Positions 1-64,000 of a stretch of 64,000 bases of DNA are shown piece after piece. The notes beneath the pieces were generated by a model, which made no database searches, had not been told where the DNA came from, and saw only the letters and a program-made list of their open reading frames with translations. The position numbers and the translations under genes are program-made. Source of the DNA: Bacillus spizizenii TU-B-10 (GTDB lineage Bacteria; Bacillota; Bacilli; Bacillales; Bacillaceae); NCBI RefSeq assembly GCF_000227465.1, contig NC_016047.1, forward strand, positions 1,964,857-2,028,856, read 5' to 3'. Numbering within the stretch: the stretch's first letter is position 1; every line of letters begins with the position of its first letter.

Positions 1-378
1 ATGTGGATGAGACAAAGCGATGGCTTGAATACCGCCTAATTCGTTGATTTGGTCAATTGTCTTTTGGTCAAGATATGTAATGCAATCCCACAGCACATTG
101 AAGCCCTTATGCTGGATCAAATGTGCTGTTTGTCCGATCGCAAACTCTGGTTCAGTTTTGATGCTGTAAAGATGCTCTTCTTCCTTTTTGAGGATGTTTT
201 GAAGGTTTTCTTTCTCACGCATGTCTTCAAGGGTTGTCCAAGATTGTCCATCCGGATGAACATACTGCCTTTCGTCATCGCAAATCAGACATGAGTTCGG
301 CGAATTTACAGTCTGCGCATGTTGTACTCCGCATGTTTTGCAGATATAATATGGCACTTTTTCACTTCCTTCATCCAT
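1..378 (-). CDS. ymaE: MBL-fold metallohydrolase with N-terminal zinc ribbon (partial, runs off the window)
   Basis: Reading leftward from an ATG at 378, the frame stays open for 126 codons to the first base of the window. The N-terminus has two CxxC pairs (C13/C16 and C30/C33), a rubredoxin-like zinc ribbon. A helical linker follows, then a segment ending in Ser-His-Pro-His, the usual beginning of the metallo-beta-lactamase HxHxDH metal site. The rest of the hydrolase lies outside the window. The symbol is by position upstream of aprX and from memory, so treat it as tentative. The substrate is unknown. Confidence 0.65.
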   Translation of the reverse strand, partial: MDEGSEKVPYYICKTCGVQHAQTVNSPNSCLICDDERQYVHPDGQSWTTLEDMREKENLQNILKKEEEHLYSIKTEPEFAIGQTAHLIQHKGFNVLWDCITYLDQKTIDQINELGGIQAIALSHPH

Positions 379-417
379 TTTCTATTATTTTATCCCATTA
401 TTATGGAAAATCAAAAC

Positions 418-457
418 ATAAAGCCGGCAGTTCTGCAGAGAGAATTGCCGGCTTTAT
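418..457 (-). terminator. Rho-independent terminator after aprX
   Basis: An inverted repeat built on AAAGCCGGC/GCCGGCTTT has a loop of about 10 bases. On the minus strand it is followed by a T-rich run. It sits 9 bases beyond the aprX stop codon. Confidence 0.75.
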
Positions 458-465
458 GGTACTGT

Positions 466-1794
466 CTATTGGCCAGGAACGGAATTTTCTGCGTTGACGG
501 CGCCCGCTCCGTAAACATTCGGATCTTCATCTTTCCATTTGTCCGTGCCGTTTTTCAAAAGCTCTTTCACTTCATCAGGTGTAAGATCCGGATTTTGCTG
601 AAGGATTAAAGCTGCAATTCCTGCACAGATCGGTGTTGCCATCGATGTTCCTGACATTGTAAAATACTGAGATCCTACACGGCTTGATTTTTGAAGCTTA
701 TCGATATAAGAATTGGGAGAGCGCAGGGAAATAATATTAACACCCGGCGCTAAAATATCGGGCTTTTCTTTCCCGTACACTGTCGGCCCGCGGCTTGAGA
801 AGGAAGCGACCGTATCATCATCGCTGTTTGCGGTATTGTTATCGTCAAGGGCACCTACTGTAATCACCTTTTCGCTCACGCCCGGGCTTGCAATGGTTTG
901 TGGATCAGGCCCTGAGTTTCCGGCAGCGACACAGACGACAATCCCTGCGTTCCACGCTTCTTCAACCGCTCTGACTAACGGGTCTTCTTGTTCATTATCA
1001 TATCGAAGCGCATCGCCACCGAGCGACATACTGATAATATCAATCGGTTCATTCGGGTTGTCCTCATTGTATTGAATACACCACTCTACACCTTCAATAA
1101 TATCAGCTAACGTTCCCGAACCTTGCTTGTTCAAAACCTTCACACCGATTAGATTGGCTTCCGGTGCAGGCCCGCGGTATTGGCCAGAAGAGGATGCGCC
1201 GCTGCTTGCAACATCACCTGCACAGTGTGTGCCATGACCATTATCATCATACGGTTCTGTTTTTTGATTGACCATGTCCGCGAATCCGATAATTCTGCCT
1301 TCTAAATCAGGATGCGGGTAGATTCCTGTATCGACAACAGCGACAGTAACACCTTTTCCAGTCAGGGTCTGCCCGTTTCTGACGACTTCCTTCGCGTGGC
1401 TTGCTTCGGTTGCCGTGTCCAGTAGCGCTTTGACTTCGCGGTTTAAATACACTTTGCGGATATCACTGCATTCAGAAAGAAGGGAATGTAACGCTGAAGG
1501 GGTCACCTCGGCGCTGCAGCAATTGATTTTATTGAATCGGCTTTTTAACTTGCTGCGTTTTTCTTTTTGCAGTACCTCTCCAGCCATTTGACAGCCGGTC
1601 TCGTGACAGCCTTCTTCAAATTCAATAATGACTGACATTTTTTTTCTGTTTTTCAATTTGGTTTCGAAAAACTGATGCAAGAAGCAAGGAGTCCATTTGA
1701 AGGGCTTGTAAAGCTGCAAGACGCTTTCCCGTAACGGCCAATCTAGCTTATGAGCATTTGCTCTCACCATTTGTACCATAGAGTACCCAAACAT
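466..1794 (-). CDS. aprX: Subtilisin-like intracellular serine protease AprX
   Basis: This is a peptidase S8 family protein of 442 residues. The catalytic triad is visible as D155 (VVDTG), H187 (NGHGTH) and S384 (SGTSMA). There is no signal peptide, consistent with an intracellular enzyme. The first 140 residues form an N-terminal extension with Cys-rich patches. I chose the ATG at 1794 because AGGAGG lies just upstream, rather than the earlier in-frame codon at 1821. The gene is divergent from a small WYL-like gene, and a LexA-type box lies between them at 1951-1964. I recall aprX being listed in the LexA regulon, but whether that box serves aprX cannot be told here. Confidence 0.95.
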   Translation of the reverse strand: MFGYSMVQMVRANAHKLDWPLRESVLQLYKPFKWTPCFLHQFFETKLKNRKKMSVIIEFEEGCHETGCQMAGEVLQKEKRSKLKSRFNKINCCSAEVTPSALHSLLSECSDIRKVYLNREVKALLDTATEASHAKEVVRNGQTLTGKGVTVAVVDTGIYPHPDLEGRIIGFADMVNQKTEPYDDNGHGTHCAGDVASSGASSSGQYRGPAPEANLIGVKVLNKQGSGTLADIIEGVEWCIQYNEDNPNEPIDIISMSLGGDALRYDNEQEDPLVRAVEEAWNAGIVVCVAAGNSGPDPQTIASPGVSEKVITVGALDDNNTANSDDDTVASFSSRGPTVYGKEKPDILAPGVNIISLRSPNSYIDKLQKSSRVGSQYFTMSGTSMATPICAGIAALILQQNPDLTPDEVKELLKNGTDKWKDEDPNVYGAGAVNAENSVPGQ

Positions 1795-1943
1795 GTATTT
1801 TCCTCCTATTATAAGGTTCACTGTATACTCTATGAACAGATGATAGTTTTGGTAAGTTTGTTTGTCCTTTATAAGAGGCGGACAAGAGTTGGTTTTTATG
1901 AATCTTTCGAATTAGATTCAGGAGTTGTGGCAATCATTGGGGA

Positions 1944-1973
1944 TTGAAAAGGAACGTTTGTTCGTATTATAAT
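1944..1973 (+). promoter_or_regulatory. SigA promoter with an embedded LexA (SOS) box
   Basis: TTGAAA at 1944-1949 and TATAAT at 1968-1973 are 18 bp apart. The spacer contains GGAACGTTTGTTCG at 1951-1964, a perfect GAAC-N4-GTTC core of the B. subtilis LexA/DinR box. It lies 46 bp upstream of the WYL-like gene and about 157 bp upstream of aprX on the other strand. Confidence 0.7.
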
Positions 1974-2009
1974 AATGTCATATTAAACTGGCAAAGGGAG
2001 AGCAGCTGT

Positions 2010-2243
2010 ATGAATTTCTTCTTTCATCGGTCTTTGGAAAGCCAAATACCAATTAGCATTATATATATGAAGAAAGACGGAACGATTAGTAAAAGAACAA
2101 TTATTGTAAGACAGAAAAGCCAAACGCAAATCAAAGCATTTTGTTTTTCGAAACAACAGATCAGAACGTTTTTGTTGGATTCGATCCTCTCCTGTGACTT
2201 TGTGAGAACAAATAAACAAAACCTCTATTTGGCAGACAGATAA
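2010..2243 (+). CDS. Small WYL-like protein, 77 aa, candidate SOS gene
   Basis: The protein begins with MNFFFHRSLES, followed by a compact beta-rich segment whose pattern (IPISIIYMKKDGTIS, RTIIV, a middle Ser-Lys-Gln stretch) resembles a lone WYL domain, the ligand-sensing module of many bacterial regulators. It has no DNA-binding domain. GGGAG lies 8 to 9 bases ahead of the ATG at 2010; a longer frame from 1944 lacks a good ribosome site and would start inside the promoter. The promoter carries a LexA box, so damage induction is inferred. The WYL assignment is by eye. Confidence 0.6.
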   Translation: MNFFFHRSLESQIPISIIYMKKDGTISKRTIIVRQKSQTQIKAFCFSKQQIRTFLLDSILSCDFVRTNKQNLYLADR

Positions 2244-2248
2244 CAGGC

Positions 2249-2275
2249 TGTCCGTCTCAGCAACTGGGCAGCCGC
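2249..2275 (+). terminator. Hairpin after the WYL-like gene
   Basis: GGCTGTCC and GGGCAGCC can pair imperfectly just past the stop codon. No clear T-run follows, so it may be a weak terminator or simply an RNA-stabilising structure. Confidence 0.35.
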
Positions 2276-2522
2276 TAATAAAACCCTCCTTAAACCTCTA
2301 TACATGTAATTGCCAAGTGAGGTTATTCCTACCTTTTTTATCTTTCCTCTCAATCTTTTTTCACTCATATTTCAAATGAACCGCTATTAACCGTGACAAT
2401 CAATTGATTTTTTGAAACCGGGAACTTTTTCACTGATGATATAGCGTATACAATGGTAAGATAAAACCTATTGGCTAAACCTCATATAATGAACCGTGCC
2501 ATTCTTATGAAAGGAGTTAAAC

Positions 2523-3230
2523 ATGAGAAGATTTATACTAAATGTCATATTAGTCTTAGCCATTGTCTTATTCCTGAGATATGTTCATTACTCATTAGAA
2601 CCTGAACCATCTAATCAGCCAGATACATATTCAAATTTCAGCAGCTTGGCAGAAAATGAGAGCCCAGCCGATTATGATATTTCTTATAGTGAGAAAAAAG
2701 GAAGCAAAGTGTTAATTATGTCTCCACACGGCGGAAGAATTGAAGGCGGAGTAAGCGAGCTTGTGCGGTATTTCAATAATGAATTCTCTACATACCTGTT
2801 TGAAGGGTTGAAGTCACACGATAACCAAACGCTTCACATTACAAGCACCAACTTTGATGAGCCATTGGCCGAAAAGAAAATCAAGGAGCATCAATATGTT
2901 GTGGCTTTTCACGGATATAAAGGAGAGAACAAGAATACACTTGTTGGAGGCACAGATCGAAAGCGGGCGAAAATGATCGTAAGAGCCCTTGAGAGAAGAG
3001 GGTTTTCCGCTGAGTTAGCGTCGTCTAAAAGCGGTCTTGCTGGGTTGAGTGCCGAAAACATTAACAACCAAGGGGAAACGGGGCTGAGTATCCAGCTGGA
3101 AATTAGCCGCGAGCAGAGAGAAGCATTTTTCGATGATTTTTATTATAAAAATAGGAAATACACAAAGAACAGTGAATTTTATGCTTATGTGAGTGCGATC
3201 AAAAGTGTCCTTGAAAAAGAGTATTCGTAA
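2523..3230 (+). CDS. pghC: Poly-gamma-glutamate hydrolase family protein PghC (YmaC)
   Basis: This 235-residue member of the phage-derived zinc gamma-PGA hydrolase family (DUF867) has an N-terminal hydrophobic segment (about residues 5-20) with no obvious cleavage site, so it may be membrane anchored. Metal-site signatures are SPHGGRIEGG and VAFHGY, followed by GLSIQLE near residue 195. It is clearly paralogous to the gene at 53295-54053 across the whole catalytic domain. AAAGGAG precedes the ATG. The flanks carry no other phage genes. The family cleaves gamma-glutamyl polymers; activity of this member is inferred. Confidence 0.85.
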   Translation: MRRFILNVILVLAIVLFLRYVHYSLEPEPSNQPDTYSNFSSLAENESPADYDISYSEKKGSKVLIMSPHGGRIEGGVSELVRYFNNEFSTYLFEGLKSHDNQTLHITSTNFDEPLAEKKIKEHQYVVAFHGYKGENKNTLVGGTDRKRAKMIVRALERRGFSAELASSKSGLAGLSAENINNQGETGLSIQLEISREQREAFFDDFYYKNRKYTKNSEFYAYVSAIKSVLEKEYS

Positions 3231-3304
3231 TAAGCAGATCAGAAGACAAAATAAGAGAAGATCAGTAGACTGAAATAGGATTATAAAAGGAGGCAAAACA
3301 TACG

Positions 3305-3757
3305 ATGGCAGATCATCATTTTTATTTAAAAGCGAACTGGCCAGGCAACCGCAATGATGTCGGTACGATCGAAAGCGGGAACTTAATCACATCGATTTCC
3401 ATTCCTAAAGAAATGGATGGACCGGGAGAGGGGACCAACCCAGATGAAATGCTTCTCGGGGCGGCAGCGACCTGTTACATTATTACACTTGCTGCAATGA
3501 TGGAAAGAAGCGGGCTGGAAAAGGAAGACTTGCAGATGGAGTCAGAAGGTATTGTCGACGTCACAAAAGGAGTTTTTACATATAAAAAGATCATTCATCG
3601 TCCCTCTGTCGTGCTCAAACATGATGCCTCACAAGAAGATGTCACATTGGCGCACAAGCTTTGTGAAAAGGCGGAATCGTCATGCATGATTTCACGCGCA
3701 ATTCAAGGAAATGTCGAGCTGCAGCTTGAAGCCTCCGTAAAACGGGCTGGAGAATAA
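3305..3757 (+). CDS. ymaD: OsmC/Ohr-family peroxiredoxin-like protein YmaD
   Basis: This 150-residue protein has the OsmC fold signatures. The candidate reactive cysteines are C57 (in AAATCY) and C127 (in AESSCMIS), with an extra C120. Family members reduce organic hydroperoxides with thiols. GGAGG lies about 11 bases upstream of the ATG. The gene stands alone between pghC and the convergent ebrB, with which it shares a terminator. Confidence 0.9.
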   Translation: MADHHFYLKANWPGNRNDVGTIESGNLITSISIPKEMDGPGEGTNPDEMLLGAAATCYIITLAAMMERSGLEKEDLQMESEGIVDVTKGVFTYKKIIHRPSVVLKHDASQEDVTLAHKLCEKAESSCMISRAIQGNVELQLEASVKRAGE

Positions 3758-3759
3758 GA

Positions 3760-3788
3760 AACAGACGGTCACTCACAGACCGTCTGTT
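3760..3788. terminator. Bidirectional terminator between ymaD and ebrB
   Basis: A perfect 11-bp stem (AACAGACGGTC/GACCGTCTGTT) is followed by eight Ts on the plus strand. The ebrB stop codon at 3769-3771 lies inside the hairpin, so the stem also encodes the last residues of EbrB. Confidence 0.85.
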
Positions 3789-4122
3789 TTTTTTCTTTAG
3801 CAGGGGCTTTCGACTGATTTAACACGACGACGCCTGCAATGACAAGCGTGAGCCCGAACACTCCCTTTAAGCTGATGGTTTCGCCAAAAAGCAAAAACCC
3901 GACAATGGCTGTAAGCGCCGTTCCAACGCCAGACCATGTCGCATACGCGCTTGATAAGTCAATTGTTTTTAAAGAAAAGCTTAGAAAGGTAAAAGCAGAA
4001 AGAAATCCGGCAATGACTCCGACAATGGGCCAGGCTTGTGTAAATCCTTCTGAAAGCTTCAGCATTGTGCTCCCGAAAACCTCAGATACAATGGCAAGAG
4101 CCAAATAAAGCAATCCTTTCAT
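3769..4122 (-). CDS. ebrB: SMR-family multidrug efflux subunit EbrB
   Basis: This 117-residue protein has four membrane helices. The conserved membrane glutamate is E14, and the SMR signature YATWSGVGT is present. It works as a heterodimer with EbrA to export cationic dyes such as ethidium, driven by protons. Three start codons are clustered. I chose the ATG at 4122, 8 bases from GGAG, which gives the usual 117 residues; GTG at 4131 and ATG at 4125 are alternatives. The ribosome site overlaps the stop codon of ebrA, implying translational coupling. Confidence 0.93.
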   Translation of the reverse strand: MKGLLYLALAIVSEVFGSTMLKLSEGFTQAWPIVGVIAGFLSAFTFLSFSLKTIDLSSAYATWSGVGTALTAIVGFLLFGETISLKGVFGLTLVIAGVVVLNQSKAPAKEKKQTVCE

Positions 4123-4135
4123 CATTATCACTCCT

Positions 4136-4453
4136 TTACTGCCAGTTAAGTAACACGACCCCTGATATTAATAAAAGAATCCCGATAAGCCCTTTGACAT
4201 TCAATTCTTCCTTAAACCATTTCACTCCGATCACTGCCGTCAGCACCGTGCCTACACCGCTCCAAGTCGCATACGAGAGGCTGAGGGGGATATGGTTTAA
4301 GGTCAGCGACAGCATATAAAAGGCGAGGGAATAGCCAATCACAACTAAAGCGCTTGGCTTCCACTTTTTGAAACCGTCAGATACTTTCAACATGGCCGCT
4401 CCTATCGATTCCGAGCATATGGCAATCGTGAGGAATATATATCCTACCAACAT
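4136..4453 (-). CDS. ebrA: SMR-family multidrug efflux subunit EbrA
   Basis: This 105-residue SMR protein has four membrane helices, the membrane glutamate E15 and the YATWSGVGT signature. It is the first gene of the ebrAB pair and is nearly adjacent to ebrB. Neither subunit alone is thought to be fully active in this family type, so the pair is the functional unit. AATTTACGATG marks the start, and a GAGGAG ribosome site is visible upstream. Confidence 0.93.
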   Translation of the reverse strand: MLVGYIFLTIAICSESIGAAMLKVSDGFKKWKPSALVVIGYSLAFYMLSLTLNHIPLSLSYATWSGVGTVLTAVIGVKWFKEELNVKGLIGILLLISGVVLLNWQ

Positions 4454-4561
4454 CGTAAATTCTCCTCACTTCAACTGCATTTTTGATTTGAAAAGATCTA
4501 CAGCTAGAAAAATATTAGTGTATACCTATGTATGAGTCAAGAGATTCATTTTCAATCACCT

Positions 4562-4592
4562 AAAAAGACCCCTTTTTGAAGAGGCCTTTTGT
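4562..4592 (-). terminator. Terminator after ymaG
   Basis: AAAAGGCCTC and GGGGTCTTTT pair with G-U wobbles on the minus strand, followed by a T-run, just beyond the ymaG stop codon. Confidence 0.7.
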
Positions 4593-4594
4593 GT

Positions 4595-4843
4595 TTAATA
4601 GTAGTAAGGGAATGGGGCGTACGGATAATAGGGATATCCGCCATAAAAATAAGGATTAAATAAAGCGCTTCCTACAAGCCCGCCAACTAGGCCGCCGAAA
4701 AAAGGTCCCCCGTAAAAACCGAATGGCCGGCCAAACCCAAATCCAGGTCTTCCAAACCCGTAGCCGAATCCAGGTCTTCCAAATCCGAAAGGTCTTCCAA
4801 ATATTCTTGTATCTTCAGCAGTGAAATGTTCTATCTCGTTCAT
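4595..4843 (-). CDS. ymaG: Glycine/phenylalanine/tyrosine-rich inner spore coat protein YmaG
   Basis: After an acidic 12-residue start, the 82-residue protein is almost entirely low complexity. Repeats of GRPGFG/GRPFGF are followed by a GGLVGGLVG hydrophobic segment and a Tyr/Pro tail ending in YYY. This composition is typical of spore coat and crust proteins; the B. subtilis homologue is known as an inner coat component made late in the mother cell. GGAGG lies just upstream of the ATG. The gene is divergent from ymaF. Confidence 0.85.
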   Translation of the reverse strand: MNEIEHFTAEDTRIFGRPFGFGRPGFGYGFGRPGFGFGRPFGFYGGPFFGGLVGGLVGSALFNPYFYGGYPYYPYAPFPYYY

Positions 4844-4932
4844 TTTTTCTTTCCTCCTGTAATAAAGTGTAGATGATGCAGTGTATTCAGCCTACCCAGA
4901 TTTGATTGGGCGTTTGATGAAAAAGAAGGGAT

Positions 4933-5346
4933 GTGATCACATTGGGCCTGTATCCGTCTGACTGGTCAAAAGCGCCGCCTCACGCACATGCTTATCATGT
5001 CAAAACGACGAGAGAACAGGGACATTATCATCTCATTGAAGGATTTACTCAGCCGGCTAATGGATCGAATACCGATCAGCATACACATTACTTTACAGGG
5101 ATCACTTCTTTTGAAAACGGCCATTTTCACCGGTATTACGGAATCTCAGGGCCTGCGATTCCCTTAGCGGACGGCACCCATTATCACGAAATCGAAGAAA
5201 CGACGTATCTGGCCTATAATGAACCGATTGAGATCCGGTACGGAGGCGTGGTGTATGATCCGAAAGATGACGGAAGAAAAACGCATCGGCATGCCCTGAA
5301 AGGAAAGACGAGAGAAATCGTCGGCAATGAGCCGCTCGGGTGGTAG
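4933..5346 (+). CDS. ymaF: Histidine-rich YmaF-family protein
   Basis: This 137-residue protein has histidine pairs spaced through its length (HAHAYH, GHYH, THYF, GHFH, THYH, THRHA), a pattern compatible with metal binding. It belongs to the YmaF family of unknown function. The start could be GTG at 4933, close behind GAAGGG, or TTG at 4942 with better spacing. No signal peptide is seen. The gene is divergent from ymaG and upstream of miaA, but it does not obviously join the miaA-hfq operon. Confidence 0.85.
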   Translation: MITLGLYPSDWSKAPPHAHAYHVKTTREQGHYHLIEGFTQPANGSNTDQHTHYFTGITSFENGHFHRYYGISGPAIPLADGTHYHEIEETTYLAYNEPIEIRYGGVVYDPKDDGRKTHRHALKGKTREIVGNEPLGW

Positions 5347-5445
5347 AAGAATGTTTACCAGTGCAAAAAAAGGGCAAAATGGATAGGTGGTTGTACATGA
5401 TGAATGCTATAATGGGGGGAGATTTATAAAAGAGAGTGATACACA

Positions 5446-6390
5446 TTGAATAATACGAAGCAGCCCGTTGTCATTTTAGTCGGACCGACGGCAGTGGGGA
5501 AAACAAATTTAAGTATTCAGCTAGCCAAATCCTTGAACGCGGAAATTATCAGCGGTGATTCGATGCAGGTTTATAAGGGGATGGATATTGGAACAGCTAA
5601 AATTACTGAACAGGAGATGGAGGGAGTGACCCATCATCTGATTGACATTTTAGATCCCCAAGATTCCTTCTCCACCGCCGATTACCAAGGCTTAGTGAGA
5701 AACAAAATAAGTGAGATTGCAAAAAGAGGAAAGCTTCCGATGATTGTCGGCGGTACAGGGCTTTATATACAGTCTGTGCTTTACGATTATACATTTACGG
5801 AAGAGGCGAACGATCCTGCGTTTCGACAGAGCCTGCAAGTCGCTGCCGAGCGGGAAGGCGCTGACTTTCTTCATGCCAAACTTGCAGAAGCAGATCCCGA
5901 GGCAGCAGCTGCGATTCATCCCAATAATACAAGAAGAGTCATTCGCGCGCTGGAAATTTTACATACGTCTGGAAAAACGATGTCTCAGCATTTGAAGGAA
6001 CAAAAACGAGAACTTCTGTACAATGCAGTGTTAATCGGACTGACAATGGATAGAGACACGCTTTACGCAAGAATTAATCAGCGGGTCGATATGATGATGG
6101 AGGCAGGTCTTCTTCCAGAAGTGAAACGCCTCTACGACAGGAACGTGAGAGACTGTCAATCGATACAGGCGATAGGCTATAAGGAGCTATATGCATATTT
6201 TGACGGTTTTGTGACACTTTCTGATGCCGTCGATCAGCTAAAGCAGAACTCAAGGCGGTATGCGAAACGCCAGCTGACGTGGTTTCGCAACAAAATGCAG
6301 GTTACCTGGTTCGATATGACACCGCCCGTTGATATGGAGCTGAAAAAAAAGGAAATTTTCACACATATAGCAGGAAAACTCGAACTTTAA
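5446..6390 (+). CDS. miaA: tRNA dimethylallyltransferase MiaA
   Basis: MiaA transfers a dimethylallyl group to A37 of tRNAs that read codons beginning with U. This 314-residue protein has a P-loop GPTAVGKT at residues 13-20 and the downstream family signatures SGDSMQVY and VGGTGLY. The start is TTG at 5446 behind a GAGAGTGAT ribosome site. hfq follows after about 40 bases, the same arrangement as in many bacteria. Confidence 0.96.
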
Positions 6391-6429
6391 TCGAAACTGT
6401 ATGATATAGAGAATCAAGGAGGACGAAAC

Positions 6430-6651
6430 ATGAAACCGATTAATATTCAGGATCAGTTTTTGAATCAAATCCGGAAAGAAAATACGTATGTCACTGTTTT
6501 TTTGCTGAATGGCTTTCAGTTGCGTGGCCAGGTGAAAGGCTTTGATAACTTTACCGTATTGCTGGAATCGGAAGGTAAGCAGCAGCTTATATATAAACAT
6601 GCGATCTCAACGTTTGCGCCGCAAAAAAACGTCCAGCTTGAACTCGAATAG
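6430..6651 (+). CDS. hfq: RNA chaperone Hfq
   Basis: This 73-residue Sm-like protein forms hexamers that bind A- and U-rich RNA. The Sm1 region ([17 protein letters not shown]) and the Sm2 signature IYKHAIST are both intact. AAGGAGG precedes the ATG. The C-terminus is short, as is usual in Bacillus. It follows miaA and is succeeded by two separate terminator hairpins. Confidence 0.97.
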
Positions 6652-6681
6652 ATCAAAACATACCATGTCAAGGCATGGGGA

Positions 6682-6713
6682 GGCTGTCGGGGGAATCCCG
6701 GCAGCCATTTTTT
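6682..6713 (+). terminator. First terminator after hfq
   Basis: GGCTGTCGGG and CCCGGCAGCC pair with one G-U around a short loop, followed by a run of six Ts. A smaller hairpin (CCATG/CATGG) lies immediately upstream at 6663-6678. Confidence 0.8.
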
Positions 6714-6752
6714 AAAATTGATCCACTTCCGTTCCTAGCTTTTTTGTAAGCT

Positions 6753-6779
6753 GACCATGCCAAGGCACGGTCTTTTTTT
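6753..6779 (+). terminator. Second terminator after hfq
   Basis: GACCATGCC and GGCACGGTC form a stem with one mismatch and are followed by seven Ts. It reuses the ACCATG-CAAGGCA sequence seen at 6662-6676, so the two structures look related by duplication. Confidence 0.75.
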
Positions 6780-6847
6780 ATGAAATCAACATATGCAAGA
6801 CTAACTCGAATATCATGTAAAAATCACAATCTGGGAGTGACGCGACC

Positions 6848-7120
6848 TTGTTTGAAAGTGAAGCAGAACTGAGACGAATCAGGATTGCGCTTGTGTGGAT
6901 AGCTGTATTTTTGCTGTTCGGGGCGTGCGGGAACCAAGAAACCATCATTGAAACAGACAGCGGCAATTCAGACTATGAAACGCCTCAGCCAACCTCGTTC
7001 CCGCTTGAACATAATCATTTTGGCGTTGTGAAGGACGGCTATATCAAAATTTATGAGTATAATGAGTCCCGCAATGAGGTAAAGCTGAAGAAAGAATACG
7101 CGGATGATGAGCTTGAATAA
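6848..7120 (+). CDS. ymzC: Small membrane-anchored protein YmzC, possible lipoprotein
   Basis: This 90-residue protein has a basic N-terminus (RRIR), one hydrophobic segment at residues 12-25 and a cysteine at its end (LLFGACG). That resembles a lipobox, though the -3 residue is Phe rather than the usual Leu. The rest is polar and acidic. The start is TTG at 6848 behind GGGAGTGAC. No function is known. Confidence 0.75.
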   Translation: MFESEAELRRIRIALVWIAVFLLFGACGNQETIIETDSGNSDYETPQPTSFPLEHNHFGVVKDGYIKIYEYNESRNEVKLKKEYADDELE

Positions 7121-7201
7121 AATTCACAAGCATCCGAATTTACAAAGCGGATGCTACCCGCTAAACTAAATACAGACACAGATCAAACAGAGGGTGAAAA
7201 A

Positions 7202-7432
7202 ATGAAGCATAAAGTGATCGTGAATCATTGGGAAGAAATTTGCGAAGATGATTCTTGCTATGAATACGGAACAAGCATCATTGTGAACGGAAAAGAATTA
7301 GTCAGAGAAGCGTCAATTATCAGCGCTTTGAAGGCGGTTTTAGAAGAGATCGGTGCGGATGTTGAAATAGAAGAAACAGTAGAGAGCGAAAAATGCTGTG
7401 ATAGCTTAAGAAAAAAAAATCTAGACTACTAA
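7202..7432 (+). CDS. ymzA: Small conserved protein YmzA
   Basis: This 76-residue acidic protein starts at ATG 7202 behind GAGGGTG; a longer frame from 7151 lacks a ribosome site. It contains cysteine pairs at ICEDDSC and KCCDS. Its order next to the nrd operon is conserved, but it has its own terminator, so co-regulation is not implied. Function unknown. Confidence 0.8.
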   Translation: MKHKVIVNHWEEICEDDSCYEYGTSIIVNGKELVREASIISALKAVLEEIGADVEIEETVESEKCCDSLRKKNLDY

Positions 7433-7481
7433 GCAGTTTTTTTTCATGTTATGATATACATCGGCTTAAAAACGACACCCC

Positions 7482-7521
7482 GAGTAGGACGAGAGATGAT
7501 TCTCGTTCTGCTCTCTTTTTT
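7482..7521 (+). terminator. Terminator between ymzA and nrdI
   Basis: A 13-bp stem starting GAGTAGGACGAGA (two G-U wobbles) is followed by six Ts. It isolates ymzA from the nrd promoter downstream. Confidence 0.8.
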
Positions 7522-7583
7522 GGGCCCTAATGAGTCTGCCCATTTGCCTGATTTGATCAAAATATGAATTTTTCATAAAAACA

Positions 7584-7632
7584 AATCTATATATTGTGTT
7601 TTTGATAGAGGATAGTATACTATATATAGTGT
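7584..7632 (+). promoter_or_regulatory. nrd operon promoter covered by two NrdR boxes
   Basis: Two 16-bp NrdR-type boxes lie at 7584-7599 (AATCTATATATTGTGT) and 7617-7632 (ATACTATATATAGTGT), 33 bp apart start to start, about three helical turns. The SigA -35 TTGTGT (7594-7599) lies in box 1, and the -10 TATACT (7616-7621) overlaps box 2, with a 16-bp spacer. This geometry is the classic NrdR repression architecture. Confidence 0.85.
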
Positions 7633-7672
7633 TAGTGATGAGAGATTCATATTTTTTGATAGGTCGTGATAA

Positions 7673-10130
<2,458 letters not shown>

Positions 10131-10147
10131 TTAAAGGAGAGTTTATA

Positions 10148-11137
10148 GTGACGAAAATTTATGACGCAGCAAACTGGTCAAAGCATGAAGACGATTTTAC
10201 CCAAATGTTCTATAACCAAAACGTGAAACAGTTCTGGCTTCCGGAAGAGATTGCTTTAAACGGCGATCTCCTCACATGGAAGTATCTCGGAAAAAACGAG
10301 CAGGACACTTATATGAAGGTACTGGCCGGACTGACTCTTCTTGATACAGAGCAGGGGAATACGGGGATGCCGATCGTGGCTGAACACGTTGACGGCCACC
10401 AGCGGAAAGCGGTGCTGAACTTTATGGCGATGATGGAGAACGCTGTCCATGCGAAGTCGTACTCTAATATTTTCATGACCCTGGCACCGACTGAAACGAT
10501 TAATGAAGTATTCGAATGGGTTAAACAAAATAAATATTTGCAGAAAAAAGCGCAAATCATCGTCGGACTTTACAAAGCGATTCAAAAAGATGACGAGATT
10601 TCACTGTTCAAAGCGATGGTTGCTTCCGTCTATCTGGAAAGCTTCCTTTTCTACAGCGGTTTCTATTATCCGTTATATTTCTACGGACAAGGAAAACTAA
10701 TGCAAAGCGGGGAAATCATTAACTTGATCCTTCGTGATGAAGCGATTCACGGCGTCTATGTGGGTCTCCTTGCTCAGGAAATCTACAATAAGCAGACAGA
10801 AGAGAAAAAAGCAGAGCTTCGCGAATTTGCGATCGACCTTCTGAATGAGTTATATGAAAATGAGCTTGAGTATACAGAAGACTTGTACGATCAAGTTGGA
10901 CTCTCACACGATGTAAAGAAATTCATCCGCTATAATGCCAATAAAGCGCTGATGAACCTTGGATTTGATCCATATTTTGAAGAAGAAGATATCAATCCGA
11001 TCGTTTTAAACGGATTAAATACAAAAACAAAATCACATGACTTCTTCTCTATGAAGGGGAACGGTTATAAAAAGGCGACAGTTGAGCCGCTCAAAGACGA
11101 TGACTTTTATTTTGGAGATGAAAAAGAGCAGATATAA
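10148..11137 (+). CDS. nrdF: Class Ib ribonucleotide reductase small subunit NrdF
   Basis: NrdF carries the tyrosyl radical. Of its 329 residues, metal ligands D66, E97 and H101 and the radical tyrosine Y105 are in place. GTG at 10148 with AAAGGAGA upstream is the start; the open frame from 10118 overlaps nrdE without a ribosome site. It follows nrdE closely. A broken fragment of a related nrdF lies at about 35875-35975. Confidence 0.97.
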
Positions 11138-11186
11138 TATCTGCTCTTTTCGGCTTGAAGGTTCAAATGAGGAGGACGCAGTAACC

Positions 11187-11807
11187 ATGGGAAAAATGGA
11201 CGAAATGATTTTAGTCGCCCCGCGCGATGACGTGTTTAAGAAAGAAAGCTTAACCTTCCAGGGTGTGAACAGTGAAGATAGCAAAGTAGCAGAAATCATG
11301 GCTCAGATCGAAGCAGGCTATCGTGAAATGAGAAGGGGAGACGCAGAAGAAGATCCGCATTTCAAGCAGCCGATTCCTTATGTCGTCATTAAGCGCGAAG
11401 ATGAAGTTTTCCTTTACGAGCGGCTGGCTGGCGGAGGGGAATCACGTCTGCACAATAAGCTTTCTCTCGGCTTTGGAGGCCATATGAACTCCATCGAAGG
11501 AGCAGCCTCATTTGCTGAAGTCTTAAAGCTGAACACAGACCGTGAGCTTGACGAAGAACTGCAAATAAATGAAGAGGATAAACAGGCGATTGTCACACTG
11601 GGACTCATCAATGATGATGAAAACAGTGTCGGCAAAGTGCATATCGGTATTCTTTCTGCGCTTCAATTACAGCCAGGCTCACAAGTGGAAGTGAAGGAGA
11701 AAGAACAAATTGCTGGAAAATGGATGAAAGTCTCTGAATTAAAACAGGACGACATCTATAACCGTCTGGAAACATGGTCACAATTTGTTGTTGATATCCT
11801 TGAATAA
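11187..11807 (+). CDS. ymaB: Nudix-like protein YmaB
   Basis: This 206-residue protein closes the nrd operon. It contains a Nudix-like box beginning GFGGHMN and running to RELDEEL, near residues 90-120. Its place behind nrdF suggests a role in nucleotide metabolism or clean-up, but the substrate is not deducible. The ATG at 11187 follows GAGGAGG. A much longer frame from 11082 overlaps nrdF and is rejected. Confidence 0.88.
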   Translation: MGKMDEMILVAPRDDVFKKESLTFQGVNSEDSKVAEIMAQIEAGYREMRRGDAEEDPHFKQPIPYVVIKREDEVFLYERLAGGGESRLHNKLSLGFGGHMNSIEGAASFAEVLKLNTDRELDEELQINEEDKQAIVTLGLINDDENSVGKVHIGILSALQLQPGSQVEVKEKEQIAGKWMKVSELKQDDIYNRLETWSQFVVDILE

Positions 11808-11848
11808 AAAAACCCGGTTTCTCGTGATGAGGAGCCGGGTTTTTTTAT
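11808..11848. terminator. Terminator shared by ymaB and cwlC
   Basis: An 11-bp stem (CCCGGTTTCTC/GAGGAGCCGGG with wobbles) is flanked by A-runs and T-runs, so it can work in both directions between these convergent genes. Confidence 0.85.
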
Positions 11849-11870
11849 GAGACGCTCGTCCGCGTTTAGA

Positions 11871-12638
11871 CTATGATTCTAGAATCACAATAGCGTCAAA
11901 GCCGGCATTTCTCGCTTTGGCAGCAAGAGCGTCTGCATTGTCTTTGGATGAAAATGCGCCAATTTGTACTTTGTATAATCCATCCTTTAAAAGGACAATC
12001 GTGTCAAAGCCTTTAGCTTCGGCACTGCTTGCAAGTGAGTCCGCATTCGCTTTGACTTTAAATGCGCCAATTTGAACCTTATATAACCCTGAGCTGGATG
12101 TCTTTTTAAGGCTAAAGGCTTGCTCCAGCCCGTTTGCATGGCCTCTCGCTAAGCTTTGAATAAAGCTGTTTGTTTTCAGCTTATTTGCATCCGCAACGGT
12201 ATCAATGAAGCCGTTCTCGGTTAATAGGGCAGGCATTGCCGACTCCCTTAGAACGTGGAAGTTTGCTGTTTTTCTGCCGCGGTCTGCAAAGTCGACAGCT
12301 TGTATCACATTAGAGTGAATTGCCGATTGGTAAGTCGTCGTCGGGGCACCGACACCCGGGTAAATATAGCTTTCAAAACCTGTGCCGCCCCCGGAATTAA
12401 TGTGAATGGACAAAAAGAAGTCTGCTCCCCAGTTATTTGCAGCGTTTGTCCGGTCGCTTAAGCTGACATATTGGTCGCTTGTCCTGCTCAGCAGCAAAGA
12501 AACGCTTTCATACTCATTTGTCAATATCGTACGTAAAGCTAAAGCGATTTGCAGGGTTAACGTTTTTTCTTGAAGGCCATTTCCTGTTGCGCCTGGATCA
12601 GACCCGCCATGGCCAGGATCAATAAAAATCTTAACCAT
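11871..12638 (-). CDS. cwlC: Mother-cell N-acetylmuramoyl-L-alanine amidase CwlC
   Basis: This 255-residue amidase lyses the mother cell after sporulation. The N-terminal Amidase_3 domain has zinc ligands H10, E24 and H79 and the catalytic E141. Two C-terminal SPOR repeats, each starting with GLYKVQIGAF (about residues 184-219 and 219-255), bind denuded glycan. There is no signal peptide, as expected for an enzyme released from inside. A GAGGTGATG ribosome site precedes the ATG. Control by SigK is known for this gene; I did not identify its promoter. Confidence 0.96.
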   Translation of the reverse strand: MVKIFIDPGHGGSDPGATGNGLQEKTLTLQIALALRTILTNEYESVSLLLSRTSDQYVSLSDRTNAANNWGADFFLSIHINSGGGTGFESYIYPGVGAPTTTYQSAIHSNVIQAVDFADRGRKTANFHVLRESAMPALLTENGFIDTVADANKLKTNSFIQSLARGHANGLEQAFSLKKTSSSGLYKVQIGAFKVKANADSLASSAEAKGFDTIVLLKDGLYKVQIGAFSSKDNADALAAKARNAGFDAIVILES

Positions 12639-13455
12639 TCTTCATCACCTCATTACAGGATATGAAAAAGCACGGCTCCTGCTTGTACGATTATCATTCG
12701 TCTGAAAAATGAGGAAATAACCCTTTCACATGAGGAAATTATTTCTCGGGAAAGCGCACAATTCAACATGAAGCGACAGCAGATTCTATCTGAATGAAAA
12801 ATGTGAATATGTCATTTGCTTGTGAGAATTATGGGTTCGGCTTTATTTCAACTGATTCCGTCTGGTCTTCGGTTTTGCGTCAGGCATTCGGAACGTAAAT
12901 TCATACGCAAAGCTCCTTTCATATGCTGAGAAGAAAAAGGGGGGGGAAAACGTGTCGCTGAAGACATCTCTTTATTAATAGAAGAAAAAGAAATGTCTCA
13001 GGTATCTTACGAATGAGAACAGCAAATTAACCGCGATCCATATGCTGACAGGTGTGATCGATTCGTATTTTTGGCTCGCTCCCTGTTCAAAACCGAAGTG
13101 TCATGCCAAACAGGGTGAGCAACGGACAAAGAACACAGCTTGGGAAGGGATCTTCCGCTGAGAGATTCGTTTGAGCTGTTAAAAGCGATATAGGAAGTGT
13201 CCGTGATAAAGAGATTTATATGTCAAAGGCATATCACCATATTCATCGCTCAGTGTTCCTTACAAAATTGTTAAAAACAAAATCTCTTGGTTTGTCCACC
13301 CCATGTCCGTGAATACAATAAGAAATAAAGTATTTCTCGGGAAAGCGCAAAATTCCTTATCATTCCCGAAAAAAGCAATTGTTTCGACACATGATAGGCG
13401 TTTGTCACAAACGGCATCCGCTTGAATATCATATAGAGAGAACAGAGAGGTGAAA
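12639..13455. other. Non-coding, probably decayed region between cwlC and spoVK, with a 25-nt repeat
   Basis: No convincing gene lies in this 817-bp gap. Short open pieces (for example MLTGVIDSYFWLAP near 13040-13080 and a later DKEIYMSKAYHHIHRS near 13205) are interrupted by stops in shifting frames, as expected of a dead gene. A 25-nt element, TATTTCTCGGGAAAGCGCA then C/A and ATTC, occurs at 12740-12764 and 13331-13355 with one mismatch. The second copy also forms a TCGGGAA/TTCCCGA hairpin (13337-13369). Confidence 0.5.
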
Positions 13456-14424
13456 ATGTTGGAGCGCGCTGTGACATATAAAAACAACGGACAGATCAAC
13501 ATTATTCTTAACGGGCAAAAGCAGGTGCTGACGAATGCTGAGGCAGAGGCGGAATATCAAGCTGCATTGCAAAAAAACGAAGCAAAGCACGGCATTTTGA
13601 AGGAAATCGAAAAAGAGATGAGCGCACTGGTTGGGATGGAGGAAATGAAACGCAACATCAAGGAAATATACGCCTGGATTTTTGTGAATCAGAAACGCGC
13701 GGAGCAAGGCTTGAAGGTGGGGAAGCAAGCGCTGCACATGATGTTTAAAGGAAATCCGGGAACAGGAAAAACGACGGTTGCACGGCTGATCGGCAAGCTG
13801 TTCTTTGAAATGAATGTTCTGTCAAAAGGCCACCTGATAGAAGCGGAGCGGGCTGATCTGGTCGGGGAATATATCGGCCACACCGCCCAAAAGACGAGAG
13901 ATTTAATCAAAAAGTCATTAGGCGGCATTTTGTTTATAGACGAAGCCTACTCGTTGGCAAGAGGCGGCGAAAAGGACTTTGGGAAAGAAGCGATCGACAC
14001 ACTCGTAAAGCATATGGAAGACAAACAGCATGAGTTTATTTTGATCCTTGCCGGATATTCTCGTGAAATGGATCATTTTCTCTCATTAAATCCAGGTCTC
14101 CAATCAAGATTTCCTATCTCCATTGATTTTCCGGATTATTCTGTCACACAGCTCATGGAGATTGCGAAACGCATGATCGCTGATAGGGAATACCAGCTCA
14201 GCCAAGAAGCGGAATGGAAATTGAAAGATTACTTAATGACAGTCAAAAGTACGACAAGTCCCATTAAATTCAGCAATGGCCGTTTTGTCAGAAATGTGAT
14301 CGAAAAATCAATCAGAGCGCAAGCCATGAGGCTTTTAATGGGCGATCAATACTTAAAATGTGATTTAATGACCATTAAAAGCCAAGATCTTTCCATTAAA
14401 GAAGAAGCATCTGGCTCTGCATAG
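13456..14424 (+). CDS. spoVK: Stage V sporulation AAA+ ATPase SpoVK
   Basis: This 322-residue AAA+ ATPase of the CbbX/SpoVK type has Walker A GNPGTGKT at residues 99-106 and Walker B LFIDEA near residue 160. It is required for spore cortex and coat maturation in the mother cell. The ATG at 13456 lies 5 to 6 bases after GAGAGG; a GTG six bases earlier is the alternative. It stands downstream of a long decayed spacer and has its own terminator. Confidence 0.95.
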
Positions 14425-14454
14425 ACCTCTCGGTTTTCGAGAGGTCTGTTTTTT
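14423..14454 (+). terminator. Terminator after spoVK
   Basis: A perfect AGACCTCTCG/CGAGAGGTCT stem with a short loop is followed by six Ts. It overlaps the last two bases of the spoVK stop codon. Confidence 0.88.
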
Positions 14455-14557
14455 GCTTGTATTTCTTGCTTTTCAAAGCAATCGATTTGTGGTATACACA
14501 TGCAGGGTTTGGTATGATAATACTACTGCCCAATATGCAAAAGAAAGGAACATCCAT

Positions 14558-15820
14558 TTGAACGAACAGGAAACAAGACAGGAAAAAGCTATTTTAGTCG
14601 GATGTCAGCTGCCGCATATCACGGATGAGCATTTTGAAAATTCTATGGAAGAGCTTGCATCTCTGACAAAAACAGCAGACGGAAAAGTATTGACCAGCGT
14701 CACACAAAAACGGAACAGGGCTGACGCCGCTACATATATAGGAAAAGGGAAGGTAGAAGAGCTGAAGGCACTGGTTGAAGAGCTTGAAGCTGATCTCCTC
14801 ATCTTTAATGATGAGCTGTCGCCAAGTCAGCTAAAGTCATTAGCAACAGCAATTGAAGTGAAGATGATTGACCGTACGCAATTGATATTAGATATTTTCG
14901 CAAAGCGGGCGAGAACGAGAGAAGGCAAACTCCAAATTGAGCTGGCTCAGCTGCAATATGCACTTCCGCGCCTGACGGGGCAAGGGATCAATCTTTCCCG
15001 GCAAGGCGGTGGAATTGGGGCGAGAGGTCCCGGGGAAACGAAACTAGAAACTGACCGCCGCCATATCAGAAATCGCATTCACGAAATCAACACACAGCTT
15101 TCAACTGTTATTCGCCATAGAAGCCGATACCGTGAAAGAAGAAAGAAAAACGGTGTGCTTCAAATTGCGCTTGTCGGATATACAAACGCGGGGAAATCAA
15201 CATGGTTCAATCGCCTGACAAGTGCTGACAGCTATGAAGAAGATCTCTTGTTTGCCACACTGGACCCGATGACCAGAAAAATGGTCCTGCCAAGCGGGTA
15301 CAGCGTGCTTCTGTCAGATACAGTAGGATTTATTCAGGATCTTCCGACGACATTGATTGCTGCATTCCGGTCAACGCTTGAGGAAGTCAAAGAAGCGGAT
15401 TTGATCCTGCATTTAATTGATTCCTCAAATGAGGATTACCCGGGACACGAAAAAACGGTGCTTCGGTTGCTTGAGGAGCTTGAAGCCGATGACATCCCGA
15501 TGCTGACGGCTTACAATAAGCGAGATCAAAAGCTGCCTGATTTTATTCCGTCCGCCGGAAAGGATCACATTATGGTCAGTGCGAAATTTGAGGAAGACGC
15601 TGAAACGTTTAAAGAAACGATTCAACGCTATTTGCGCCAAGAGCTGTTAACGTCTTTTGAAGCGCATGTGCCGGCAAGTGAAGGCAAGCTCCTTTCGAGA
15701 ATCAAATCGGAAACGATGGTTGACCGCTTCTATTTTAATGAAGAAAATGAACGGTACGACATATCAGGCTATGTACAAGAAGAGCAAAGCATCATTGGTG
15801 AATTAAAGAAGTATATGTAG
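14558..15820 (+). CDS. hflX: Ribosome-associated GTPase HflX (YnbA)
   Basis: This 420-residue protein has an N-terminal HflX nucleotide-binding domain with the glycine-rich [11 protein letters not shown] segment, followed by an Era-like GTPase domain with P-loop GYTNAGKS, the switch DTVGF and NKRD. HflX rescues or splits stalled ribosomes in related bacteria. TTG at 14558 behind AAAGGA is the start; the earlier frame from 14453 runs through the spoVK terminator. ynbB follows after 17 bases. Confidence 0.94.
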
Positions 15821-15837
15821 GAAGGAAATTCAAAAAC

Positions 15838-17103
15838 ATGTTTGACACATTAACACACGGAGAGTTATTGAAAAAAACGGCAATGGAAGTGGAAGCGGAC
15901 ATTGCCGGTGTTCATAAACAAATAGAAGAAATTAGCGAGCGCAATGAATGGAGAGTGCTTCAAAGCTATAGAAAACACAAAGTAAGCGACACTCATTTCA
16001 CGCCGTCTACTGGATACGGCTATGATGATATCGGAAGAGACACGCTTGAAAGCATTTATGCGGATGTGTTTGGCGGAGAAGCGGGACTTGTAAGGCCGCA
16101 AATTATCTCAGGCACGCATGCCATCTCGATTGCTTTGTTCGGTGTTCTCAGACCGGGGGACGAGCTTCTTTATATAACGGGCAAGCCATATGATACGCTA
16201 GAAGAAATTGTAGGCGTCAGAGGCGGAGAAAACGCTGGATCGTTAAAGGATTTTCAAATCGGCTACAATGCGGTTGATCTGACGGAAGACGGAAAAATAG
16301 ACTATGATGCAGTCGCCGCTGCGATCAATCCGAAGACGAAAGTAATCGGCATTCAGCGCTCAAAAGGATATGCGAATCGTCCTTCTTTCTTAATCAGTGA
16401 AATAAAAGAGATGATCCGTTTTGTAAAAGAAATCAATGAAAACCTGACCGTCTTTGTGGACAACTGTTACGGAGAATTTGTGGAAGAGCTTGAGCCTTGC
16501 CATGTCGGAGCCGATCTGATGGCGGGATCTCTCATTAAAAATCCCGGCGGCGGTCTTGCGAAAACAGGGGGCTATCTCGTCGGAAAAGCGAAATGGATTG
16601 AAGCTTGCTCTTACCGTATGACGTCACCTGGTATCGGCAGAGAAGCAGGAGCATCTCTTTACTCGCTCCAAGAAATGTATCAAGGCTTCTTTTTGGCGCC
16701 TCACGTTGTGTCCCAAAGCTTAAAGGGAGCGGTGTTTACAGCGAGATTCCTTGAAAAACTGGGCTTCACTTCAAACCCGAAATGGGATGCGAAAAGAACA
16801 GATTTGATACAATCCGTTGAGTTTTCTGACAGAGAAAAGATGATTGCCTTTTGCCAGGCCATTCAATATGCATCACCGATCAATGCCCACGTGACGCCTT
16901 ATCCAGCCTACATGCCGGGATACGAAGATGATGTCATTATGGCAGCAGGCACATTTATTCAAGGAGCAAGCATCGAATTATCAGCAGATGGCCCTATCCG
17001 CCCGCCATATGTAGCGTATGTTCAAGGTGGATTAACCTATTCGCATGTGAAGAATGCCATATGCAGTGCAGTGGATTCACTCATGGAAAAGCAATTAATT
17101 TAA
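15838..17103 (+). CDS. ynbB: PLP-dependent Cys/Met-metabolism-family enzyme YnbB
   Basis: This 421-residue fold-type I PLP enzyme was once labelled an aluminium-resistance protein and is often annotated as a methionine gamma-lyase family member. The likely PLP lysine sits in LIKNPGGGLAKTGGY. The ATG follows GAAGGAAAT, 17 bases after hflX, so the two are probably cotranscribed. The physiological substrate is not established. Confidence 0.85.
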   Translation: MFDTLTHGELLKKTAMEVEADIAGVHKQIEEISERNEWRVLQSYRKHKVSDTHFTPSTGYGYDDIGRDTLESIYADVFGGEAGLVRPQIISGTHAISIALFGVLRPGDELLYITGKPYDTLEEIVGVRGGENAGSLKDFQIGYNAVDLTEDGKIDYDAVAAAINPKTKVIGIQRSKGYANRPSFLISEIKEMIRFVKEINENLTVFVDNCYGEFVEELEPCHVGADLMAGSLIKNPGGGLAKTGGYLVGKAKWIEACSYRMTSPGIGREAGASLYSLQEMYQGFFLAPHVVSQSLKGAVFTARFLEKLGFTSNPKWDAKRTDLIQSVEFSDREKMIAFCQAIQYASPINAHVTPYPAYMPGYEDDVIMAAGTFIQGASIELSADGPIRPPYVAYVQGGLTYSHVKNAICSAVDSLMEKQLI

Positions 17104-17130
17104 ATTTTTTAAAAATTTCACTGAATTACA

Positions 17131-17181
17131 TGTTAAGAATCCTTACATCATATTGACACAAAATATAACATGACCTATAAT
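17131..17181 (+). promoter_or_regulatory. glnRA promoter with two GlnR operators
   Basis: Operator 1 is TGTTAAGAATCCTTACA (17131-17147), and operator 2 is TGACACAAAATATAACA (17154-17170). Both fit the GlnR/TnrA TGTNA-N7-TNACA pattern. Operator 2 overlaps the -35 TTGACA (17153-17158); the -10 TATAAT is at 17176-17181 with a 17-bp spacer. This is the classical autoregulated arrangement. Confidence 0.92.
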
Positions 17182-17212
17182 GAAACTAAGTTAAGAAAAG
17201 GAGGAAATTGAG

Positions 17213-17620
17213 ATGAGTGATAATATTCGCCGCTCAATGCCTTTATTTCCAATAGGAATTGTCATGCAGTTAACGGAGTTATCAGCAAGACAAATTCGAT
17301 ATTATGAGGAAAATGGATTGATATTTCCAGCCAGAAGTGAAGGGAATAGACGATTATTTTCATTTCATGATGTAGATAAACTGTTAGAAATCAAGCACCT
17401 GATAGAACAAGGTGTAAACATGGCAGGAATTAAACAGATTCTGGCGAAAGCGGAAGCCGAGCCGGAGCAAAAACAAAACGAGAAGACGAAAAAAACAATG
17501 AAACATGATCTGTCCGATGACGAACTGAGACAGCTCCTGAAAAACGAGCTCATGCAAGCCGGCCGTTTTCAAAGAGGGAATACATTCCGCCAAGGCGACA
17601 TGTCCCGCTTCTTTCATTAA
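17213..17620 (+). CDS. glnR: MerR-family nitrogen repressor GlnR
   Basis: This 135-residue MerR-type repressor has its DNA-binding helix-turn-helix and wing near residues 20-60 ([15 protein letters not shown]). Its C-terminal tail binds feedback-inhibited glutamine synthetase and controls DNA binding. GGAGG precedes the ATG. It is the first gene of glnRA and sits behind two of its own operators. Confidence 0.97.
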
Positions 17621-17678
17621 TCCGTTAGCAACTGTTTTGCTATATACATTTACCTTTTAAGAGGAGGAGTTTTACGAA

Positions 17679-19013
17679 ATGGCAAAGTACACTAGAGAAG
17701 ATATCGTAAAATTAGTAAAAGAAGAAAACGTGAAGTATATCCGTCTTCAATTTACTGACATTCTTGGGACAATCAAGAATGTTGAGATTCCTGTAAGCCA
17801 GCTTGAAAAAGCGCTTGATAATAAAGTCATGTTTGACGGTTCTTCTATTGAAGGATTCGTTCGCATCGAAGAGTCAGACATGTACCTGTATCCAGATCTG
17901 AATACATTTGTTATCTTCCCATGGACAGCTGAAAAAGGTAAAGTAGCACGTTTCATCTGTGATATCTACAATCCGGATGGCACACCTTTCGAAGGTGACC
18001 CGCGAAACAACTTAAAACGGATTCTGAAAGAAATGGAAGACCTCGGCTTCAGTGATTTCAACCTCGGGCCTGAGCCTGAATTCTTCTTATTCAAATTAGA
18101 CGAAAAAGGCGAGCCGACGCTTGAACTAAACGACAAAGGCGGATATTTCGACTTGGCTCCAACTGACTTGGGAGAAAACTGCCGCCGCGATATCGTTCTT
18201 GAGCTTGAAGAGATGGGCTTTGAAATCGAAGCGTCTCACCACGAAGTAGCACCTGGCCAGCACGAAATCGACTTTAAATATGCTGGTGCAGTCCGCTCTT
18301 GTGACGACATCCAAACGTTTAAACTAGTTGTCAAAACAATTGCCCGCAAACACGGCCTGCATGCGACATTTATGCCAAAACCATTATTCGGTGTGAACGG
18401 TTCCGGTATGCACTGCAATCTATCACTCTTCAAAAATGGTGTTAACGCATTCTATGACGAAAACGCAGATCTTCAGTTAAGTGAAACAGCGAAACACTTC
18501 ATTGCAGGTATCGTGAAGCACGCAACAAGCTTTACAGCAGTAACAAACCCGACAGTAAACTCTTACAAACGTCTTGTTCCTGGCTATGAAGCACCTTGCT
18601 ACGTTGCATGGAGCGCGCAAAACAGAAGCCCGCTTATCCGTATCCCGGCTTCCCGCGGCATCAGCACACGCGTTGAAGTCCGCAGTGTAGATCCAGCTGC
18701 TAACCCGTACCTTGCACTTAGCGTATTGCTTGCTGCAGGCTTAGATGGAATCAAAAACAAACTGGAAGCGCCAGCTCCAATCGACCGCAACATCTATGTG
18801 ATGAGCAAAGAAGAGCGCATGGAAAACGGAATCGTTGACCTTCCAGCAACTCTTGCGGAAGCGCTAGAAGAATTCAAATCAAACGAAGTCATGGTCAAAG
18901 CACTGGGCGAGCACCTCTTCGAACACTTCATCGAAGCAAAAGAAATCGAGTGGGATATGTTCCGCACGCAAGTTCATCCTTGGGAGCGCGAACAGTATAT
19001 GTCTCAATATTAA
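17679..19013 (+). CDS. glnA: Type I glutamine synthetase GlnA
   Basis: GlnA makes glutamine from glutamate, ammonia and ATP and is also the sensor partner of GlnR and TnrA. This 444-residue protein has intact signatures [25 protein letters not shown] and [16 protein letters not shown] precedes the ATG. It lies 58 bases after glnR with no terminator between them. Confidence 0.98.
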
Positions 19014-19020
19014 TCTTTCA

Positions 19021-19054
19021 ATCCCTTGGCACTATTGGTGTCAAGGGATTTTTT
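19021..19054 (+). terminator. Terminator after glnA
   Basis: CCCTTGGCAC and GTGTCAAGGG pair (one G-U) and are followed by six Ts. Confidence 0.85.
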
Positions 19055-19083
19055 GATTTTGATTAATAGAATGAGAAATTAGC

Positions 19084-19198
19084 ATTTTTGGTCAATGACC
19101 AAATTATGACCAAAAATATTTGAAGTTAGAAATCTAACTCTACGATTGACGACGTAATTTTCTTAATTCTTTATCCGGTTTTGGTCAAGTTTTTTACT
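19084..19198. repeat. Cluster of TTTTGGTCA inverted and direct repeats plus a second palindrome
   Basis: TTTTGGTCA and TGACCAAA face each other at about 19085-19103, another TGACCAAAAA follows, and TTTTGGTCA recurs near 19182. Between them lies the palindrome AGTTAGAAATCTAACT. No gene occupies this stretch. It marks the boundary between the conserved glnA side and the variable block. Confidence 0.5.
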
Positions 19199-19278
19199 TA
19201 CATGGGAATAAACATTCGCGGTTACCTTTATGACCTAAGCGCTCTCATGTCTGCACCTGGCTCTAAAAGTAATACAGC

Positions 19279-20163
19279 ATGCGTGTGAATGCATGGATTG
19301 GCATTTTATCAATTTTTGCTCGTTTTAAAATGCGATTAAACGCATTGAAGAGAGTAGACTTACGTATAAGGTTAAAAGACATCAGTGAAGACGAAATAAA
19401 AAAAGTCGAAAAAAAGTTAAACTTAACTTTGCCTCAACAATATAAAAAATTGATTATTCAACAAAATGGTGGATTGATTAATTTTAATGCGTTCCCAACA
19501 AATCAGGAAACGTCTTGTGCAGACGACCATATTGAAGTTGATCACATTAGAGGGATAGAAAAAGATTTGGGAATCTTAGAGAGTGAATACCTAATAAAAG
19601 AATGGGGTCTACCGCAAAAACTGTTGTTAATACAGGGAGATGGACACAATTGGGTTGCATGGGATTATCGCCAAACGAATGAGAATCCACCTGTTCATTA
19701 CTTTGACCTTGAATTAAATAATGACTTTAAGATTGCAGATTCATTTGATGAATTTTTATCTAAGCTATATACATATGAAGATGAAACTCATGAATACGAT
19801 AACTTAGATTTTGATATTCATACGATTGATCCAAATGATCCTGATGCTATACAGAAGGAAGAAGTCGAAAAAATACTGATTAGTAAGAATCCTTTAGAGA
19901 TTCATAGGATTTCTCTTTTTCCAATCCAAAGTCTTGAAGACCTAGAGTGGATACTGCACATTATTAAAGAAAATTCCATAGAAATAAAAGGTGACATGGC
20001 TTTTGAATTGGCTGATGTATTGATGTCAATTGTTTCTTCGTACACACATCAAATAAAGTCGGCAAATTTAAGAAAGATAGTTCGAGAAGCTGCTCAGGAG
20101 TTAGGGAAGTCCAAAAATGCAGATACTGAAATTCTATTAGATCAATTTAAAGACTTCATGTAA
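19279..20163 (+). CDS. SMI1/KNR4 (SUKH) family immunity-type protein
   Basis: The 294-residue frame contains a SUKH domain from about residue 35: the ISEDEIKKVEKKL helix, LPQQYKKLI, QNGG, and later LLLIQGDGHNWVAWDY. SUKH proteins neutralise polymorphic nuclease and other toxins in contact-dependent systems. The true start is unclear. ATG at 19279 has no ribosome site, and the first 17 residues look unrelated, so ATG at 19330 or a codon nearby is possible. No cognate LXG or other toxin is present, so this is an orphan immunity gene. Composition is AT-rich, and its neighbours are decayed. Confidence 0.75.
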   Translation: MRVNAWIGILSIFARFKMRLNALKRVDLRIRLKDISEDEIKKVEKKLNLTLPQQYKKLIIQQNGGLINFNAFPTNQETSCADDHIEVDHIRGIEKDLGILESEYLIKEWGLPQKLLLIQGDGHNWVAWDYRQTNENPPVHYFDLELNNDFKIADSFDEFLSKLYTYEDETHEYDNLDFDIHTIDPNDPDAIQKEEVEKILISKNPLEIHRISLFPIQSLEDLEWILHIIKENSIEIKGDMAFELADVLMSIVSSYTHQIKSANLRKIVREAAQELGKSKNADTEILLDQFKDFM

Positions 20164-20638
20164 AACAAACCTTCATATCCTCTCTTTGTTTATTTTTAAT
20201 ATCATCTTGAGTAATGTGTTAAAATCCTAAAGAATAGAAGGAATCAATAAAAAGCTATCGGAATATTTTGAGTGTTGTTTTGACTTTGCTGAAGCCAGTC
20301 AGTTGCATAATCGATTTCTGAGATAGTGGCGGTTCAAGATTCAGATGAAAATCCAGTGGATTCTGAGTATGAAGATGATTTTAACTGCGAAGAGGATACA
20401 TTCGAGGATTACTAAAAACTTCGGGGGAGGGAAAAGTTGAATAGCACATTCACACCTACGAGCAGCTGTTGACAAGATGGTTTAGACGATCTTTTAAATG
20501 TCATTATTAAAGTCTACAACCAGAATTTGTCTAAAAGACAAAATCAAAATACGTGATTAGCCGCAAAAGGTGAAGCAACTCACCAATGGCCAATGTTCCA
20601 ACAATAAGAAAAAAAATCCTCCCACAAAGGGTGGATTG
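20164..20638. other. Decayed spacer with short coding remnants
   Basis: No intact gene is seen. An acidic tail (beginning VQDSDENPVDSEYEDDF) ends at a stop near 20415, and a short stretch DDLLNVIIKVYNQNL lies near 20490; neither has a proper start. These look like C-terminal pieces of lost small genes in a variable block. Confidence 0.4.
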
Positions 20639-20640
20639 CT
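20612..20640 (-). terminator. Terminator for the small membrane gene
   Basis: On the minus strand, ATCCACCC and GGGAGGAT pair around a short loop and are followed by at least seven Ts. Confidence 0.65.
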
Positions 20641-20875
20641 AATACATATTAACTAAAGTGTAAGTCAATGAAACAATGAATAAAAAATACGATATATAAG
20701 AAATTGCTTTTGAAGAACTTGTTTTATGTCTATGGAATGTATAGATAAGTGCAAAACCCAGGAAGAAAACTGTTACAAACCAAGAAGTGTATTGAGGAAA
20801 GATGACGACCAGCAATACCATGATTGTTGAAAAAATAAACGAAGATTAATGAGTAACTTTATGATCATTATTCAA
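20639..20875 (-). pseudogene. Small membrane protein interrupted by an in-frame TAA
   Basis: Reading from TTG at 20875, which has an AGAGGTGAG ribosome site, nine codons (NNDHKVTH after the start) are followed by TAA (20846-20848). The same frame then continues for 69 codons with two hydrophobic segments and a proper terminator. An ATG at 20821 could still yield a 60-residue protein, but it lacks a ribosome site. The simplest view is a recent nonsense mutation in a 78-residue membrane protein gene. Confidence 0.5.
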
Positions 20876-20949
20876 AGAAATCTCACCTCTACAAATTCTT
20901 ACCCAATTTAGTGTGTATTAAAACATGATACATAAAGGAGATTAGAAAA

Positions 20950-21130
20950 ATGCCAAACATTATTTCTAAAGAACAAGGTGAAGCAATTAAATACTTTAGA
21001 AACAAATTAAACTGATAAACAAAGATTTATACATACCATTGATTAATTTCGAATTACTTAAAGACAAGAACGAACAATATGCGAACGCTTATGAGCTGTA
21101 CAAAAATGATCCTTATTTGTTTATCAGGGC
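20950..21130 (+). pseudogene. Frameshifted short gene
   Basis: ATG at 20950 behind AAAGGAG gives 21 residues and then TGA (21013-21015). A different frame takes over at the same point, reading LINKDLYIPLINFELLKDKN and on to YELYKNDPYLFIRALK before the sequence becomes T-rich. The combined product resembles small phage-type proteins, but I cannot name the family. Confidence 0.45.
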
Positions 21131-21180
21131 ACTAAAGGCATTATTTTTTTGTTTAATTATTTTTATAAGGAGAAATAAGT

Positions 21181-21375
21181 ATGAAACAATTTCGATTTAG
21201 GGGTACAGTAGTGTTATTAGATAATGAATTGTGGTGTGTAAAAGATGAAAATGGGATAATTCAAGATGCAGGTGAGTTATTAACCGGAATTGATATATTA
21301 ACGGAAAATAATGTACCAGGCAGCTTTGAACTCATTGAAGGCGATGAAATCGAAGTCATTGTTAAAAGAAAATAA
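21181..21375 (+). CDS. Small hypothetical protein, 64 aa
   Basis: A good ribosome site (ATAAGGAGA) precedes the ATG. The 64-residue product looks like a small beta-barrel (RFRGTVVLLDNELWCV, then a GDEIEV segment near the end). No function is recognised. It sits among broken genes but is itself intact. Confidence 0.6.
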   Translation: MKQFRFRGTVVLLDNELWCVKDENGIIQDAGELLTGIDILTENNVPGSFELIEGDEIEVIVKRK

Positions 21376-21481
21376 ACTGAAATTTTCATATTAATCAAAT
21401 AAAACATGTTTTATTAAGTAGTTTAAAGAAGGAGTGGTTTAAACAATTGAAGAAACATTCATTAAGAAAGGGGCAATAAAC

Positions 21482-21862
21482 ATGCAAGTTTTAAGGATCA
21501 TATTTGTTCATGTTTTGTCTGCATTATCAGCTGCTGTTGTTTATATTTTTGGCATTGATTATGATGGCTACATTCCATACTTCTTAATAAGTGTTATTCT
21601 CTTTATCTTTTATTTAATTTTTGCAGCACCTGTCCAATATTTCTTAAATCGCAAATCAAAAAGGTTTAACCTGAAATATTTACTCATATACATATTCTTT
21701 TCCTTCTTAGTATGGTTAGTCTTCGCTGTGATTACTGATCCAAAGAACACCTTAGACTTTCTAATGGGGTACGAAATTTACTTATTTAGCATTTCATTTG
21801 CTATCATCTTTTGGATATGGGACTCAGTGTTTCTGCAAAACAGAGCAAAGACAGCAGCTTAA
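21482..21862 (+). CDS. Membrane protein, 126 aa, four predicted helices (UPF0715-like)
   Basis: AAGAAAGGGG precedes the ATG. The protein has four hydrophobic segments at about residues 5-22, 30-50, 65-85 and 98-115, with few charged residues. It looks like the UPF0715 small membrane family found in several copies in B. subtilis; that match is from memory of the pattern and is not secure. Confidence 0.6.
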   Translation: MQVLRIIFVHVLSALSAAVVYIFGIDYDGYIPYFLISVILFIFYLIFAAPVQYFLNRKSKRFNLKYLLIYIFFSFLVWLVFAVITDPKNTLDFLMGYEIYLFSISFAIIFWIWDSVFLQNRAKTAA

Positions 21863-22440
21863 ATTATCACAATCCTTGTCCTTATACACGCTGAAACAAT
21901 CCTGATAGTTACCAAAAATCCAGACTCTGTTTTGACTGAGGAAACAACAATTTTCTCTATGGCAGTAAATTCGACCGGGATTTTGATCGCACTTAGCTAT
22001 TCTATAATTCTCAATACACAATGATGAAGGCTGTACTCTAAATATGAAACTTAGCAGAATAACTCTAATTGGATGGATATTTCCAAGAAGCGAGAAAGAA
22101 TTCACAGGAAGTTAGTTGGACTTCAGTGCAAGCAGATCGAGTAGAAGGTGATGCTAATCTCTGCGATCACCTTCATCAAACTTCAATTACAGCTTGCCAC
22201 TGCTAACCAATTACTGCTAACCAATTACTGCTAACCAATTCCTTGTTTCGCTTAGGTGAATCTTTGCCACTTGTTTCATAGTCTTAGAAATGTTTACGAA
22301 ACTATATCAAGAAGGACTGGGCATTAATTGATACGTGACATTTCTTAAATATTTAAGAAACTGAATAAAGAAAATGAAGGCAAATCTCAGACGAATTCGA
22401 TTTTTCTGAAAAAAACGTTGAAAAAGGCGAAAGGATTTTA
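21863..22440. other. Gene-free stretch with a hairpin, 14-bp tandem repeats and a perfect palindrome
   Basis: Nothing coding is convincing here. A GAAGGTGAT/ATCACCTTC hairpin lies at about 22146-22178 without a T-run. The unit TGCTAACCAATTAC is repeated three times at 22201-22242, with the last copy slightly altered. A perfect 20-bp palindrome, TTTCTTAAATATTTAAGAAA, occupies 22341-22360. The xynP promoter region begins at the right end. Confidence 0.5.
22201..22242. repeat. Three tandem 14-bp repeats
   Basis: TGCTAACCAATTAC is repeated at 22201, 22215 and 22229; the third ends in CC instead of AC. Confidence 0.9.
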
Positions 22441-22480
22441 TAATATTAAATCAAGTTAGTTTGTTTGATCAACAAACTAA
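22418..22480 (+). promoter_or_regulatory. xynPB promoter and XylR operator
   Basis: TTGAAA (22418-22423) and TATAAT (22439-22444) form a SigA-like promoter with a short 15-bp spacer. The XylR operator follows at 22456-22480: half-sites TTAGTTTGTTTG and CAAACTAA around a central ATCAA. It matches the xylA operator except in the centre. Confidence 0.85.
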
Positions 22481-22805
22481 TGAGACGAATTTTAATTGTC
22501 CATAAGAAAAAGGTTCTTACTAAATATGGATGGAAGGGAGATGAGGCTCGATTTAATTGGAGCTAAACAATGTATGAACGAAAGAACGAGGCTTTTTTCC
22601 TTTTGCAGGCATATAAGGTATGACGAAAAAAGATGAGTTTACTGCTTGTTGATCACCATTTAGATGATGAAAATGCTCTGTGAACGTAAATCACTATAAT
22701 TCTCTTTGAAAGCGCTTTTATAAACACTTCCTGTCCATAAGTTTAAGGGAATTGTTATACCATTTCATACTGTTCCTTATTAAAGGATCGAAAAGGGGAG
22801 AAATC
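22481..22805 (+). promoter_or_regulatory. Long xynP leader with a cre site
   Basis: About 325 bases separate the operator from the xynP start. A CcpA cre-like site, TGAAAGCGCTTTTA, is at 22707-22720. A 36-codon frame starting at ATG 22526 (MDGREMRLDLIGAK and on) lacks a good ribosome site and is probably chance. No clear terminator is visible in the leader. Confidence 0.6.
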
Positions 22806-24197
22806 ATGCTCAGTGAAAATGTAAAGAAGATTAGCATGGTTGAAAAAGTTGGATATGCGTCTGGAGATTTTGCATGTAATTTAATTTATGCAACAGTGTC
22901 TACTTATCTTTTGTTTTTCTATACAGATGTATTTGGTTTATCGGCAGCAACAGCCGGTACTATGTTCTTGGTGGTTAGAATAATCGACGCTCTTGCTGAT
23001 CCTTTTATTGGAACAATAGTTGACAGAACGAATAGCAGGTTTGGACGCTTTAGACCGTATCTTTTATTCGGAGCTTTTCCATTTGTCATACTGGCAATAC
23101 TCTGTTTTACAACCCCAGATTTTTCGGATATGGGGAAATTAATATATGCCTATATGACCTATGTTGGCTTGTCGCTTACATACACAATGATAAACGTTCC
23201 ATATGGCGCGTTAACTTCTGCAATGACTAGAAATAATCAAGAAGTTGTTAGTATAACATCTGTCCGTATGTTATTTGCGAATCTTGGGGGACTTGTCGTT
23301 GCATTTTTTGTTCCCTTACTGGCTGCCTATTTAAGCGATACTTCCGGCAACGAATCTCTTGGCTGGCAACTAACCATGGGTATTTTGGGAATGATAGGCG
23401 GGGGCCTTTTAATCTTTTGTTTTAAAAGCACAAAAGAGCGTGTCACTCTTCAAAAATCTGAAGAGAAAATTAAATTATCTGATATATTTGAGCAATTTCG
23501 TGTTAATCGTCCACTTGTTGTATTAAGTATTTTCTTTATTATTATTTTTGGAGTGAATTCAATCAGTAATTCGGTTGGCATTTATTACGTAACGTATAAC
23601 TTAGAAAGAGAGGATTTAGTGAAGTGGTACGGTTTGATAGGAAGTTTGCCCGCTTTGGTCATTTTACCGTTTATTCCAAAGCTACATCAATTATTGGGGA
23701 AGAAGAAATTACTAAACTATGCATTATTACTGAATATTATCGGCCTCTTAGCTTTACTGTTTGTTCCGCCAAGTAATGTATACCTCATACTTTTCTTTCG
23801 ATTAATCGCTGCTGCTGGAAGTCTCACTGCCGGAGGATATATGTGGGCGCTCATTCCTGAAACAATAGAATATGGAGAGTACAGGACTGGGAAAAGAATG
23901 GGTGGGCTCATATACGCTATCATCGGATTTTTCTTTAAGTTTGGTATGGCCCTGGGAGGAGTTATTCCTGGGCTGGTTCTAGACAAATTTGGGTATGTGG
24001 CAAATCAGGCACAAACTCCGGAGGCATTAACGGGAATTTTAATTACAACAACCATTATTCCAGTGTTTTTGCTGGTTCTAGCCATGATTGATATTAATTT
24101 CTATAATTTAGACGAGAAAAAATATAAAAACATGGTACGAGAATTAGAGAATAGAGATAAAGTTTATTTGGATCATATTGATGATTTCAAGGCTTAA
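22806..24197 (+). CDS. xynP: Oligoxyloside:cation symporter XynP (GPH family)
   Basis: This 463-residue carrier has 12 membrane segments and belongs to the glycoside-pentoside-hexuronide family. The signature RIIDALADPFIGTIVDRT is near residue 60. It imports beta-xylosides for cleavage by XynB. The start at ATG 22806 follows AAAGGGGAG; the frame from 22752 begins before the ribosome site. It is cotranscribed with xynB. Confidence 0.94.
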   Translation: MLSENVKKISMVEKVGYASGDFACNLIYATVSTYLLFFYTDVFGLSAATAGTMFLVVRIIDALADPFIGTIVDRTNSRFGRFRPYLLFGAFPFVILAILCFTTPDFSDMGKLIYAYMTYVGLSLTYTMINVPYGALTSAMTRNNQEVVSITSVRMLFANLGGLVVAFFVPLLAAYLSDTSGNESLGWQLTMGILGMIGGGLLIFCFKSTKERVTLQKSEEKIKLSDIFEQFRVNRPLVVLSIFFIIIFGVNSISNSVGIYYVTYNLEREDLVKWYGLIGSLPALVILPFIPKLHQLLGKKKLLNYALLLNIIGLLALLFVPPSNVYLILFFRLIAAAGSLTAGGYMWALIPETIEYGEYRTGKRMGGLIYAIIGFFFKFGMALGGVIPGLVLDKFGYVANQAQTPEALTGILITTTIIPVFLLVLAMIDINFYNLDEKKYKNMVRELENRDKVYLDHIDDFKA

Positions 24198-24239
24198 GAA
24201 ATAATGAGTCAAAAGAAAATAGCTGAGGAGGAGTTCCAA

Positions 24240-25841
24240 ATGAAGATTATCAATCCAGTACTTAAAGGATTCAATCCCGATCCAAGTATTTGTAGGGCAG
24301 GAGAGGATTATTATATCGCTGTGTCTACATTTGAGTGGTTTCCAGGTGTCCAGATACACCATTCAAAAGATTTAGTGAATTGGCACTTAGTCGCACATCC
24401 ATTACAGAGAGTTTCACAATTAGACATGAAAGGGAACCCTAATTCAGGCGGGGTTTGGGCACCATGTTTAAGTTATAGTGACGGAAAGTTTTGGCTGATC
24501 TATACTGATGTTAAGGTAGTAGATGGCGCTTGGAAAGATTGTCACAATTATTTAGTTACTTGTGAAACCATTAATGGTGATTGGGGGGAGCCGATTAAAT
24601 TAAATAGTTCGGGGTTTGATGCTTCTTTGTTCCATGATACGGATGGAAAAAAATATTTATTAAATATGTTATGGGATCAGCGTATTGATCGGCACTCATT
24701 TGGAGGAATTGTCATACAGGAGTATTCTGATAAGGAGCAAAAATTAATCGGTAAACCGAAAGTTATATTTAAAGGAACTGATAGAAAACTAACAGAAGCT
24801 CCGCACCTTTATCATATCGGGAACTATTATTATTTATTAACTGCAGAAGGAGGAACACGGTTCGAACATGCTGCTACAATTGCCCGTTCTACAAATATTG
24901 AAGGCCCATATGAAGTTCATCCCGATAATCCAATCCTAACGTCATGGCATGATCCAGGAAATCCACTGCAAAAATGTGGACATGCATCGATTGTTCAAAC
25001 ACATACAGGTGAGTGGTATTTGGCTCATTTAACGGGACGTCCTATTCATCCTGACGATGATTCAATTTTTCAGCAAAGAGGATATTGTCCTTTAGGCAGA
25101 GAAACAGCTATTCAAAAACTCTATTGGAAAGATGAATGGCCTTATGTAGTAGGTGGAAAAGAAGGAAGCTTGGAGGTAGAAGCGCCTTCTATACCCGAAA
25201 AAATGTTTCCAGCAACGTACCCGGAAGTTGATGAATTTGAGGATTCGAAATTAAATATTAATTTTCAAACTTTAAGGATCCCGTTTACGAATGAATTAGG
25301 TTCATTGACTCAAGTGCCAAGTCATTTGCGATTATTCGGTCATGAATCATTAACCTCGACATTTACTCAGGCATTTGTAGCAAGACGTTGGCAAAGTCTC
25401 CATTTTGAAGCGGAAACTGCTATTGAGTTTTATCCGGAGAATTTTCAACAAGCCGCTGGATTGGTGAACTATTACAATACAGAGAACTGGACGGCTCTTC
25501 AAGTCACGCATGATGAAGAACTTGGCCGGATTCTTGAATTAACAATATGTGATAACTTTTCTTTTTCACAACCATTAAAAAATAAAATTGTTATTCCTCG
25601 TGAAGTAAAGTATGTATATTTAAGAGTAAATATTGAAAAGGAAAAATATTATTATTTCTATTCTTTTAACAAGGAAGATTGGCACAAAATTAACATTGCA
25701 TTGGAATCGAAAAAATTATCTGATGATTACATCCGGGGAGGAGGGTTCTTTACAGGAGCCTTTGTAGGGATGCAATGTCAAGATACCAGTGGTAATCATA
25801 TTCCGGCCGACTTTAAATATTTTCGCTATAAAGAAAAATAA
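24240..25841 (+). CDS. xynB: GH43 beta-xylosidase XynB
   Basis: This 533-residue intracellular enzyme releases xylose from xylo-oligosaccharides. The N-terminal five-bladed propeller has the catalytic base D14 (FNPDPS), the later ASLFHD aspartate and the acid KLTEAPHLY. The C-terminal beta-sandwich begins near residue 330. No signal peptide is present. The ATG at 24240 has GAGGAGGAG ahead of it; the frame from 24204 adds residues over the ribosome site. Confidence 0.95.
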
Positions 25842-25850
25842 TTTGTACGT

Positions 25851-25885
25851 GAAAAAGGAGACTTCTATTTTAGGACTCCTTTTTC
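25851..25885 (+). terminator. Terminator-like hairpin after xynB
   Basis: A 10-bp stem GAAAAAGGAG/CTCCTTTTTC ends the xynPB transcript; the T-run is part of the stem. Confidence 0.7.
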
Positions 25886-25953
25886 ATATGAGAAGGTATC
25901 ATACGTAAATATTCCTTAACAAAATTGTCCTATTCAACATTAAAATAACAAAA

Positions 25954-25978
25954 CAAAAAACTCATCTTTGAAGATGAG
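25954..25978 (-). terminator. Terminator after xylR
   Basis: CTCATCTT and AGATGAG pair, and on the minus strand the stem is followed by six or seven Ts. Confidence 0.8.
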
Positions 25979-26014
25979 CGTAGAACATAGAGATTTGTAC
26001 ATTTTAATAATGAA

Positions 26015-27169
26015 TTACATTTTAACGATATCTAGAAAATGTTCAATAACAATGGAAGACATCCCTAATGCCGGTGCATTCTTTCCTAAGGAAGATGGTA
26101 ATAATTCATAGCTATTGCCTAATTGGGGATAAACCCTGGACGACACTTCACTTCTAATTGAATTTAAAACCATAGGATGCAATTCAATTATGCTGTTTCT
26201 TAAAATGATGGCTTGTGGATTGAATGTATTAAGAATATTGGTAAGGCCTATTCCTAAATAGAATCCGAAATTCTGTAATGCATTTAAGGTGCCGATATCA
26301 TTCAGATGGGCGAGGTCTATGATATCTTGATAGGACACTTTTTTCTCTTTAGTCTGAAGAGATTTTAATAAAGCCTTCTCTGAAGCATACAATTCCCAGC
26401 AGCCTCGGTTTCCGCAACTGCATTTAGGGCCATTAAAGTCTATTGTCATATGTCCCATTTCTCCAGAGAATCCGCTTACCCCTCTATATAATTGATTGTT
26501 GATAATAACACCGATCCCTATACCTGTACTGATACTTGCATAAATAATGTTATCGTGATTTTTTGCAGCACCAAATACTTTTTCTCCATATGCACCAGCA
26601 TTTGCCTCATTTTCAATAAAAACAGGCACATTGAACTTCTCTTGTATGAAAGATTTTAAGTCAATTTCTCTCCAGTTGGAGTTCGGAGTGAAAACAATTT
26701 TTTGATTTTTATCAATTAGTCCAGGCACGCATATGCCTATACCAATAAGCCCGTACGGAGATTGTGGCATATGCGTAATAAAGTGATGAATCATATCAAT
26801 TAAAATGTCTTTCGTTATTTCTGGAGAATTGCATTCCAAATGGTGGTGTTGATCAAGAATGATCGTTCCTTCAAGGTCTGTTAAAATGCCATTGATATAA
26901 TCCACACCAACATCTATTCCTACGGAGTATCCTGCCTTTTTATTAAAAACAAGCATGACAGGTCTTCTTCCGCCGCTTGATTGTCCCTGACCTATCTCAA
27001 ATACAAGATTTTCTTTCATCAGCGTGTTAACCTGTGATGAAACAGTTGATTTATTTAATCCAGTCATTTCAGATAATTTTGCTCTTGAAATAGGTGAATT
27101 CTTAAGTATTTCTTTTAATAATAACTTTTGATTTACTTTTTTGACAAAGGTTTGATCTGCGATATCCAC
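26015..27169 (-). CDS. xylR: Xylose operon repressor XylR (ROK family)
   Basis: This 384-residue ROK-family repressor has an N-terminal winged helix (SRAKLSEMTGLNKSTVSSQV) and a kinase-like sugar-binding domain with VGIDVG, ENEANAGAYGE and the zinc motif CSCGNRGCWE. It binds the operators at 22456 and 27334 and is released by xylose. I took GTG at 27169, seven bases from GGAG; the GTG at 27178 lies too close to it. The gene is divergent from xylA. Confidence 0.95.
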   Translation of the reverse strand: MDIADQTFVKKVNQKLLLKEILKNSPISRAKLSEMTGLNKSTVSSQVNTLMKENLVFEIGQGQSSGGRRPVMLVFNKKAGYSVGIDVGVDYINGILTDLEGTIILDQHHHLECNSPEITKDILIDMIHHFITHMPQSPYGLIGIGICVPGLIDKNQKIVFTPNSNWREIDLKSFIQEKFNVPVFIENEANAGAYGEKVFGAAKNHDNIIYASISTGIGIGVIINNQLYRGVSGFSGEMGHMTIDFNGPKCSCGNRGCWELYASEKALLKSLQTKEKKVSYQDIIDLAHLNDIGTLNALQNFGFYLGIGLTNILNTFNPQAIILRNSIIELHPMVLNSIRSEVSSRVYPQLGNSYELLPSSLGKNAPALGMSSIVIEHFLDIVKM

Positions 27170-27295
27170 TTCATCCACTCCATTTGTATAACCTTTAAAT
27201 TAAGTTGAAATTTTTGTGTTTTCAGTATGAAACATAGTACATAGCGAATCTTACCTTTATTATATCGAATGTGTTCATAAATAACTAAAAAAATA

Positions 27296-27358
27296 TTGAA
27301 AATACTGATGAGGTTATATAAGATTAAAATAAGTTAGTTTGTTTGGGCAACAAACTAA
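27296..27358 (+). promoter_or_regulatory. xylAB promoter and XylR operator
   Basis: TTGAAA (27296-27301) and TAAGAT (27319-27324) are 17 bp apart. The operator at 27334-27358 has half-sites TTAGTTTGTTTG and CAAACTAA with central GGCAA. It directly follows the -10, so bound XylR blocks transcription initiation or early elongation. Confidence 0.92.
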
Positions 27359-27427
27359 TGTACAACTTACTTACAATATGACATACAATGCGCCTGTATT
27401 TGAATTTATTTTTAAGGGGGAAATCAC

Positions 27428-28765
27428 ATGGCTCAATCTCATTCTGGTTCGGTTAACTATTTTGGAAGCGTAAACAAAGTGGTTTACGAAGGGAAAGCTT
27501 CCACTAATCCTTTAGCATTTAAATATTATAATCCTCAAGAAGTAATCGGCGGAAAAACGATGAAAGAGCATTTGCGATTTTCTATTGCCTATTGGCATAC
27601 ATTTACTGCTGATGGCACAGACGTTTTTGGAGCAGCTACAATGCAAAGACCATGGGATCACTATAAAGGCATGGATCTAGCTAGGGCGAGAGTAGAAGCA
27701 GCATTTGAGATGTTTGAAAAACTAGATGCACCATTTTTTGCTTTTCATGATCGAGATATTGCACCAGAAGGAAGTACGTTAAAAGAGACAAATCAAAATT
27801 TAGATATTATCGTGGGCATGATTAAGGATTACATGAGAAATAGCAACGTTAAGTTATTATGGAATACTGCGAACATGTTTACAAACCCCCGTTTCGTCCA
27901 TGGTGCCGCGACTTCTTGCAATGCAGATGTGTTTGCGTATGCTGCAGCACAAGTAAAAAAAGGGTTAGAAACAGCAAAAGAGCTTGGCGCCGAGAACTAT
28001 GTATTTTGGGGCGGCCGTGAAGGATACGAAACATTGTTAAATACCGATTTAAAATTTGAGCTTGATAATTTGGCAAGATTTATGCATATGGCAGTAGATT
28101 ATGCGAAGGAAATCGAGTATACAGGGCAGTTTTTGATTGAACCAAAACCAAAAGAGCCGACCACCCATCAATATGATACAGATGCAGCAACAACCATTGC
28201 CTTTTTGAAGCAATATGGCTTAGACAATCATTTTAAATTAAATCTAGAAGCCAATCATGCCACATTAGCCGGGCATACATTCGAACATGAATTACGCATG
28301 GCAAGAGTACATGGTCTTCTCGGCTCTGTTGACGCGAACCAGGGGCATCCTCTTTTAGGCTGGGACACGGATGAATTTCCCACAGATTTATATTCTACGA
28401 CATTAGCAATGTACGAAATCCTGCAAAATGGCGGCCTTGGAAGCGGTGGATTAAACTTTGACGCGAAGGTCAGAAGATCTTCTTTTGAGCCTGATGATTT
28501 AGTATACGCCCATATTGCAGGGATGGATGCATTTGCAAGAGGATTGAAAGTAGCCCACAAATTAATCGAAGATCGTGTGTTTGAAGATGTGATTCAACAT
28601 CGTTATCGCAGTTTTACTGAAGGAATTGGTCTTGAAATTACAGAAGGAAGAGCTAATTTCCATACTCTTGAGCAATATGCGCTAAATAATAAAACAATTA
28701 AAAACGAATCTGGAAGACAGGAGCGATTAAAAGCGATATTGAACCAATACATCTTAGAAGTATAA
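27428..28765 (+). CDS. xylA: Xylose isomerase XylA
   Basis: XylA converts D-xylose to D-xylulose. This 445-residue class II enzyme has catalytic motifs [24 protein letters not shown] and [18 protein letters not shown] precedes the ATG. A cre site lies inside its coding sequence at 27463-27476. xylB follows after an intercistronic hairpin. Confidence 0.97.
27463..27476 (+). promoter_or_regulatory. Intragenic cre site in xylA
   Basis: TGGAAGCGTAAACA fits the CcpA catabolite-responsive consensus. It lies 36 bases into xylA, as is known for this operon. Confidence 0.85.
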
Positions 28766-28830
28766 CAGAAGAAAGAGGAGCCCCAGATCCATCTATAAGA
28801 AGATATAGCAAGATAGCCAAGTCACCTAAC

Positions 28831-28875
28831 TACCCGTCATGATTCCTTTACTATTTCTTATTGTTATGACGGGTA
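28831..28875 (+). terminator. Hairpin between xylA and xylB
   Basis: TACCCGTCAT and ATGACGGGTA can pair across a 25-base loop. No strong T-run follows, so it may stabilise xylA mRNA or attenuate xylB. Confidence 0.55.
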
Positions 28876-28936
28876 ATTTCTATAATTGGGATTTATTTAA
28901 AGTGAATGGTTTTTTAAAAGGTTAAGGAGTGAAAAA

Positions 28937-30436
28937 ATGAAGTATGTCATTGGAATAGATCTTGGAACGAGTGCTGTTAAAACCATTTTAGTCAATCAAA
29001 ACGGCAAAGTTTGTGCAGAAACGTCCAAAAGTTATCCGCTCATCCAAGAGAAGGTGGGATATAGTGAGCAAAACCCTGAAGACTGGGTGCAGCAAACAAT
29101 TGAAGCATTGGCTGAATTGGTTTCTAAATCCAATGTTCAAGCCAAGGATATTGACGGGATAAGCTATTCAGGACAAATGCATGGGTTAGTACTGCTTGAC
29201 AAAGATCGTCAGGTGTTACGTAATGCCATTCTTTGGAATGATACCAGAACGACGCCTCAATGTATCAGGATAACCGAGAAATTTGGCGATAACCTGCTTG
29301 ACATCACAAAAAACCGTGTTCTAGAAGGGTTTACATTACCTAAAATGTTATGGGTGAAGGAACATGAACCTGAACTTTTTAATAAAACTGCTGTTTTTTT
29401 GCTTCCGAAAGACTATGTGAGATTCCGTATGACTGGTGCGATTCACACCGAATACTCCGATGCAGCAGGAACTTTACTTTTACATATTACTCGCAAGGAG
29501 TGGAGCGATGATATTTGCAATCAATTTGGTATTTCTGCAGATATTTGTCCTCCGCTTGTTGAATCTCATGAATGTGTAGGATCGCTGCTTCCGAACGTTG
29601 CGGCGGAGACAGGGCTATTGAAAAAAACAAAAGTGTACGCTGGGGGAGCAGATAATGCCTGCGGTGCTATTGGAGCGGGGATTCTTTCTTCCGGAAAAAC
29701 ATTATGCAGTGTTGGGACGTCAGGGGTCATACTTTCCTACGAAGAAGGCAAAGAAAGAGACTTTAAAGGGAAAGTGCACTTTTTTAATCATGGAAAAAAG
29801 GATTCTTTTTATACGATGGGAGTCACGCTCGCTGCAGGATACAGCTTGGACTGGTTTAAAAGAACGTTTGCACCAAACGAAGCGTTTGAGCAATTATTGC
29901 AGGGGGTGGAATCTATTCCGATAGGGGCCAATGGACTGCTATACACTCCTTATCTGGTTGGTGAAAGAACGCCACATGCAGATTCTTCTATTCGGGGAAG
30001 CTTGATCGGAATGGATGGAGCCCACAAAAGAGAGCACTTTTTGAGGGCAATAATGGAAGGCATCACATTCTCTTTACATGAATCAGTTGAGCTATTCCGC
30101 GAAGCAGGAAAATCAGTTCATACTGTTGTTTCTATTGGTGGGGGAGCTAAAAATGAAACGTGGCTGCAAATGCAAGCTGATATTTTCAATGCGAAGTTGA
30201 TTAAGTTAGAAAATGAACAAGGTCCAGCCATGGGGGCCGCTATGCTAGCTGCCTTTGGAAGTGGATGGTTTGAATCCCTTGAAGAATGCGCAGAGCAGTT
30301 CATTCGTGAAGCTGCTGCATTTTATCCAAAGCAACAAAATGTTCAAAAATATAAAACACTATTCGAGTTGTATAAGAAAATTTACACACACACAAAGGAT
30401 CTAAATGCAGCTTTGAAGAGCTTTCGAAAAAACTAA
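28937..30436 (+). CDS. xylB: Xylulokinase XylB (FGGY family)
   Basis: XylB phosphorylates D-xylulose to xylulose 5-phosphate, feeding the pentose phosphate pathway (tkt lies at 58.3 kb in this window). This 499-residue FGGY kinase has GIDLGTSAVKT at the N-terminus, SGQMHG near residue 80, and the C-terminal GGGAKN phosphate loop. TTAAGGAGTG precedes the ATG. Confidence 0.96.
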   Translation: MKYVIGIDLGTSAVKTILVNQNGKVCAETSKSYPLIQEKVGYSEQNPEDWVQQTIEALAELVSKSNVQAKDIDGISYSGQMHGLVLLDKDRQVLRNAILWNDTRTTPQCIRITEKFGDNLLDITKNRVLEGFTLPKMLWVKEHEPELFNKTAVFLLPKDYVRFRMTGAIHTEYSDAAGTLLLHITRKEWSDDICNQFGISADICPPLVESHECVGSLLPNVAAETGLLKKTKVYAGGADNACGAIGAGILSSGKTLCSVGTSGVILSYEEGKERDFKGKVHFFNHGKKDSFYTMGVTLAAGYSLDWFKRTFAPNEAFEQLLQGVESIPIGANGLLYTPYLVGERTPHADSSIRGSLIGMDGAHKREHFLRAIMEGITFSLHESVELFREAGKSVHTVVSIGGGAKNETWLQMQADIFNAKLIKLENEQGPAMGAAMLAAFGSGWFESLEECAEQFIREAAAFYPKQQNVQKYKTLFELYKKIYTHTKDLNAALKSFRKN

Positions 30437-30692
30437 TCATAAGTGTGATTCGTAAAGAGTGTATTTTTTGTCAGGAGATCAACGAAAGAACAATTAACGA
30501 TTAATCATCATCAAAGACCTTTAATGACATAGCAATATTTTTAATCACAAAACACTAAGCTATTACAATAGTAACTTAACTGATAGCAGGAACAATAATA
30601 TAACTACTATGGCTGCCTTTTTTTGAGAAATGGTGAGAACAAACATTACGGTAAGGTCTAAATACAACCTAATCAAACAGGAGGAATACCGA

Positions 30693-31400
30693 ATGAAACA
30701 AAAAAGAATGAAGTTTTTGTTAGCGGTTTTATTTAGTCTAGCGCTGACATTACCTGCATGGCCCGCACAGGCGGCAACTACTATTACCTCAAATCAAACT
30801 GGCTCTCAAGATGGCTATGATTATGAATTGTGGAAGGATTATGGGAACACCAGTATGACGCTCAATAGCGGCGGCGCATTTAGTGCCCAGTGGAGTAACA
30901 TTGGGAATGCTTTATTCCGAAAAGGCAAGAAATTCGATACAACCAAGACTCACTCAGAGCTTGGAAACATATCAATGAATTACAACGCAGCCTTCAATCC
31001 GGGCGGAAATTCCTATCTATGTGTTTATGGATGGACGAAAGATCCGCTCGTAGAATATTACATCGTAGATAATTGGGGCACCTATAGACCGACCGGAACG
31101 CCAAAGGGTACTTTTACTGTTGATGGGGGCACATATGATATTTATGAGACCACTCGAATCAACCAACCTTCCATTATAGGTATCGCAACCTTTAAACAGT
31201 ATTGGAGTGTCCGGCAGACAAAACGAACGAGCGGAACCGTATCTGTCAGCGAACACTTCAAGAAGTGGGAAAGCTTAGGAATGCCAATGGGTAAGATGTA
31301 TGAAACCGCGCTAACGGTAGAGGGATATCAAAGTAATGGCAGTGCTAATGTAACTACTAATGTACTGACTGTTGGAGGGAAAAGTAAATCATCCTTTTAA
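30693..31400 (+). CDS. Secreted GH11 endo-1,4-beta-xylanase of the B. pumilus type
   Basis: This 235-residue enzyme has a signal peptide ([10 protein letters not shown], hydrophobic core, cleavage after AQA near residue 27) and a GH11 jelly-roll domain. The nucleophile is E121 ([13 protein letters not shown]) and the acid/base E210 (VEGYQS). The sequence closely follows B. pumilus XynA from memory and differs clearly from the XynA of B. subtilis 168. The start at ATG 30693 follows CAGGAGG; an upstream frame from 30630 is ignored. Its place beside xylAB suggests acquisition into the xylan island. Confidence 0.92.
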
Positions 31401-31483
31401 GTTTTGATTCAAACCTGATTTGGTATCAGTCCAAACTCTTGATTGAATTCGGGAGTATATTTGCACACAAATAACCCCTCACA

Positions 31484-31515
31484 TTAACGTGAAGGGGTGT
31501 TTTTTATTATCTACA
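31484..31515 (+). terminator. Terminator after the GH11 xylanase
   Basis: ACCCCT-CAC and GTGAAGGGGT pair with a bulge and are followed by six Ts. Confidence 0.8.
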
Positions 31516-31641
31516 CGATCTAATAGCTATTTTTATATTATTCAACAAGATTCATGTTTAAAAAGCACGATCAACTCTATCTTGTAGGAGTTACTAAACC
31601 AGATAAAAACATATAGGATAATATAGTATCTCCTGGAACTA

Positions 31642-31830
31642 CTATACAGCAGAAAATTTCACAGGCATAGTTGCATGACCTCTGTCTATTTTAGATTGGT
31701 AAGCAGAATGGAAACTAGACACGCCAGCTACATCTTCCTTAACTCAGTTTGCAAACGTTTCTGTTCCTCGAGTTGACGATGGAGCAGAAGAGGTTTCATT
31801 TTCATTTGTACTGGAAGTTTCACTCAATTC
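31642..31830 (-). pseudogene. Decayed Excalibur calcium-binding domain downstream of yncB
   Basis: In a frame different from the end of yncB, the minus strand reads LSETSSTNENETSSAPSSTR, then GTETFAN, stop, and GVSSFHSAYQSKIDR. The FANC-x-ELRK...GVSS-HxAYQSKxDR pattern is that of an Excalibur domain. ELRKM appears in yet another frame just after the stop, showing small deletions. The domain was probably once the C-terminus of YncB. Confidence 0.6.
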
Positions 31831-32521
31831 TTTCTTTGGGAGATGCATTCTGATACGTTGCTGCTTTTTTACCCTTAGTGTTTGTCTGTTTCACGCAACC
31901 ATTAAATCCTCTGTTAGTCACATAACCATTCCTGCTCCAGATTGAAAGTTTTTCTGATTTCGCTTCTTGCTCATCTTTCGTAAATTGGTCTATGTATTTT
32001 GTGTTAGGCTCATATACATACGCTACTCTGGCCAATCCTTCTTTCAATAATGTCTCTTGAACAGACTTGCCATCGACATAAACGTAAGCTAACAGTCTTC
32101 CATACTTATCTCTGCGATCGCCTTTATCAAATTCCAGCTGAAGCTTACCGCTGTTGACCAATTCTTTATTTCGTTTTGACGCATCTTCACCGTATGGTTG
32201 AACACAAGAATGTGGTTTCTTCGTCTCAGGTGTATCAACGAGCAAGTAGCGAACTGTGTCTTCCTTTCCGTTGTAAATAACCTTAATCGTATCTCCATCA
32301 ACTGCTCTATCTAATGTAACATTCACCAATTTCTTATGATTTTTTGAATGAGATGTGCCAGCCTTTTGTTCTGGCTGTTTATTTTCATTAGATTGAGTAT
32401 CTTGAGAGACTTGCTCTGTGTCATTAGAATCTGAATGGCTTTTTTCTGCGTGATTTGATTCACAAGCTGCCAAAGTAATGCTTAAAACGAATGCGATAAT
32501 ACTGACCAAAACTTTCTTCAT
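31820..32521 (-). CDS. yncB: Thermonuclease-family lipoprotein nuclease YncB
   Basis: This 233-residue protein has a lipoprotein signal peptide (LAAC at residues 17-20), a Ser/Asn/Glu-rich linker and a staphylococcal-nuclease domain. Catalytic features are DGDT, VRYLLVDTPE, YGEDAS and KYGRLLAYVYVDG. It is a surface or secreted DNA/RNA hydrolase. The last 22 residues (from QTNTKG) run into a region that in another frame encodes an Excalibur domain, so the C-terminus appears to have been reset by a frameshift. The upstream AGAGAGGAAATC gives a plausible ribosome site. Confidence 0.88.
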   Translation of the reverse strand: MKKVLVSIIAFVLSITLAACESNHAEKSHSDSNDTEQVSQDTQSNENKQPEQKAGTSHSKNHKKLVNVTLDRAVDGDTIKVIYNGKEDTVRYLLVDTPETKKPHSCVQPYGEDASKRNKELVNSGKLQLEFDKGDRRDKYGRLLAYVYVDGKSVQETLLKEGLARVAYVYEPNTKYIDQFTKDEQEAKSEKLSIWSRNGYVTNRGFNGCVKQTNTKGKKAATYQNASPKERIE

Positions 32522-32960
32522 ATGATTTCCTCTCTAGAATGTAAGTTCTTGTATGCTCTCCTTTAAATCGGTTAAACATCATCATTATAACGAGTTGTAC
32601 ATTTTTTGTGAATGAAAAATATCCATAACGCTAAGGGAGATTACATTGAATGCTTACAGTCAAAATGTAAACTTCACAATGAAGTGACAAAAACATACCT
32701 ATCACACAAAGGAAACAAACAATTCTGAAGATTATATTGATTGAAAACGCTTTTGGAATTATGATAATATCAGATATGACAATAATGTGACAAAAACATC
32801 ACTACAACATAACAATTCATCGCTTATGTGTATTCTATCGATGAAATATGAAAGCGATTACAAACCCAGAGGCAGAAGTCTAAGATAGAGATGACTTTAG
32901 TTTTGTATCAATATCCACACTGAAAGAACTTATTAAGTATTCTTAATAAAGGCAGGGGAA
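32522..32960 (+). promoter_or_regulatory. yncC upstream region with two cre-like sites
   Basis: No gene is seen in this 439-bp gap. TGAAAACGCTTTTG at 32752-32765 and TGAAAGCGATTACA at 32849-32862 fit the CcpA cre pattern, the second perfectly. This predicts catabolite control of the transporter gene yncC. Confidence 0.7.
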
Positions 32961-34373
32961 ATGGATATGAATGAACATCGAAATCGAAGATTGAAATTAA
33001 TAATGATTTCAGCAACATTTGGAGGGCTTCTCTTTGGATATGACACCGGAGTTATAAATGGAGCTTTGCCTTTTATGGCAAGACCAGATCAGCTTCAGTT
33101 AACACCGGTTACAGAAGGGCTTGTTACAAGCATTCTTTTATTAGGTGCGGCGTTCGGAGCGTTGTTATGCGGCAGATTAGCTGATCGCTATGGCCGCCGT
33201 AATATGATCCTTAATCTTTCTTTTTTATTCTTTCTGGCATCACTTGGAACAGCGTTAGCACCTAATGTTTTAATCATGGTGGTCTTTCGTTTTTTGCTCG
33301 GGCTGGCTGTTGGGGGAGCTTCAGCGATGGTACCGGCCTTTTTAGCAGAAATGGCACCGCATGAGAAGAGAGGACGAATGGTAACTCAAAATGAGCTAAT
33401 GATTGTCGGCGGGCAATTTCTAGCATATGTTTTTAATGCGATTCTTGGTGTTACAATGGCAAATACCGGACATGTTTGGAGATACATGCTGGTCCTTTGT
33501 GCCGTTCCGGCTTTAATGTTATTTGCCAGTATGCTCAAGGCTCCAGAAAGCCCGAGATGGCTAATCTCCAAAGGCAAAAAAAGTGAGGCGCTGCGTGTTC
33601 TTAAACAAATTCGAGAAGAGAAACGTGCAGAGGCTGAATGTAGAGAAATACAAGCAGCGGTAGAAAAAGATACCCTGGAGAAGGCATCACTCAGCGACTT
33701 TTCTACACCATGGCTGCGCCGTCTTTTACTGATTGGAATCGGTGTTGCCATGGTGAATCAAATTACAGGCGTGAACTCGATTATGTATTATGGCACTCAA
33801 ATCCTTAAAGAATCTGGTTTTGGTACAAAAGCGGCTTTAATCGCTAATATTGGAAATGGTTTGATTTCAGTCATTGCAGTTATATTTGGGATTTGGCTGG
33901 TTGGAAAAGTGAGCCGGCGACCAATATTATTGATTGGTTTGGCGGGGACCACGACAGCACTTTTATTAATAGCAGTATTCTCAATAGTGCTTGATGGATC
34001 TGCAGCACTCCCTTATGCTGTACTTTCTTTGACCGTTTTATTTCTTGCCTTTATGCAAGGATGCGTAGGGCCTGTGACTTGGCTGGTCATAGCAGAAATA
34101 TTCCCTCAAAGATTAAGAGGGCTTGGTTCTGGAATAAGTGTTTTTTTCCTTTGGATATTAAACTTTATGATCGGCTTTGCATTTCCGATATTGCTTAGCT
34201 CTGCAGGTTTGTCTTTTACCTTCTTTATATTCGTGGCGTTGGGTATATTGGCAATCGGTTTTGTTTACAAATTCATGCCGGAAACAAAGGGGCGTACACT
34301 TGAAGAACTAGAAGAGCATTTCCGTTCTCAACACGATAAAGATACCCCTGAAAAATCAGCTATTGAGGTATAA
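32961..34373 (+). CDS. yncC: MFS sugar porter YncC
   Basis: This 470-residue sugar porter has 12 membrane helices. Signatures are FGYDTGVINGAL, GRLADRYGRR, PESPRWL, QITGVNSIMYYG and PETKGRTLEELE. It is related to the inositol transporters of the same species. ATG at 32961 lies only a few bases behind AGGGGAA; ATG at 32967 is equally likely. Given two cre sites and its place beside the xylose genes, uptake of a pentose or similar sugar is inferred. Confidence 0.88.
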   Translation: MDMNEHRNRRLKLIMISATFGGLLFGYDTGVINGALPFMARPDQLQLTPVTEGLVTSILLLGAAFGALLCGRLADRYGRRNMILNLSFLFFLASLGTALAPNVLIMVVFRFLLGLAVGGASAMVPAFLAEMAPHEKRGRMVTQNELMIVGGQFLAYVFNAILGVTMANTGHVWRYMLVLCAVPALMLFASMLKAPESPRWLISKGKKSEALRVLKQIREEKRAEAECREIQAAVEKDTLEKASLSDFSTPWLRRLLLIGIGVAMVNQITGVNSIMYYGTQILKESGFGTKAALIANIGNGLISVIAVIFGIWLVGKVSRRPILLIGLAGTTTALLLIAVFSIVLDGSAALPYAVLSLTVLFLAFMQGCVGPVTWLVIAEIFPQRLRGLGSGISVFFLWILNFMIGFAFPILLSSAGLSFTFFIFVALGILAIGFVYKFMPETKGRTLEELEEHFRSQHDKDTPEKSAIEV

Positions 34374-34396
34374 TAAAATCATTATACTGATGCATG

Positions 34397-34426
34397 AAAT
34401 CTCTCTGCTTATAGGAGGGATTTTTT
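34397..34426 (+). terminator. Terminator after yncC
   Basis: AAATCTCTC and GAGGGATTT pair (one G-U), followed by six Ts. Confidence 0.8.
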
Positions 34427-34524
34427 GTTTGGTTTCAGAAAAGTAAAACCCCTCCGGTAGCGGAATCTTGATTCAGCATAAAAGAGAGATTTTGGGGTAT
34501 TTACAAAAAAACGCAAATGCAAAA

Positions 34525-35709
34525 CTACACGTATAATACTGGAATTGATACTTTAAAAATCTCGCCATCTCTTATATAAAAACGAGGGATGCGGCGGCTT
34601 AATGTAGACACGACTTCATAGTTAATCGTATTGAGCATTTCAGCCACTTCATCAACGGAAATCTCGGCTCCTTTTTGCTTACCGTAAATCACGACTTCTT
34701 CTCCTTGTTTGCCTTCACCGTTCTCTCCTAAACTGACCATGATCATATCCATTGTTACTCTTCCCGCCACTGGGACTCGTTTTCCGCGATGAAGAACAAA
34801 CCCGCGATTTGAAAGTGCACGGGAATAACCGTCAGCATATCCGATCGGGAGTGTAGCAATGACTTCGTCGGGTTCTGCGATGTATGTAGCACCATAGCTA
34901 ATGGTTCGGGGTTCTGTCCGCATGGTTTTCACATAAGCGATACGCGCCTTTAAACTTAATGCAGGAACAAGCTTCACGAGGTTTAGTTGTTTGATATAGG
35001 TTGAAGGATATAACCCATATAAGCCGATACCTAAACGAATCATATCAGCACTAAATTCCGGAAAAGCAATAGCTGCAGCCGTGTTGCTCATGTGCACGGT
35101 GGGCAGTTCAATGCCCTGGTTCTTTAAAAAGCTGAGAAAACTAATGAATTTATCGTGCTGCAGCTTGGTTAGTGTGGTGTCAGCTTCATCAGCTGTAGAA
35201 AAATGTGTAAATATCCCTGTCCACCTGAGGGATTTGCTTGCCTTTAGTGCCTTCACTACTGCTAAAAGTTCTTCCTTTGTGCGTACACCTAATCGTCCCA
35301 TCCCAGTATCCACGTTAATATGAATAGCCAGCCGGTCAGTACTCGCTTCTTTTTCCAATATCTCGTTAGCTTCTTTCATCCAATCAACCTGAAATGCTGA
35401 TAATGTTATATTCCAAGCTGCTGACTTTTTCACACAACTAAGGGAGGTAAAACCAAGCACAAGGATAGGTGCTGTAATCCCCGCTTTTCGTAAAACGATT
35501 CCTTCCTCCACGCTGGCAACAGCGAGCTCACTCGCCCCGTGTTCCAGTGCATGGCGCGCCACTTCTACAGACCCATGACCATAACCATTCGCTTTTACGA
35601 CAGCCATAATTTTGCTTTTATTTGGAATATGACGGCGAATTGTTCGCAAATTTTTTTTTATGGCATCAAGATTGACTTCAATCCAAACTTCTCGGCAAAG
35701 CTTTGTCAT
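34525..35709 (-). CDS. yncD: Alanine racemase YncD
   Basis: This 394-residue PLP-dependent racemase interconverts L- and D-alanine. The PLP lysine is K39 in VVKANGYGHG, and the catalytic tyrosine is in ISYGATY near residue 270. It is the second alanine racemase type of the species; the main Alr is elsewhere. AAGGAAGGAAG precedes the ATG. Sporulation-linked expression has been reported for this paralogue, as I recall; no promoter was identified here. Confidence 0.93.
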   Translation of the reverse strand: MTKLCREVWIEVNLDAIKKNLRTIRRHIPNKSKIMAVVKANGYGHGSVEVARHALEHGASELAVASVEEGIVLRKAGITAPILVLGFTSLSCVKKSAAWNITLSAFQVDWMKEANEILEKEASTDRLAIHINVDTGMGRLGVRTKEELLAVVKALKASKSLRWTGIFTHFSTADEADTTLTKLQHDKFISFLSFLKNQGIELPTVHMSNTAAAIAFPEFSADMIRLGIGLYGLYPSTYIKQLNLVKLVPALSLKARIAYVKTMRTEPRTISYGATYIAEPDEVIATLPIGYADGYSRALSNRGFVLHRGKRVPVAGRVTMDMIMVSLGENGEGKQGEEVVIYGKQKGAEISVDEVAEMLNTINYEVVSTLSRRIPRFYIRDGEIFKVSIPVLYV

Positions 35710-35874
35710 TAATGCTTCCTTCCTTCTTATGGAATAGTAAAAACCGCATTTAGCCGCAAAATAAATGTTAATTGTTGGATGGTTTCGATCTTATTTTATT
35801 CAACTTCATTTGAAATCATTCAACAGCAAATCTATGATATATGAGAAGGTGTCATCGATGCCGAAATATTTGCT

Positions 35875-35975
35875 TTCAATGTTCTATAATCCAAACGTGA
35901 AACTGAAGATACTGGCCGGGCTAACTCTTCTTGATAAAGAACTGGGGAACGCCTATTGTTACTGAACATAGGAAG
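35875..35975 (+). pseudogene. nrdF fragment
   Basis: The DNA reads MFYNPNVK joined to [16 protein letters not shown] and, after a frame change, IVTEH. These match residues 20-27 and 57-70 of the NrdF encoded at 10148 and the IVAEH at about 76-80, with the segment between the first two deleted. The DNA is very similar (TGTTCTATAA...CAAACGTGAAAC and ACTGGCCGG). It is a dead remnant, likely of a phage-type reductase gene. Confidence 0.75.
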
Positions 35976-36114
35976 AACTTTTTAAATGGGAAGGCTGAGA
36001 AAATGTGTAAAAGAAGGCGGGTATCAAACCGCACTTGATTCCTGTTCCACAAACCTAACATCTGAGTATATAATTAAATTCATGTTCAGAAAATCGTTTA
36101 AGTGAGGAGTATAC

Positions 36115-36579
36115 ATGAAAAGGGGAGTTAGTTTTCAAATACCGAATGAATATGGAAATTATCTATGGAGAATACTGCAGCCGTTAGAAATAGCTAATTA
36201 TATGTGGCAAACGAGTGGGGAATCTTATTTTGTTGTAGACGGAGAGCTAGATAATGAGGAGCTCTTTAATGATTACGCAATTGTTGAAGGGACTGACTTT
36301 GCGAATCGATTAAAAACAAATCAGTACTACATCATTTTCGTTGAATTGAAAGCATTTCCATTTGGAAAAACGGTTAATGAAGTCCAGACATATGAAGAGT
36401 TTGTTGACAGTGATTGCGAACTTGTCCTTTTGATAGCAGATAATAGCTATGTTTCGATTTACTGTAAAAACAAAAATACCATTGAAATACTTTACTTCAA
36501 TGCTTTAAATAATGATTTTGAAGAAGTTCTATTTATAACTGATGAAAACGACACAAGAACAGGCCTTACCGTATGGTAA
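36115..36579 (+). CDS. DUF2691-family protein
   Basis: GTGAGGAG precedes the ATG. The 154-residue protein has the typical pattern MKRGVSFQIPNEYGNYL, YYIIFVELKAFP, DCELVLLIADNSYVSIYCK and the ending DENDTRTGLTVW. It has no signal peptide or membrane segment. The family has no known function. It sits 27 bases ahead of the dUTPase gene, so the two are probably cotranscribed. Confidence 0.75.
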   Translation: MKRGVSFQIPNEYGNYLWRILQPLEIANYMWQTSGESYFVVDGELDNEELFNDYAIVEGTDFANRLKTNQYYIIFVELKAFPFGKTVNEVQTYEEFVDSDCELVLLIADNSYVSIYCKNKNTIEILYFNALNNDFEEVLFITDENDTRTGLTVW

Positions 36580-36606
36580 TTCAATAATGTTAAAGGAGTA
36601 ATACAT

Positions 36607-37041
36607 ATGACAATGCAAATTAAAATCAAATATCTAGATGAAACACAAACAAGAATCAGCAAAATTGAGCAAGGAGATTGGATTGATCTTCGAGCAGCTG
36701 AAGATGTAGCAATTAAAAAAGGTGAATTTAAACTTGTCCCATTAGGTGTAGCTATGGAATTGCCCGAAGGTTACGAAGCACATGTCGTTCCTCGTTCGAG
36801 TACATATAAGAACTTTGGCGTTATTCAAACAAACTCAATGGGTGTTATCGATGAGTCTTATAAGGGAGACAAAGATTTTTGGTTCTTTCCTGCTTATGCG
36901 TTACGTGACACAGAGATTAACAAAGGGGATCGGATCTGCCAGTTCAGAATCATGAAAAAGATGCCGGCAGTTGAATTAATTGAAGTCGAGCGTTTAGGGA
37001 ATGAAGATAGAGGAGGACACGGTTCAACGGGAACGAAGTAA
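36607..37041 (+). CDS. yncF: Trimeric dUTPase YncF
   Basis: This 144-residue dUTP diphosphatase removes dUTP and provides dUMP for thymidylate synthase. All five motifs are present: [29 protein letters not shown] and [15 protein letters not shown] precedes the ATG. It is close to SP-beta phage dUTPases, and it lies between an nrdF fragment and thyA. Confidence 0.95.
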
Positions 37042-37050
37042 ATAATAAAA

Positions 37051-37102
37051 ACCTTGGCTGTATTCATGCTTTGATCTGAACAATGGAAGTTTCAGCCAAG
37101 GT
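37051..37102 (+). terminator. Inverted repeat after yncF
   Basis: A perfect 10-bp ACCTTGGCTG/CAGCCAAGGT stem has a 32-base loop and lacks a clear T-run. Confidence 0.55.
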
Positions 37103-37129
37103 ACATATAATAATATGTATAAACAAATT

Positions 37130-37303
37130 TTAAAAAGGGAGGTTTTGGAAAAGAGAAATAGTAATAACTAAAGTAGATAAAGAACCTAAAGATGTCAAAG
37201 AAACAATTTTTCGGGTGCTTTGCTTTTTTGAAGGTTTACTTAGTTCATGAACAACTGCACCCCATAAAAGCATGGATGCTAAAACTATAATACTAATATA
37301 CAT
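37130..37303 (-). CDS. Small membrane protein, 57 aa
   Basis: I chose the ATG at 37303 because AAAGGAG lies 7 to 8 bases upstream; the longer frame from 37384 has no ribosome site. Two hydrophobic segments (residues 1-18 and about 37-53) flank a basic loop KPSKKQSTRK. No function is recognised. Confidence 0.55.
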   Translation of the reverse strand: MYISIIVLASMLLWGAVVHELSKPSKKQSTRKIVSLTSLGSLSTLVITISLFQNLPF

Positions 37304-37526
37304 ATAGATGCTCCTTTTCTTATTTACAGTTTTTACATTTTTATCGATTTTACCACATTTAGGATTGAGATGTCGATGAAACAAGCATCTCTATAAAAGA
37401 ATACTTTTATCTAAATTTTTATAAGTAGGGGAAGGCAGCCATGAGACAAGTTCAAAATATAAGATGAAATGAGACACAAGACTTCACAAAAAAATCTGAG
37501 TATCGTCGACAAATATCATAAAAAAA

Positions 37527-37549
37527 GCCCCCGGTATGTCGCCGGGGAA
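37527..37549 (-). terminator. Terminator after cotU
   Basis: CCCCGG and CCGGGG pair around a short loop and are followed on the minus strand by seven Ts. Confidence 0.85.
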
Positions 37550-37569
37550 TAAATAGATGTTTAAGAGAT

Positions 37570-37833
37570 TTAGTGATGTTTTTTATATGATTCGACAAAA
37601 TCATAATAATGATCATCGTCATCATAATACTTTTTGTCGTAATGATAATCGTGATCATCGTAATACTTTTTATCATGGTCATAATACTTTTTGTCGTAAT
37701 CATAATGTTTTTTATCATGATCATAATACTTTTTGTCGCAATCATAATGCTTCTTATCATGGTCGTAATACTTTTTGTAATACGTTTTTTTCCAAGTGTA
37801 ATACTCTTCTTTATATTTTTTATAATAACCCAA
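37570..37833 (-). CDS. cotU: Spore coat protein CotU
   Basis: This 87-residue protein is built from Tyr, Lys, Asp and His in repeats of KKYYDHD and KKHYDYD. The first 20 residues (MGYYKKYKEEYYT) are nearly identical to those of CotC at 41760. It is a late mother-cell outer-coat component. The start is TTG at 37833 behind AAAGGAGG. The repeat composition can mislead: an artefactual hydrophobic frame runs on the opposite strand. Confidence 0.93.
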   Translation of the reverse strand: MGYYKKYKEEYYTWKKTYYKKYYDHDKKHYDCDKKYYDHDKKHYDYDKKYYDHDKKYYDDHDYHYDKKYYDDDDHYYDFVESYKKHH

Positions 37834-38358
37834 TTAAATTCCTCCTTTTATTTGATTCGAAATTAATTTATGAAGTTTAAATGATATGGTATGGTCAAAT
37901 GAAATAAGAATAGTAAAAAGAGGCTGTTTAAAAAACTTTCTGAAAAACAAAATGGATAACTGCTTATTAAAGTAAGAGCGGGAGAAGGACTCAATCACTG
38001 TAAAAGAATAAAATAATATAGTGTATGGAGAAGATTAATATACGTAAAGAGAGACTTTCTCTAATATAAGAATATTTGAACGTCTTGGTTAAGATTCAAG
38101 AACTCTATGTTGTGATTCCTGATGCTGCTTTTAAAGGATTTATAGTTAGACCTTAACAAACAGCAAACCGGTCAGAAACGGATTAAAGAAGGAATGATCT
38201 GCTGCCAAATATCATAAAAGAAAGTGTTAATGATCAACTGAATGAAAATTAGAGGGGATTTGTTTTAAAGAAAGCCCAATTGCACATGGACAAATGACAA
38301 TTGATATTGAGGTAAAATACAATGCATTAAATCAGAGGGAGCGATTGGAGGATTTAAT
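37834..38358. other. Gap without a confident gene
   Basis: The first 450 bases contain only short broken frames. A stretch near 38260-38400 is open for about 54 codons in one plus frame (GQMTIDIEVKYNALNQRERL) without a ribosome site. It overlaps the start of the 58-residue gene and may be a remnant of an older gene. Confidence 0.35.
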
Positions 38359-38535
38359 GTGTTTAGACAATATCCAATTTGGTATACACAAACACCTTAC
38401 TATTTGAATGTTCATGTGCCTCAATATCAAATCATTTCTTATAATCCTCAACAATGTTATCAACGGTGTATGTATCAAACTGGCGGTAACTATGAGCAAT
38501 GTGACAGACTATGTTATGGTGAAATACAGGTGTAA
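38359..38535 (+). CDS. Tyr/Pro/Cys-rich small protein, 58 aa, possible spore protein
   Basis: GTG at 38359 follows GGAGG with good spacing. The product starts MFRQYPIWYTQTPYYL and ends with paired cysteines, CYQRC and CDRLCY. It is followed at once by a strong hairpin that overlaps its stop codon. Tyr/Gln/Cys-rich composition and location between cotU and cotC suggest a coat or crust component; this is inference. I know no name for it. Confidence 0.6.
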   Translation: MFRQYPIWYTQTPYYLNVHVPQYQIISYNPQQCYQRCMYQTGGNYEQCDRLCYGEIQV

Positions 38536-38561
38536 AAGAGGGGGTTAACTCCTCTTTTACA
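38530..38561 (+). terminator. Hairpin overlapping the stop of the 58-aa gene
   Basis: TGTAAAAGAGG and CCTCTTTTACA pair over 11 bp. The T-rich arm is inside the stem, so termination strength is uncertain. Confidence 0.6.
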
Positions 38562-38674
38562 GTAATTAGAATAAAAATCTCATTTTATCTGCACGTGCTT
38601 AGTATTTGCGTTAATATTGTTTTCGTAATAAATTATGCCAAGTAACTGAAAATGAAAGAAGGATATGAATAGTT

Positions 38675-39514
38675 ATGACTCAATTCGATAAACAATACAA
38701 TTCAATCATAAAGGACATTATGAATAATGGAATCTCAGATGAAGAATTTAATGTAAGAACCAAGTGGGACTCTGATGGAACACCGGCTCATACACTAAGC
38801 GTGATTAGTAAGCAAATGAGGTTTGACAACTCAGAGGTTCCTATTTTAACGACAAAAAAGGTTGCCTGGAAAACAGCCATTAAAGAGTTGCTCTGGATTT
38901 GGCAGCTAAAATCTAACGATGTTACTGAATTAAACAAGATGGGCGTACATATTTGGGATCAGTGGAAACAAGAAGACGGCACCATCGGAAATGCTTATGG
39001 ATTTCAGTTGAGCAAGAAAAACAGAAATCTAAATGGAGAAAAAGTGGATCAAGTTGATTATCTTCTTCATCAATTGAAGAACAACCCATCTTCACGCAGA
39101 CACATTACAATGCTATGGAATCCAGATGAATTAGATTCAATGGCCTTAACGCCATGTGTATACGAAACTCAATGGTATGTTAAGCAAGGAAAGCTCCACC
39201 TCGAGGTAAGAGCACGGAGCAATGACATGGCGTTGGGAAATCCATTCAATGTATTTCAGTATAATGTGTTGCAGCGCATGATTGCTCAAGTGACTGGTTA
39301 TGAGCTTGGTGATTATATCTTTAACATTGGTGATTGCCATGTGTACACACGTCATATCGACAATTTGAAAATCCAAATGGAAAGAGAGCAATTTGAAGCA
39401 CCTGAATTATGGATCAATCCTGAAGTCAAAGATTTTTATGACTTTACGATTGATGATTTTAAGTTAATTAACTATAAGCATGGGGACAAGCTTTTATTTG
39501 AGGTAGCAGTATAA
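38675..39514 (+). CDS. thyA: Thymidylate synthase ThyA
   Basis: ThyA methylates dUMP to dTMP using methylene-tetrahydrofolate. This 279-residue enzyme has the nucleophile C161 in LTPCVYETQW. Val replaces the usual His after Cys, as in phage phi3T and B. subtilis ThyA. GAAAGAAGGA precedes the ATG. It is related to phage enzymes rather than to the common bacterial ThyB type, consistent with phage-derived neighbours. Confidence 0.95.
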   Translation: MTQFDKQYNSIIKDIMNNGISDEEFNVRTKWDSDGTPAHTLSVISKQMRFDNSEVPILTTKKVAWKTAIKELLWIWQLKSNDVTELNKMGVHIWDQWKQEDGTIGNAYGFQLSKKNRNLNGEKVDQVDYLLHQLKNNPSSRRHITMLWNPDELDSMALTPCVYETQWYVKQGKLHLEVRARSNDMALGNPFNVFQYNVLQRMIAQVTGYELGDYIFNIGDCHVYTRHIDNLKIQMEREQFEAPELWINPEVKDFYDFTIDDFKLINYKHGDKLLFEVAV

Positions 39515-39648
39515 TGCTGCCTCTTTATTGATCACTATATTGTAGTAGGCAATCCTAATTTTATTTTTAAGACATCCGGAAGATGAATGAATTTGGATTA
39601 TCGAAGAAGTTAAAAAGATAAATACATATATTCTAAAGACTCAAATAA

Positions 39649-39681
39649 AAAAGATTAACTTTACAAGTTAATCTTTTTTAT
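39649..39681. terminator. Bidirectional terminator
   Basis: A perfect AAAAGATTAACTT/AAGTTAATCTTTT stem with a 3-base loop is flanked by A-runs and T-runs. It serves the small minus-strand membrane gene and possibly thyA. Confidence 0.8.
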
Positions 39682-39880
39682 TTAGAAGAAAATATCCTAA
39701 TTTTGAAACTAGATACAACGTGAAAGCGATCATTAAGGTTCTTGATATTACAATTCCATGAATGGCCAGATCATATCCAGCAGGTATCAACGCTTTTGTA
39801 TTAAACATAAAATACATTGATATTAGAAGCGCTATAATAACCAAAAGCATTCCAAAAGGACCTGCCTTTCCATATTTCAT
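39668..39880 (-). CDS. Small membrane protein, 70 aa
   Basis: GGGTGG lies 8 bases ahead of the ATG. The protein has two hydrophobic segments (about residues 10-28 and 42-62) and a basic end (LLNKKD). Its last codons overlap the terminator stem. Function unknown. Confidence 0.6.
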   Translation of the reverse strand: MKYGKAGPFGMLLVIIALLISMYFMFNTKALIPAGYDLAIHGIVISRTLMIAFTLYLVSKLGYFLLNKKD

Positions 39881-40006
39881 ACAATTTCCACCCTATATTA
39901 AAATATGATATAACAAACAAATGAGCTGAAGATTCTGATGATTATTTCTAAAATAATGCGAGCTATGAACACACGTGCCATTTTTTGTGTAATTGTCCTA
40001 ATAAAA

Positions 40007-40027
40007 CCGCCTGGCAATGCCGGCGGC
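40007..40027 (-). terminator. Terminator after yncM
   Basis: CCGCC-GGC and GCC-GGCGG pair, followed on the minus strand by a T-rich stretch. Confidence 0.7.
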
Positions 40028-40038
40028 CTTTTGCTGCT

Positions 40039-40758
40039 TTATTTATTAACAGAAATCGAAACGTTATTTCCTGAAACAGAAACCTTTGCGAAATCCTGTG
40101 TATCTACCACAGGAGTGACGGCTTTATTGTCGATTGTAATGTTGTTAAAAGATGTCGAAAAGGTTGCTTTGATGGCATTACGCTGACTTTCATACGAAAC
40201 AGCCGCGGTAGCAAGTGTTTTCCATTTTGAAATCGTGCCGATGTTGGTTCCTTGGATTTCTGTGATAATCCGTCCGGTATAACCATCATTGTTCGTTCCC
40301 CAAAGAGTCATGCGTGTATTGCCGTTCAAATTTTTATAAATTGTCATTTGGACTGTGCTTCCAGGGCGGAAGCCTTTATTGTATGTGAATTTGTCTTTTC
40401 CTTCGATATACGTTTCTTCATTTTTGGCACCAACCTTCATGAGGGGCTTCCAGACGTTGTATTGTTTGCTGTACTGGAGCCCGATGTCTGCCTCAGTTCC
40501 GCTTGTTGCCCTGAAGCCTGAATAAATATAAGGCGTAGAGACCGAGTCATCATGTTTTACGGTGTCGGGAAGCTTGATTTTAGCTGTGAAAACGGCGCCA
40601 GTACTGTTCAGATAGGCGCGGCCGCCGATGCCTTTAGGCAGCTGGGTGGCTGCTTTTGCGACCTGAGTGTCTGCCGCGGGCAACCCTGGAATACCCGCTG
40701 AAAGTGTTCCGAAAAGAACTGCTGTTCCTACTGTACTTGCAATCAATACTTTTTTCAT
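40039..40758 (-). CDS. yncM: Secreted protein YncM
   Basis: From ATG 40758 (AGGGGGA upstream) the protein has 239 residues with a classic signal peptide (MKKVLIAS, hydrophobic core, cleavage near AKA). The mature part is beta-rich with no cysteines ([29 protein letters not shown]). A start at 40791 adding 11 residues is the common database choice. The protein is abundant in B. subtilis culture medium by reputation; its role is unknown. Confidence 0.88.
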
Positions 40759-40940
40759 CAAAATTCCCCCTTTTAATAGTGGTTTCGTCATTCATTATAC
40801 CTTATTTTGGAACTGGATTTATGTATATCAATCGACAAAATATTTCATTTCACCAATCAGTTTCATGTTGGATGGTTTATGGGACGAAACGGCTCCTCCA
40901 ATTTGAAAACTATATACATTTATTAGATGAAAGGGTTAGC

Positions 40941-41297
40941 TCACAATGGTTTTAACCGATTTGAAATCTTCCTCAAAATAAAAACACAAATGCTTAAAGA
41001 AACGATAATCAAAAGAATGACCGCTATTGTTTCCCAGCCGGTTAAAAAGGGGTGATCTTTAATTACTGCTTGTCCTTGCAAAATCATAAAAGTACAGGTA
41101 CCGACTAAGAAAAGAAAACAAATACTTAGAATCGCCAACGATTTACGTGTATATGTTTTCAATTCGTCTTTAACATACAGCAAAACGAAAACAAAGCAGC
41201 TAACATTGGCAATCGTTTTTACCACATCAAAGTTTTTCATGACAATTGATATAAATAGACAAAGTAAAATAAGATAAAATACGATGTTTTTAGACAA
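40941..41297 (-). CDS. Membrane protein, 118 aa
   Basis: TTG at 41297 follows AAAGGAGAG. Four hydrophobic segments (about residues 4-20, 27-43, 54-74 and 88-108) make this a small integral membrane protein. I do not recognise a family. It stands between yncM and cotC on the same strand, with no shared promoter visible. Confidence 0.65.
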   Translation of the reverse strand: MSKNIVFYLILLCLFISIVMKNFDVVKTIANVSCFVFVLLYVKDELKTYTRKSLAILSICFLFLVGTCTFMILQGQAVIKDHPFLTGWETIAVILLIIVSLSICVFILRKISNRLKPL

Positions 41298-41479
41298 AGA
41301 ATCTCTCCTTTTATGTATGGCCCTTAAAGAGCTTACAAAAGTTCCTTTATCACTGCAATACTTGGAAGCAGAACCAATCGCACTTTCATAAACTAATTAA
41401 ACTATGTACTAAATATTCAACATGAATTTAGATTCAGTCATTAAGGAAAACTTCAAATTATACCAACAGTAGATCAAAC

Positions 41480-41502
41480 AAAAAAACCCGGCATTAGCCG
41501 GG
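41480..41502 (-). terminator. Terminator after cotC
   Basis: CCCGGC and GCCGGG pair, and the minus strand continues with seven Ts. It is similar to the cotU terminator. Confidence 0.85.
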
Positions 41503-41535
41503 GAAAAAGTGAAATCGAGGAGATGTTAATGGAGT

Positions 41536-41760
41536 TTAGTAATGTTTCTTATGCTTTTTATACTCTACAACATAATCATAGTCTTTTTTGTCGTGATCAT
41601 AATATTTTTTATCATAGTCGTAATATTTTTTGTCATAATCACAGTCATAATATTTTTTATCATGGTGGTCATAGTATTTTTTATCATATTCGTAATACTT
41701 CTTATAATACGTTTTTTTGACCGTATAATACTCTTCTTTATATTTTTTGTAATAACCCAT
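41536..41760 (-). CDS. cotC: Spore outer coat protein CotC
   Basis: This 74-residue protein is rich in Tyr, Lys and Asp, with KKYYDHD-type repeats and a KKHKKHY end. It starts at ATG 41760 behind AAAGGAGGAG; a longer upstream frame is rejected. It is paralogous to CotU at 37570, and coat assembly of the two is linked in B. subtilis. It is slightly longer than the 66 residues I remember for strain 168, through extra repeat units. Confidence 0.92.
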   Translation of the reverse strand: MGYYKKYKEEYYTVKKTYYKKYYEYDKKYYDHHDKKYYDCDYDKKYYDYDKKYYDHDKKDYDYVVEYKKHKKHY

Positions 41761-41936
41761 ATTTACTCCTCCTTTATTATTGATACGCTTTATTATATGG
41801 CGAATTGATTGTGCGGCTTGGACAGTTACTATCATAGAAGAAAAAAAGGGCTGTCCAAATCATAGAAAAAGAGGCAGATGACACAGAAACAAATCAACAT
41901 AAAAAGCCGATTTTTTATCGTCCCAAATCATTTATC

Positions 41937-42109
41937 TTATATTAGTTTGTCTTCTTTGTTTTCTGAATCACTTTTTCTTACATCCTGAGTCAGTCCGCTG
42001 GCCGCTTGTTTACATCTTGATAAGGCTTTTCTGGCAGCACGGCCAACAGGTCCAAATACGAAAAAAACCTACAAATAAATAACGAGTATTTTTGTGAAGC
42101 TTACTTCAT
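41937..42109 (-). pseudogene. tatAC: tatAC pseudogene
   Basis: Behind AGGAGG and an ATG at 42109, one base is missing; in the shifted frame the sequence reads EVSFTKILVIYL, stop, VFFVFGP. It then runs uninterrupted through VGRAARKALSRCKQAASGL to DSENKEDK. This is TatAC, the third Tat translocase subunit of B. subtilis. The residues normally between FGP and GRAA (about DKLPAL) are mostly lost. So there are three lesions: a frameshift at the second codon, an amber codon and a small deletion. Confidence 0.75.
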
Positions 42110-42422
42110 GTTTTTTTCCTCCTGATTAAAGTACAACCTGCGAAACAAATGATAAGAGATGACGATTCAAATGGAAATGCGCTTATTTTGAACAAGAATT
42201 GATTCATAAAATGGCTGCAGCCGAATATAATGTCCAATGCCATTTGTAAAAAAAGCGGAGAGGTGATCTGGATCAATGTTGTTTACGCTGGCCAGTATCT
42301 ATGGCTTTTGCGAACAAGGCACGGGGGTATAGGGATCATATCGGCCATAATGGGTGGCATATTAGATTCAAAGAAATGATAGTACTGTGACTTGCTATGA
42401 TTGAAAGAGAGGAGAGATCTGG

Positions 42423-42824
42423 TTGATACGATTCAATAAGGTAATTGGATTCCTGTCTGTTTTAGGATTCACTGCGGTTTTACCATTAACAGCACAAGCA
42501 GAACAAGCGGGAACTGCTGGGGCTGGGGAGTGGGATAAGTTGGGGACTTACACATATACTTATTCAAGTCCGACGGTATATTCGAGCGGAGGAGATTTTA
42601 GAGTCTGCCTTTCAGGAAGCACTCCTTTTTCTGTCTCGCTGCACTTATATGAGGATGATGCCGGTGACAATCCTGATGATTATGTAGGGGCAAACTATTT
42701 TTCTCCCGGAGAATGCCACACTTTTAGCAGTATTGGAAAATTTGTAGATGGGAGCAATAACAAGGCCGAGTTCTTTGTTACCGATTACTCTGGTAAATCT
42801 AAAACAGTTACGTTTTATGATTGA
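42423..42824 (+). CDS. yndA: Secreted protein YndA
   Basis: The 133-residue protein starts at TTG 42423 behind GAGAGGAGAG and has a signal peptide with cleavage near AQA-E. The mature part is small and beta-rich with two cysteines (RVCLSGS and GECHTF) that could form a disulfide. Its function is not known. Confidence 0.85.
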   Translation: MIRFNKVIGFLSVLGFTAVLPLTAQAEQAGTAGAGEWDKLGTYTYTYSSPTVYSSGGDFRVCLSGSTPFSVSLHLYEDDAGDNPDDYVGANYFSPGECHTFSSIGKFVDGSNNKAEFFVTDYSGKSKTVTFYD

Positions 42825-42858
42825 TGGACTCAAACTGTGAAGTATAACCTTTGAAAAC

Positions 42859-42885
42859 AAAAGAGAGAGACACCTCTCTCTTTTT
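42859..42885. terminator. Bidirectional terminator between yndA and yndB
   Basis: AAAGAGAGA and TCTCTCTTT pair, with flanking A-run and T-run, between convergent genes. Confidence 0.8.
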
Positions 42886-43329
42886 CTATTCTTCGACAGT
42901 CTTACGAAGCCGTTCATTTACAATGCTTGTCCAGCCTCCATCCATCTTATCGCGTATGATGGAGCTTTTCTCGTTTGCTTTGCCAATCATTTCATTTGGC
43001 TCCTTCCAGCCGCCGTGAATAAGGGTAAACCTCGTCTTTTCTCCTAAGTCTTCTAATTGAAAGGTAACGATCCATCCATCTGTATCCCATTCAAATGAAA
43101 GTTCAGTGGGAACTTGAACAGTCAAAACTTTACAAGGAGATGGCCCAAACGGTGATTGTAAGTGGAATTCTTGTCCTTCTTTCAGCTGAAAATCATTGGG
43201 CATAAACCACTTGGCAATGCCTTCTGAAGTGGAAACCGTTTCCCAGACTTTCTGAATAGGTGCCTCTAGGGTAATATTTTTCGTAATATCCGGTAATGTA
43301 TTTTCGCGATTTTCACGATTTTGATCCAT
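42886..43329 (-). CDS. yndB: SRPBCC/AHSA1-family protein YndB
   Basis: This 147-residue START-like fold protein has the features [20 protein letters not shown] near the N-terminus, FMPNDF, and the C-terminal long helix ending [14 protein letters not shown] hydrophobic ligand pocket is typical; the ligand is unproven. ATG at 43329 with GAGGT upstream gives the usual length. Confidence 0.9.
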
Positions 43330-43483
43330 TTCGTTTACCTCTAACATATGATGTTTTTTTCAATTAAATCATATAATAACTAATAAGATCATGTCCATAT
43401 CTTACATGATTTATGCTGCAGCCTGTTGTTGAACATTGTATCAGTCCCATCCAGTTTGATCTGTTAAAGGGGGGAGTTCCTGC

Positions 43484-43744
43484 GTGTACGAGAAAGAAAA
43501 TACAGTGAGAGAGTGGAAAGTGTATCTTTTCGTCTTTTCATTCATGATTGTTTGTGCAGTTGCATTTGTTATTTTTGAACCGAAAATTTTGTTCAGCCAA
43601 ATCGTTCTGCGCGGATTTGATGCCTTCATCAGTTTTGTTTTATTAACGAATGTGCTGTTTTTCTGGAGAAGGAGCAAACGTATAGCATATGTTTCAGGAG
43701 TTTTAGCCGTTATCAATCTCATTATGGTTATTTCTCTGGTTTAA
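43484..43744 (+). CDS. Small membrane protein, 86 aa
   Basis: GTG at 43484 follows GGGGGGAG. Three hydrophobic segments (residues 14-31, 44-60 and 66-85) separated by a basic WRRSKR loop indicate an integral membrane protein. No family is recognised. ynzB follows 21 bases later. Confidence 0.6.
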   Translation: MYEKENTVREWKVYLFVFSFMIVCAVAFVIFEPKILFSQIVLRGFDAFISFVLLTNVLFFWRRSKRIAYVSGVLAVINLIMVISLV

Positions 43745-43765
43745 TCTAAAACAGGAGGTTTTTTT

Positions 43766-43954
43766 ATGCTTGGAAAAATTAAAGCAGCCATTGATAATAG
43801 TCCGGGAAAGCCGGCTAGAATTGTAGTCAGTGAAAAAACGTTTCAGCAACTAGAAAAAGAGATGCGTTTTGTTTACGTTTCCAAACCGAAAACGATAATG
43901 GGAATACCTGTGGAAGTGTCAGATCAGGCAGAAAGCTTCAAGCTGGAATTTTAA
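43766..43954 (+). CDS. ynzB: Small cytosolic protein YnzB
   Basis: CAGGAGG precedes the ATG. The 62-residue protein has the pattern GKPARIVVSEKTFQQLEKE and then IMGIPVEVSD, reminiscent of phage-type small proteins of unknown role. The name is by position and length from memory. Confidence 0.7.
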   Translation: MLGKIKAAIDNSPGKPARIVVSEKTFQQLEKEMRFVYVSKPKTIMGIPVEVSDQAESFKLEF

Positions 43955-43970
43955 TCTATTCCGAACTGCA

Positions 43971-43993
43971 AAAAGGCTCATTTTGAGCCTTTT
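43971..43993 (+). terminator. Terminator after ynzB
   Basis: AAAAGGCTCA and TGAGCCTTTT pair around a TT loop. Confidence 0.8.
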
Positions 43994-44115
43994 AATTATA
44001 ATAAAGTTAAGATTCGTTATCATTTCAAACAAGCGCTTGCAAACATGTTTCAGTTTTTTATACTTAAGTGGAGTATTTCAGCTTTTTTAGAATGCTGAGA
44101 ACATGGGAGGGAGCA

Positions 44116-45312
44116 ATGCACAAACATAAGCGCAACAGCTTTAAAACTCTGATAGAAATTTTAATTGTTTCGACAAGACTCGGGTTTACATCATTCGGAG
44201 GTCCCATTGCTCATCTGGGCTACTTTTATGAAGAATATATTCGCAAAAGAAAATGGCTGGATGAAAAAAGCTATGCTGATTTGGTTGCTTTGTGCCAGTT
44301 CTTGCCCGGACCGGCGAGCAGCCAAGTTGGGATTGGGATTGGTGTTATGCGTGGCGGGTTACTCGGCGGTATCGTTTCATTTCTCGGCTTTACGCTGCCC
44401 TCTGTTTTGGCACTTATCATATTTGCCCTTTTGTTAAAAAGTACCGATATAGAGCAAGCCGGCTGGATTCATGGTTTAAAAATCGTGGCGGTTGCAGTTG
44501 TTGCACATGCTATAACAGGAATGGCTCAAAAACTGACGCCTGATGTTAAGCGAAAAACGATGGCTTTGTTTGCATTGGTTGTTTCACTTTTATGGCAAAC
44601 CGCGTTTACCCAATCAGGTATTATAATCATCTCAGCAGCGATTGGTTTTCTGCTGTTTAAAGAGTCTATCGACAAAAAAGAATCAGCATTCCATTTTCCT
44701 ATTTCTAAGACATTCGGAAAAGTGTGTCTTTCATTATTCTTCGGATTGCTTGTTCTTCTGCCTGTTCTGCGAGAAACTGCGGATTTGCGCTGGCTTTCTA
44801 TGTTTGACAGTTTTTACAGGGCAGGTTCCTTGGTTTTTGGCGGGGGACATGTTGTATTGCCGTTATTGGAACAGGAATTTGTACCAACTGGAATGGTCAG
44901 CAAAGAAGCATTTTTAGCAGGATATGGTGCAGCACAAGCTGTGCCGGGACCGTTATTTACATTTGCCGCCTATCTTGGTGCAGTCATGGGCGGCTGGCAG
45001 GGCGGAATGTTAGCAGCTATTGCCATTTTCCTGCCTGCGTTTTTGCTGATTTTAGGTGCGTTGCCCTATTGGGATATTTTGCGGAGGAATCCCAACCTAA
45101 AGGGAGCTCTTGCAGGAGTGAATGCAGCGGTAGTCGGAATTTTAATTTCAGCTTTTTATTTTCCGATTTGGACAAGTGCGATTTTGAATCCGATTGATTT
45201 TGCGTTTGCGGCTGTATTGTTTAGTATGCTTGCTTATTGGAAGCTGCCTCCTTGGGTGATTGTAGTCACCGGTGTCATTGGCGGTTTTCTTCTGAACCTT
45301 CTTTATATTTGA
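44116..45312 (+). CDS. Chromate transporter (CHR/ChrA family)
   Basis: This 398-residue carrier has two homologous halves. The N-terminal copy has FTSFGGPIAHLGYF, LCQFLPGPASSQVGIGIG and the C-terminal copy FGGGHVVLPLLEQEF, AVPGPLFTFAAYLG, the double CHR signature. Ten or so membrane segments are visible. Such proteins export chromate, often in exchange for sulfate. GGGAGGGAG precedes the ATG at 44116. I do not recall a full-length ChrA at this place in strain 168, so it may be strain specific. An AAGCGCTT core at about 44030 could be a cre site. Confidence 0.88.
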   Translation: MHKHKRNSFKTLIEILIVSTRLGFTSFGGPIAHLGYFYEEYIRKRKWLDEKSYADLVALCQFLPGPASSQVGIGIGVMRGGLLGGIVSFLGFTLPSVLALIIFALLLKSTDIEQAGWIHGLKIVAVAVVAHAITGMAQKLTPDVKRKTMALFALVVSLLWQTAFTQSGIIIISAAIGFLLFKESIDKKESAFHFPISKTFGKVCLSLFFGLLVLLPVLRETADLRWLSMFDSFYRAGSLVFGGGHVVLPLLEQEFVPTGMVSKEAFLAGYGAAQAVPGPLFTFAAYLGAVMGGWQGGMLAAIAIFLPAFLLILGALPYWDILRRNPNLKGALAGVNAAVVGILISAFYFPIWTSAILNPIDFAFAAVLFSMLAYWKLPPWVIVVTGVIGGFLLNLLYI

Positions 45313-45319
45313 CTTCTTT

Positions 45320-45353
45320 AAAGCGTGATGAAGACGTTCATCATGCTTTTTTT
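45320..45353 (+). terminator. Terminator after the chromate transporter gene
   Basis: AAAGCGTGATGAA and TTCATCATGCTTT pair (one G-U) and run into seven or more Ts. Confidence 0.85.
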
Positions 45354-45427
45354 ATTGGGAAAAAAGACGAACATAAAAAATAGATATATGGGAAAAATAA
45401 TCCTATTAGACAGAAGGGAATTGACAG

Positions 45428-45538
45428 ATGGATAATATGATATCAACACTTACTGACTGGAATGTGTGGTTTCAAGCGTTAGTTGTATTTCTCGTTCCAT
45501 ATGCAATCTATAAAGTGTTTACTTGGATTCATATATAA
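45428..45538 (+). CDS. Membrane micro-ORF (36 aa) heading the germination operon
   Basis: GAAGGGAATTGAC precedes an ATG at 45428. The 36 codons encode a polar start (MDNMISTLTDWNVW) and one hydrophobic helix (FQALVVFLVPYAIYKVF). The stop lies 12 bases before yndD, so it should be translated from the same transcript. It resembles no named family that I know. A role as an accessory (D-like) subunit of the germinant receptor is inference. Confidence 0.6.
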   Translation: MDNMISTLTDWNVWFQALVVFLVPYAIYKVFTWIHI

Positions 45539-45550
45539 GAGGGTGCAATT

Positions 45551-47113
45551 ATGAGGTGGCGGAGTAATCAGTACAAAACACAGAAGCAGCATCAAGAATC
45601 AGATCATTCAAAAACTAAAAAGCAGGACAATGATGTGTTAACCGGTAACGTCGGATACGACATTGAGCAAGTAAAAAGAAAGATCGGACATAACGGAGAC
45701 GTTCATTTCCGTGAACTTGAGATCACTCATTTACATGTGAAAGCGGCATTGATCTTTGTTGATGGACTGTCTGATCAGGATTTGATTAATAAAGGACTAT
45801 CAGCGTTAGTCATGAATCAACCTCATCAGGTAAGTGATGAAATGTCTCAATCCGGCAAAGGCATTTTGACTTCGCAGTATATAAAGAATCAAATCGGATC
45901 AATCGGTGATGTCATAGAATCAGAGAAAATCAGTGATATCGTACTGAATGTTTTCATGGGTTCAACAGCGCTTCTTATCGACGGAATGCCGCAGGCCTTT
46001 CTTCTGGGAACAGTGAAAAAACAAAATCGAAGTATTGAGGAGCCGCTTTCAGAAGCGCTTGTCAGAGGGCCGCGCACGGGTTTTACAGAAGAGTTGAGTA
46101 CGAATACAGCGCTTTTAAGACAGCAAGGAAAAAATGATCAATTAACATTGCAGAAATTTGAAGTAGGGACACGGCTAAAAAAAGATTTAATCATTGCTTA
46201 TATGAATGACATTGCAGATCCAAAAGTGGTCGAGGAAGTAAAAAAAAGAGTAAGAGGGATTGAGATAGATCATCTGCCGGAATCAGGCTACGTTGAACAG
46301 CTAATTGAGGATAATTATTTGAGCCCATTCCCGCAAGTACAGAGTACAGAACGGCCTGACCGCGTCATAAGCGGATTAATGGAAGGAAGAGTAGCCATTC
46401 TTCTTGATGGCACTCCGTTTGCTTTGCTTGTTCCAGTCACTTTCAGCATGGTGCTTCAATCGCCTGAAGATTATTATGAGCGGTGGTTCCCAAGCTCGCT
46501 CATCAGATTGTTGAGGTTCATTGCGGCAATCATAACGTTATTTGCACCGGCTTTATATATATCATTTATTTCTTTTCATCCGGGGTTAATTCCGACCAAA
46601 CTGGCAATTTCAATTTCCGGGACGCGTCAGGGTGTTCCGTTCCCATCCCTCATTGAAGCCTTATTTATGGAAATTGCGATCGAAATTTTACGGGAAGCGG
46701 GGCTTCGCCTGCCAAAACCCATCGGACCTGCGATAGGAATAGTTGGCGGATTAATCATCGGGGAAGCAGCTGTGCAGGCGGGGATTGTCAGTCCAATCAT
46801 GGTCATTGTTGTTGCGCTCACAGCAATATCTTCATTTGCCATCCCGCATTACAGTACAGGCATAGCACTTCGGATGCTTCGGTTTGGCGCAATGTTTTGC
46901 GCGGCGGTGTTTGGATTATTTGGTGTCATTATGTATTATCTACTGCTAAGCAGCCATGTCGTAAAGCTAAAGAGTTTTGGTGTCCCATACGCAAGTCCGG
47001 CAGTGCCTTATCACTTGAAAGATTGGAAAGACTTCGTCATCAGAATGCCTCTTTTAGTCATGAAGCGCCGGCCTAAAATGATGAATACGGATAATACAAA
47101 ACGGGTGAAGTGA
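45551..47113 (+). CDS. yndD: Germinant receptor A subunit YndD (GerA family)
   Basis: This 520-residue GerA-type protein has a hydrophilic N-terminal half on the cytosolic side, then about five membrane segments from residue 300 on. Family signatures are [21 protein letters not shown]-like ERPDRV and [20 protein letters not shown] precedes the ATG. With YndE and YndF it forms a three-subunit receptor in the spore inner membrane; its germinant is unknown. Expression in the forespore under SigG is known for such operons. Confidence 0.93.
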
Positions 47114-47142
47114 TGAACTCGACAGGATGGTGATTAAGTCTC

Positions 47143-48234
47143 GTGTTCAGCTCAACAAGTAAAATTACAACCGCTCAGGCAACGATTATCATCATTAATT
47201 ATATGCTTGCTGCCGGAGTTCTTACGCTCCCCCGGACAGTAACAGAACAAACGAAATCTCCTGATGGATGGATTTCAGTTTTATTAGGCGGGATCATCGC
47301 CGTAATAGCTGGGATCATCATAGTTAAATTAAGCCAGCAGTATCCTAAGGAAACGTTTTATGAATATTCCAGACATATTGTAGGAAAATGGGCCGGCAGC
47401 TTGATCAGTATCGTTTTTATTGCTTATTTTTTGATACTAGGTGCATTCGAAGTCAGAGTCATGTCTGAAATCGTGGAGTTTTTTCTCCTTGAAGGGACAC
47501 CGTCTTGGGCCATTATTATGACAGTTCTTTGGCTTGGGCTTTATTCGATTACACAAGGGCTTGATCCAATTGCCCGGCTTTTTGAAATGATCTTTCCGAT
47601 TACGGTCATCATCTTTTTAACGATAGCCCTCATGAGTATAGGCATATTTGAGATCAACAATTTACGCCCTGTATTTGGAGATGGAATCATGCCGATTCTC
47701 AAAGGAGTGAAGACAACGACCCTTTCATTTACGTGTTCAGAAATTATGCTCATTTTAGTAGCGTTTATGAAGAAGCCGAAGCATGCAATGAAAGCGGTTG
47801 TGTTCGGGACAGGTGTTGTGACCTGTTTTTATATCATTACGCTGATTATGGTCATCGGTGCACTATCAGTTGATGGAGTTGTGACGAGAACATGGCCGGG
47901 ACTTGACCTGATGAGAAGTTTTGAAATACCTGGTTTAATATTTGAACGGTTTGAATCATTTCTGCTTGTCATTTGGATTATGCAGCTTTTTGCCACGTTT
48001 ATTATCACTTTTTATGCAGCTTCTTTAGGAGTTTCGCAAGTTTTTAAAAAGAAACCGCTTTCTTGTATGTTTGGGCTGCTTCCTGTTATTTATATCTTCT
48101 CTTGCATGCCGAAAAATGAAAATGACGTGTTTATTTTGGGCAATATGGTCAGTCATTTTGCTTTGTATATATTTGGCGCTTTGCCGATTTTGCTTTTAGT
48201 CATATCGAAATGGAGGAAAAGAGGTGAAACGTAA
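47143..48234 (+). CDS. yndE: Germinant receptor B subunit YndE (spore germination permease)
   Basis: This 363-residue APC-superfamily permease-like protein has about ten membrane helices (IIIINYMLAAGVLTLPR at the start; a QGLDPIARLFE loop). The B subunit is the likely germinant-binding component. The start is GTG at 47143. Its end overlaps the start of yndF by 11 bases. Confidence 0.93.
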   Translation: MFSSTSKITTAQATIIIINYMLAAGVLTLPRTVTEQTKSPDGWISVLLGGIIAVIAGIIIVKLSQQYPKETFYEYSRHIVGKWAGSLISIVFIAYFLILGAFEVRVMSEIVEFFLLEGTPSWAIIMTVLWLGLYSITQGLDPIARLFEMIFPITVIIFLTIALMSIGIFEINNLRPVFGDGIMPILKGVKTTTLSFTCSEIMLILVAFMKKPKHAMKAVVFGTGVVTCFYIITLIMVIGALSVDGVVTRTWPGLDLMRSFEIPGLIFERFESFLLVIWIMQLFATFIITFYAASLGVSQVFKKKPLSCMFGLLPVIYIFSCMPKNENDVFILGNMVSHFALYIFGALPILLLVISKWRKRGET

Positions 48235-49438
48235 CATAAAACATCCAGTGTCCGTTCTCGTCATAGTATGTCTGCTGATGGTTTGCGTAACAGGATGCTG
48301 GAGCAGCCGGGAAATAGAGGAGTTGGGTCTGACATTCGCTATTGCAATTGATAAAGGAAAAGAAACAAATACTGAAAAAGAGTTAAAAGAAGAGGGAGGG
48401 AGCTATCCGAAAAAAGACAACATTACGCTGACCTATCAATTTGTTAATGAAAAAGCGGCAGGTGCAGGTACAAGCGGTGGAGGCGGTGGCGGACAAGGGG
48501 CACAGAAAGCGTATATTAATATTAGTGAAACAGGGGATTCGTTACAGCAGATCGGAAGCGAGATTGCGTTAAGAAGGGACCGTGAAGTGTTTAGCCCGCA
48601 TTTAAAAGTTATTGTCCTGAGTGAAGATGTGCTGGGTACATATCCTATCGACAAAATGCTGGATCAATTTTTTCGTGATAATGAAATCAGGCTGAGCTGT
48701 CTTGTTTTATCTGCAAAAGGGGAGGCGAGAGAAGCCCTCCAGCTGAAAGAGAGCGGTGAAATTCCGGCATTTCGGCTGATTGGATTAGGTGAAAATGAAC
48801 ATAAAGTTTCCAGAATTCTTCCCCCTGTGACACTCGCGAAACTAATCGGAAAACTGCATTCTGGCAGCAGTTTTTTACTGCAAAATGTAGTCTCGGTAAA
48901 TGGAGCGATCAAGTATTCCGGAGCAGCGGTAATCAACGGGAAGTCTAAAAAAATGATCGGTAGTTTAAATGAATATGAAACGGAGGGGATTACATGGATT
49001 GCCGGGGAGGGAAAAGGCGGAGTTGTCAAAAGCTATGATAAAAAGAGCCAACAGGTGATTGCATACGATATCAATAATATTAAAAGCAAAATCAAGCCCA
49101 TAGTAAAAGGAAGGGATATTTCATTCCATGTCGATATTGAAACAGAAGGGGATTTGGTTGAAAACTGGAACACAAAAGAGACGTTGGACACTCAGTTTTT
49201 AGAACGTATTGAAACAAATACTGAAAACGAAGTAAAGAAAATAGTCGGTAATGTATTAAAAAAAATCCAGCATGAATATAAAGCAGATGTTGCGGGTTTT
49301 GATGAATCTTTAAGACTTGAGCATCCGGACTTATGGAAAAAGGTGAAAAATAATTGGGGTGACACATTCAGTAAGGTTGCCATCACGTACAGCGTAAACG
49401 CCACAATTACTCATTATGGAACGGTTAAAACACAGTGA
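48224..49438 (+). CDS. yndF: Germinant receptor C lipoprotein YndF
   Basis: This 404-residue GerC-type lipoprotein has a lipobox ending VTGCW near residue 25, the usual CWSSREIEELG opening, a Gly-rich stretch (SGGGGGGQG) near residue 85 and the C-terminal domain with helix-rich segments. The start is GTG at 48224, overlapping yndE. Confidence 0.93.
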   Translation: MKRNIKHPVSVLVIVCLLMVCVTGCWSSREIEELGLTFAIAIDKGKETNTEKELKEEGGSYPKKDNITLTYQFVNEKAAGAGTSGGGGGGQGAQKAYINISETGDSLQQIGSEIALRRDREVFSPHLKVIVLSEDVLGTYPIDKMLDQFFRDNEIRLSCLVLSAKGEAREALQLKESGEIPAFRLIGLGENEHKVSRILPPVTLAKLIGKLHSGSSFLLQNVVSVNGAIKYSGAAVINGKSKKMIGSLNEYETEGITWIAGEGKGGVVKSYDKKSQQVIAYDINNIKSKIKPIVKGRDISFHVDIETEGDLVENWNTKETLDTQFLERIETNTENEVKKIVGNVLKKIQHEYKADVAGFDESLRLEHPDLWKKVKNNWGDTFSKVAITYSVNATITHYGTVKTQ

Positions 49439-49456
49439 TGAATCAAATAGATGCTT

Positions 49457-49491
49457 AAAAAGAAGAGAAGGCAAATACCTCTTCTTTTTTA
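49457..49491 (+). terminator. Terminator after yndF
   Basis: AAAAGAAGAG and CTCTTCTTTT pair around about 10 bases and end in Ts. Confidence 0.8.
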
Positions 49492-49592
49492 TGTGTTTTT
49501 AGGATTAGTATACTTTTTTTGGAGGTAATGGATTTTTTTGAATGGTCAATATGCTAATATAGAATTGCTTCAAATCGAAGGGAGGAGGGGCT

Positions 49593-50396
49593 GTGAGACA
49601 GAAACCGATTTATGTAGAAATCGAAATGAGATCTGATCTGGATAAGCTTTGGGAATATACACAAAACCCATCGCTGCATAAGGAATGGGACCTCCGGTTT
49701 TCAAATATCACGTATTTGCATAGGCAGCCATACCAAAAGCAGAAGTTTCTTTACGAAACAAGGATAGGCTTTGGATTAAAGGTATCGGGTACAGGAGAAA
49801 CAGTCGGTGTTTTCGACAAATGTTCATCTGAAAGAGTTTCCTCACTGGCTTTTGGCTCTGACCATCCGTTATCTCTGATTCAGCATGGCAGCGGGTACTG
49901 GAAGTATATACAGCGAGACAACGGGAAAATGATGTTTTTAACACAGTACCAATACAAAACAGCCTACGGGCTGCCGGGAAGATGGATCGATCGTTTATTA
50001 TTTCGGCCGCTTCTTGGCTGGGCGACTGCATGGAGCTTTGATGCATTAAGGCTTTGGATTGAGCAAAATAAACATCCGAAACACACAATTCGATCGGCTA
50101 TCGTCTATGTGTTAATGTGTCTGTTTTTCAGTCTGTTTTGGTTTTATCAAGGCTTTACAGGTTTTGACACAAGGATTTTTGCAGGGGCAGCGGAGATAGG
50201 TATGGGTATTTTATGGCTGATTCCATTAAAGAGAAAATGGATCATTCATGCTGTACAGGCTTGTATCTTTGCTGGATTCGCTTTTCGAGGTTCCGAGATA
50301 TTATGGATACTATTGAGTGTGTTTTCTGCGGCAAGTGGCGTTCTTAGTCAGCAGCTCCCCAGTGCCCGGCACACAAAACGAAAGAGAAAGAAGTGA
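49593..50396 (+). CDS. yndG: SRPBCC-like membrane protein YndG
   Basis: The 267-residue protein has an N-terminal START/polyketide-cyclase-like domain (MRQKPIYVEIEM, WEYTQNPSLHKEWD) to about residue 155, then three membrane helices. GTG at 49593 follows GGGAGGAGG. yndH begins 4 bases after its stop codon. The yndGHJ set is a conserved three-gene operon of unknown purpose. Confidence 0.85.
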   Translation: MRQKPIYVEIEMRSDLDKLWEYTQNPSLHKEWDLRFSNITYLHRQPYQKQKFLYETRIGFGLKVSGTGETVGVFDKCSSERVSSLAFGSDHPLSLIQHGSGYWKYIQRDNGKMMFLTQYQYKTAYGLPGRWIDRLLFRPLLGWATAWSFDALRLWIEQNKHPKHTIRSAIVYVLMCLFFSLFWFYQGFTGFDTRIFAGAAEIGMGILWLIPLKRKWIIHAVQACIFAGFAFRGSEILWILLSVFSAASGVLSQQLPSARHTKRKRKK

Positions 50397-50400
50397 CATT

Positions 50401-51018
50401 GTGAGTTCGATTTATGAAAAAACGATCAAGAACTATCATTTACTGCATCCCAAGCTGCGAGAACGGTATCAATTAGACGAATCTCATGCATTCAGCGGGA
50501 CAGGAACGATGTCAGAAATAAGCGGAGGCTCTTTTCTGGTCAGAATGCTGTTAAAGCTGGGTGTTTTTTTCAGGTGCTTTTTTTCAGAAAGAGGCAAAAA
50601 CATCCCATTTACCATTCAAAATAGAACTTGTCTTTTGAATCGGGAACATACTGGGATAGAATGGAATCGTACATTTTTCTTTAAAGGCAAAAAACGTTTC
50701 TTTGACGCGATCATGGTATACGACGAAAAAGAAGATAGAATACTTGATTTCTTCGGCAAACCTCATCTTCTGCTGTCTGTTTTAGCGTTCGAGGCATCTC
50801 CTGACGGCTCTCTAACGATTACAACGGGAAAGCAATGGCTATTGATATGCGGAAAAAGAATACCGCTTCCAAAATGGCTGACCGGTACATCCGCTGTTTG
50901 CGAAACGTTTGATGAAAGAAAGAATTGCTTCACCATTCAAGTGCATGTCCAAAATACAATTCTCGGCACTCTTTTCTTTTATAAAGGAATGTTTCAGGAA
51001 GAAGAGAGAGAATCATGA
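50401..51018 (+). CDS. yndH: DUF4166-domain protein YndH
   Basis: The 205-residue protein starts at GTG 50401, right after yndG. The DUF4166 pattern includes YHLLHPKLRERYQ and HTGIEWNRTFFFKGK. It overlaps yndJ by 4 bases (ATGA), so translation is coupled. No catalytic motif can be named. Confidence 0.82.
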   Translation: MSSIYEKTIKNYHLLHPKLRERYQLDESHAFSGTGTMSEISGGSFLVRMLLKLGVFFRCFFSERGKNIPFTIQNRTCLLNREHTGIEWNRTFFFKGKKRFFDAIMVYDEKEDRILDFFGKPHLLLSVLAFEASPDGSLTITTGKQWLLICGKRIPLPKWLTGTSAVCETFDERKNCFTIQVHVQNTILGTLFFYKGMFQEEERES

Positions 51019-52643
51019 TAAAACGAAATGGCATGATCAGTTCGCTTTGCTTTATAGGATTTCTTGCAGCGGAAGCGCCTCATATATCAGTGGCAGAGGC
51101 ACTTGTTTTGTTATCCATTCTTTTTTTCGTGCCGGGAATTTTTCTTTTTGTCTTTCAATCGCAACTTCGGGCTGCTCCATTTCTGGAATCTGTGTTAATC
51201 CAATGCTATCCGGCAGCCGCTTTCTTTGCGGTGCTGGCTCTTGTGACAGACATCGGTGGTTTCGCGCTGATCTGGTGGATGTACACAGTTTTTATGGCGC
51301 TGTATGCGATCCTTCGTCTTTGGGAAAAAAAGATACATAGAATCGAAGAGACATCAGTTCTGTTCGGGCTTATCTATTTGGCGGGAGGAGGTTTTTGGTT
51401 TTTTGCTTATGCTGCACATTTGCAGATAATGCAATTTGGCCCTCTCATCATTTTGCTGACTGCTGTCCACTTTCACTATTCAGCTTTTCTTATCCCGATC
51501 TTTAACGGCTTGCTCGGGAGAATCACCAGAAAAAATCGAATGTTGTACAGTTGGATAACATGGGTGATTTTGTTTTCGCCCCTTCTTATCGCGCTTGGCA
51601 TCACATATTCAAAAACACTAGATGTCATTGCGGTTGGCATCTATATGGCGGCGCTTTATCTTCACGCATTTTTGGTGTTCACCACATCTTTTCGCAGCAA
51701 GACGGGAAAATTTCTTATTCGGTTCTCTTCTGCCGTTCTAATGATAACGATCTCTTTCTCGATGATTTATTCATTTGGTGTATTTCGGCAAGACGTTACA
51801 CTGACCATTAATCAGATGATTTGGATTCACGGTTTTGTTAACGCGTTTTTTGTTATATTGCCCGCTCTCATAGGATGGAGAATAGAAGATCCGAAGCCTT
51901 TTGATGCAGACAGCGTAAAGACATTCAGCCGTATCTACGGAAAAAGAAGGATTGGAAAAGACTTTTTAGCTAACATTCAAGCTGAAAATAACGTTCAGTA
52001 CAGAGGGCTCGTGGATGATATGGGAAGCCTTCGATCAAAAGATTTTTCACCTGAAAAACTGGCGCCGTTCATTCTTTCGTTTTATGAACAAACCATTGAT
52101 TATGATGTAAAAGCAAAAGTGACGTGGAGCACGTGGTTTAGGCCGCTTGCAATGGTTTACGAAAGGTTCAGCAGAAGAACCGGCCAAATCCATTTGTCGA
52201 CGAACCCTGACTGGTATAGGATGTACAGCACGATAAAGGGTGTTCATTCGAAAAAAGACGGAAGAAAAAAAGTGCGTGCCTGGATCAGAACAAATGAAAA
52301 AAACGAAACCATTTTTACCGCTCTATATTCAGTATATCGTTCGAATGGAGAAGGGTATATGAACATTTCTCTACCGCTTCCATTCAGCAGTATGACAGGC
52401 ATTTTAAAGCCTTATCATCATCGTGAGAAGCTGGTTTTGACAAGCCGGCGGAGAAAAAGCGGAGCCGGGGATGAGGGGATTTATCTGCAAACAAGAGCGG
52501 GAACTTGTCCGCTGCCTTTATCTGAAACCTTTCTGATAGAAGCTATACATGACAACAAGTTAACTGCTGTTCATCACATGTGGCTGTTTGGAATAAAATT
52601 TCTAACTGTACATTACATCATTACATATTGTCCGTCCAAATGA
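51015..52643 (+). CDS. yndJ: Membrane protein YndJ (YndJ-like family)
   Basis: Of its 542 residues, roughly the first 300 contain about eight or nine membrane helices. The last 240 are soluble and include SRIYGKRRIGKDFL and TNPDWYRMYSTIKG. The ATG at 51015 overlaps yndH. It is the last gene of yndGHJ; transport has been suggested from the topology only. Confidence 0.82.
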   Translation: MIKRNGMISSLCFIGFLAAEAPHISVAEALVLLSILFFVPGIFLFVFQSQLRAAPFLESVLIQCYPAAAFFAVLALVTDIGGFALIWWMYTVFMALYAILRLWEKKIHRIEETSVLFGLIYLAGGGFWFFAYAAHLQIMQFGPLIILLTAVHFHYSAFLIPIFNGLLGRITRKNRMLYSWITWVILFSPLLIALGITYSKTLDVIAVGIYMAALYLHAFLVFTTSFRSKTGKFLIRFSSAVLMITISFSMIYSFGVFRQDVTLTINQMIWIHGFVNAFFVILPALIGWRIEDPKPFDADSVKTFSRIYGKRRIGKDFLANIQAENNVQYRGLVDDMGSLRSKDFSPEKLAPFILSFYEQTIDYDVKAKVTWSTWFRPLAMVYERFSRRTGQIHLSTNPDWYRMYSTIKGVHSKKDGRKKVRAWIRTNEKNETIFTALYSVYRSNGEGYMNISLPLPFSSMTGILKPYHHREKLVLTSRRRKSGAGDEGIYLQTRAGTCPLPLSETFLIEAIHDNKLTAVHHMWLFGIKFLTVHYIITYCPSK

Positions 52644-52745
52644 AAGAACCTAATACATAGAAGAGGATTCATCGGCCAGCTGTTTAATGATTAGATCTGC
52701 TACATTCCAATTCTGCGCCGCATCTAGACGGGAAAGGAAGGATTA

Positions 52746-53060
52746 ATGATGTTTTATATCAGTTGTTTTCTGATTCTTTGGCTGGCTGCGGGATTTACAG
52801 TGGGAATGAAACAAGTGTATGTCGATCAGCTGTTTGATAAAGACGTAACCGAAAGACTGGAAAAAGAAGCGGATGATCGTGGCCACGCTGACCGGATGAT
52901 CAAACAGCGTGTCCTTTACATTGCAGCAGTGACATTAAGTGGGTTTATCGCTGTTTATTATGAAGTGAAAACAATCCCGCAAAGGCGAAAAATAAGAAAA
53001 ATTGAAAAAAACATCATGAAACTGAATAAAGAAAATAAACGAAGAATGAAAAGAAAATAA
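52746..53060 (+). CDS. yndK: Small membrane protein YndK-like
   Basis: GGAAAGGAAGG precedes the tandem ATGATG at 52746. The 104-residue protein has two hydrophobic segments (residues 2-20 and 56-74) and a very basic tail (RRKIRKIEKN and RRMKRK) that may contact nucleic acid or phospholipid. The symbol is by position; length differs from what I recall. Confidence 0.65.
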   Translation: MMFYISCFLILWLAAGFTVGMKQVYVDQLFDKDVTERLEKEADDRGHADRMIKQRVLYIAAVTLSGFIAVYYEVKTIPQRRKIRKIEKNIMKLNKENKRRMKRK

Positions 53061-53098
53061 AAATGCACAGGCCAAAGGGCAGGTGCGTTTTTTTTCTG
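53060..53098 (+). terminator. Terminator after yndK
   Basis: AATGCAC and GTGCGTT pair across about 14 bases and are followed by a long T-run. Confidence 0.75.
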
Positions 53099-53240
53099 TT
53101 TGATATGCGAATTGGGAAAAAGGTAGTTGGTGCCAACTTACTTTTCATAAATTCAGAAATGGGAAGAACAGCGCCCGGGCCAATGGTATATAATATTGTG
53201 AATTTAACAAAAATTTAACAAGGAGGACGAGAAATTCGTG
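53098..53240 (+). ncRNA. surA: Region of the sporulation RNA SurA (by position)
   Basis: The yndK-yndL intergenic region is where I recall the small sporulation RNA SurA mapping in B. subtilis. The sequence here is non-coding and AT-rich, with a possible -10 TATAAT at 53190-53195. I cannot define RNA ends from sequence alone, and the coordinates are only the gap. Confidence 0.35.
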
Positions 53241-53294
53241 CTAAAGCCTCAAAGAAACCGACATCCTGTTGATTTGGACTTAGAGGCGGAGTAG
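53238..53294 (+). CDS. 18-codon leader peptide coupled to yndL
   Basis: AAGGAGG precedes GTG at 53238, and the peptide MLKPQRNRHPVDLDLEAE ends at TAG 53292-53294, touching the yndL ATG at 53295. yndL has no ribosome site of its own apart from GAGGCGGAG within this frame. Translational coupling is therefore likely. Confidence 0.5.
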   Translation: MLKPQRNRHPVDLDLEAE

Positions 53295-54053
53295 ATGAAA
53301 CCGGCCAAAGTATCCCTGCTCCGCCGTTTGCTCCATTCCTTGAAGCATGTTGATTGTAACATAGCCAAACGTTTTCCATCAACTCTTAAAATTGTAAAAT
53401 TATTGTTTATTTTTATGGTGTTTACTCCGATTTCTTCAATATATGCTGAAGATGTATATCAGAATTTTGAGGAATTAAAAAACAATGAAGATCCTTCTGA
53501 TTACGGCATTGTTACGAAAGAAACCGGCAGTCCTGTTCTTGTTTTAGCCATTCACGGAGGAGGTATTGAAGGCGGGACAAGTGAAATAGCGAGAGAGCTC
53601 AGCAAAGAGTACTCGATGTATTTATTTGAAGGCTTAAAATCGTCAGGAAACTCAGTGCTGCATATTACGAGCACGCATTTTGATGAGCCTCGGGCCCTGA
53701 AAATAACGGGAAGTCATGAATATGTCATTTCATTGCACGGATATGCAGAAGAAGATCAGCAGATCGAAGTCGGCGGTACAGATCGTGTAAGAGCGTCAGA
53801 TTTAGTTGAAAAACTGCAAAATGCCGGTTTTCCTGCTGTATTGCTCGGTATGGACCATCCGCATGCAGGTGTAAGTCCGAATAACATTGCAAATAAATCA
53901 AAAACAGGTTTGAGTATCCAGTTAGAAATGAGCACAGGTTTTAGAAGATCTTTGTTCGGCGTTTTTTCTTTAAAAAGCAGATCTGTTACTCAAAATGAGA
54001 GGTTTTATGATTTCACAGAAGTGATGTCCCGTTTTATCAATAATAGCTACTGA
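53295..54053 (+). CDS. pghL: Poly-gamma-glutamate hydrolase PghL (YndL)
   Basis: This 252-residue zinc gamma-PGA hydrolase has an N-terminal signal or anchor segment (LFIFMVFTPISSIYA near residue 45). The catalytic domain carries IHGGGIEGG, LHITSTHFDEP, ISLHGY and GLSIQLE. It is the paralogue of PghC at 2523. Secreted or membrane-bound action on its polymer is inferred from the signal. The start overlaps a leader ORF. Confidence 0.88.
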   Translation: MKPAKVSLLRRLLHSLKHVDCNIAKRFPSTLKIVKLLFIFMVFTPISSIYAEDVYQNFEELKNNEDPSDYGIVTKETGSPVLVLAIHGGGIEGGTSEIARELSKEYSMYLFEGLKSSGNSVLHITSTHFDEPRALKITGSHEYVISLHGYAEEDQQIEVGGTDRVRASDLVEKLQNAGFPAVLLGMDHPHAGVSPNNIANKSKTGLSIQLEMSTGFRRSLFGVFSLKSRSVTQNERFYDFTEVMSRFINNSY

Positions 54054-54055
54054 AA

Positions 54056-54083
54056 AATAGGAGGCACTAAGCCTCCTATTCCT
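54056..54083 (-). terminator. Terminator after yndM
   Basis: AATAGGAGGC and GCCTCCTATT pair; the minus strand continues with several Ts. The yndM stop codon lies in the stem, and the structure may also end pghL transcripts. Confidence 0.75.
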
Positions 54084-54528
54084 CATGCTTCTCATTCGTA
54101 ACGTCAGGAAACAGCTCGTCTGCGGCTTCTGTTTGATACTGCAGTGTGTTATCCCTGGCTGACAGTTCATTTCGGAAGGTTTCATCCAGCACATTTTTTA
54201 GCAAATACCGATGAAAAAAGTATTCAAAAACAGTAAGACAGAGGGCGGAAAGTAGAGCAGCTGCAAACGGTGGGAAATCATTTCTTGTTTGGGTTAAAAC
54301 AAAGACCCAAAGAATAACGAATGAAAGTCCAAAGTCAGCCAATGAAGCTGTAATATTGTTTGTTCGCGGAAGGACGAGCATGTCACCGGATAGATAGGAA
54401 ACAAAACCTAGGAAAAGTGCAATAAACATTACACTTAAAAAGGGCGCGTGATAGACTCTGTCCAAAATCACATATAAAAGGGCGAGAGTGAAAGCAACCT
54501 TTGAAGCAAGAGCAATGATATGTTTCAT
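54076..54528 (-). CDS. yndM: DUF2512 membrane protein YndM
   Basis: This 150-residue protein has four membrane helices in the first 115 residues, followed by a charged tail. LSGDMLVLPRTNN in the second loop is typical of the DUF2512 family. The ATG at 54528 is preceded by GGTGGTCAAATG. Function unknown; it stands alone between convergent pghL and divergent fosB. Confidence 0.85.
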   Translation of the reverse strand: MKHIIALASKVAFTLALLYVILDRVYHAPFLSVMFIALFLGFVSYLSGDMLVLPRTNNITASLADFGLSFVILWVFVLTQTRNDFPPFAAALLSALCLTVFEYFFHRYLLKNVLDETFRNELSARDNTLQYQTEAADELFPDVTNEKHEE

Positions 54529-54663
54529 TTGACCACCTAAATTGTTATTTTTGAAGAAAGCCCTTGGCTGTAAACAAATTATAAAAACATAAGTAATTCA
54601 ATTCGACAATCATTATTTTAAACAATCCGATTTTGTTTACACTGGTATTTTTTGCTGACTGCA

Positions 54664-54689
54664 TGAAACTTTTTTGGAAAAAAGTCGTA
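54664..54689 (+). promoter_or_regulatory. SigW promoter of fosB
   Basis: TGAAAC (54664-54669) and CGTA (54686-54689) are spaced by 16 bp, the ECF SigW signature. fosB is a known SigW target. Confidence 0.88.
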
Positions 54690-54724
54690 CATATGGATGA
54701 TCAGCTTTCAAGGGGGAATGATTT

Positions 54725-55147
54725 GTGAAGGTGAAAGGAATCAATCACTTATTATTTTCAGTTTCTCATCTGTATACATCGATTGATTTTTATCAAAAAG
54801 TGTTTGATGCCAAGCTTCTGGCAAAGGGAAAAACAACAGCATATTTTGATTTAAATGGCATTTGGCTTGCGCTTAATGAAGAACCTGACATTCCGAGAAA
54901 TGACATTAAGGCGTCTTATACCCATATTGCATTTACTATTGAAGATCAAGAGTTTGAGGAAATGTCAGCAAAATTAAAAAGGCTTCATGTCAATATTCTG
55001 CCTGGCAGAGAACGAGATGAACGCGATCGAAAATCAATTTATTTTACCGACCCTGACGGCCACAAATTTGAATTTCATACCGGAACCCTTCAAGACAGGC
55101 TTCGTTATTATAAACAGGAAAAAACGCATATGGATTTTTATGATTGA
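54725..55147 (+). CDS. fosB: Bacillithiol-dependent fosfomycin resistance protein FosB
   Basis: FosB adds bacillithiol to fosfomycin. This 140-residue glyoxalase-superfamily enzyme has metal ligands H8, H67 and E116. The start is GTG at 54725 behind AAGGGGGAA. A SigW promoter precedes it, so it is induced by envelope stress. Confidence 0.96.
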
Positions 55148-55223
55148 AACGACCTCTTGATATTACACAGAACATATACATAAATCTCATGTAGGGTTAA
55201 AATGTGGTAAAGGAGGGGTGTAA

Positions 55224-55652
55224 TTGAAAATAAAAATCTTAGGCTTAACAGCAGTTTTGATGTGTTTTTTTGGCATTGGCAGTACCCATGTGTCAGCTTT
55301 AGATTTTGATCACAAAACAGACTTTATTTTAAATGACAGCACAAAATCGTTTGTTCTGGAAAATATCAGTGATGTCCCGGCGATCGACTATATTTTAGGC
55401 TATCAGTTTACGATCTTGGGAGCCAATACTTGTTCAGTTGAGATTAAACTTCAGCGAATGGGGCTTACGGGAGAATATACCACACTGAGCACGAAGCAAT
55501 TCAGCGGCAGCTGGTTTGATTTTAGTGCTCAGGATAAGGTTTCTATCGATCCATTTCACCGATACCGTATATTAGCAGAAGAACACTCAGAAAACTGCAC
55601 GAGTGTTCGGGTAAAGGGCAGTTATGGTATACAATATTTTCATTTTGATTGA
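55224..55652 (+). CDS. Secreted small protein, 142 aa
   Basis: TTG at 55224 follows AAAGGAGGGG. It has a signal peptide (MKIKILGLTAVLM, cleavage near VSA) and a beta-rich mature domain with two cysteines (NTCSVEI and SENCTSV). I recall nothing between fosB and lexA in strain 168, so it may be a strain-specific gene. Function unknown. Confidence 0.7.
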   Translation: MKIKILGLTAVLMCFFGIGSTHVSALDFDHKTDFILNDSTKSFVLENISDVPAIDYILGYQFTILGANTCSVEIKLQRMGLTGEYTTLSTKQFSGSWFDFSAQDKVSIDPFHRYRILAEEHSENCTSVRVKGSYGIQYFHFD

Positions 55653-55688
55653 AGCTCACGTTGATCAAGAGAAGTGAGCTGTTTTTTT
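55653..55688 (+). terminator. Terminator after the secreted protein gene
   Basis: AGCTCAC and GTGAGCT pair around 14 bases and are followed by seven Ts. Confidence 0.85.
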
Positions 55689-55879
55689 AGAAAATGTTGA
55701 ACCAACTATACTATGTACTAAATTTTCATTAAAATTCAATTGCTGCCGTTGCTCCTTACATAAACATGAAGCCGCGTCATTCCACGACCTAAGAAAATGA
55801 AACATTTTTAAGGACATAGCGTCTAATGTTTTAAACGGACAATATTCAGATGAAAGTTTCCTAAAGGAAAGAAAATTTC

Positions 55880-55983
55880 TTGACTTCAACAATTGTTTGG
55901 TGGATAATTATGGTGTAAACATGATGTTCTTTTTCCTCCTATTCAGGCTCGCACCCATAAGTCAGGGCGAGCCTGCTTTTTTG
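55880..55983 (+). ncRNA. Candidate small RNA between fosB and lexA, with promoter
   Basis: TTGACT (55880-55885) and GATAAT (55903-55908) are 17 bp apart, giving a start near 55915. There is no open frame. A 9-bp CAGGCTCGC/GCGAGCCTG stem (55944-55975) ends in six Ts at 55977-55982, giving an RNA of about 65-68 nt. Just before the stem it has the single-stranded TTTTTCCTCCTATT, a stretch complementary to ribosome binding sites. Confidence 0.5.
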
Positions 55984-55987
55984 TACA

Positions 55988-56024
55988 ATAAACCCCCTCT
56001 CCATAAAGGAAGAGGGGGTTATTT
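55988..56024. terminator. Terminator after lexA
   Basis: AACCCCCTCT and AGAGGGGGTT form a 10-bp stem with a short loop; T-rich flanks on the minus strand serve lexA. Confidence 0.8.
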
Positions 56025-56047
56025 CATGCATTTGATAGATCAATAGG

Positions 56048-56665
56048 TTAATGGACGGTTCTGAACACGCCAATCACTTTCCCTAGAATGCTGACATTCT
56101 GCAAGATGATAGGTTCCATCGTTGGGTTTTCAGGCTGTAAGCGAATGTGAGTATCCTCTTTATAGAAACGTTTTACCGTAGCTTCATCATCTTCTGTCAT
56201 CGCAACTACAATTTCCCCGTTGTTCGCTGTATTTTGCTGTTTAACGATGACATAATCCTTATCGAGAATACCAGCATCAATCATACTGTCTCCCATAATC
56301 TCCAGCATAAACACATGCTCGTCCGGAGGAACCATACGGTCAGGAAGCGGAAAATATTCTTCAATATTTTCTACTGCTGTAATAGGAGATCCCGCCGTGA
56401 CTTTCCCGATGACCGGTACATTAACGACCTGACTTTGCGGAATGTCTACTTCTTCATCAAGTATTTCTATTGCTCTAGGTTTTGTCGGATCCCGTCTGAT
56501 CAGCCCTTTTGTTTCCAGACGGGCCAAATGGCCGTGGACAGTTGAGCTGGACGCAAGCCCAACAGCCTCTCCGATTTCTCTCACGGAAGGCGGATATCCT
56601 TTTGATTTAACCTCTGCTTTAATAAACCGGAGGATATCAAGTTGCCTTTTTGATAGCTTCGTCAT
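56048..56665 (-). CDS. lexA: SOS repressor LexA (DinR)
   Basis: This 205-residue protein has an N-terminal winged helix (to about residue 65) and a C-terminal self-cleavage domain. Cleavage is at A91-G92 with catalytic S127 and K165. It represses SOS genes through boxes in the intergenic region to yneA. I chose ATG 56665 with GAGGTGCG upstream rather than the longer frame. Confidence 0.98.
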
Positions 56666-56723
56666 TTTTCGCACCTCAAAACGTCGATTTTAAGAAGATT
56701 ATAGCATGATTTTCCTTACAGTA

Positions 56724-56804
56724 CAAACATAGGTTCGAAAAAAACAATTGACAGAAACGTTTGTTCGTATATACTGAAATTATAAAAAAGCGAACAAACA
56801 TTCC
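56724..56804. promoter_or_regulatory. lexA/yneA divergent control region with three LexA boxes
   Basis: The boxes are CAAACATAGGTTCG (56724-56737), GAAACGTTTGTTCG (56754-56767) and CGAACAAACATTCC (56791-56804). The yneA promoter TTGACA (56748-56753) and TATACT (56770-56775), with a 16-bp spacer, encloses the middle box. The -10 of lexA lies near the first box. Confidence 0.9.
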
Positions 56805-56821
56805 TGTTGGAGGTTATGATC

Positions 56822-57133
56822 ATGAGTAAAGAATCTATTATTTTTGTCGTTCTATTCTCAGTGATTTTGAGCGCGGTTATCCTTTTGCTGTCATATACAA
56901 GCAGCGGTCAGGAGCTTAATCAGTATGCTAAAATAGAAGTCCAGCAAGGCGACACACTTTGGTCAATTGCTGATCAGGTAGCAGATACAAAAAAGATAAA
57001 CAAAAACGATTTTATTGAATGGGTAGCTGATAAAAATCATCTTCAGACGTCTGATATCCAGCCGGGAGATGAGTTGGTGATTCCATTGAAAAAGAAGCAT
57101 CAGGATGCATATGAATTGGCAACTGTAAGATAG
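56822..57133 (+). CDS. yneA: SOS cell division inhibitor YneA
   Basis: This 103-residue protein has one N-terminal membrane segment (residues 6-26) and a LysM domain (about residues 38-89, QQGDTLWSIADQV). It blocks septation after DNA damage and is then degraded. ATG 56822 follows GGAGG. It is the first gene of yneA-yneB-ynzC. Confidence 0.95.
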   Translation: MSKESIIFVVLFSVILSAVILLLSYTSSGQELNQYAKIEVQQGDTLWSIADQVADTKKINKNDFIEWVADKNHLQTSDIQPGDELVIPLKKKHQDAYELATVR

Positions 57134-58102
<969 letters not shown>

Positions 58103-58105
58103 TAT

Positions 58106-58137
58106 AAGAGGAATACGGAAATATCGTATTCCTCTTT
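58106..58137 (+). terminator. Terminator after ynzC
   Basis: An AAGAGGAATACG/CGTATTCCTCTT stem of 12 bp is followed by Ts. Confidence 0.88.
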
Positions 58138-58270
58138 TGCATATACTATAAGCAAAACTCTTATGTGACAAAATTCAACAAGTTTCTCTCAAATTTAAGC
58201 TGAAACAGTTGAGAAAAAGTCGTCAGACATTTATGATGTAAGGGTACAACACATAAGGAAGGGGATTTTT

Positions 58271-60274
58271 ATGGATACAATTGAAAAGAAATCAGTTGCT
58301 ACCATTCGCACACTGTCAATAGACGCTATTGAAAAAGCAAATTCTGGTCACCCAGGGATGCCAATGGGGGCCGCTCCAATGGCATACACGCTGTGGACAA
58401 AATTTATGAACGTAAGTCCGGCAAACCCTGGCTGGTTTAACCGTGACCGTTTTGTTTTATCTGCTGGACACGGATCAGCACTTTTATACAGCATGCTTCA
58501 TTTAAGCGGGTTTGATCTTAGCATCGAAGATCTTAAGGGATTCCGCCAGTGGGGCAGCAAAACACCTGGACATCCTGAATTCGGACATACTGCCGGTGTT
58601 GATGCGACAACAGGTCCGCTCGGCCAAGGAATTGCCATGGCGGTCGGAATGGCTATCGCTGAACGCCATTTAGCAGAAACTTACAACCGCGATTCATTTA
58701 ACGTAGTCGATCATTATACATACAGTATTTGCGGTGATGGTGATTTAATGGAGGGCATTTCTTCTGAAGCTGCTTCACTCGCAGGCCATCTTCAGCTTGG
58801 CCGTCTGATCGTATTATACGATTCTAATGACATCTCTCTTGATGGAGATCTCGACCGTTCATTCTCTGAAAATGCAAAACAGCGTTTTGAAGCAATGAAT
58901 TGGGAAGTTCTTTATGTTGAGGATGGAAACAACATCGAAGAATTAACAGCGGCTATCGAAAAAGCACGCCAAAATGAAAAGAAACCTACATTAATTGAAG
59001 TGAAAACGACAATCGGTTTCGGTTCACCTAACCGTGCCGGCACATCCGGTGTTCACGGTGCTCCGCTTGGTAAAGAGGAAAGCAAGTTAACAAAAGAAGC
59101 TTACGCGTGGACATATGAAGAAGATTTCTACGTACCGTCAGAAGTATATGAGCATTTTGCTGCAGTGGTTAAAGAATCAGGCGAGAAAAAAGAACAAGAA
59201 TGGAATGCTCAATTCGCTAAATATAAAGAAGTTTATCCTGAACTTGCTGAACAGCTTGAGCTGGCAATCAAAGGAGAGCTTCCGAAGGACTGGGATCAAG
59301 AGGTTCCTGTTTATGAAAAAGGAAGCAGCCTGGCATCCCGTGCCTCTTCCGGTGAAGTTCTCAACGGACTTGCGAAAAAAATTCCATTCTTTGTCGGAGG
59401 ATCTGCTGACCTAGCGGGATCAAACAAAACGACAATTAAAAATGCCGGTGATTTTACAGCGGTTGATTACTCAGGCAAAAACTTCTGGTTCGGTGTTCGT
59501 GAATTTGCGATGGGTGCAGCCTTAAATGGTATGGCGCTCCATGGCGGACTGCGTGTATTCGGCGGAACTTTCTTTGTCTTCTCTGATTACCTGCGTCCGG
59601 CAATTCGCCTTGCAGCGTTAATGGGTCTTCCTGTCACTTATGTCTTCACACATGACAGTATTGCGGTAGGTGAAGACGGCCCGACGCACGAGCCTGTTGA
59701 ACAGCTTGCTTCACTCCGTGCGATGCCTAACCTTTCCTTGATCCGTCCTGCAGACGGAAATGAGACAGCGGCAGCATGGAAGCTTGCAGTGCAAAGCACT
59801 GATCAGCCAACAGCGCTAGTATTGACACGCCAAAACCTTCCTACGATTGACCAAACTGCTGAAGAAGCATTGGCAGGAGTAGAAAAAGGAGCATATGTCG
59901 TTTCTAAATCTAAAAACGAAACACCTGACGCTCTTCTTATCGCTTCAGGCTCTGAAGTAGGTCTTGCGATTGAAGCACAAGCTGAATTGGCAAAAGAAAA
60001 TATCGATGTTTCTGTTGTCAGCATGCCTTCAATGGACCGTTTCGATAAACAATCTGTTGAATACAAAAACTCTGTCCTTCCTGCAGATGTGAAAAAACGT
60101 CTTGCGATTGAGATGGGCGCATCATTTGGATGGGGCAAATACACAGGGCTTGATGGAGACGTGCTCGGCATAGACCGATTCGGTGCATCTGCTCCTGGCG
60201 AAACCGTCATCAATGAATACGGCTTCTCAGTTCCAAACGTAGTGAACCGAGTTAAAGCATTACTCAATAAGTAA
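58271..60274 (+). CDS. tkt: Transketolase Tkt
   Basis: Transketolase links glycolysis and the pentose phosphate pathway and consumes the xylulose 5-phosphate produced by xylAB. This 667-residue protein has the TPP motif [14 protein letters not shown], the SNDISLDG metal site and the pyrimidine domain VREFAMG. GGAAGGGG precedes the ATG. Codon use is that of a highly expressed gene. Confidence 0.98.
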
Positions 60275-60283
60275 AAGTCTTTT

Positions 60284-60315
60284 AAAGAGGATGAGTCAAA
60301 TCATCCTCTTTTTCT
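60284..60315 (+). terminator. Terminator after tkt
   Basis: AAAGAGGATGA and TCATCCTCTTT pair around six bases and continue in Ts. Confidence 0.88.
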
Positions 60316-60321
60316 TGTTTA

Positions 60322-60329
60322 TCCGACAA
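60322..60329 (-). promoter_or_regulatory. Possible Spo0A box upstream of sirA
   Basis: TCCGACAA reads TTGTCGGA on the other strand, one mismatch from the 0A box TTGTCGAA. It lies about 100 bases before sirA, which is a known Spo0A target. Confidence 0.45.
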
Positions 60330-60428
60330 AAATAGTATTGGCTGTTTAACAGTAATAGACAATTCTTTCTTTTCTTCTTTTGTATAATAGAGAGCAAATG
60401 AAATGCTGCTGGAAAAGGGGATGAAAAG

Positions 60429-60875
60429 ATGGAACGTCACTACTATACGTACCTGATAAAAGAGGAGTTTGCTAATCACTATTTCGGGCGGGAATCGGTT
60501 ATGTTTGAGCTGTTTCAAGACTATCATTGGACAAGCCTGACAAAGCAGCAGTATGAAATGACAGAGAAACAGATTCAATATATTACACAGCCAATCCCGA
60601 TTCTACATATGCATCAGCGGTTAAAAATGAATTTACACAATACGGATTACAGGCAGCTAGATTATATTTATAGATTAGCTTTGCCGAAAGCAAAAGGCCA
60701 CGCGACGTTTATGATGAAGGAGCACATGATAGAATTAGTGGCTTCGGGGGATTACGAGGCAGAAACGATTTTCTTTGAGGTGTTGAGAAAAGTAAGCCCT
60801 TGCTTTCTGGCTATGGATTTTAATTCGAAGCGTTATGGATGGCTAAATCCGGTGAAAGAAAGAAATTTTGTCTAA
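60429..60875 (+). CDS. sirA: Sporulation inhibitor of replication SirA (YneE)
   Basis: This 148-residue protein binds domain I of DnaA and blocks new rounds of replication once sporulation starts. It starts MERHYYTYLIKEEFANHYFG, the conserved family opening. GGGGATG precedes the ATG. Confidence 0.95.
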   Translation: MERHYYTYLIKEEFANHYFGRESVMFELFQDYHWTSLTKQQYEMTEKQIQYITQPIPILHMHQRLKMNLHNTDYRQLDYIYRLALPKAKGHATFMMKEHMIELVASGDYEAETIFFEVLRKVSPCFLAMDFNSKRYGWLNPVKERNFV

Positions 60876-60960
60876 AACCGAAGAAAAAGAGATGTAAATG
60901 TTGTATAATAGCTTTTGGTTTAGTACACTTTAAACTAGACAACATGAAGGAGGAAATAAA

Positions 60961-61179
60961 ATGACTTTATGGGTTGGCATCCTAGTGGGCGTAGTTGCAT
61001 TGCTCATAGGTGTTGCACTCGGGTTTTTTATTGCTCGTAAATATATGATGAGCTACCTTAAAAAGAATCCGCCTATTAATGAACAAATGTTACGCATGAT
61101 GATGATGCAAATGGGAATGAAACCTTCTCAAAAGAAAATCAATCAAATGATGAAAGCCATGAATAATCAAACGAAATAA
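60961..61179 (+). CDS. yneF: UPF0154 membrane protein YneF
   Basis: The 72-residue protein has one N-terminal membrane helix (residues 3-27) with the conserved FFIARKYM, then a Met-rich amphipathic tail ([20 protein letters not shown]). GGAGGAAAT precedes the ATG. Function unknown. Confidence 0.92.
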
Positions 61180-61215
61180 TACGTAAAGATTATGATATAG
61201 AGAAACATGGTTATA

Positions 61216-61245
61216 AAATAAAAAACCCTTATACGGGTTTTTTAT
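61216..61245. terminator. Bidirectional terminator between yneF and ynzD
   Basis: AAAAAACCC and GGGTTTTTT pair with a short loop; it works both ways for these convergent genes. Confidence 0.85.
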
Positions 61246-61252
61246 TTTGCAA

Positions 61253-61426
61253 TCATTCATCACCCGCTACTGCTCTAAGGCGCTGCTTTTGATATTGTAT
61301 GAGAAGATGGTCAAGCTCCTGACTGAGCTCTATCGTAATATGAGATGTCATTCCGTTCGCCATGACAATTTGCAGCAGCTCTGCTCTTTTTTTTTCAATT
61401 TCATTTAATAGATGCTCTCTAATCAC
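61253..61426 (-). CDS. ynzD: Spo0E-like Spo0A~P phosphatase YnzD
   Basis: This 57-residue helical hairpin has the Spo0E-family signature SQELD near residue 36. It removes phosphate from Spo0A~P and so delays sporulation. I chose GTG 61426, 8 to 9 bases from AAAGGAT; ATG at 61444 is the alternative. Confidence 0.9.
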   Translation of the reverse strand: MIREHLLNEIEKKRAELLQIVMANGMTSHITIELSQELDHLLIQYQKQRLRAVAGDE

Positions 61427-61645
61427 AGGGATGTATCCTTTCATACATTAGATCTTCAAAGTGAATGTTTATATTATATCCATATTTATACTAATTTTCA
61501 AATGAGAAGGAGTACAATATCTCAATGTCAAATTAAATTATATAAGTTTTTTCTGTAAATAGAAATCCTTCAAGTGAAAGTGTTAAAAAAATGAAATGAT
61601 TTTGTCATAACTTGAAGGAATGTCAAATCATGAAGGGATGATGAC

Positions 61646-62353
61646 ATGGGAGACGTGAATTATTTTTTGACATTCGGAGCGGGATTTTTATCCTTTATTT
61701 CGCCTTGCTGCCTGCCGCTTTACCCAGCTTTCTTGTCATATATTACAGGGGTCAGCATGGATGATGTGAAAACAGAAAAGCTGCTGCTGCAGAAAAGAAG
61801 CTTGTTTCATACTTTGTGTTTTTTGCTTGGCTTTTCAGTCATTTTTATCGCTTTAGGCTATGGAACATCTTTTGTTGGCAGCCTGTTTAGGGATTATCAC
61901 GATGCAATTCGGCAAATTGGAGCGTTGCTTATTATTTTGTTCGGTTTCATTACGCTCGGCGTGTTCCGGCCTGAGGCTATGATGAAAGAGCGGAGAATCC
62001 ACTTTAAGCATAAACCAAGCGGGTTTTTAGGTTCCGTCTTAATTGGAATGGCATTTGCGGCGGGATGGACGCCATGTACCGGTCCGATATTAGCTGCTGT
62101 TATCACACTTGCAAGCACAAATCCAGGCTCAGCGGTGCCGTACATGATGTTATATGTACTCGGTTTTGCTGTTCCGTTTCTTTTATTGTCTTTCTTTATC
62201 ACAAAACTGAAGTGGATAAGAAAGAACCAGCTTTTGATCATGAAAGCAGGCGGCGTTTTGATGATTGTGATTGGTGTGCTGTTATTCTTTAATTGGATGA
62301 GCCTGATCATTATTTTGCTGTCGGATCTTTTTGGAGGATTCACTGGTTTTTGA
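61646..62353 (+). CDS. ccdA: Cytochrome c biogenesis thiol transporter CcdA
   Basis: CcdA passes electrons across the membrane for reduction of apocytochrome c and spore proteins. This 235-residue DsbD-like protein has six membrane helices. The redox cysteines are in SPCCLPLYP (residues 20-22) and [22 protein letters not shown] precedes the start. yneI and yneJ (ccdC) follow. Confidence 0.95.
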
Positions 62354-62441
62354 CGGTAAATTACTTTCGTACTACTACTAGTCCTTTTGTTTTTGGTACA
62401 ATAAGACTATTATCTGTGGAAATCGATTGTTGGAGGGGAAT

Positions 62442-62804
62442 ATGACAAGAGTTTTAGTTGTAGACGACGCCAAGTTCATGAGGGTGAAAATCAGAGAGAT
62501 CTTGGAAGAGGCAAATTACATAATCGCAGGCGAAGCCGCGGACGGTGAGCAAGCAGCGGACCTGTATAAAAAACTGCGGCCGGACATCGTGACAATGGAT
62601 ATTACAATGCCAGTGAAAAACGGCATTAAGGCGCTTCGTGATATCTTAACCTTCGATCCTAAAGCGAAGGTCATCATGTGCACCGCCATGCGCCAGCAAA
62701 GAATTGTAACGGAAGCGATTGAGCTGGGGGCAAAGGACTTTATTGTCAAGCCGTTTGAGGAAACAAAAGTGTTAGAGGCTGTCAGCCGCGTTATGGGATA
62801 TTAA
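62442..62804 (+). CDS. yneI: CheY-like response regulator YneI
   Basis: A single receiver domain of 120 residues: acidic pocket D8/D9, phosphoacceptor D53 and a lysine in FIVKPF near residue 103. It has no output domain. The ATG at 62442 follows TTGGAGGGG. It sits between ccdA and ccdC in the same operon; its kinase is not known. Confidence 0.92.
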   Translation: MTRVLVVDDAKFMRVKIREILEEANYIIAGEAADGEQAADLYKKLRPDIVTMDITMPVKNGIKALRDILTFDPKAKVIMCTAMRQQRIVTEAIELGAKDFIVKPFEETKVLEAVSRVMGY

Positions 62805-62891
62805 CGTCATTTCTTTTCAAAATGGTTTTTTTTATTGTTTTGGAGTATAGTATATAGTATCAACACTCCTAGAAACAAAGGAATGATAAGT

Positions 62892-63374
62892 ATGATGATT
62901 ATAGTTTCATCGATTATTGCTGTGTTAATGGCTGTAGCTGTGATGGTGGTCAGAATAAAGTCCTCTGACAAGCCCGTTTCACCGAAAAAAATCATTCTTC
63001 CGCCGATTTTTATGAGTACGGGAGCGTTAATGTTTTTATTTCCGGTATTTTGGGTCACTGGTGCAGAGTTTTTAGAATCAATCACTTTAGGCGTGATTTT
63101 TTCTATTTTTCTCATCAAAACTTCTAAGTTTGAAATTAAAAATAATGAAATTTACATGAAACGCTCTAAAGCATTTGTATTTATATTAGTCGGTCTTTTG
63201 GTGATCAGAATCGCGATGAAATCGATTTTGAGCACATCAATTGATTACGGCGCATTGAGCGGAATGTTTTGGATTCTGGCTTTCGGTATGATTGTGCCGT
63301 GGAGAATCGCCATGTATTTATCATATCGAAAACTTCATAACGAGCTGCAGTCAGCTAATATTCAAATGAATTAA
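62892..63374 (+). CDS. ccdC: CcdC membrane protein YneJ
   Basis: This 160-residue protein has five membrane segments. It belongs to the ccdA-yneI-ccdC group but is dispensable for cytochrome c synthesis, as I recall. The ATG at 62892 follows AAAGGAATG; the upstream part of the frame from 62835 is not used. Confidence 0.88.
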   Translation: MMIIVSSIIAVLMAVAVMVVRIKSSDKPVSPKKIILPPIFMSTGALMFLFPVFWVTGAEFLESITLGVIFSIFLIKTSKFEIKNNEIYMKRSKAFVFILVGLLVIRIAMKSILSTSIDYGALSGMFWILAFGMIVPWRIAMYLSYRKLHNELQSANIQMN

Positions 63375-63406
63375 AAAACCTTTCCTTCTATCAGGAAAGG
63401 TTTTTT
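63374..63406. terminator. Bidirectional terminator between yneJ and yneK
   Basis: AAAACCTTTCC and GGAAAGGTTTT pair with a loop of about 8 bases. The yneK stop codon overlaps the downstream T-run. Confidence 0.88.
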
Positions 63407-63833
63407 ATTTGAGAAGGGTCTGATAAGGTTCGAGATCGATTTTTTTGTCCTGCAGATGTCTTTTTAAGAAGGTATGGTCTCTTTTAGGAGTTGCGAGAAT
63501 ATAGCCTCTGATCATCAGTTGCTGATCAATCTTTGATACCTTTTCTTCTAATGCAAGCTCACCGATTTTACCTGCGATTTTGGCTTTTGCTGCATCTCTG
63601 AACAGCTCCGGAACCGGCGAAACCAATTCATTAAGAAATTGTTTGTTTTCATTGCTCCACAAATGCATGCTGTTTTCGATATAGTAATCCTGCCAATCAA
63701 GCTCTGACCTGCCGTCTTCTTTCGGTAAACGCTTTAAAAACTTTCGAAACATAAAAAAACCGCCGATTGATAATAAGACAACCATCATGATCACCCAAAA
63801 CAGAATAAACCACAAAAACCAGCCTTCCAGCAT
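63405..63833 (-). CDS. yneK: DUF2621 membrane protein YneK
   Basis: The 142-residue protein has one N-terminal membrane helix (LEGWFLWFILFWVIMMVVLL) and a soluble C-terminal domain of the DUF2621 type. GGGGGAATG precedes TTG 63836 and ATG 63833; I chose the ATG for spacing. Function unknown. Confidence 0.88.
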   Translation of the reverse strand: MLEGWFLWFILFWVIMMVVLLSIGGFFMFRKFLKRLPKEDGRSELDWQDYYIENSMHLWSNENKQFLNELVSPVPELFRDAAKAKIAGKIGELALEEKVSKIDQQLMIRGYILATPKRDHTFLKRHLQDKKIDLEPYQTLLK

Positions 63834-63836
63834 CAA

Positions 63837-64000
63837 TCATTCCCCCCTTATTCTAACCATATTGTATACGAAGAGAGATTAGAAGAACACAGTAAAAAAA
63901 GAATAGAAAGAAATGATAGACGTCTAGTCAAAAGAGATAGTAGATCATATTCTATTGTATAGTGAATCTGCTATTTGGCCATGGGAGAGTCACTAGAGGG
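63837..64000. other. Upstream region of yneK, to the window edge
   Basis: No gene is seen. A possible -10 (TACAAT on the minus strand, near 63860-63866) could belong to the yneK promoter. Confidence 0.4.

Follow-up and report, generated by a model that had tools for sequence, protein, structure and literature searches.

A solitary WYL-domain microprotein of Bacillus spizizenii and its relatives as a candidate SOS gene with a conserved LexA-type operator

WYL domains are mostly found behind a helix-turn-helix (HTH) domain (excerpts of PMC6789036). PafBC of the mycobacterial damage response binds single-stranded DNA (ssDNA) via its WYL domains; joint mutation of R211 and R214 in PafB abolished this binding, and R181, R204 and R208 also mattered (excerpts of PMC11804915). 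In the WYL domain of DdPif1, residues R464, R491, R495, R498 and R501 were named, from a model, as probable ssDNA contacts (excerpts of PMC9964779). The small protein YolD was assigned in earlier reports to the WYL superfamily and placed in SOS operons (excerpts of PMC4012209 and PMC6511836), and for the YqjW-type complex three variants of the small subunit are known from a survey of bacterial polymerases published in 2026 (excerpts of PMC12926913); a term search of the text of this survey did not find "WYL". The protease gene aprX is listed together with lexA in a LexA-controlled SOS module of the B. subtilis network (excerpts of PMC2749860).

Some members of the family considered here are labelled in public records as WYL domain-containing proteins or transcriptional regulators, so the WYL domain as such is not new. 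In searches of the open-access literature, no description of solitary WYL proteins as a conserved LexA-controlled family was found.

The stretch of DNA analysed (below, the window) comprises 64,000 nucleotides of the B. spizizenii TU-B-10 genome and contains the following features.

466 to 1794, minus strand: aprX, encoding an S8 protease and diverging from the WYL gene; by locus comparison, the box probably does not belong to it
1944 to 1949, plus strand: -35 hexamer TTGAAA, with the -10 hexamer 11/12 consensus matches, spacer 18 nt
1951 to 1964, plus strand: LexA-type operator GGAACGTTTGTTCG in the promoter spacer between TTGAAA and TATAAT, perfect core, kept upstream of homologues
1966 to 1994, minus strand: TTGCCA-17-TATAAT, a promoter-like match that points towards aprX and overlaps the -10 region (promoter scan)
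1968 to 1973, plus strand: -10 hexamer TATAAT (promoter scan)
2010 to 2243, plus strand: predicted 77-aa solitary WYL-domain (Sm/SH3 barrel) microprotein, ATG at 2010, stop codon at 2241-2243 (profile and model)
56048 to 56674, minus strand: lexA, the presumed repressor, in the same window
56807 (start), plus strand: yneA-like gene beyond lexA, about 55 kb from the WYL gene

An initial annotation had proposed a gene of 77 residues starting at 2010 and preceded by a TTGAAA-18-TATAAT promoter that holds a perfect GAAC-N4-GTTC, and both were borne out. The product of ORF 2010-2243 is MNFFFHRSLESQIPISIIYMKKDGTISKRTIIVRQKSQTQIKAFCFSKQQIRTFLLDSILSCDFVRTNKQNLYLADR (77 aa), 1944-2243 being a longer TTG-started frame of the same ORF, and the perfect core GAACGTTTGTTC occupies 1952-1963 within a 14-mer at 1951-1964. 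A consensus promoter match alone is weak evidence, since 1750-2550 contains six promoter-like sites where shuffles average 2.8. A single operator site is likewise weak, because the 4.2-Mb genome holds 33 perfect cores, fewer than the 66 matches of a reversed control pattern. The window contains two perfect cores, at 1952-1963 and at 40716; the latter (40716-40727) lies inside the start region of a secreted-looking ORF on the minus strand (40039-40791). For internal comparison, three LexA near-boxes (7/8) are situated at 56725, 56755 and 56792 between lexA and the yneA-like gene, so that the box at 1952-1963 matches the consensus no less closely than these sites. The gene order of the window is aprX, a poly-gamma-glutamate hydrolase gene, miaA, lexA and yneA, which places the genome in the B. 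subtilis group.

No inverted repeat was found in 1944-2243 at the settings used, and no terminator was predicted in 1750-2550. The stop codon is followed at once by a stem at 2246-2273 (z -2.5 for the stretch 2240-2300), which has no T run and is a possible weak terminator. A coding gene under purifying selection is expected to show substitutions biased to codon position 3, and those among eight subtilis-group orthologues are skewed in this way, from 3/1/10 up to 21/13/41; the changed codons of the same orthologues comprise 10-22 synonymous and 4-29 non-synonymous ones.

Matches to the microprotein (E<=0.01) were found in 88 of 100 relative genomes. A profile search at E<=1e-5 gave matches in 149 of 199 genomes of the order and in 106 of 200 genomes of the class, where the weakest matches include frames of ~320 aa resembling ordinary WYL regulators; genome contigs searched with a profile of a narrower family alignment gave 23 loci. 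The 275 loci collected contain 274 family genes (frames of <=165 aa), 186 of them distinct, and the 183 with enough upstream DNA and E<1e-8 were reduced to 128 representatives at 70% identity.

Within 150 bp upstream of these 128 members, GAACN4GTTC is perfect in 82 cases, matches at 7/8 positions in 37 and at fewer in 9, which gives 119 with at least 7/8; shuffles gave 0.13% for perfect boxes and 3.3% for the 7/8 class. The control consisted of 651 other ORFs of at least 100 aa from loci L155-L275, after removal of LexA, YolD, polymerase and WYL matches and of starts less than 300 bp from a family gene, and yielded 5 perfect boxes and 25 with 7/8 (30 with at least 7/8). An earlier count over 70 loci, which left out four remnant or weak ones, found 56 perfect boxes, 12 with 7/8 and 2 with 6/8. 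Because the box is kept upstream of homologues (82/128 perfect against 5/651 in other ORFs), the site is far above chance, and a chance box was rejected on this conservation and this control. The nine members below 7/8 include two fragments (L203, L002) and two loci with a LexA-type DNA-binding domain (DBD) behind the gene (L246, L252). The box is also kept in L271 and L272, which we guess to be Listeria genomes. With promoters aligned on the box, and as a count without a shuffle baseline, a TATAAT-like hexamer (>=5/6) begins 0-3 nt past the box in 51 of the 82 perfect-box promoters. Such a box adjoining the predicted -10 hexamer has the geometry of a repressor site.

The SOS link proposed in the initial annotation is stronger than could be known from the single stretch of DNA, because box and gene occur together across Bacilli. 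The gene is a strong candidate for membership of the SOS response on this comparative evidence, and we infer that LexA binds at it and that DNA damage induces it.

The query alone matched Pfam WYL with E 0.018 and 15.5 bits, below the cut-off of 21.8 bits, and NCBIfam gave no match for the 77-aa protein. Among 20 aligned family members, 19 matched Pfam WYL at E<=1 (best 2.8e-6), and the relatives L215 and L150 exceed the cut-off. When the family profile was compared with solved structures, the best match was the WYL domain of a Pif1-type helicase, 8bnv (8.6e-9), and 8bns, 7tb5, BrxR and PafBC were also matched. An AlphaFold2 model based on 20 sequences (pLDDT 89.1, pTM 0.73) consists of a helix and five strands; every Foldseek match at E<=0.001, nine in all, is to a WYL protein (BrxR, PafBC, CapW), and the predicted model together with Foldseek indicates an Sm-like SH3 barrel. 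No wHTH or WCX part is attached: the longest of the 128 representatives has at most 96 aa, a maximum that applies after frames of >165 aa had been left out. Profile and model support the view that the 77-aa product is a solitary WYL domain. This part of the initial annotation holds at the level of family profile, which matches solved WYL domains, fold and 19 of 20 members, and not for the query alone, which stays under the Pfam cut-off.

The genome of B. spizizenii contains one other WYL match above the cut-off, in a 319-aa frame. Two other assignments were rejected. PADLOC, run on three members for a defence system, returned WYL and RT-associated WYL models only. Membership of the YolD family was dismissed because a Pfam search with 20 members matched 9 families without YolD among them and hhalign gave a probability of 1.7%.

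The protein is strongly basic, with a net charge of +8 (family mean +7.5). Nearly invariant positions are Y19, R29, C45, R/K48, R52, F54 and L60; among the 128 representatives, R29 is found in 127, C45 in 122, R or K at 48 in 117 and R52 in 121. Positions 55 and 58, L55 and S58 in the window protein, are K or R in 62/128 and 13/128, respectively. Counted along the profile alignment, R29, K48 and R52 align with R464, R491 and R495 of the DdPif1 WYL domain, and L55 and S58 with R498 and R501. By motif matching, R498/R501 correspond to R211/R214 of PafB and the kept positions to R181, R204 and R208. Since two of the five ssDNA-contact arginines are mostly absent, ligand sensing is not simply transferable from these proteins, and a groove for nucleic acid or nucleotide, not of the exact PafBC kind, is plausible.

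Neighbouring genes were counted within 2.5 kb in the 113 representatives whose flanks reach 2 kb or more on each side; the profiles used derive from sequences of the family loci themselves (seven YolD, two polymerase, six LexA-type). An SOS-type neighbour was found in 30 of the 113 loci: yolD in 22, lexA or a LexA-type DBD in 12 and a Y-family polymerase in 6. In the other 83 none of the three is present at this distance, which counts against a reading in terms of SOS partners, and in the window none of them stands beside the WYL gene. The 12 LexA-type matches are seven short frames and five full-length lexA genes; the identity of four YolD, three LexA-type and three polymerase genes was confirmed by Pfam. 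Of the 22 loci with yolD, 12 have it on the same strand, overlapping the WYL gene or starting within ~15 nt of its end, and the polymerase comes next in L179, L245 and L250. At least one yolD is present in 188 of 199 genomes; because most genomes carry one or two copies, adjacency by chance is estimated, without random placement, at well under one case.

The order of Psychrobacillus psychrodurans (L152) is box, WYL gene, LexA-type domain, polymerase and YolD. Phage PVJ1 (L309) has the same order, with the core AAACGAATGTTC, one mismatch from perfect, upstream; its operon adjoins a divergent gene annotated as DNA ligase. In L179, WYL, YolD and polymerase genes follow one another beside lexA. 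In L140, L152, L183, L189, L209, L246, L252 and PVJ1, a lone LexA-type domain (frames of 67-92 aa) is encoded directly at the end of the WYL gene, either overlapping or adjoining it. Pfam LexA_DNA_bind was matched by those of L140 (1.2e-20), L152 (1.2e-18) and PVJ1 (3.6e-20), and the others rest on the six-domain profile, which includes L140, L152 and L183. In L038 (495-935, oriented), which is outside the 128 representatives, WYL and LexA-type DBD are fused in one 146-aa frame, these being two overlapping genes elsewhere. Full-length convergent lexA adjoins the WYL gene in L156 and L171. The suggestion of the initial annotation that the free domain could modulate another regulator would fit the LexA-type DBDs that directly follow the gene in several lineages, but yolD is the commoner neighbour.

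The genome of B. spizizenii itself contains two remnants, L002 and L003 (C1:218890-221997 and 279367-282474), each a WYL fragment that continues as a LexA-type DBD near a shortened YolD match, and no intact DBD partner was found there beside a family gene. These remnants, about 60 kb apart, read alike over the 701 bases shown of each.

Some family members are phage-borne. The WYL-like gene of phage Fern comes after a YolD-like gene, and its end is overlapped by a gene annotated as MarR, which matches MarR and not LexA_DNA_bind. The WYL-like proteins of PVJ1 and Fern gave no Pfam match at 0.01. Searches of PHROGs matched phrog_6785, of unknown function (E 1e-12), and phrog_2561, DNA ligase (E 1e-4). 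A recent phage origin of the window gene was rejected: the query matched six phage records (best E 5e-5), its patterns had no relative in viral contigs, and two single-protein viral scans gave 0 and 1 locus.

The ownership of the box was considered by comparison of 30 aprX loci, taken from the 41 genomes with a match among 61 searched; the searches used 466-1797, one codon longer than the ATG start. The WYL gene is upstream of aprX in 12 loci, three of these copies being broken, and the box is at least 7/8 in 12/12, perfect in 10. Among the 18 loci without the gene, one has a 7/8 box and none a perfect one; L286, counted among these 18, holds a faint remnant of the gene. This contrast is partly phylogenetic, because 16 of the 18 come from more distant species, with aprX at most 75% identical. 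In one of these distant species, G003, a WYL gene stands at another locus (L079) and has a perfect box there. With this caveat, aprX was rejected as the owner of the box. As to the earlier suggestion that the two genes share it, the box follows the WYL gene and not aprX; the promoter-like match facing aprX (1994-1966), whose -35 hexamer is lost in some relatives, makes shared control of aprX through the same box possible in B. spizizenii.

In G004, which we take to be B. subtilis 168, the box is intact and the WYL gene is two bases shorter in a TA run, with a truncated frame. The frameshift of this 168-like copy (L013:1459-1689) falls within a run that encodes IIYM elsewhere, and such a run could slip. 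Further broken copies are L017, whose promoter also has no -10 hexamer, and L071, and short copies are L149 and L151. The gene is dispensable, since it is broken in at least three subtilis-group relatives and short in two more. Because it is frameshifted in the presumed strain 168, it is probably invisible in the reference strain and may have been missed, with the LexA site credited to aprX.

The fold and homology, the conserved operator, the purifying selection and the recurrent SOS neighbours, all results of computation, may be joined in the following scheme, for which we infer both ligand and partner. LexA would repress the gene via the operator between -35 and -10, and cleavage of LexA after DNA damage would allow the microprotein to be made. 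A free, strongly basic WYL domain of the Sm fold would most likely act where DNA is damaged, as a small adaptor that binds nucleic acid or nucleotide in a conserved basic groove (R29, K48 and R52, with Y19 and C45). The adaptor would work together with further SOS proteins: the YolD/Y-family polymerase module and also, in certain lineages, a separate LexA-type winged helix. In our opinion, the role of the microprotein is, on balance, probably that of a basic Sm-fold adaptor, induced in the SOS response, that serves translesion synthesis, LexA-type regulation or both.

The adaptor for damage-tolerance machinery is favoured, and next to it we rank a split regulator, in which WYL as a ligand or dimer module and a separate LexA-type DBD, or LexA itself, would adjust the SOS response as a substitute for a one-piece wHTH-WYL protein. 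The lone LexA-type domains at the gene end in seven loci and PVJ1, the 146-aa frame of L038 and the convergent lexA of L156 and L171 argue for it; yet a LexA-type neighbour is rarer than yolD (12/113 against 22/113), L246 and L252 carry the DBD without a good box, and the window genome offers two WYL-DBD remnants and no intact partner, so we regard it as unlikely. Still less likely, in our estimate, is a strictly accessory subunit of a YolD/UvrX-type (Pol V-like) mutasome with no regulatory role. The 22 of 113 loci with yolD nearby, 12 of these 22 in the close same-strand arrangement, and the assignment of YolD itself to the WYL superfamily (excerpts of PMC4012209 and PMC6511836) speak in its favour, but most members, including the window gene, are without yolD nearby, the family is devoid of the N-terminal arm modelled as the polymerase contact of YolD (excerpts of PMC12926913), and hhalign gave a weak match to seven YolD proteins (probability 1.7%, E 0.029, 37 columns).

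That the box is coincidental or belongs to aprX, and that the small ORF is incidental or dying, is largely refuted and very improbable. The 33 perfect cores of the genome, below the control pattern, the broken copies in relatives and the place of aprX in the LexA-controlled SOS module of B. subtilis (excerpts of PMC2749860) would suit it, as would the partly phylogenetic nature of the comparison (16/18 gene-less loci at <=75% aprX identity). Against it, gene and box are kept together across Bacilli, mostly away from aprX, and the box is present in 12/12 loci with the gene and in 1/18 without it. A bolder combination, which we put forward tentatively and consider doubtful as a whole, is a free WYL sensor induced by LexA cleavage that would pair in trans with a LexA-type DBD and the YolD/UvrX module, as a split damage sensor by which the sensing of ssDNA or nucleotides would be coupled to LexA-type control and to mutagenesis, overlooked since the model strain is frameshifted.

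Returning to the microprotein as a probable adaptor, it looks like a real and little-noticed part of the DNA-damage response in many Bacillus-like bacteria, judging from the genomes compared. Should G004 indeed be B. subtilis 168, work on SOS genes in the main Gram-positive model has relied on a strain with a broken WYL gene, and a conserved SOS member may have been missed, its operator being credited to the protease gene next door. The family provides a minimal WYL domain of ~70 residues for working out WYL sensing. Through the operons in which its genes stand with yolD, a Y-family polymerase gene or a lone LexA-type DBD, questions about the Gram-positive Pol V-like complex and about secondary SOS regulators become accessible to direct tests.

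In comparison with known systems, the gene has the same operator type as the LexA-controlled genes of B. subtilis (lexA, yneA and aprX, as listed), and differs from them in being absent from one short list of LexA-controlled genes, given in a glucose-response study, and in the frameshift of its 168-like copy. The YolD family (YqjX, YolD, YozL; PF08863) likewise comprises small SOS-linked WYL-superfamily proteins of Bacillota, which are recurrent neighbours of the microprotein; the N-terminal arm and the divergent barrel belong to YolD, the two stand side by side and their profiles match weakly. PafBC, DriD, BrxR and CapW have the Sm-like barrel in common with the microprotein, whereas the latter is without wHTH and WCX, is under a LexA-type operator and mostly lacks the second ssDNA arginine pair. 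The best profile match is the WYL domain of bacterial Pif1 (8bnv, 8bns; 8.6e-9); unlike it, the microprotein is not fused to a helicase and has mostly lost the equivalents of R498 and R501, but it keeps those of R464, R491 and R495.
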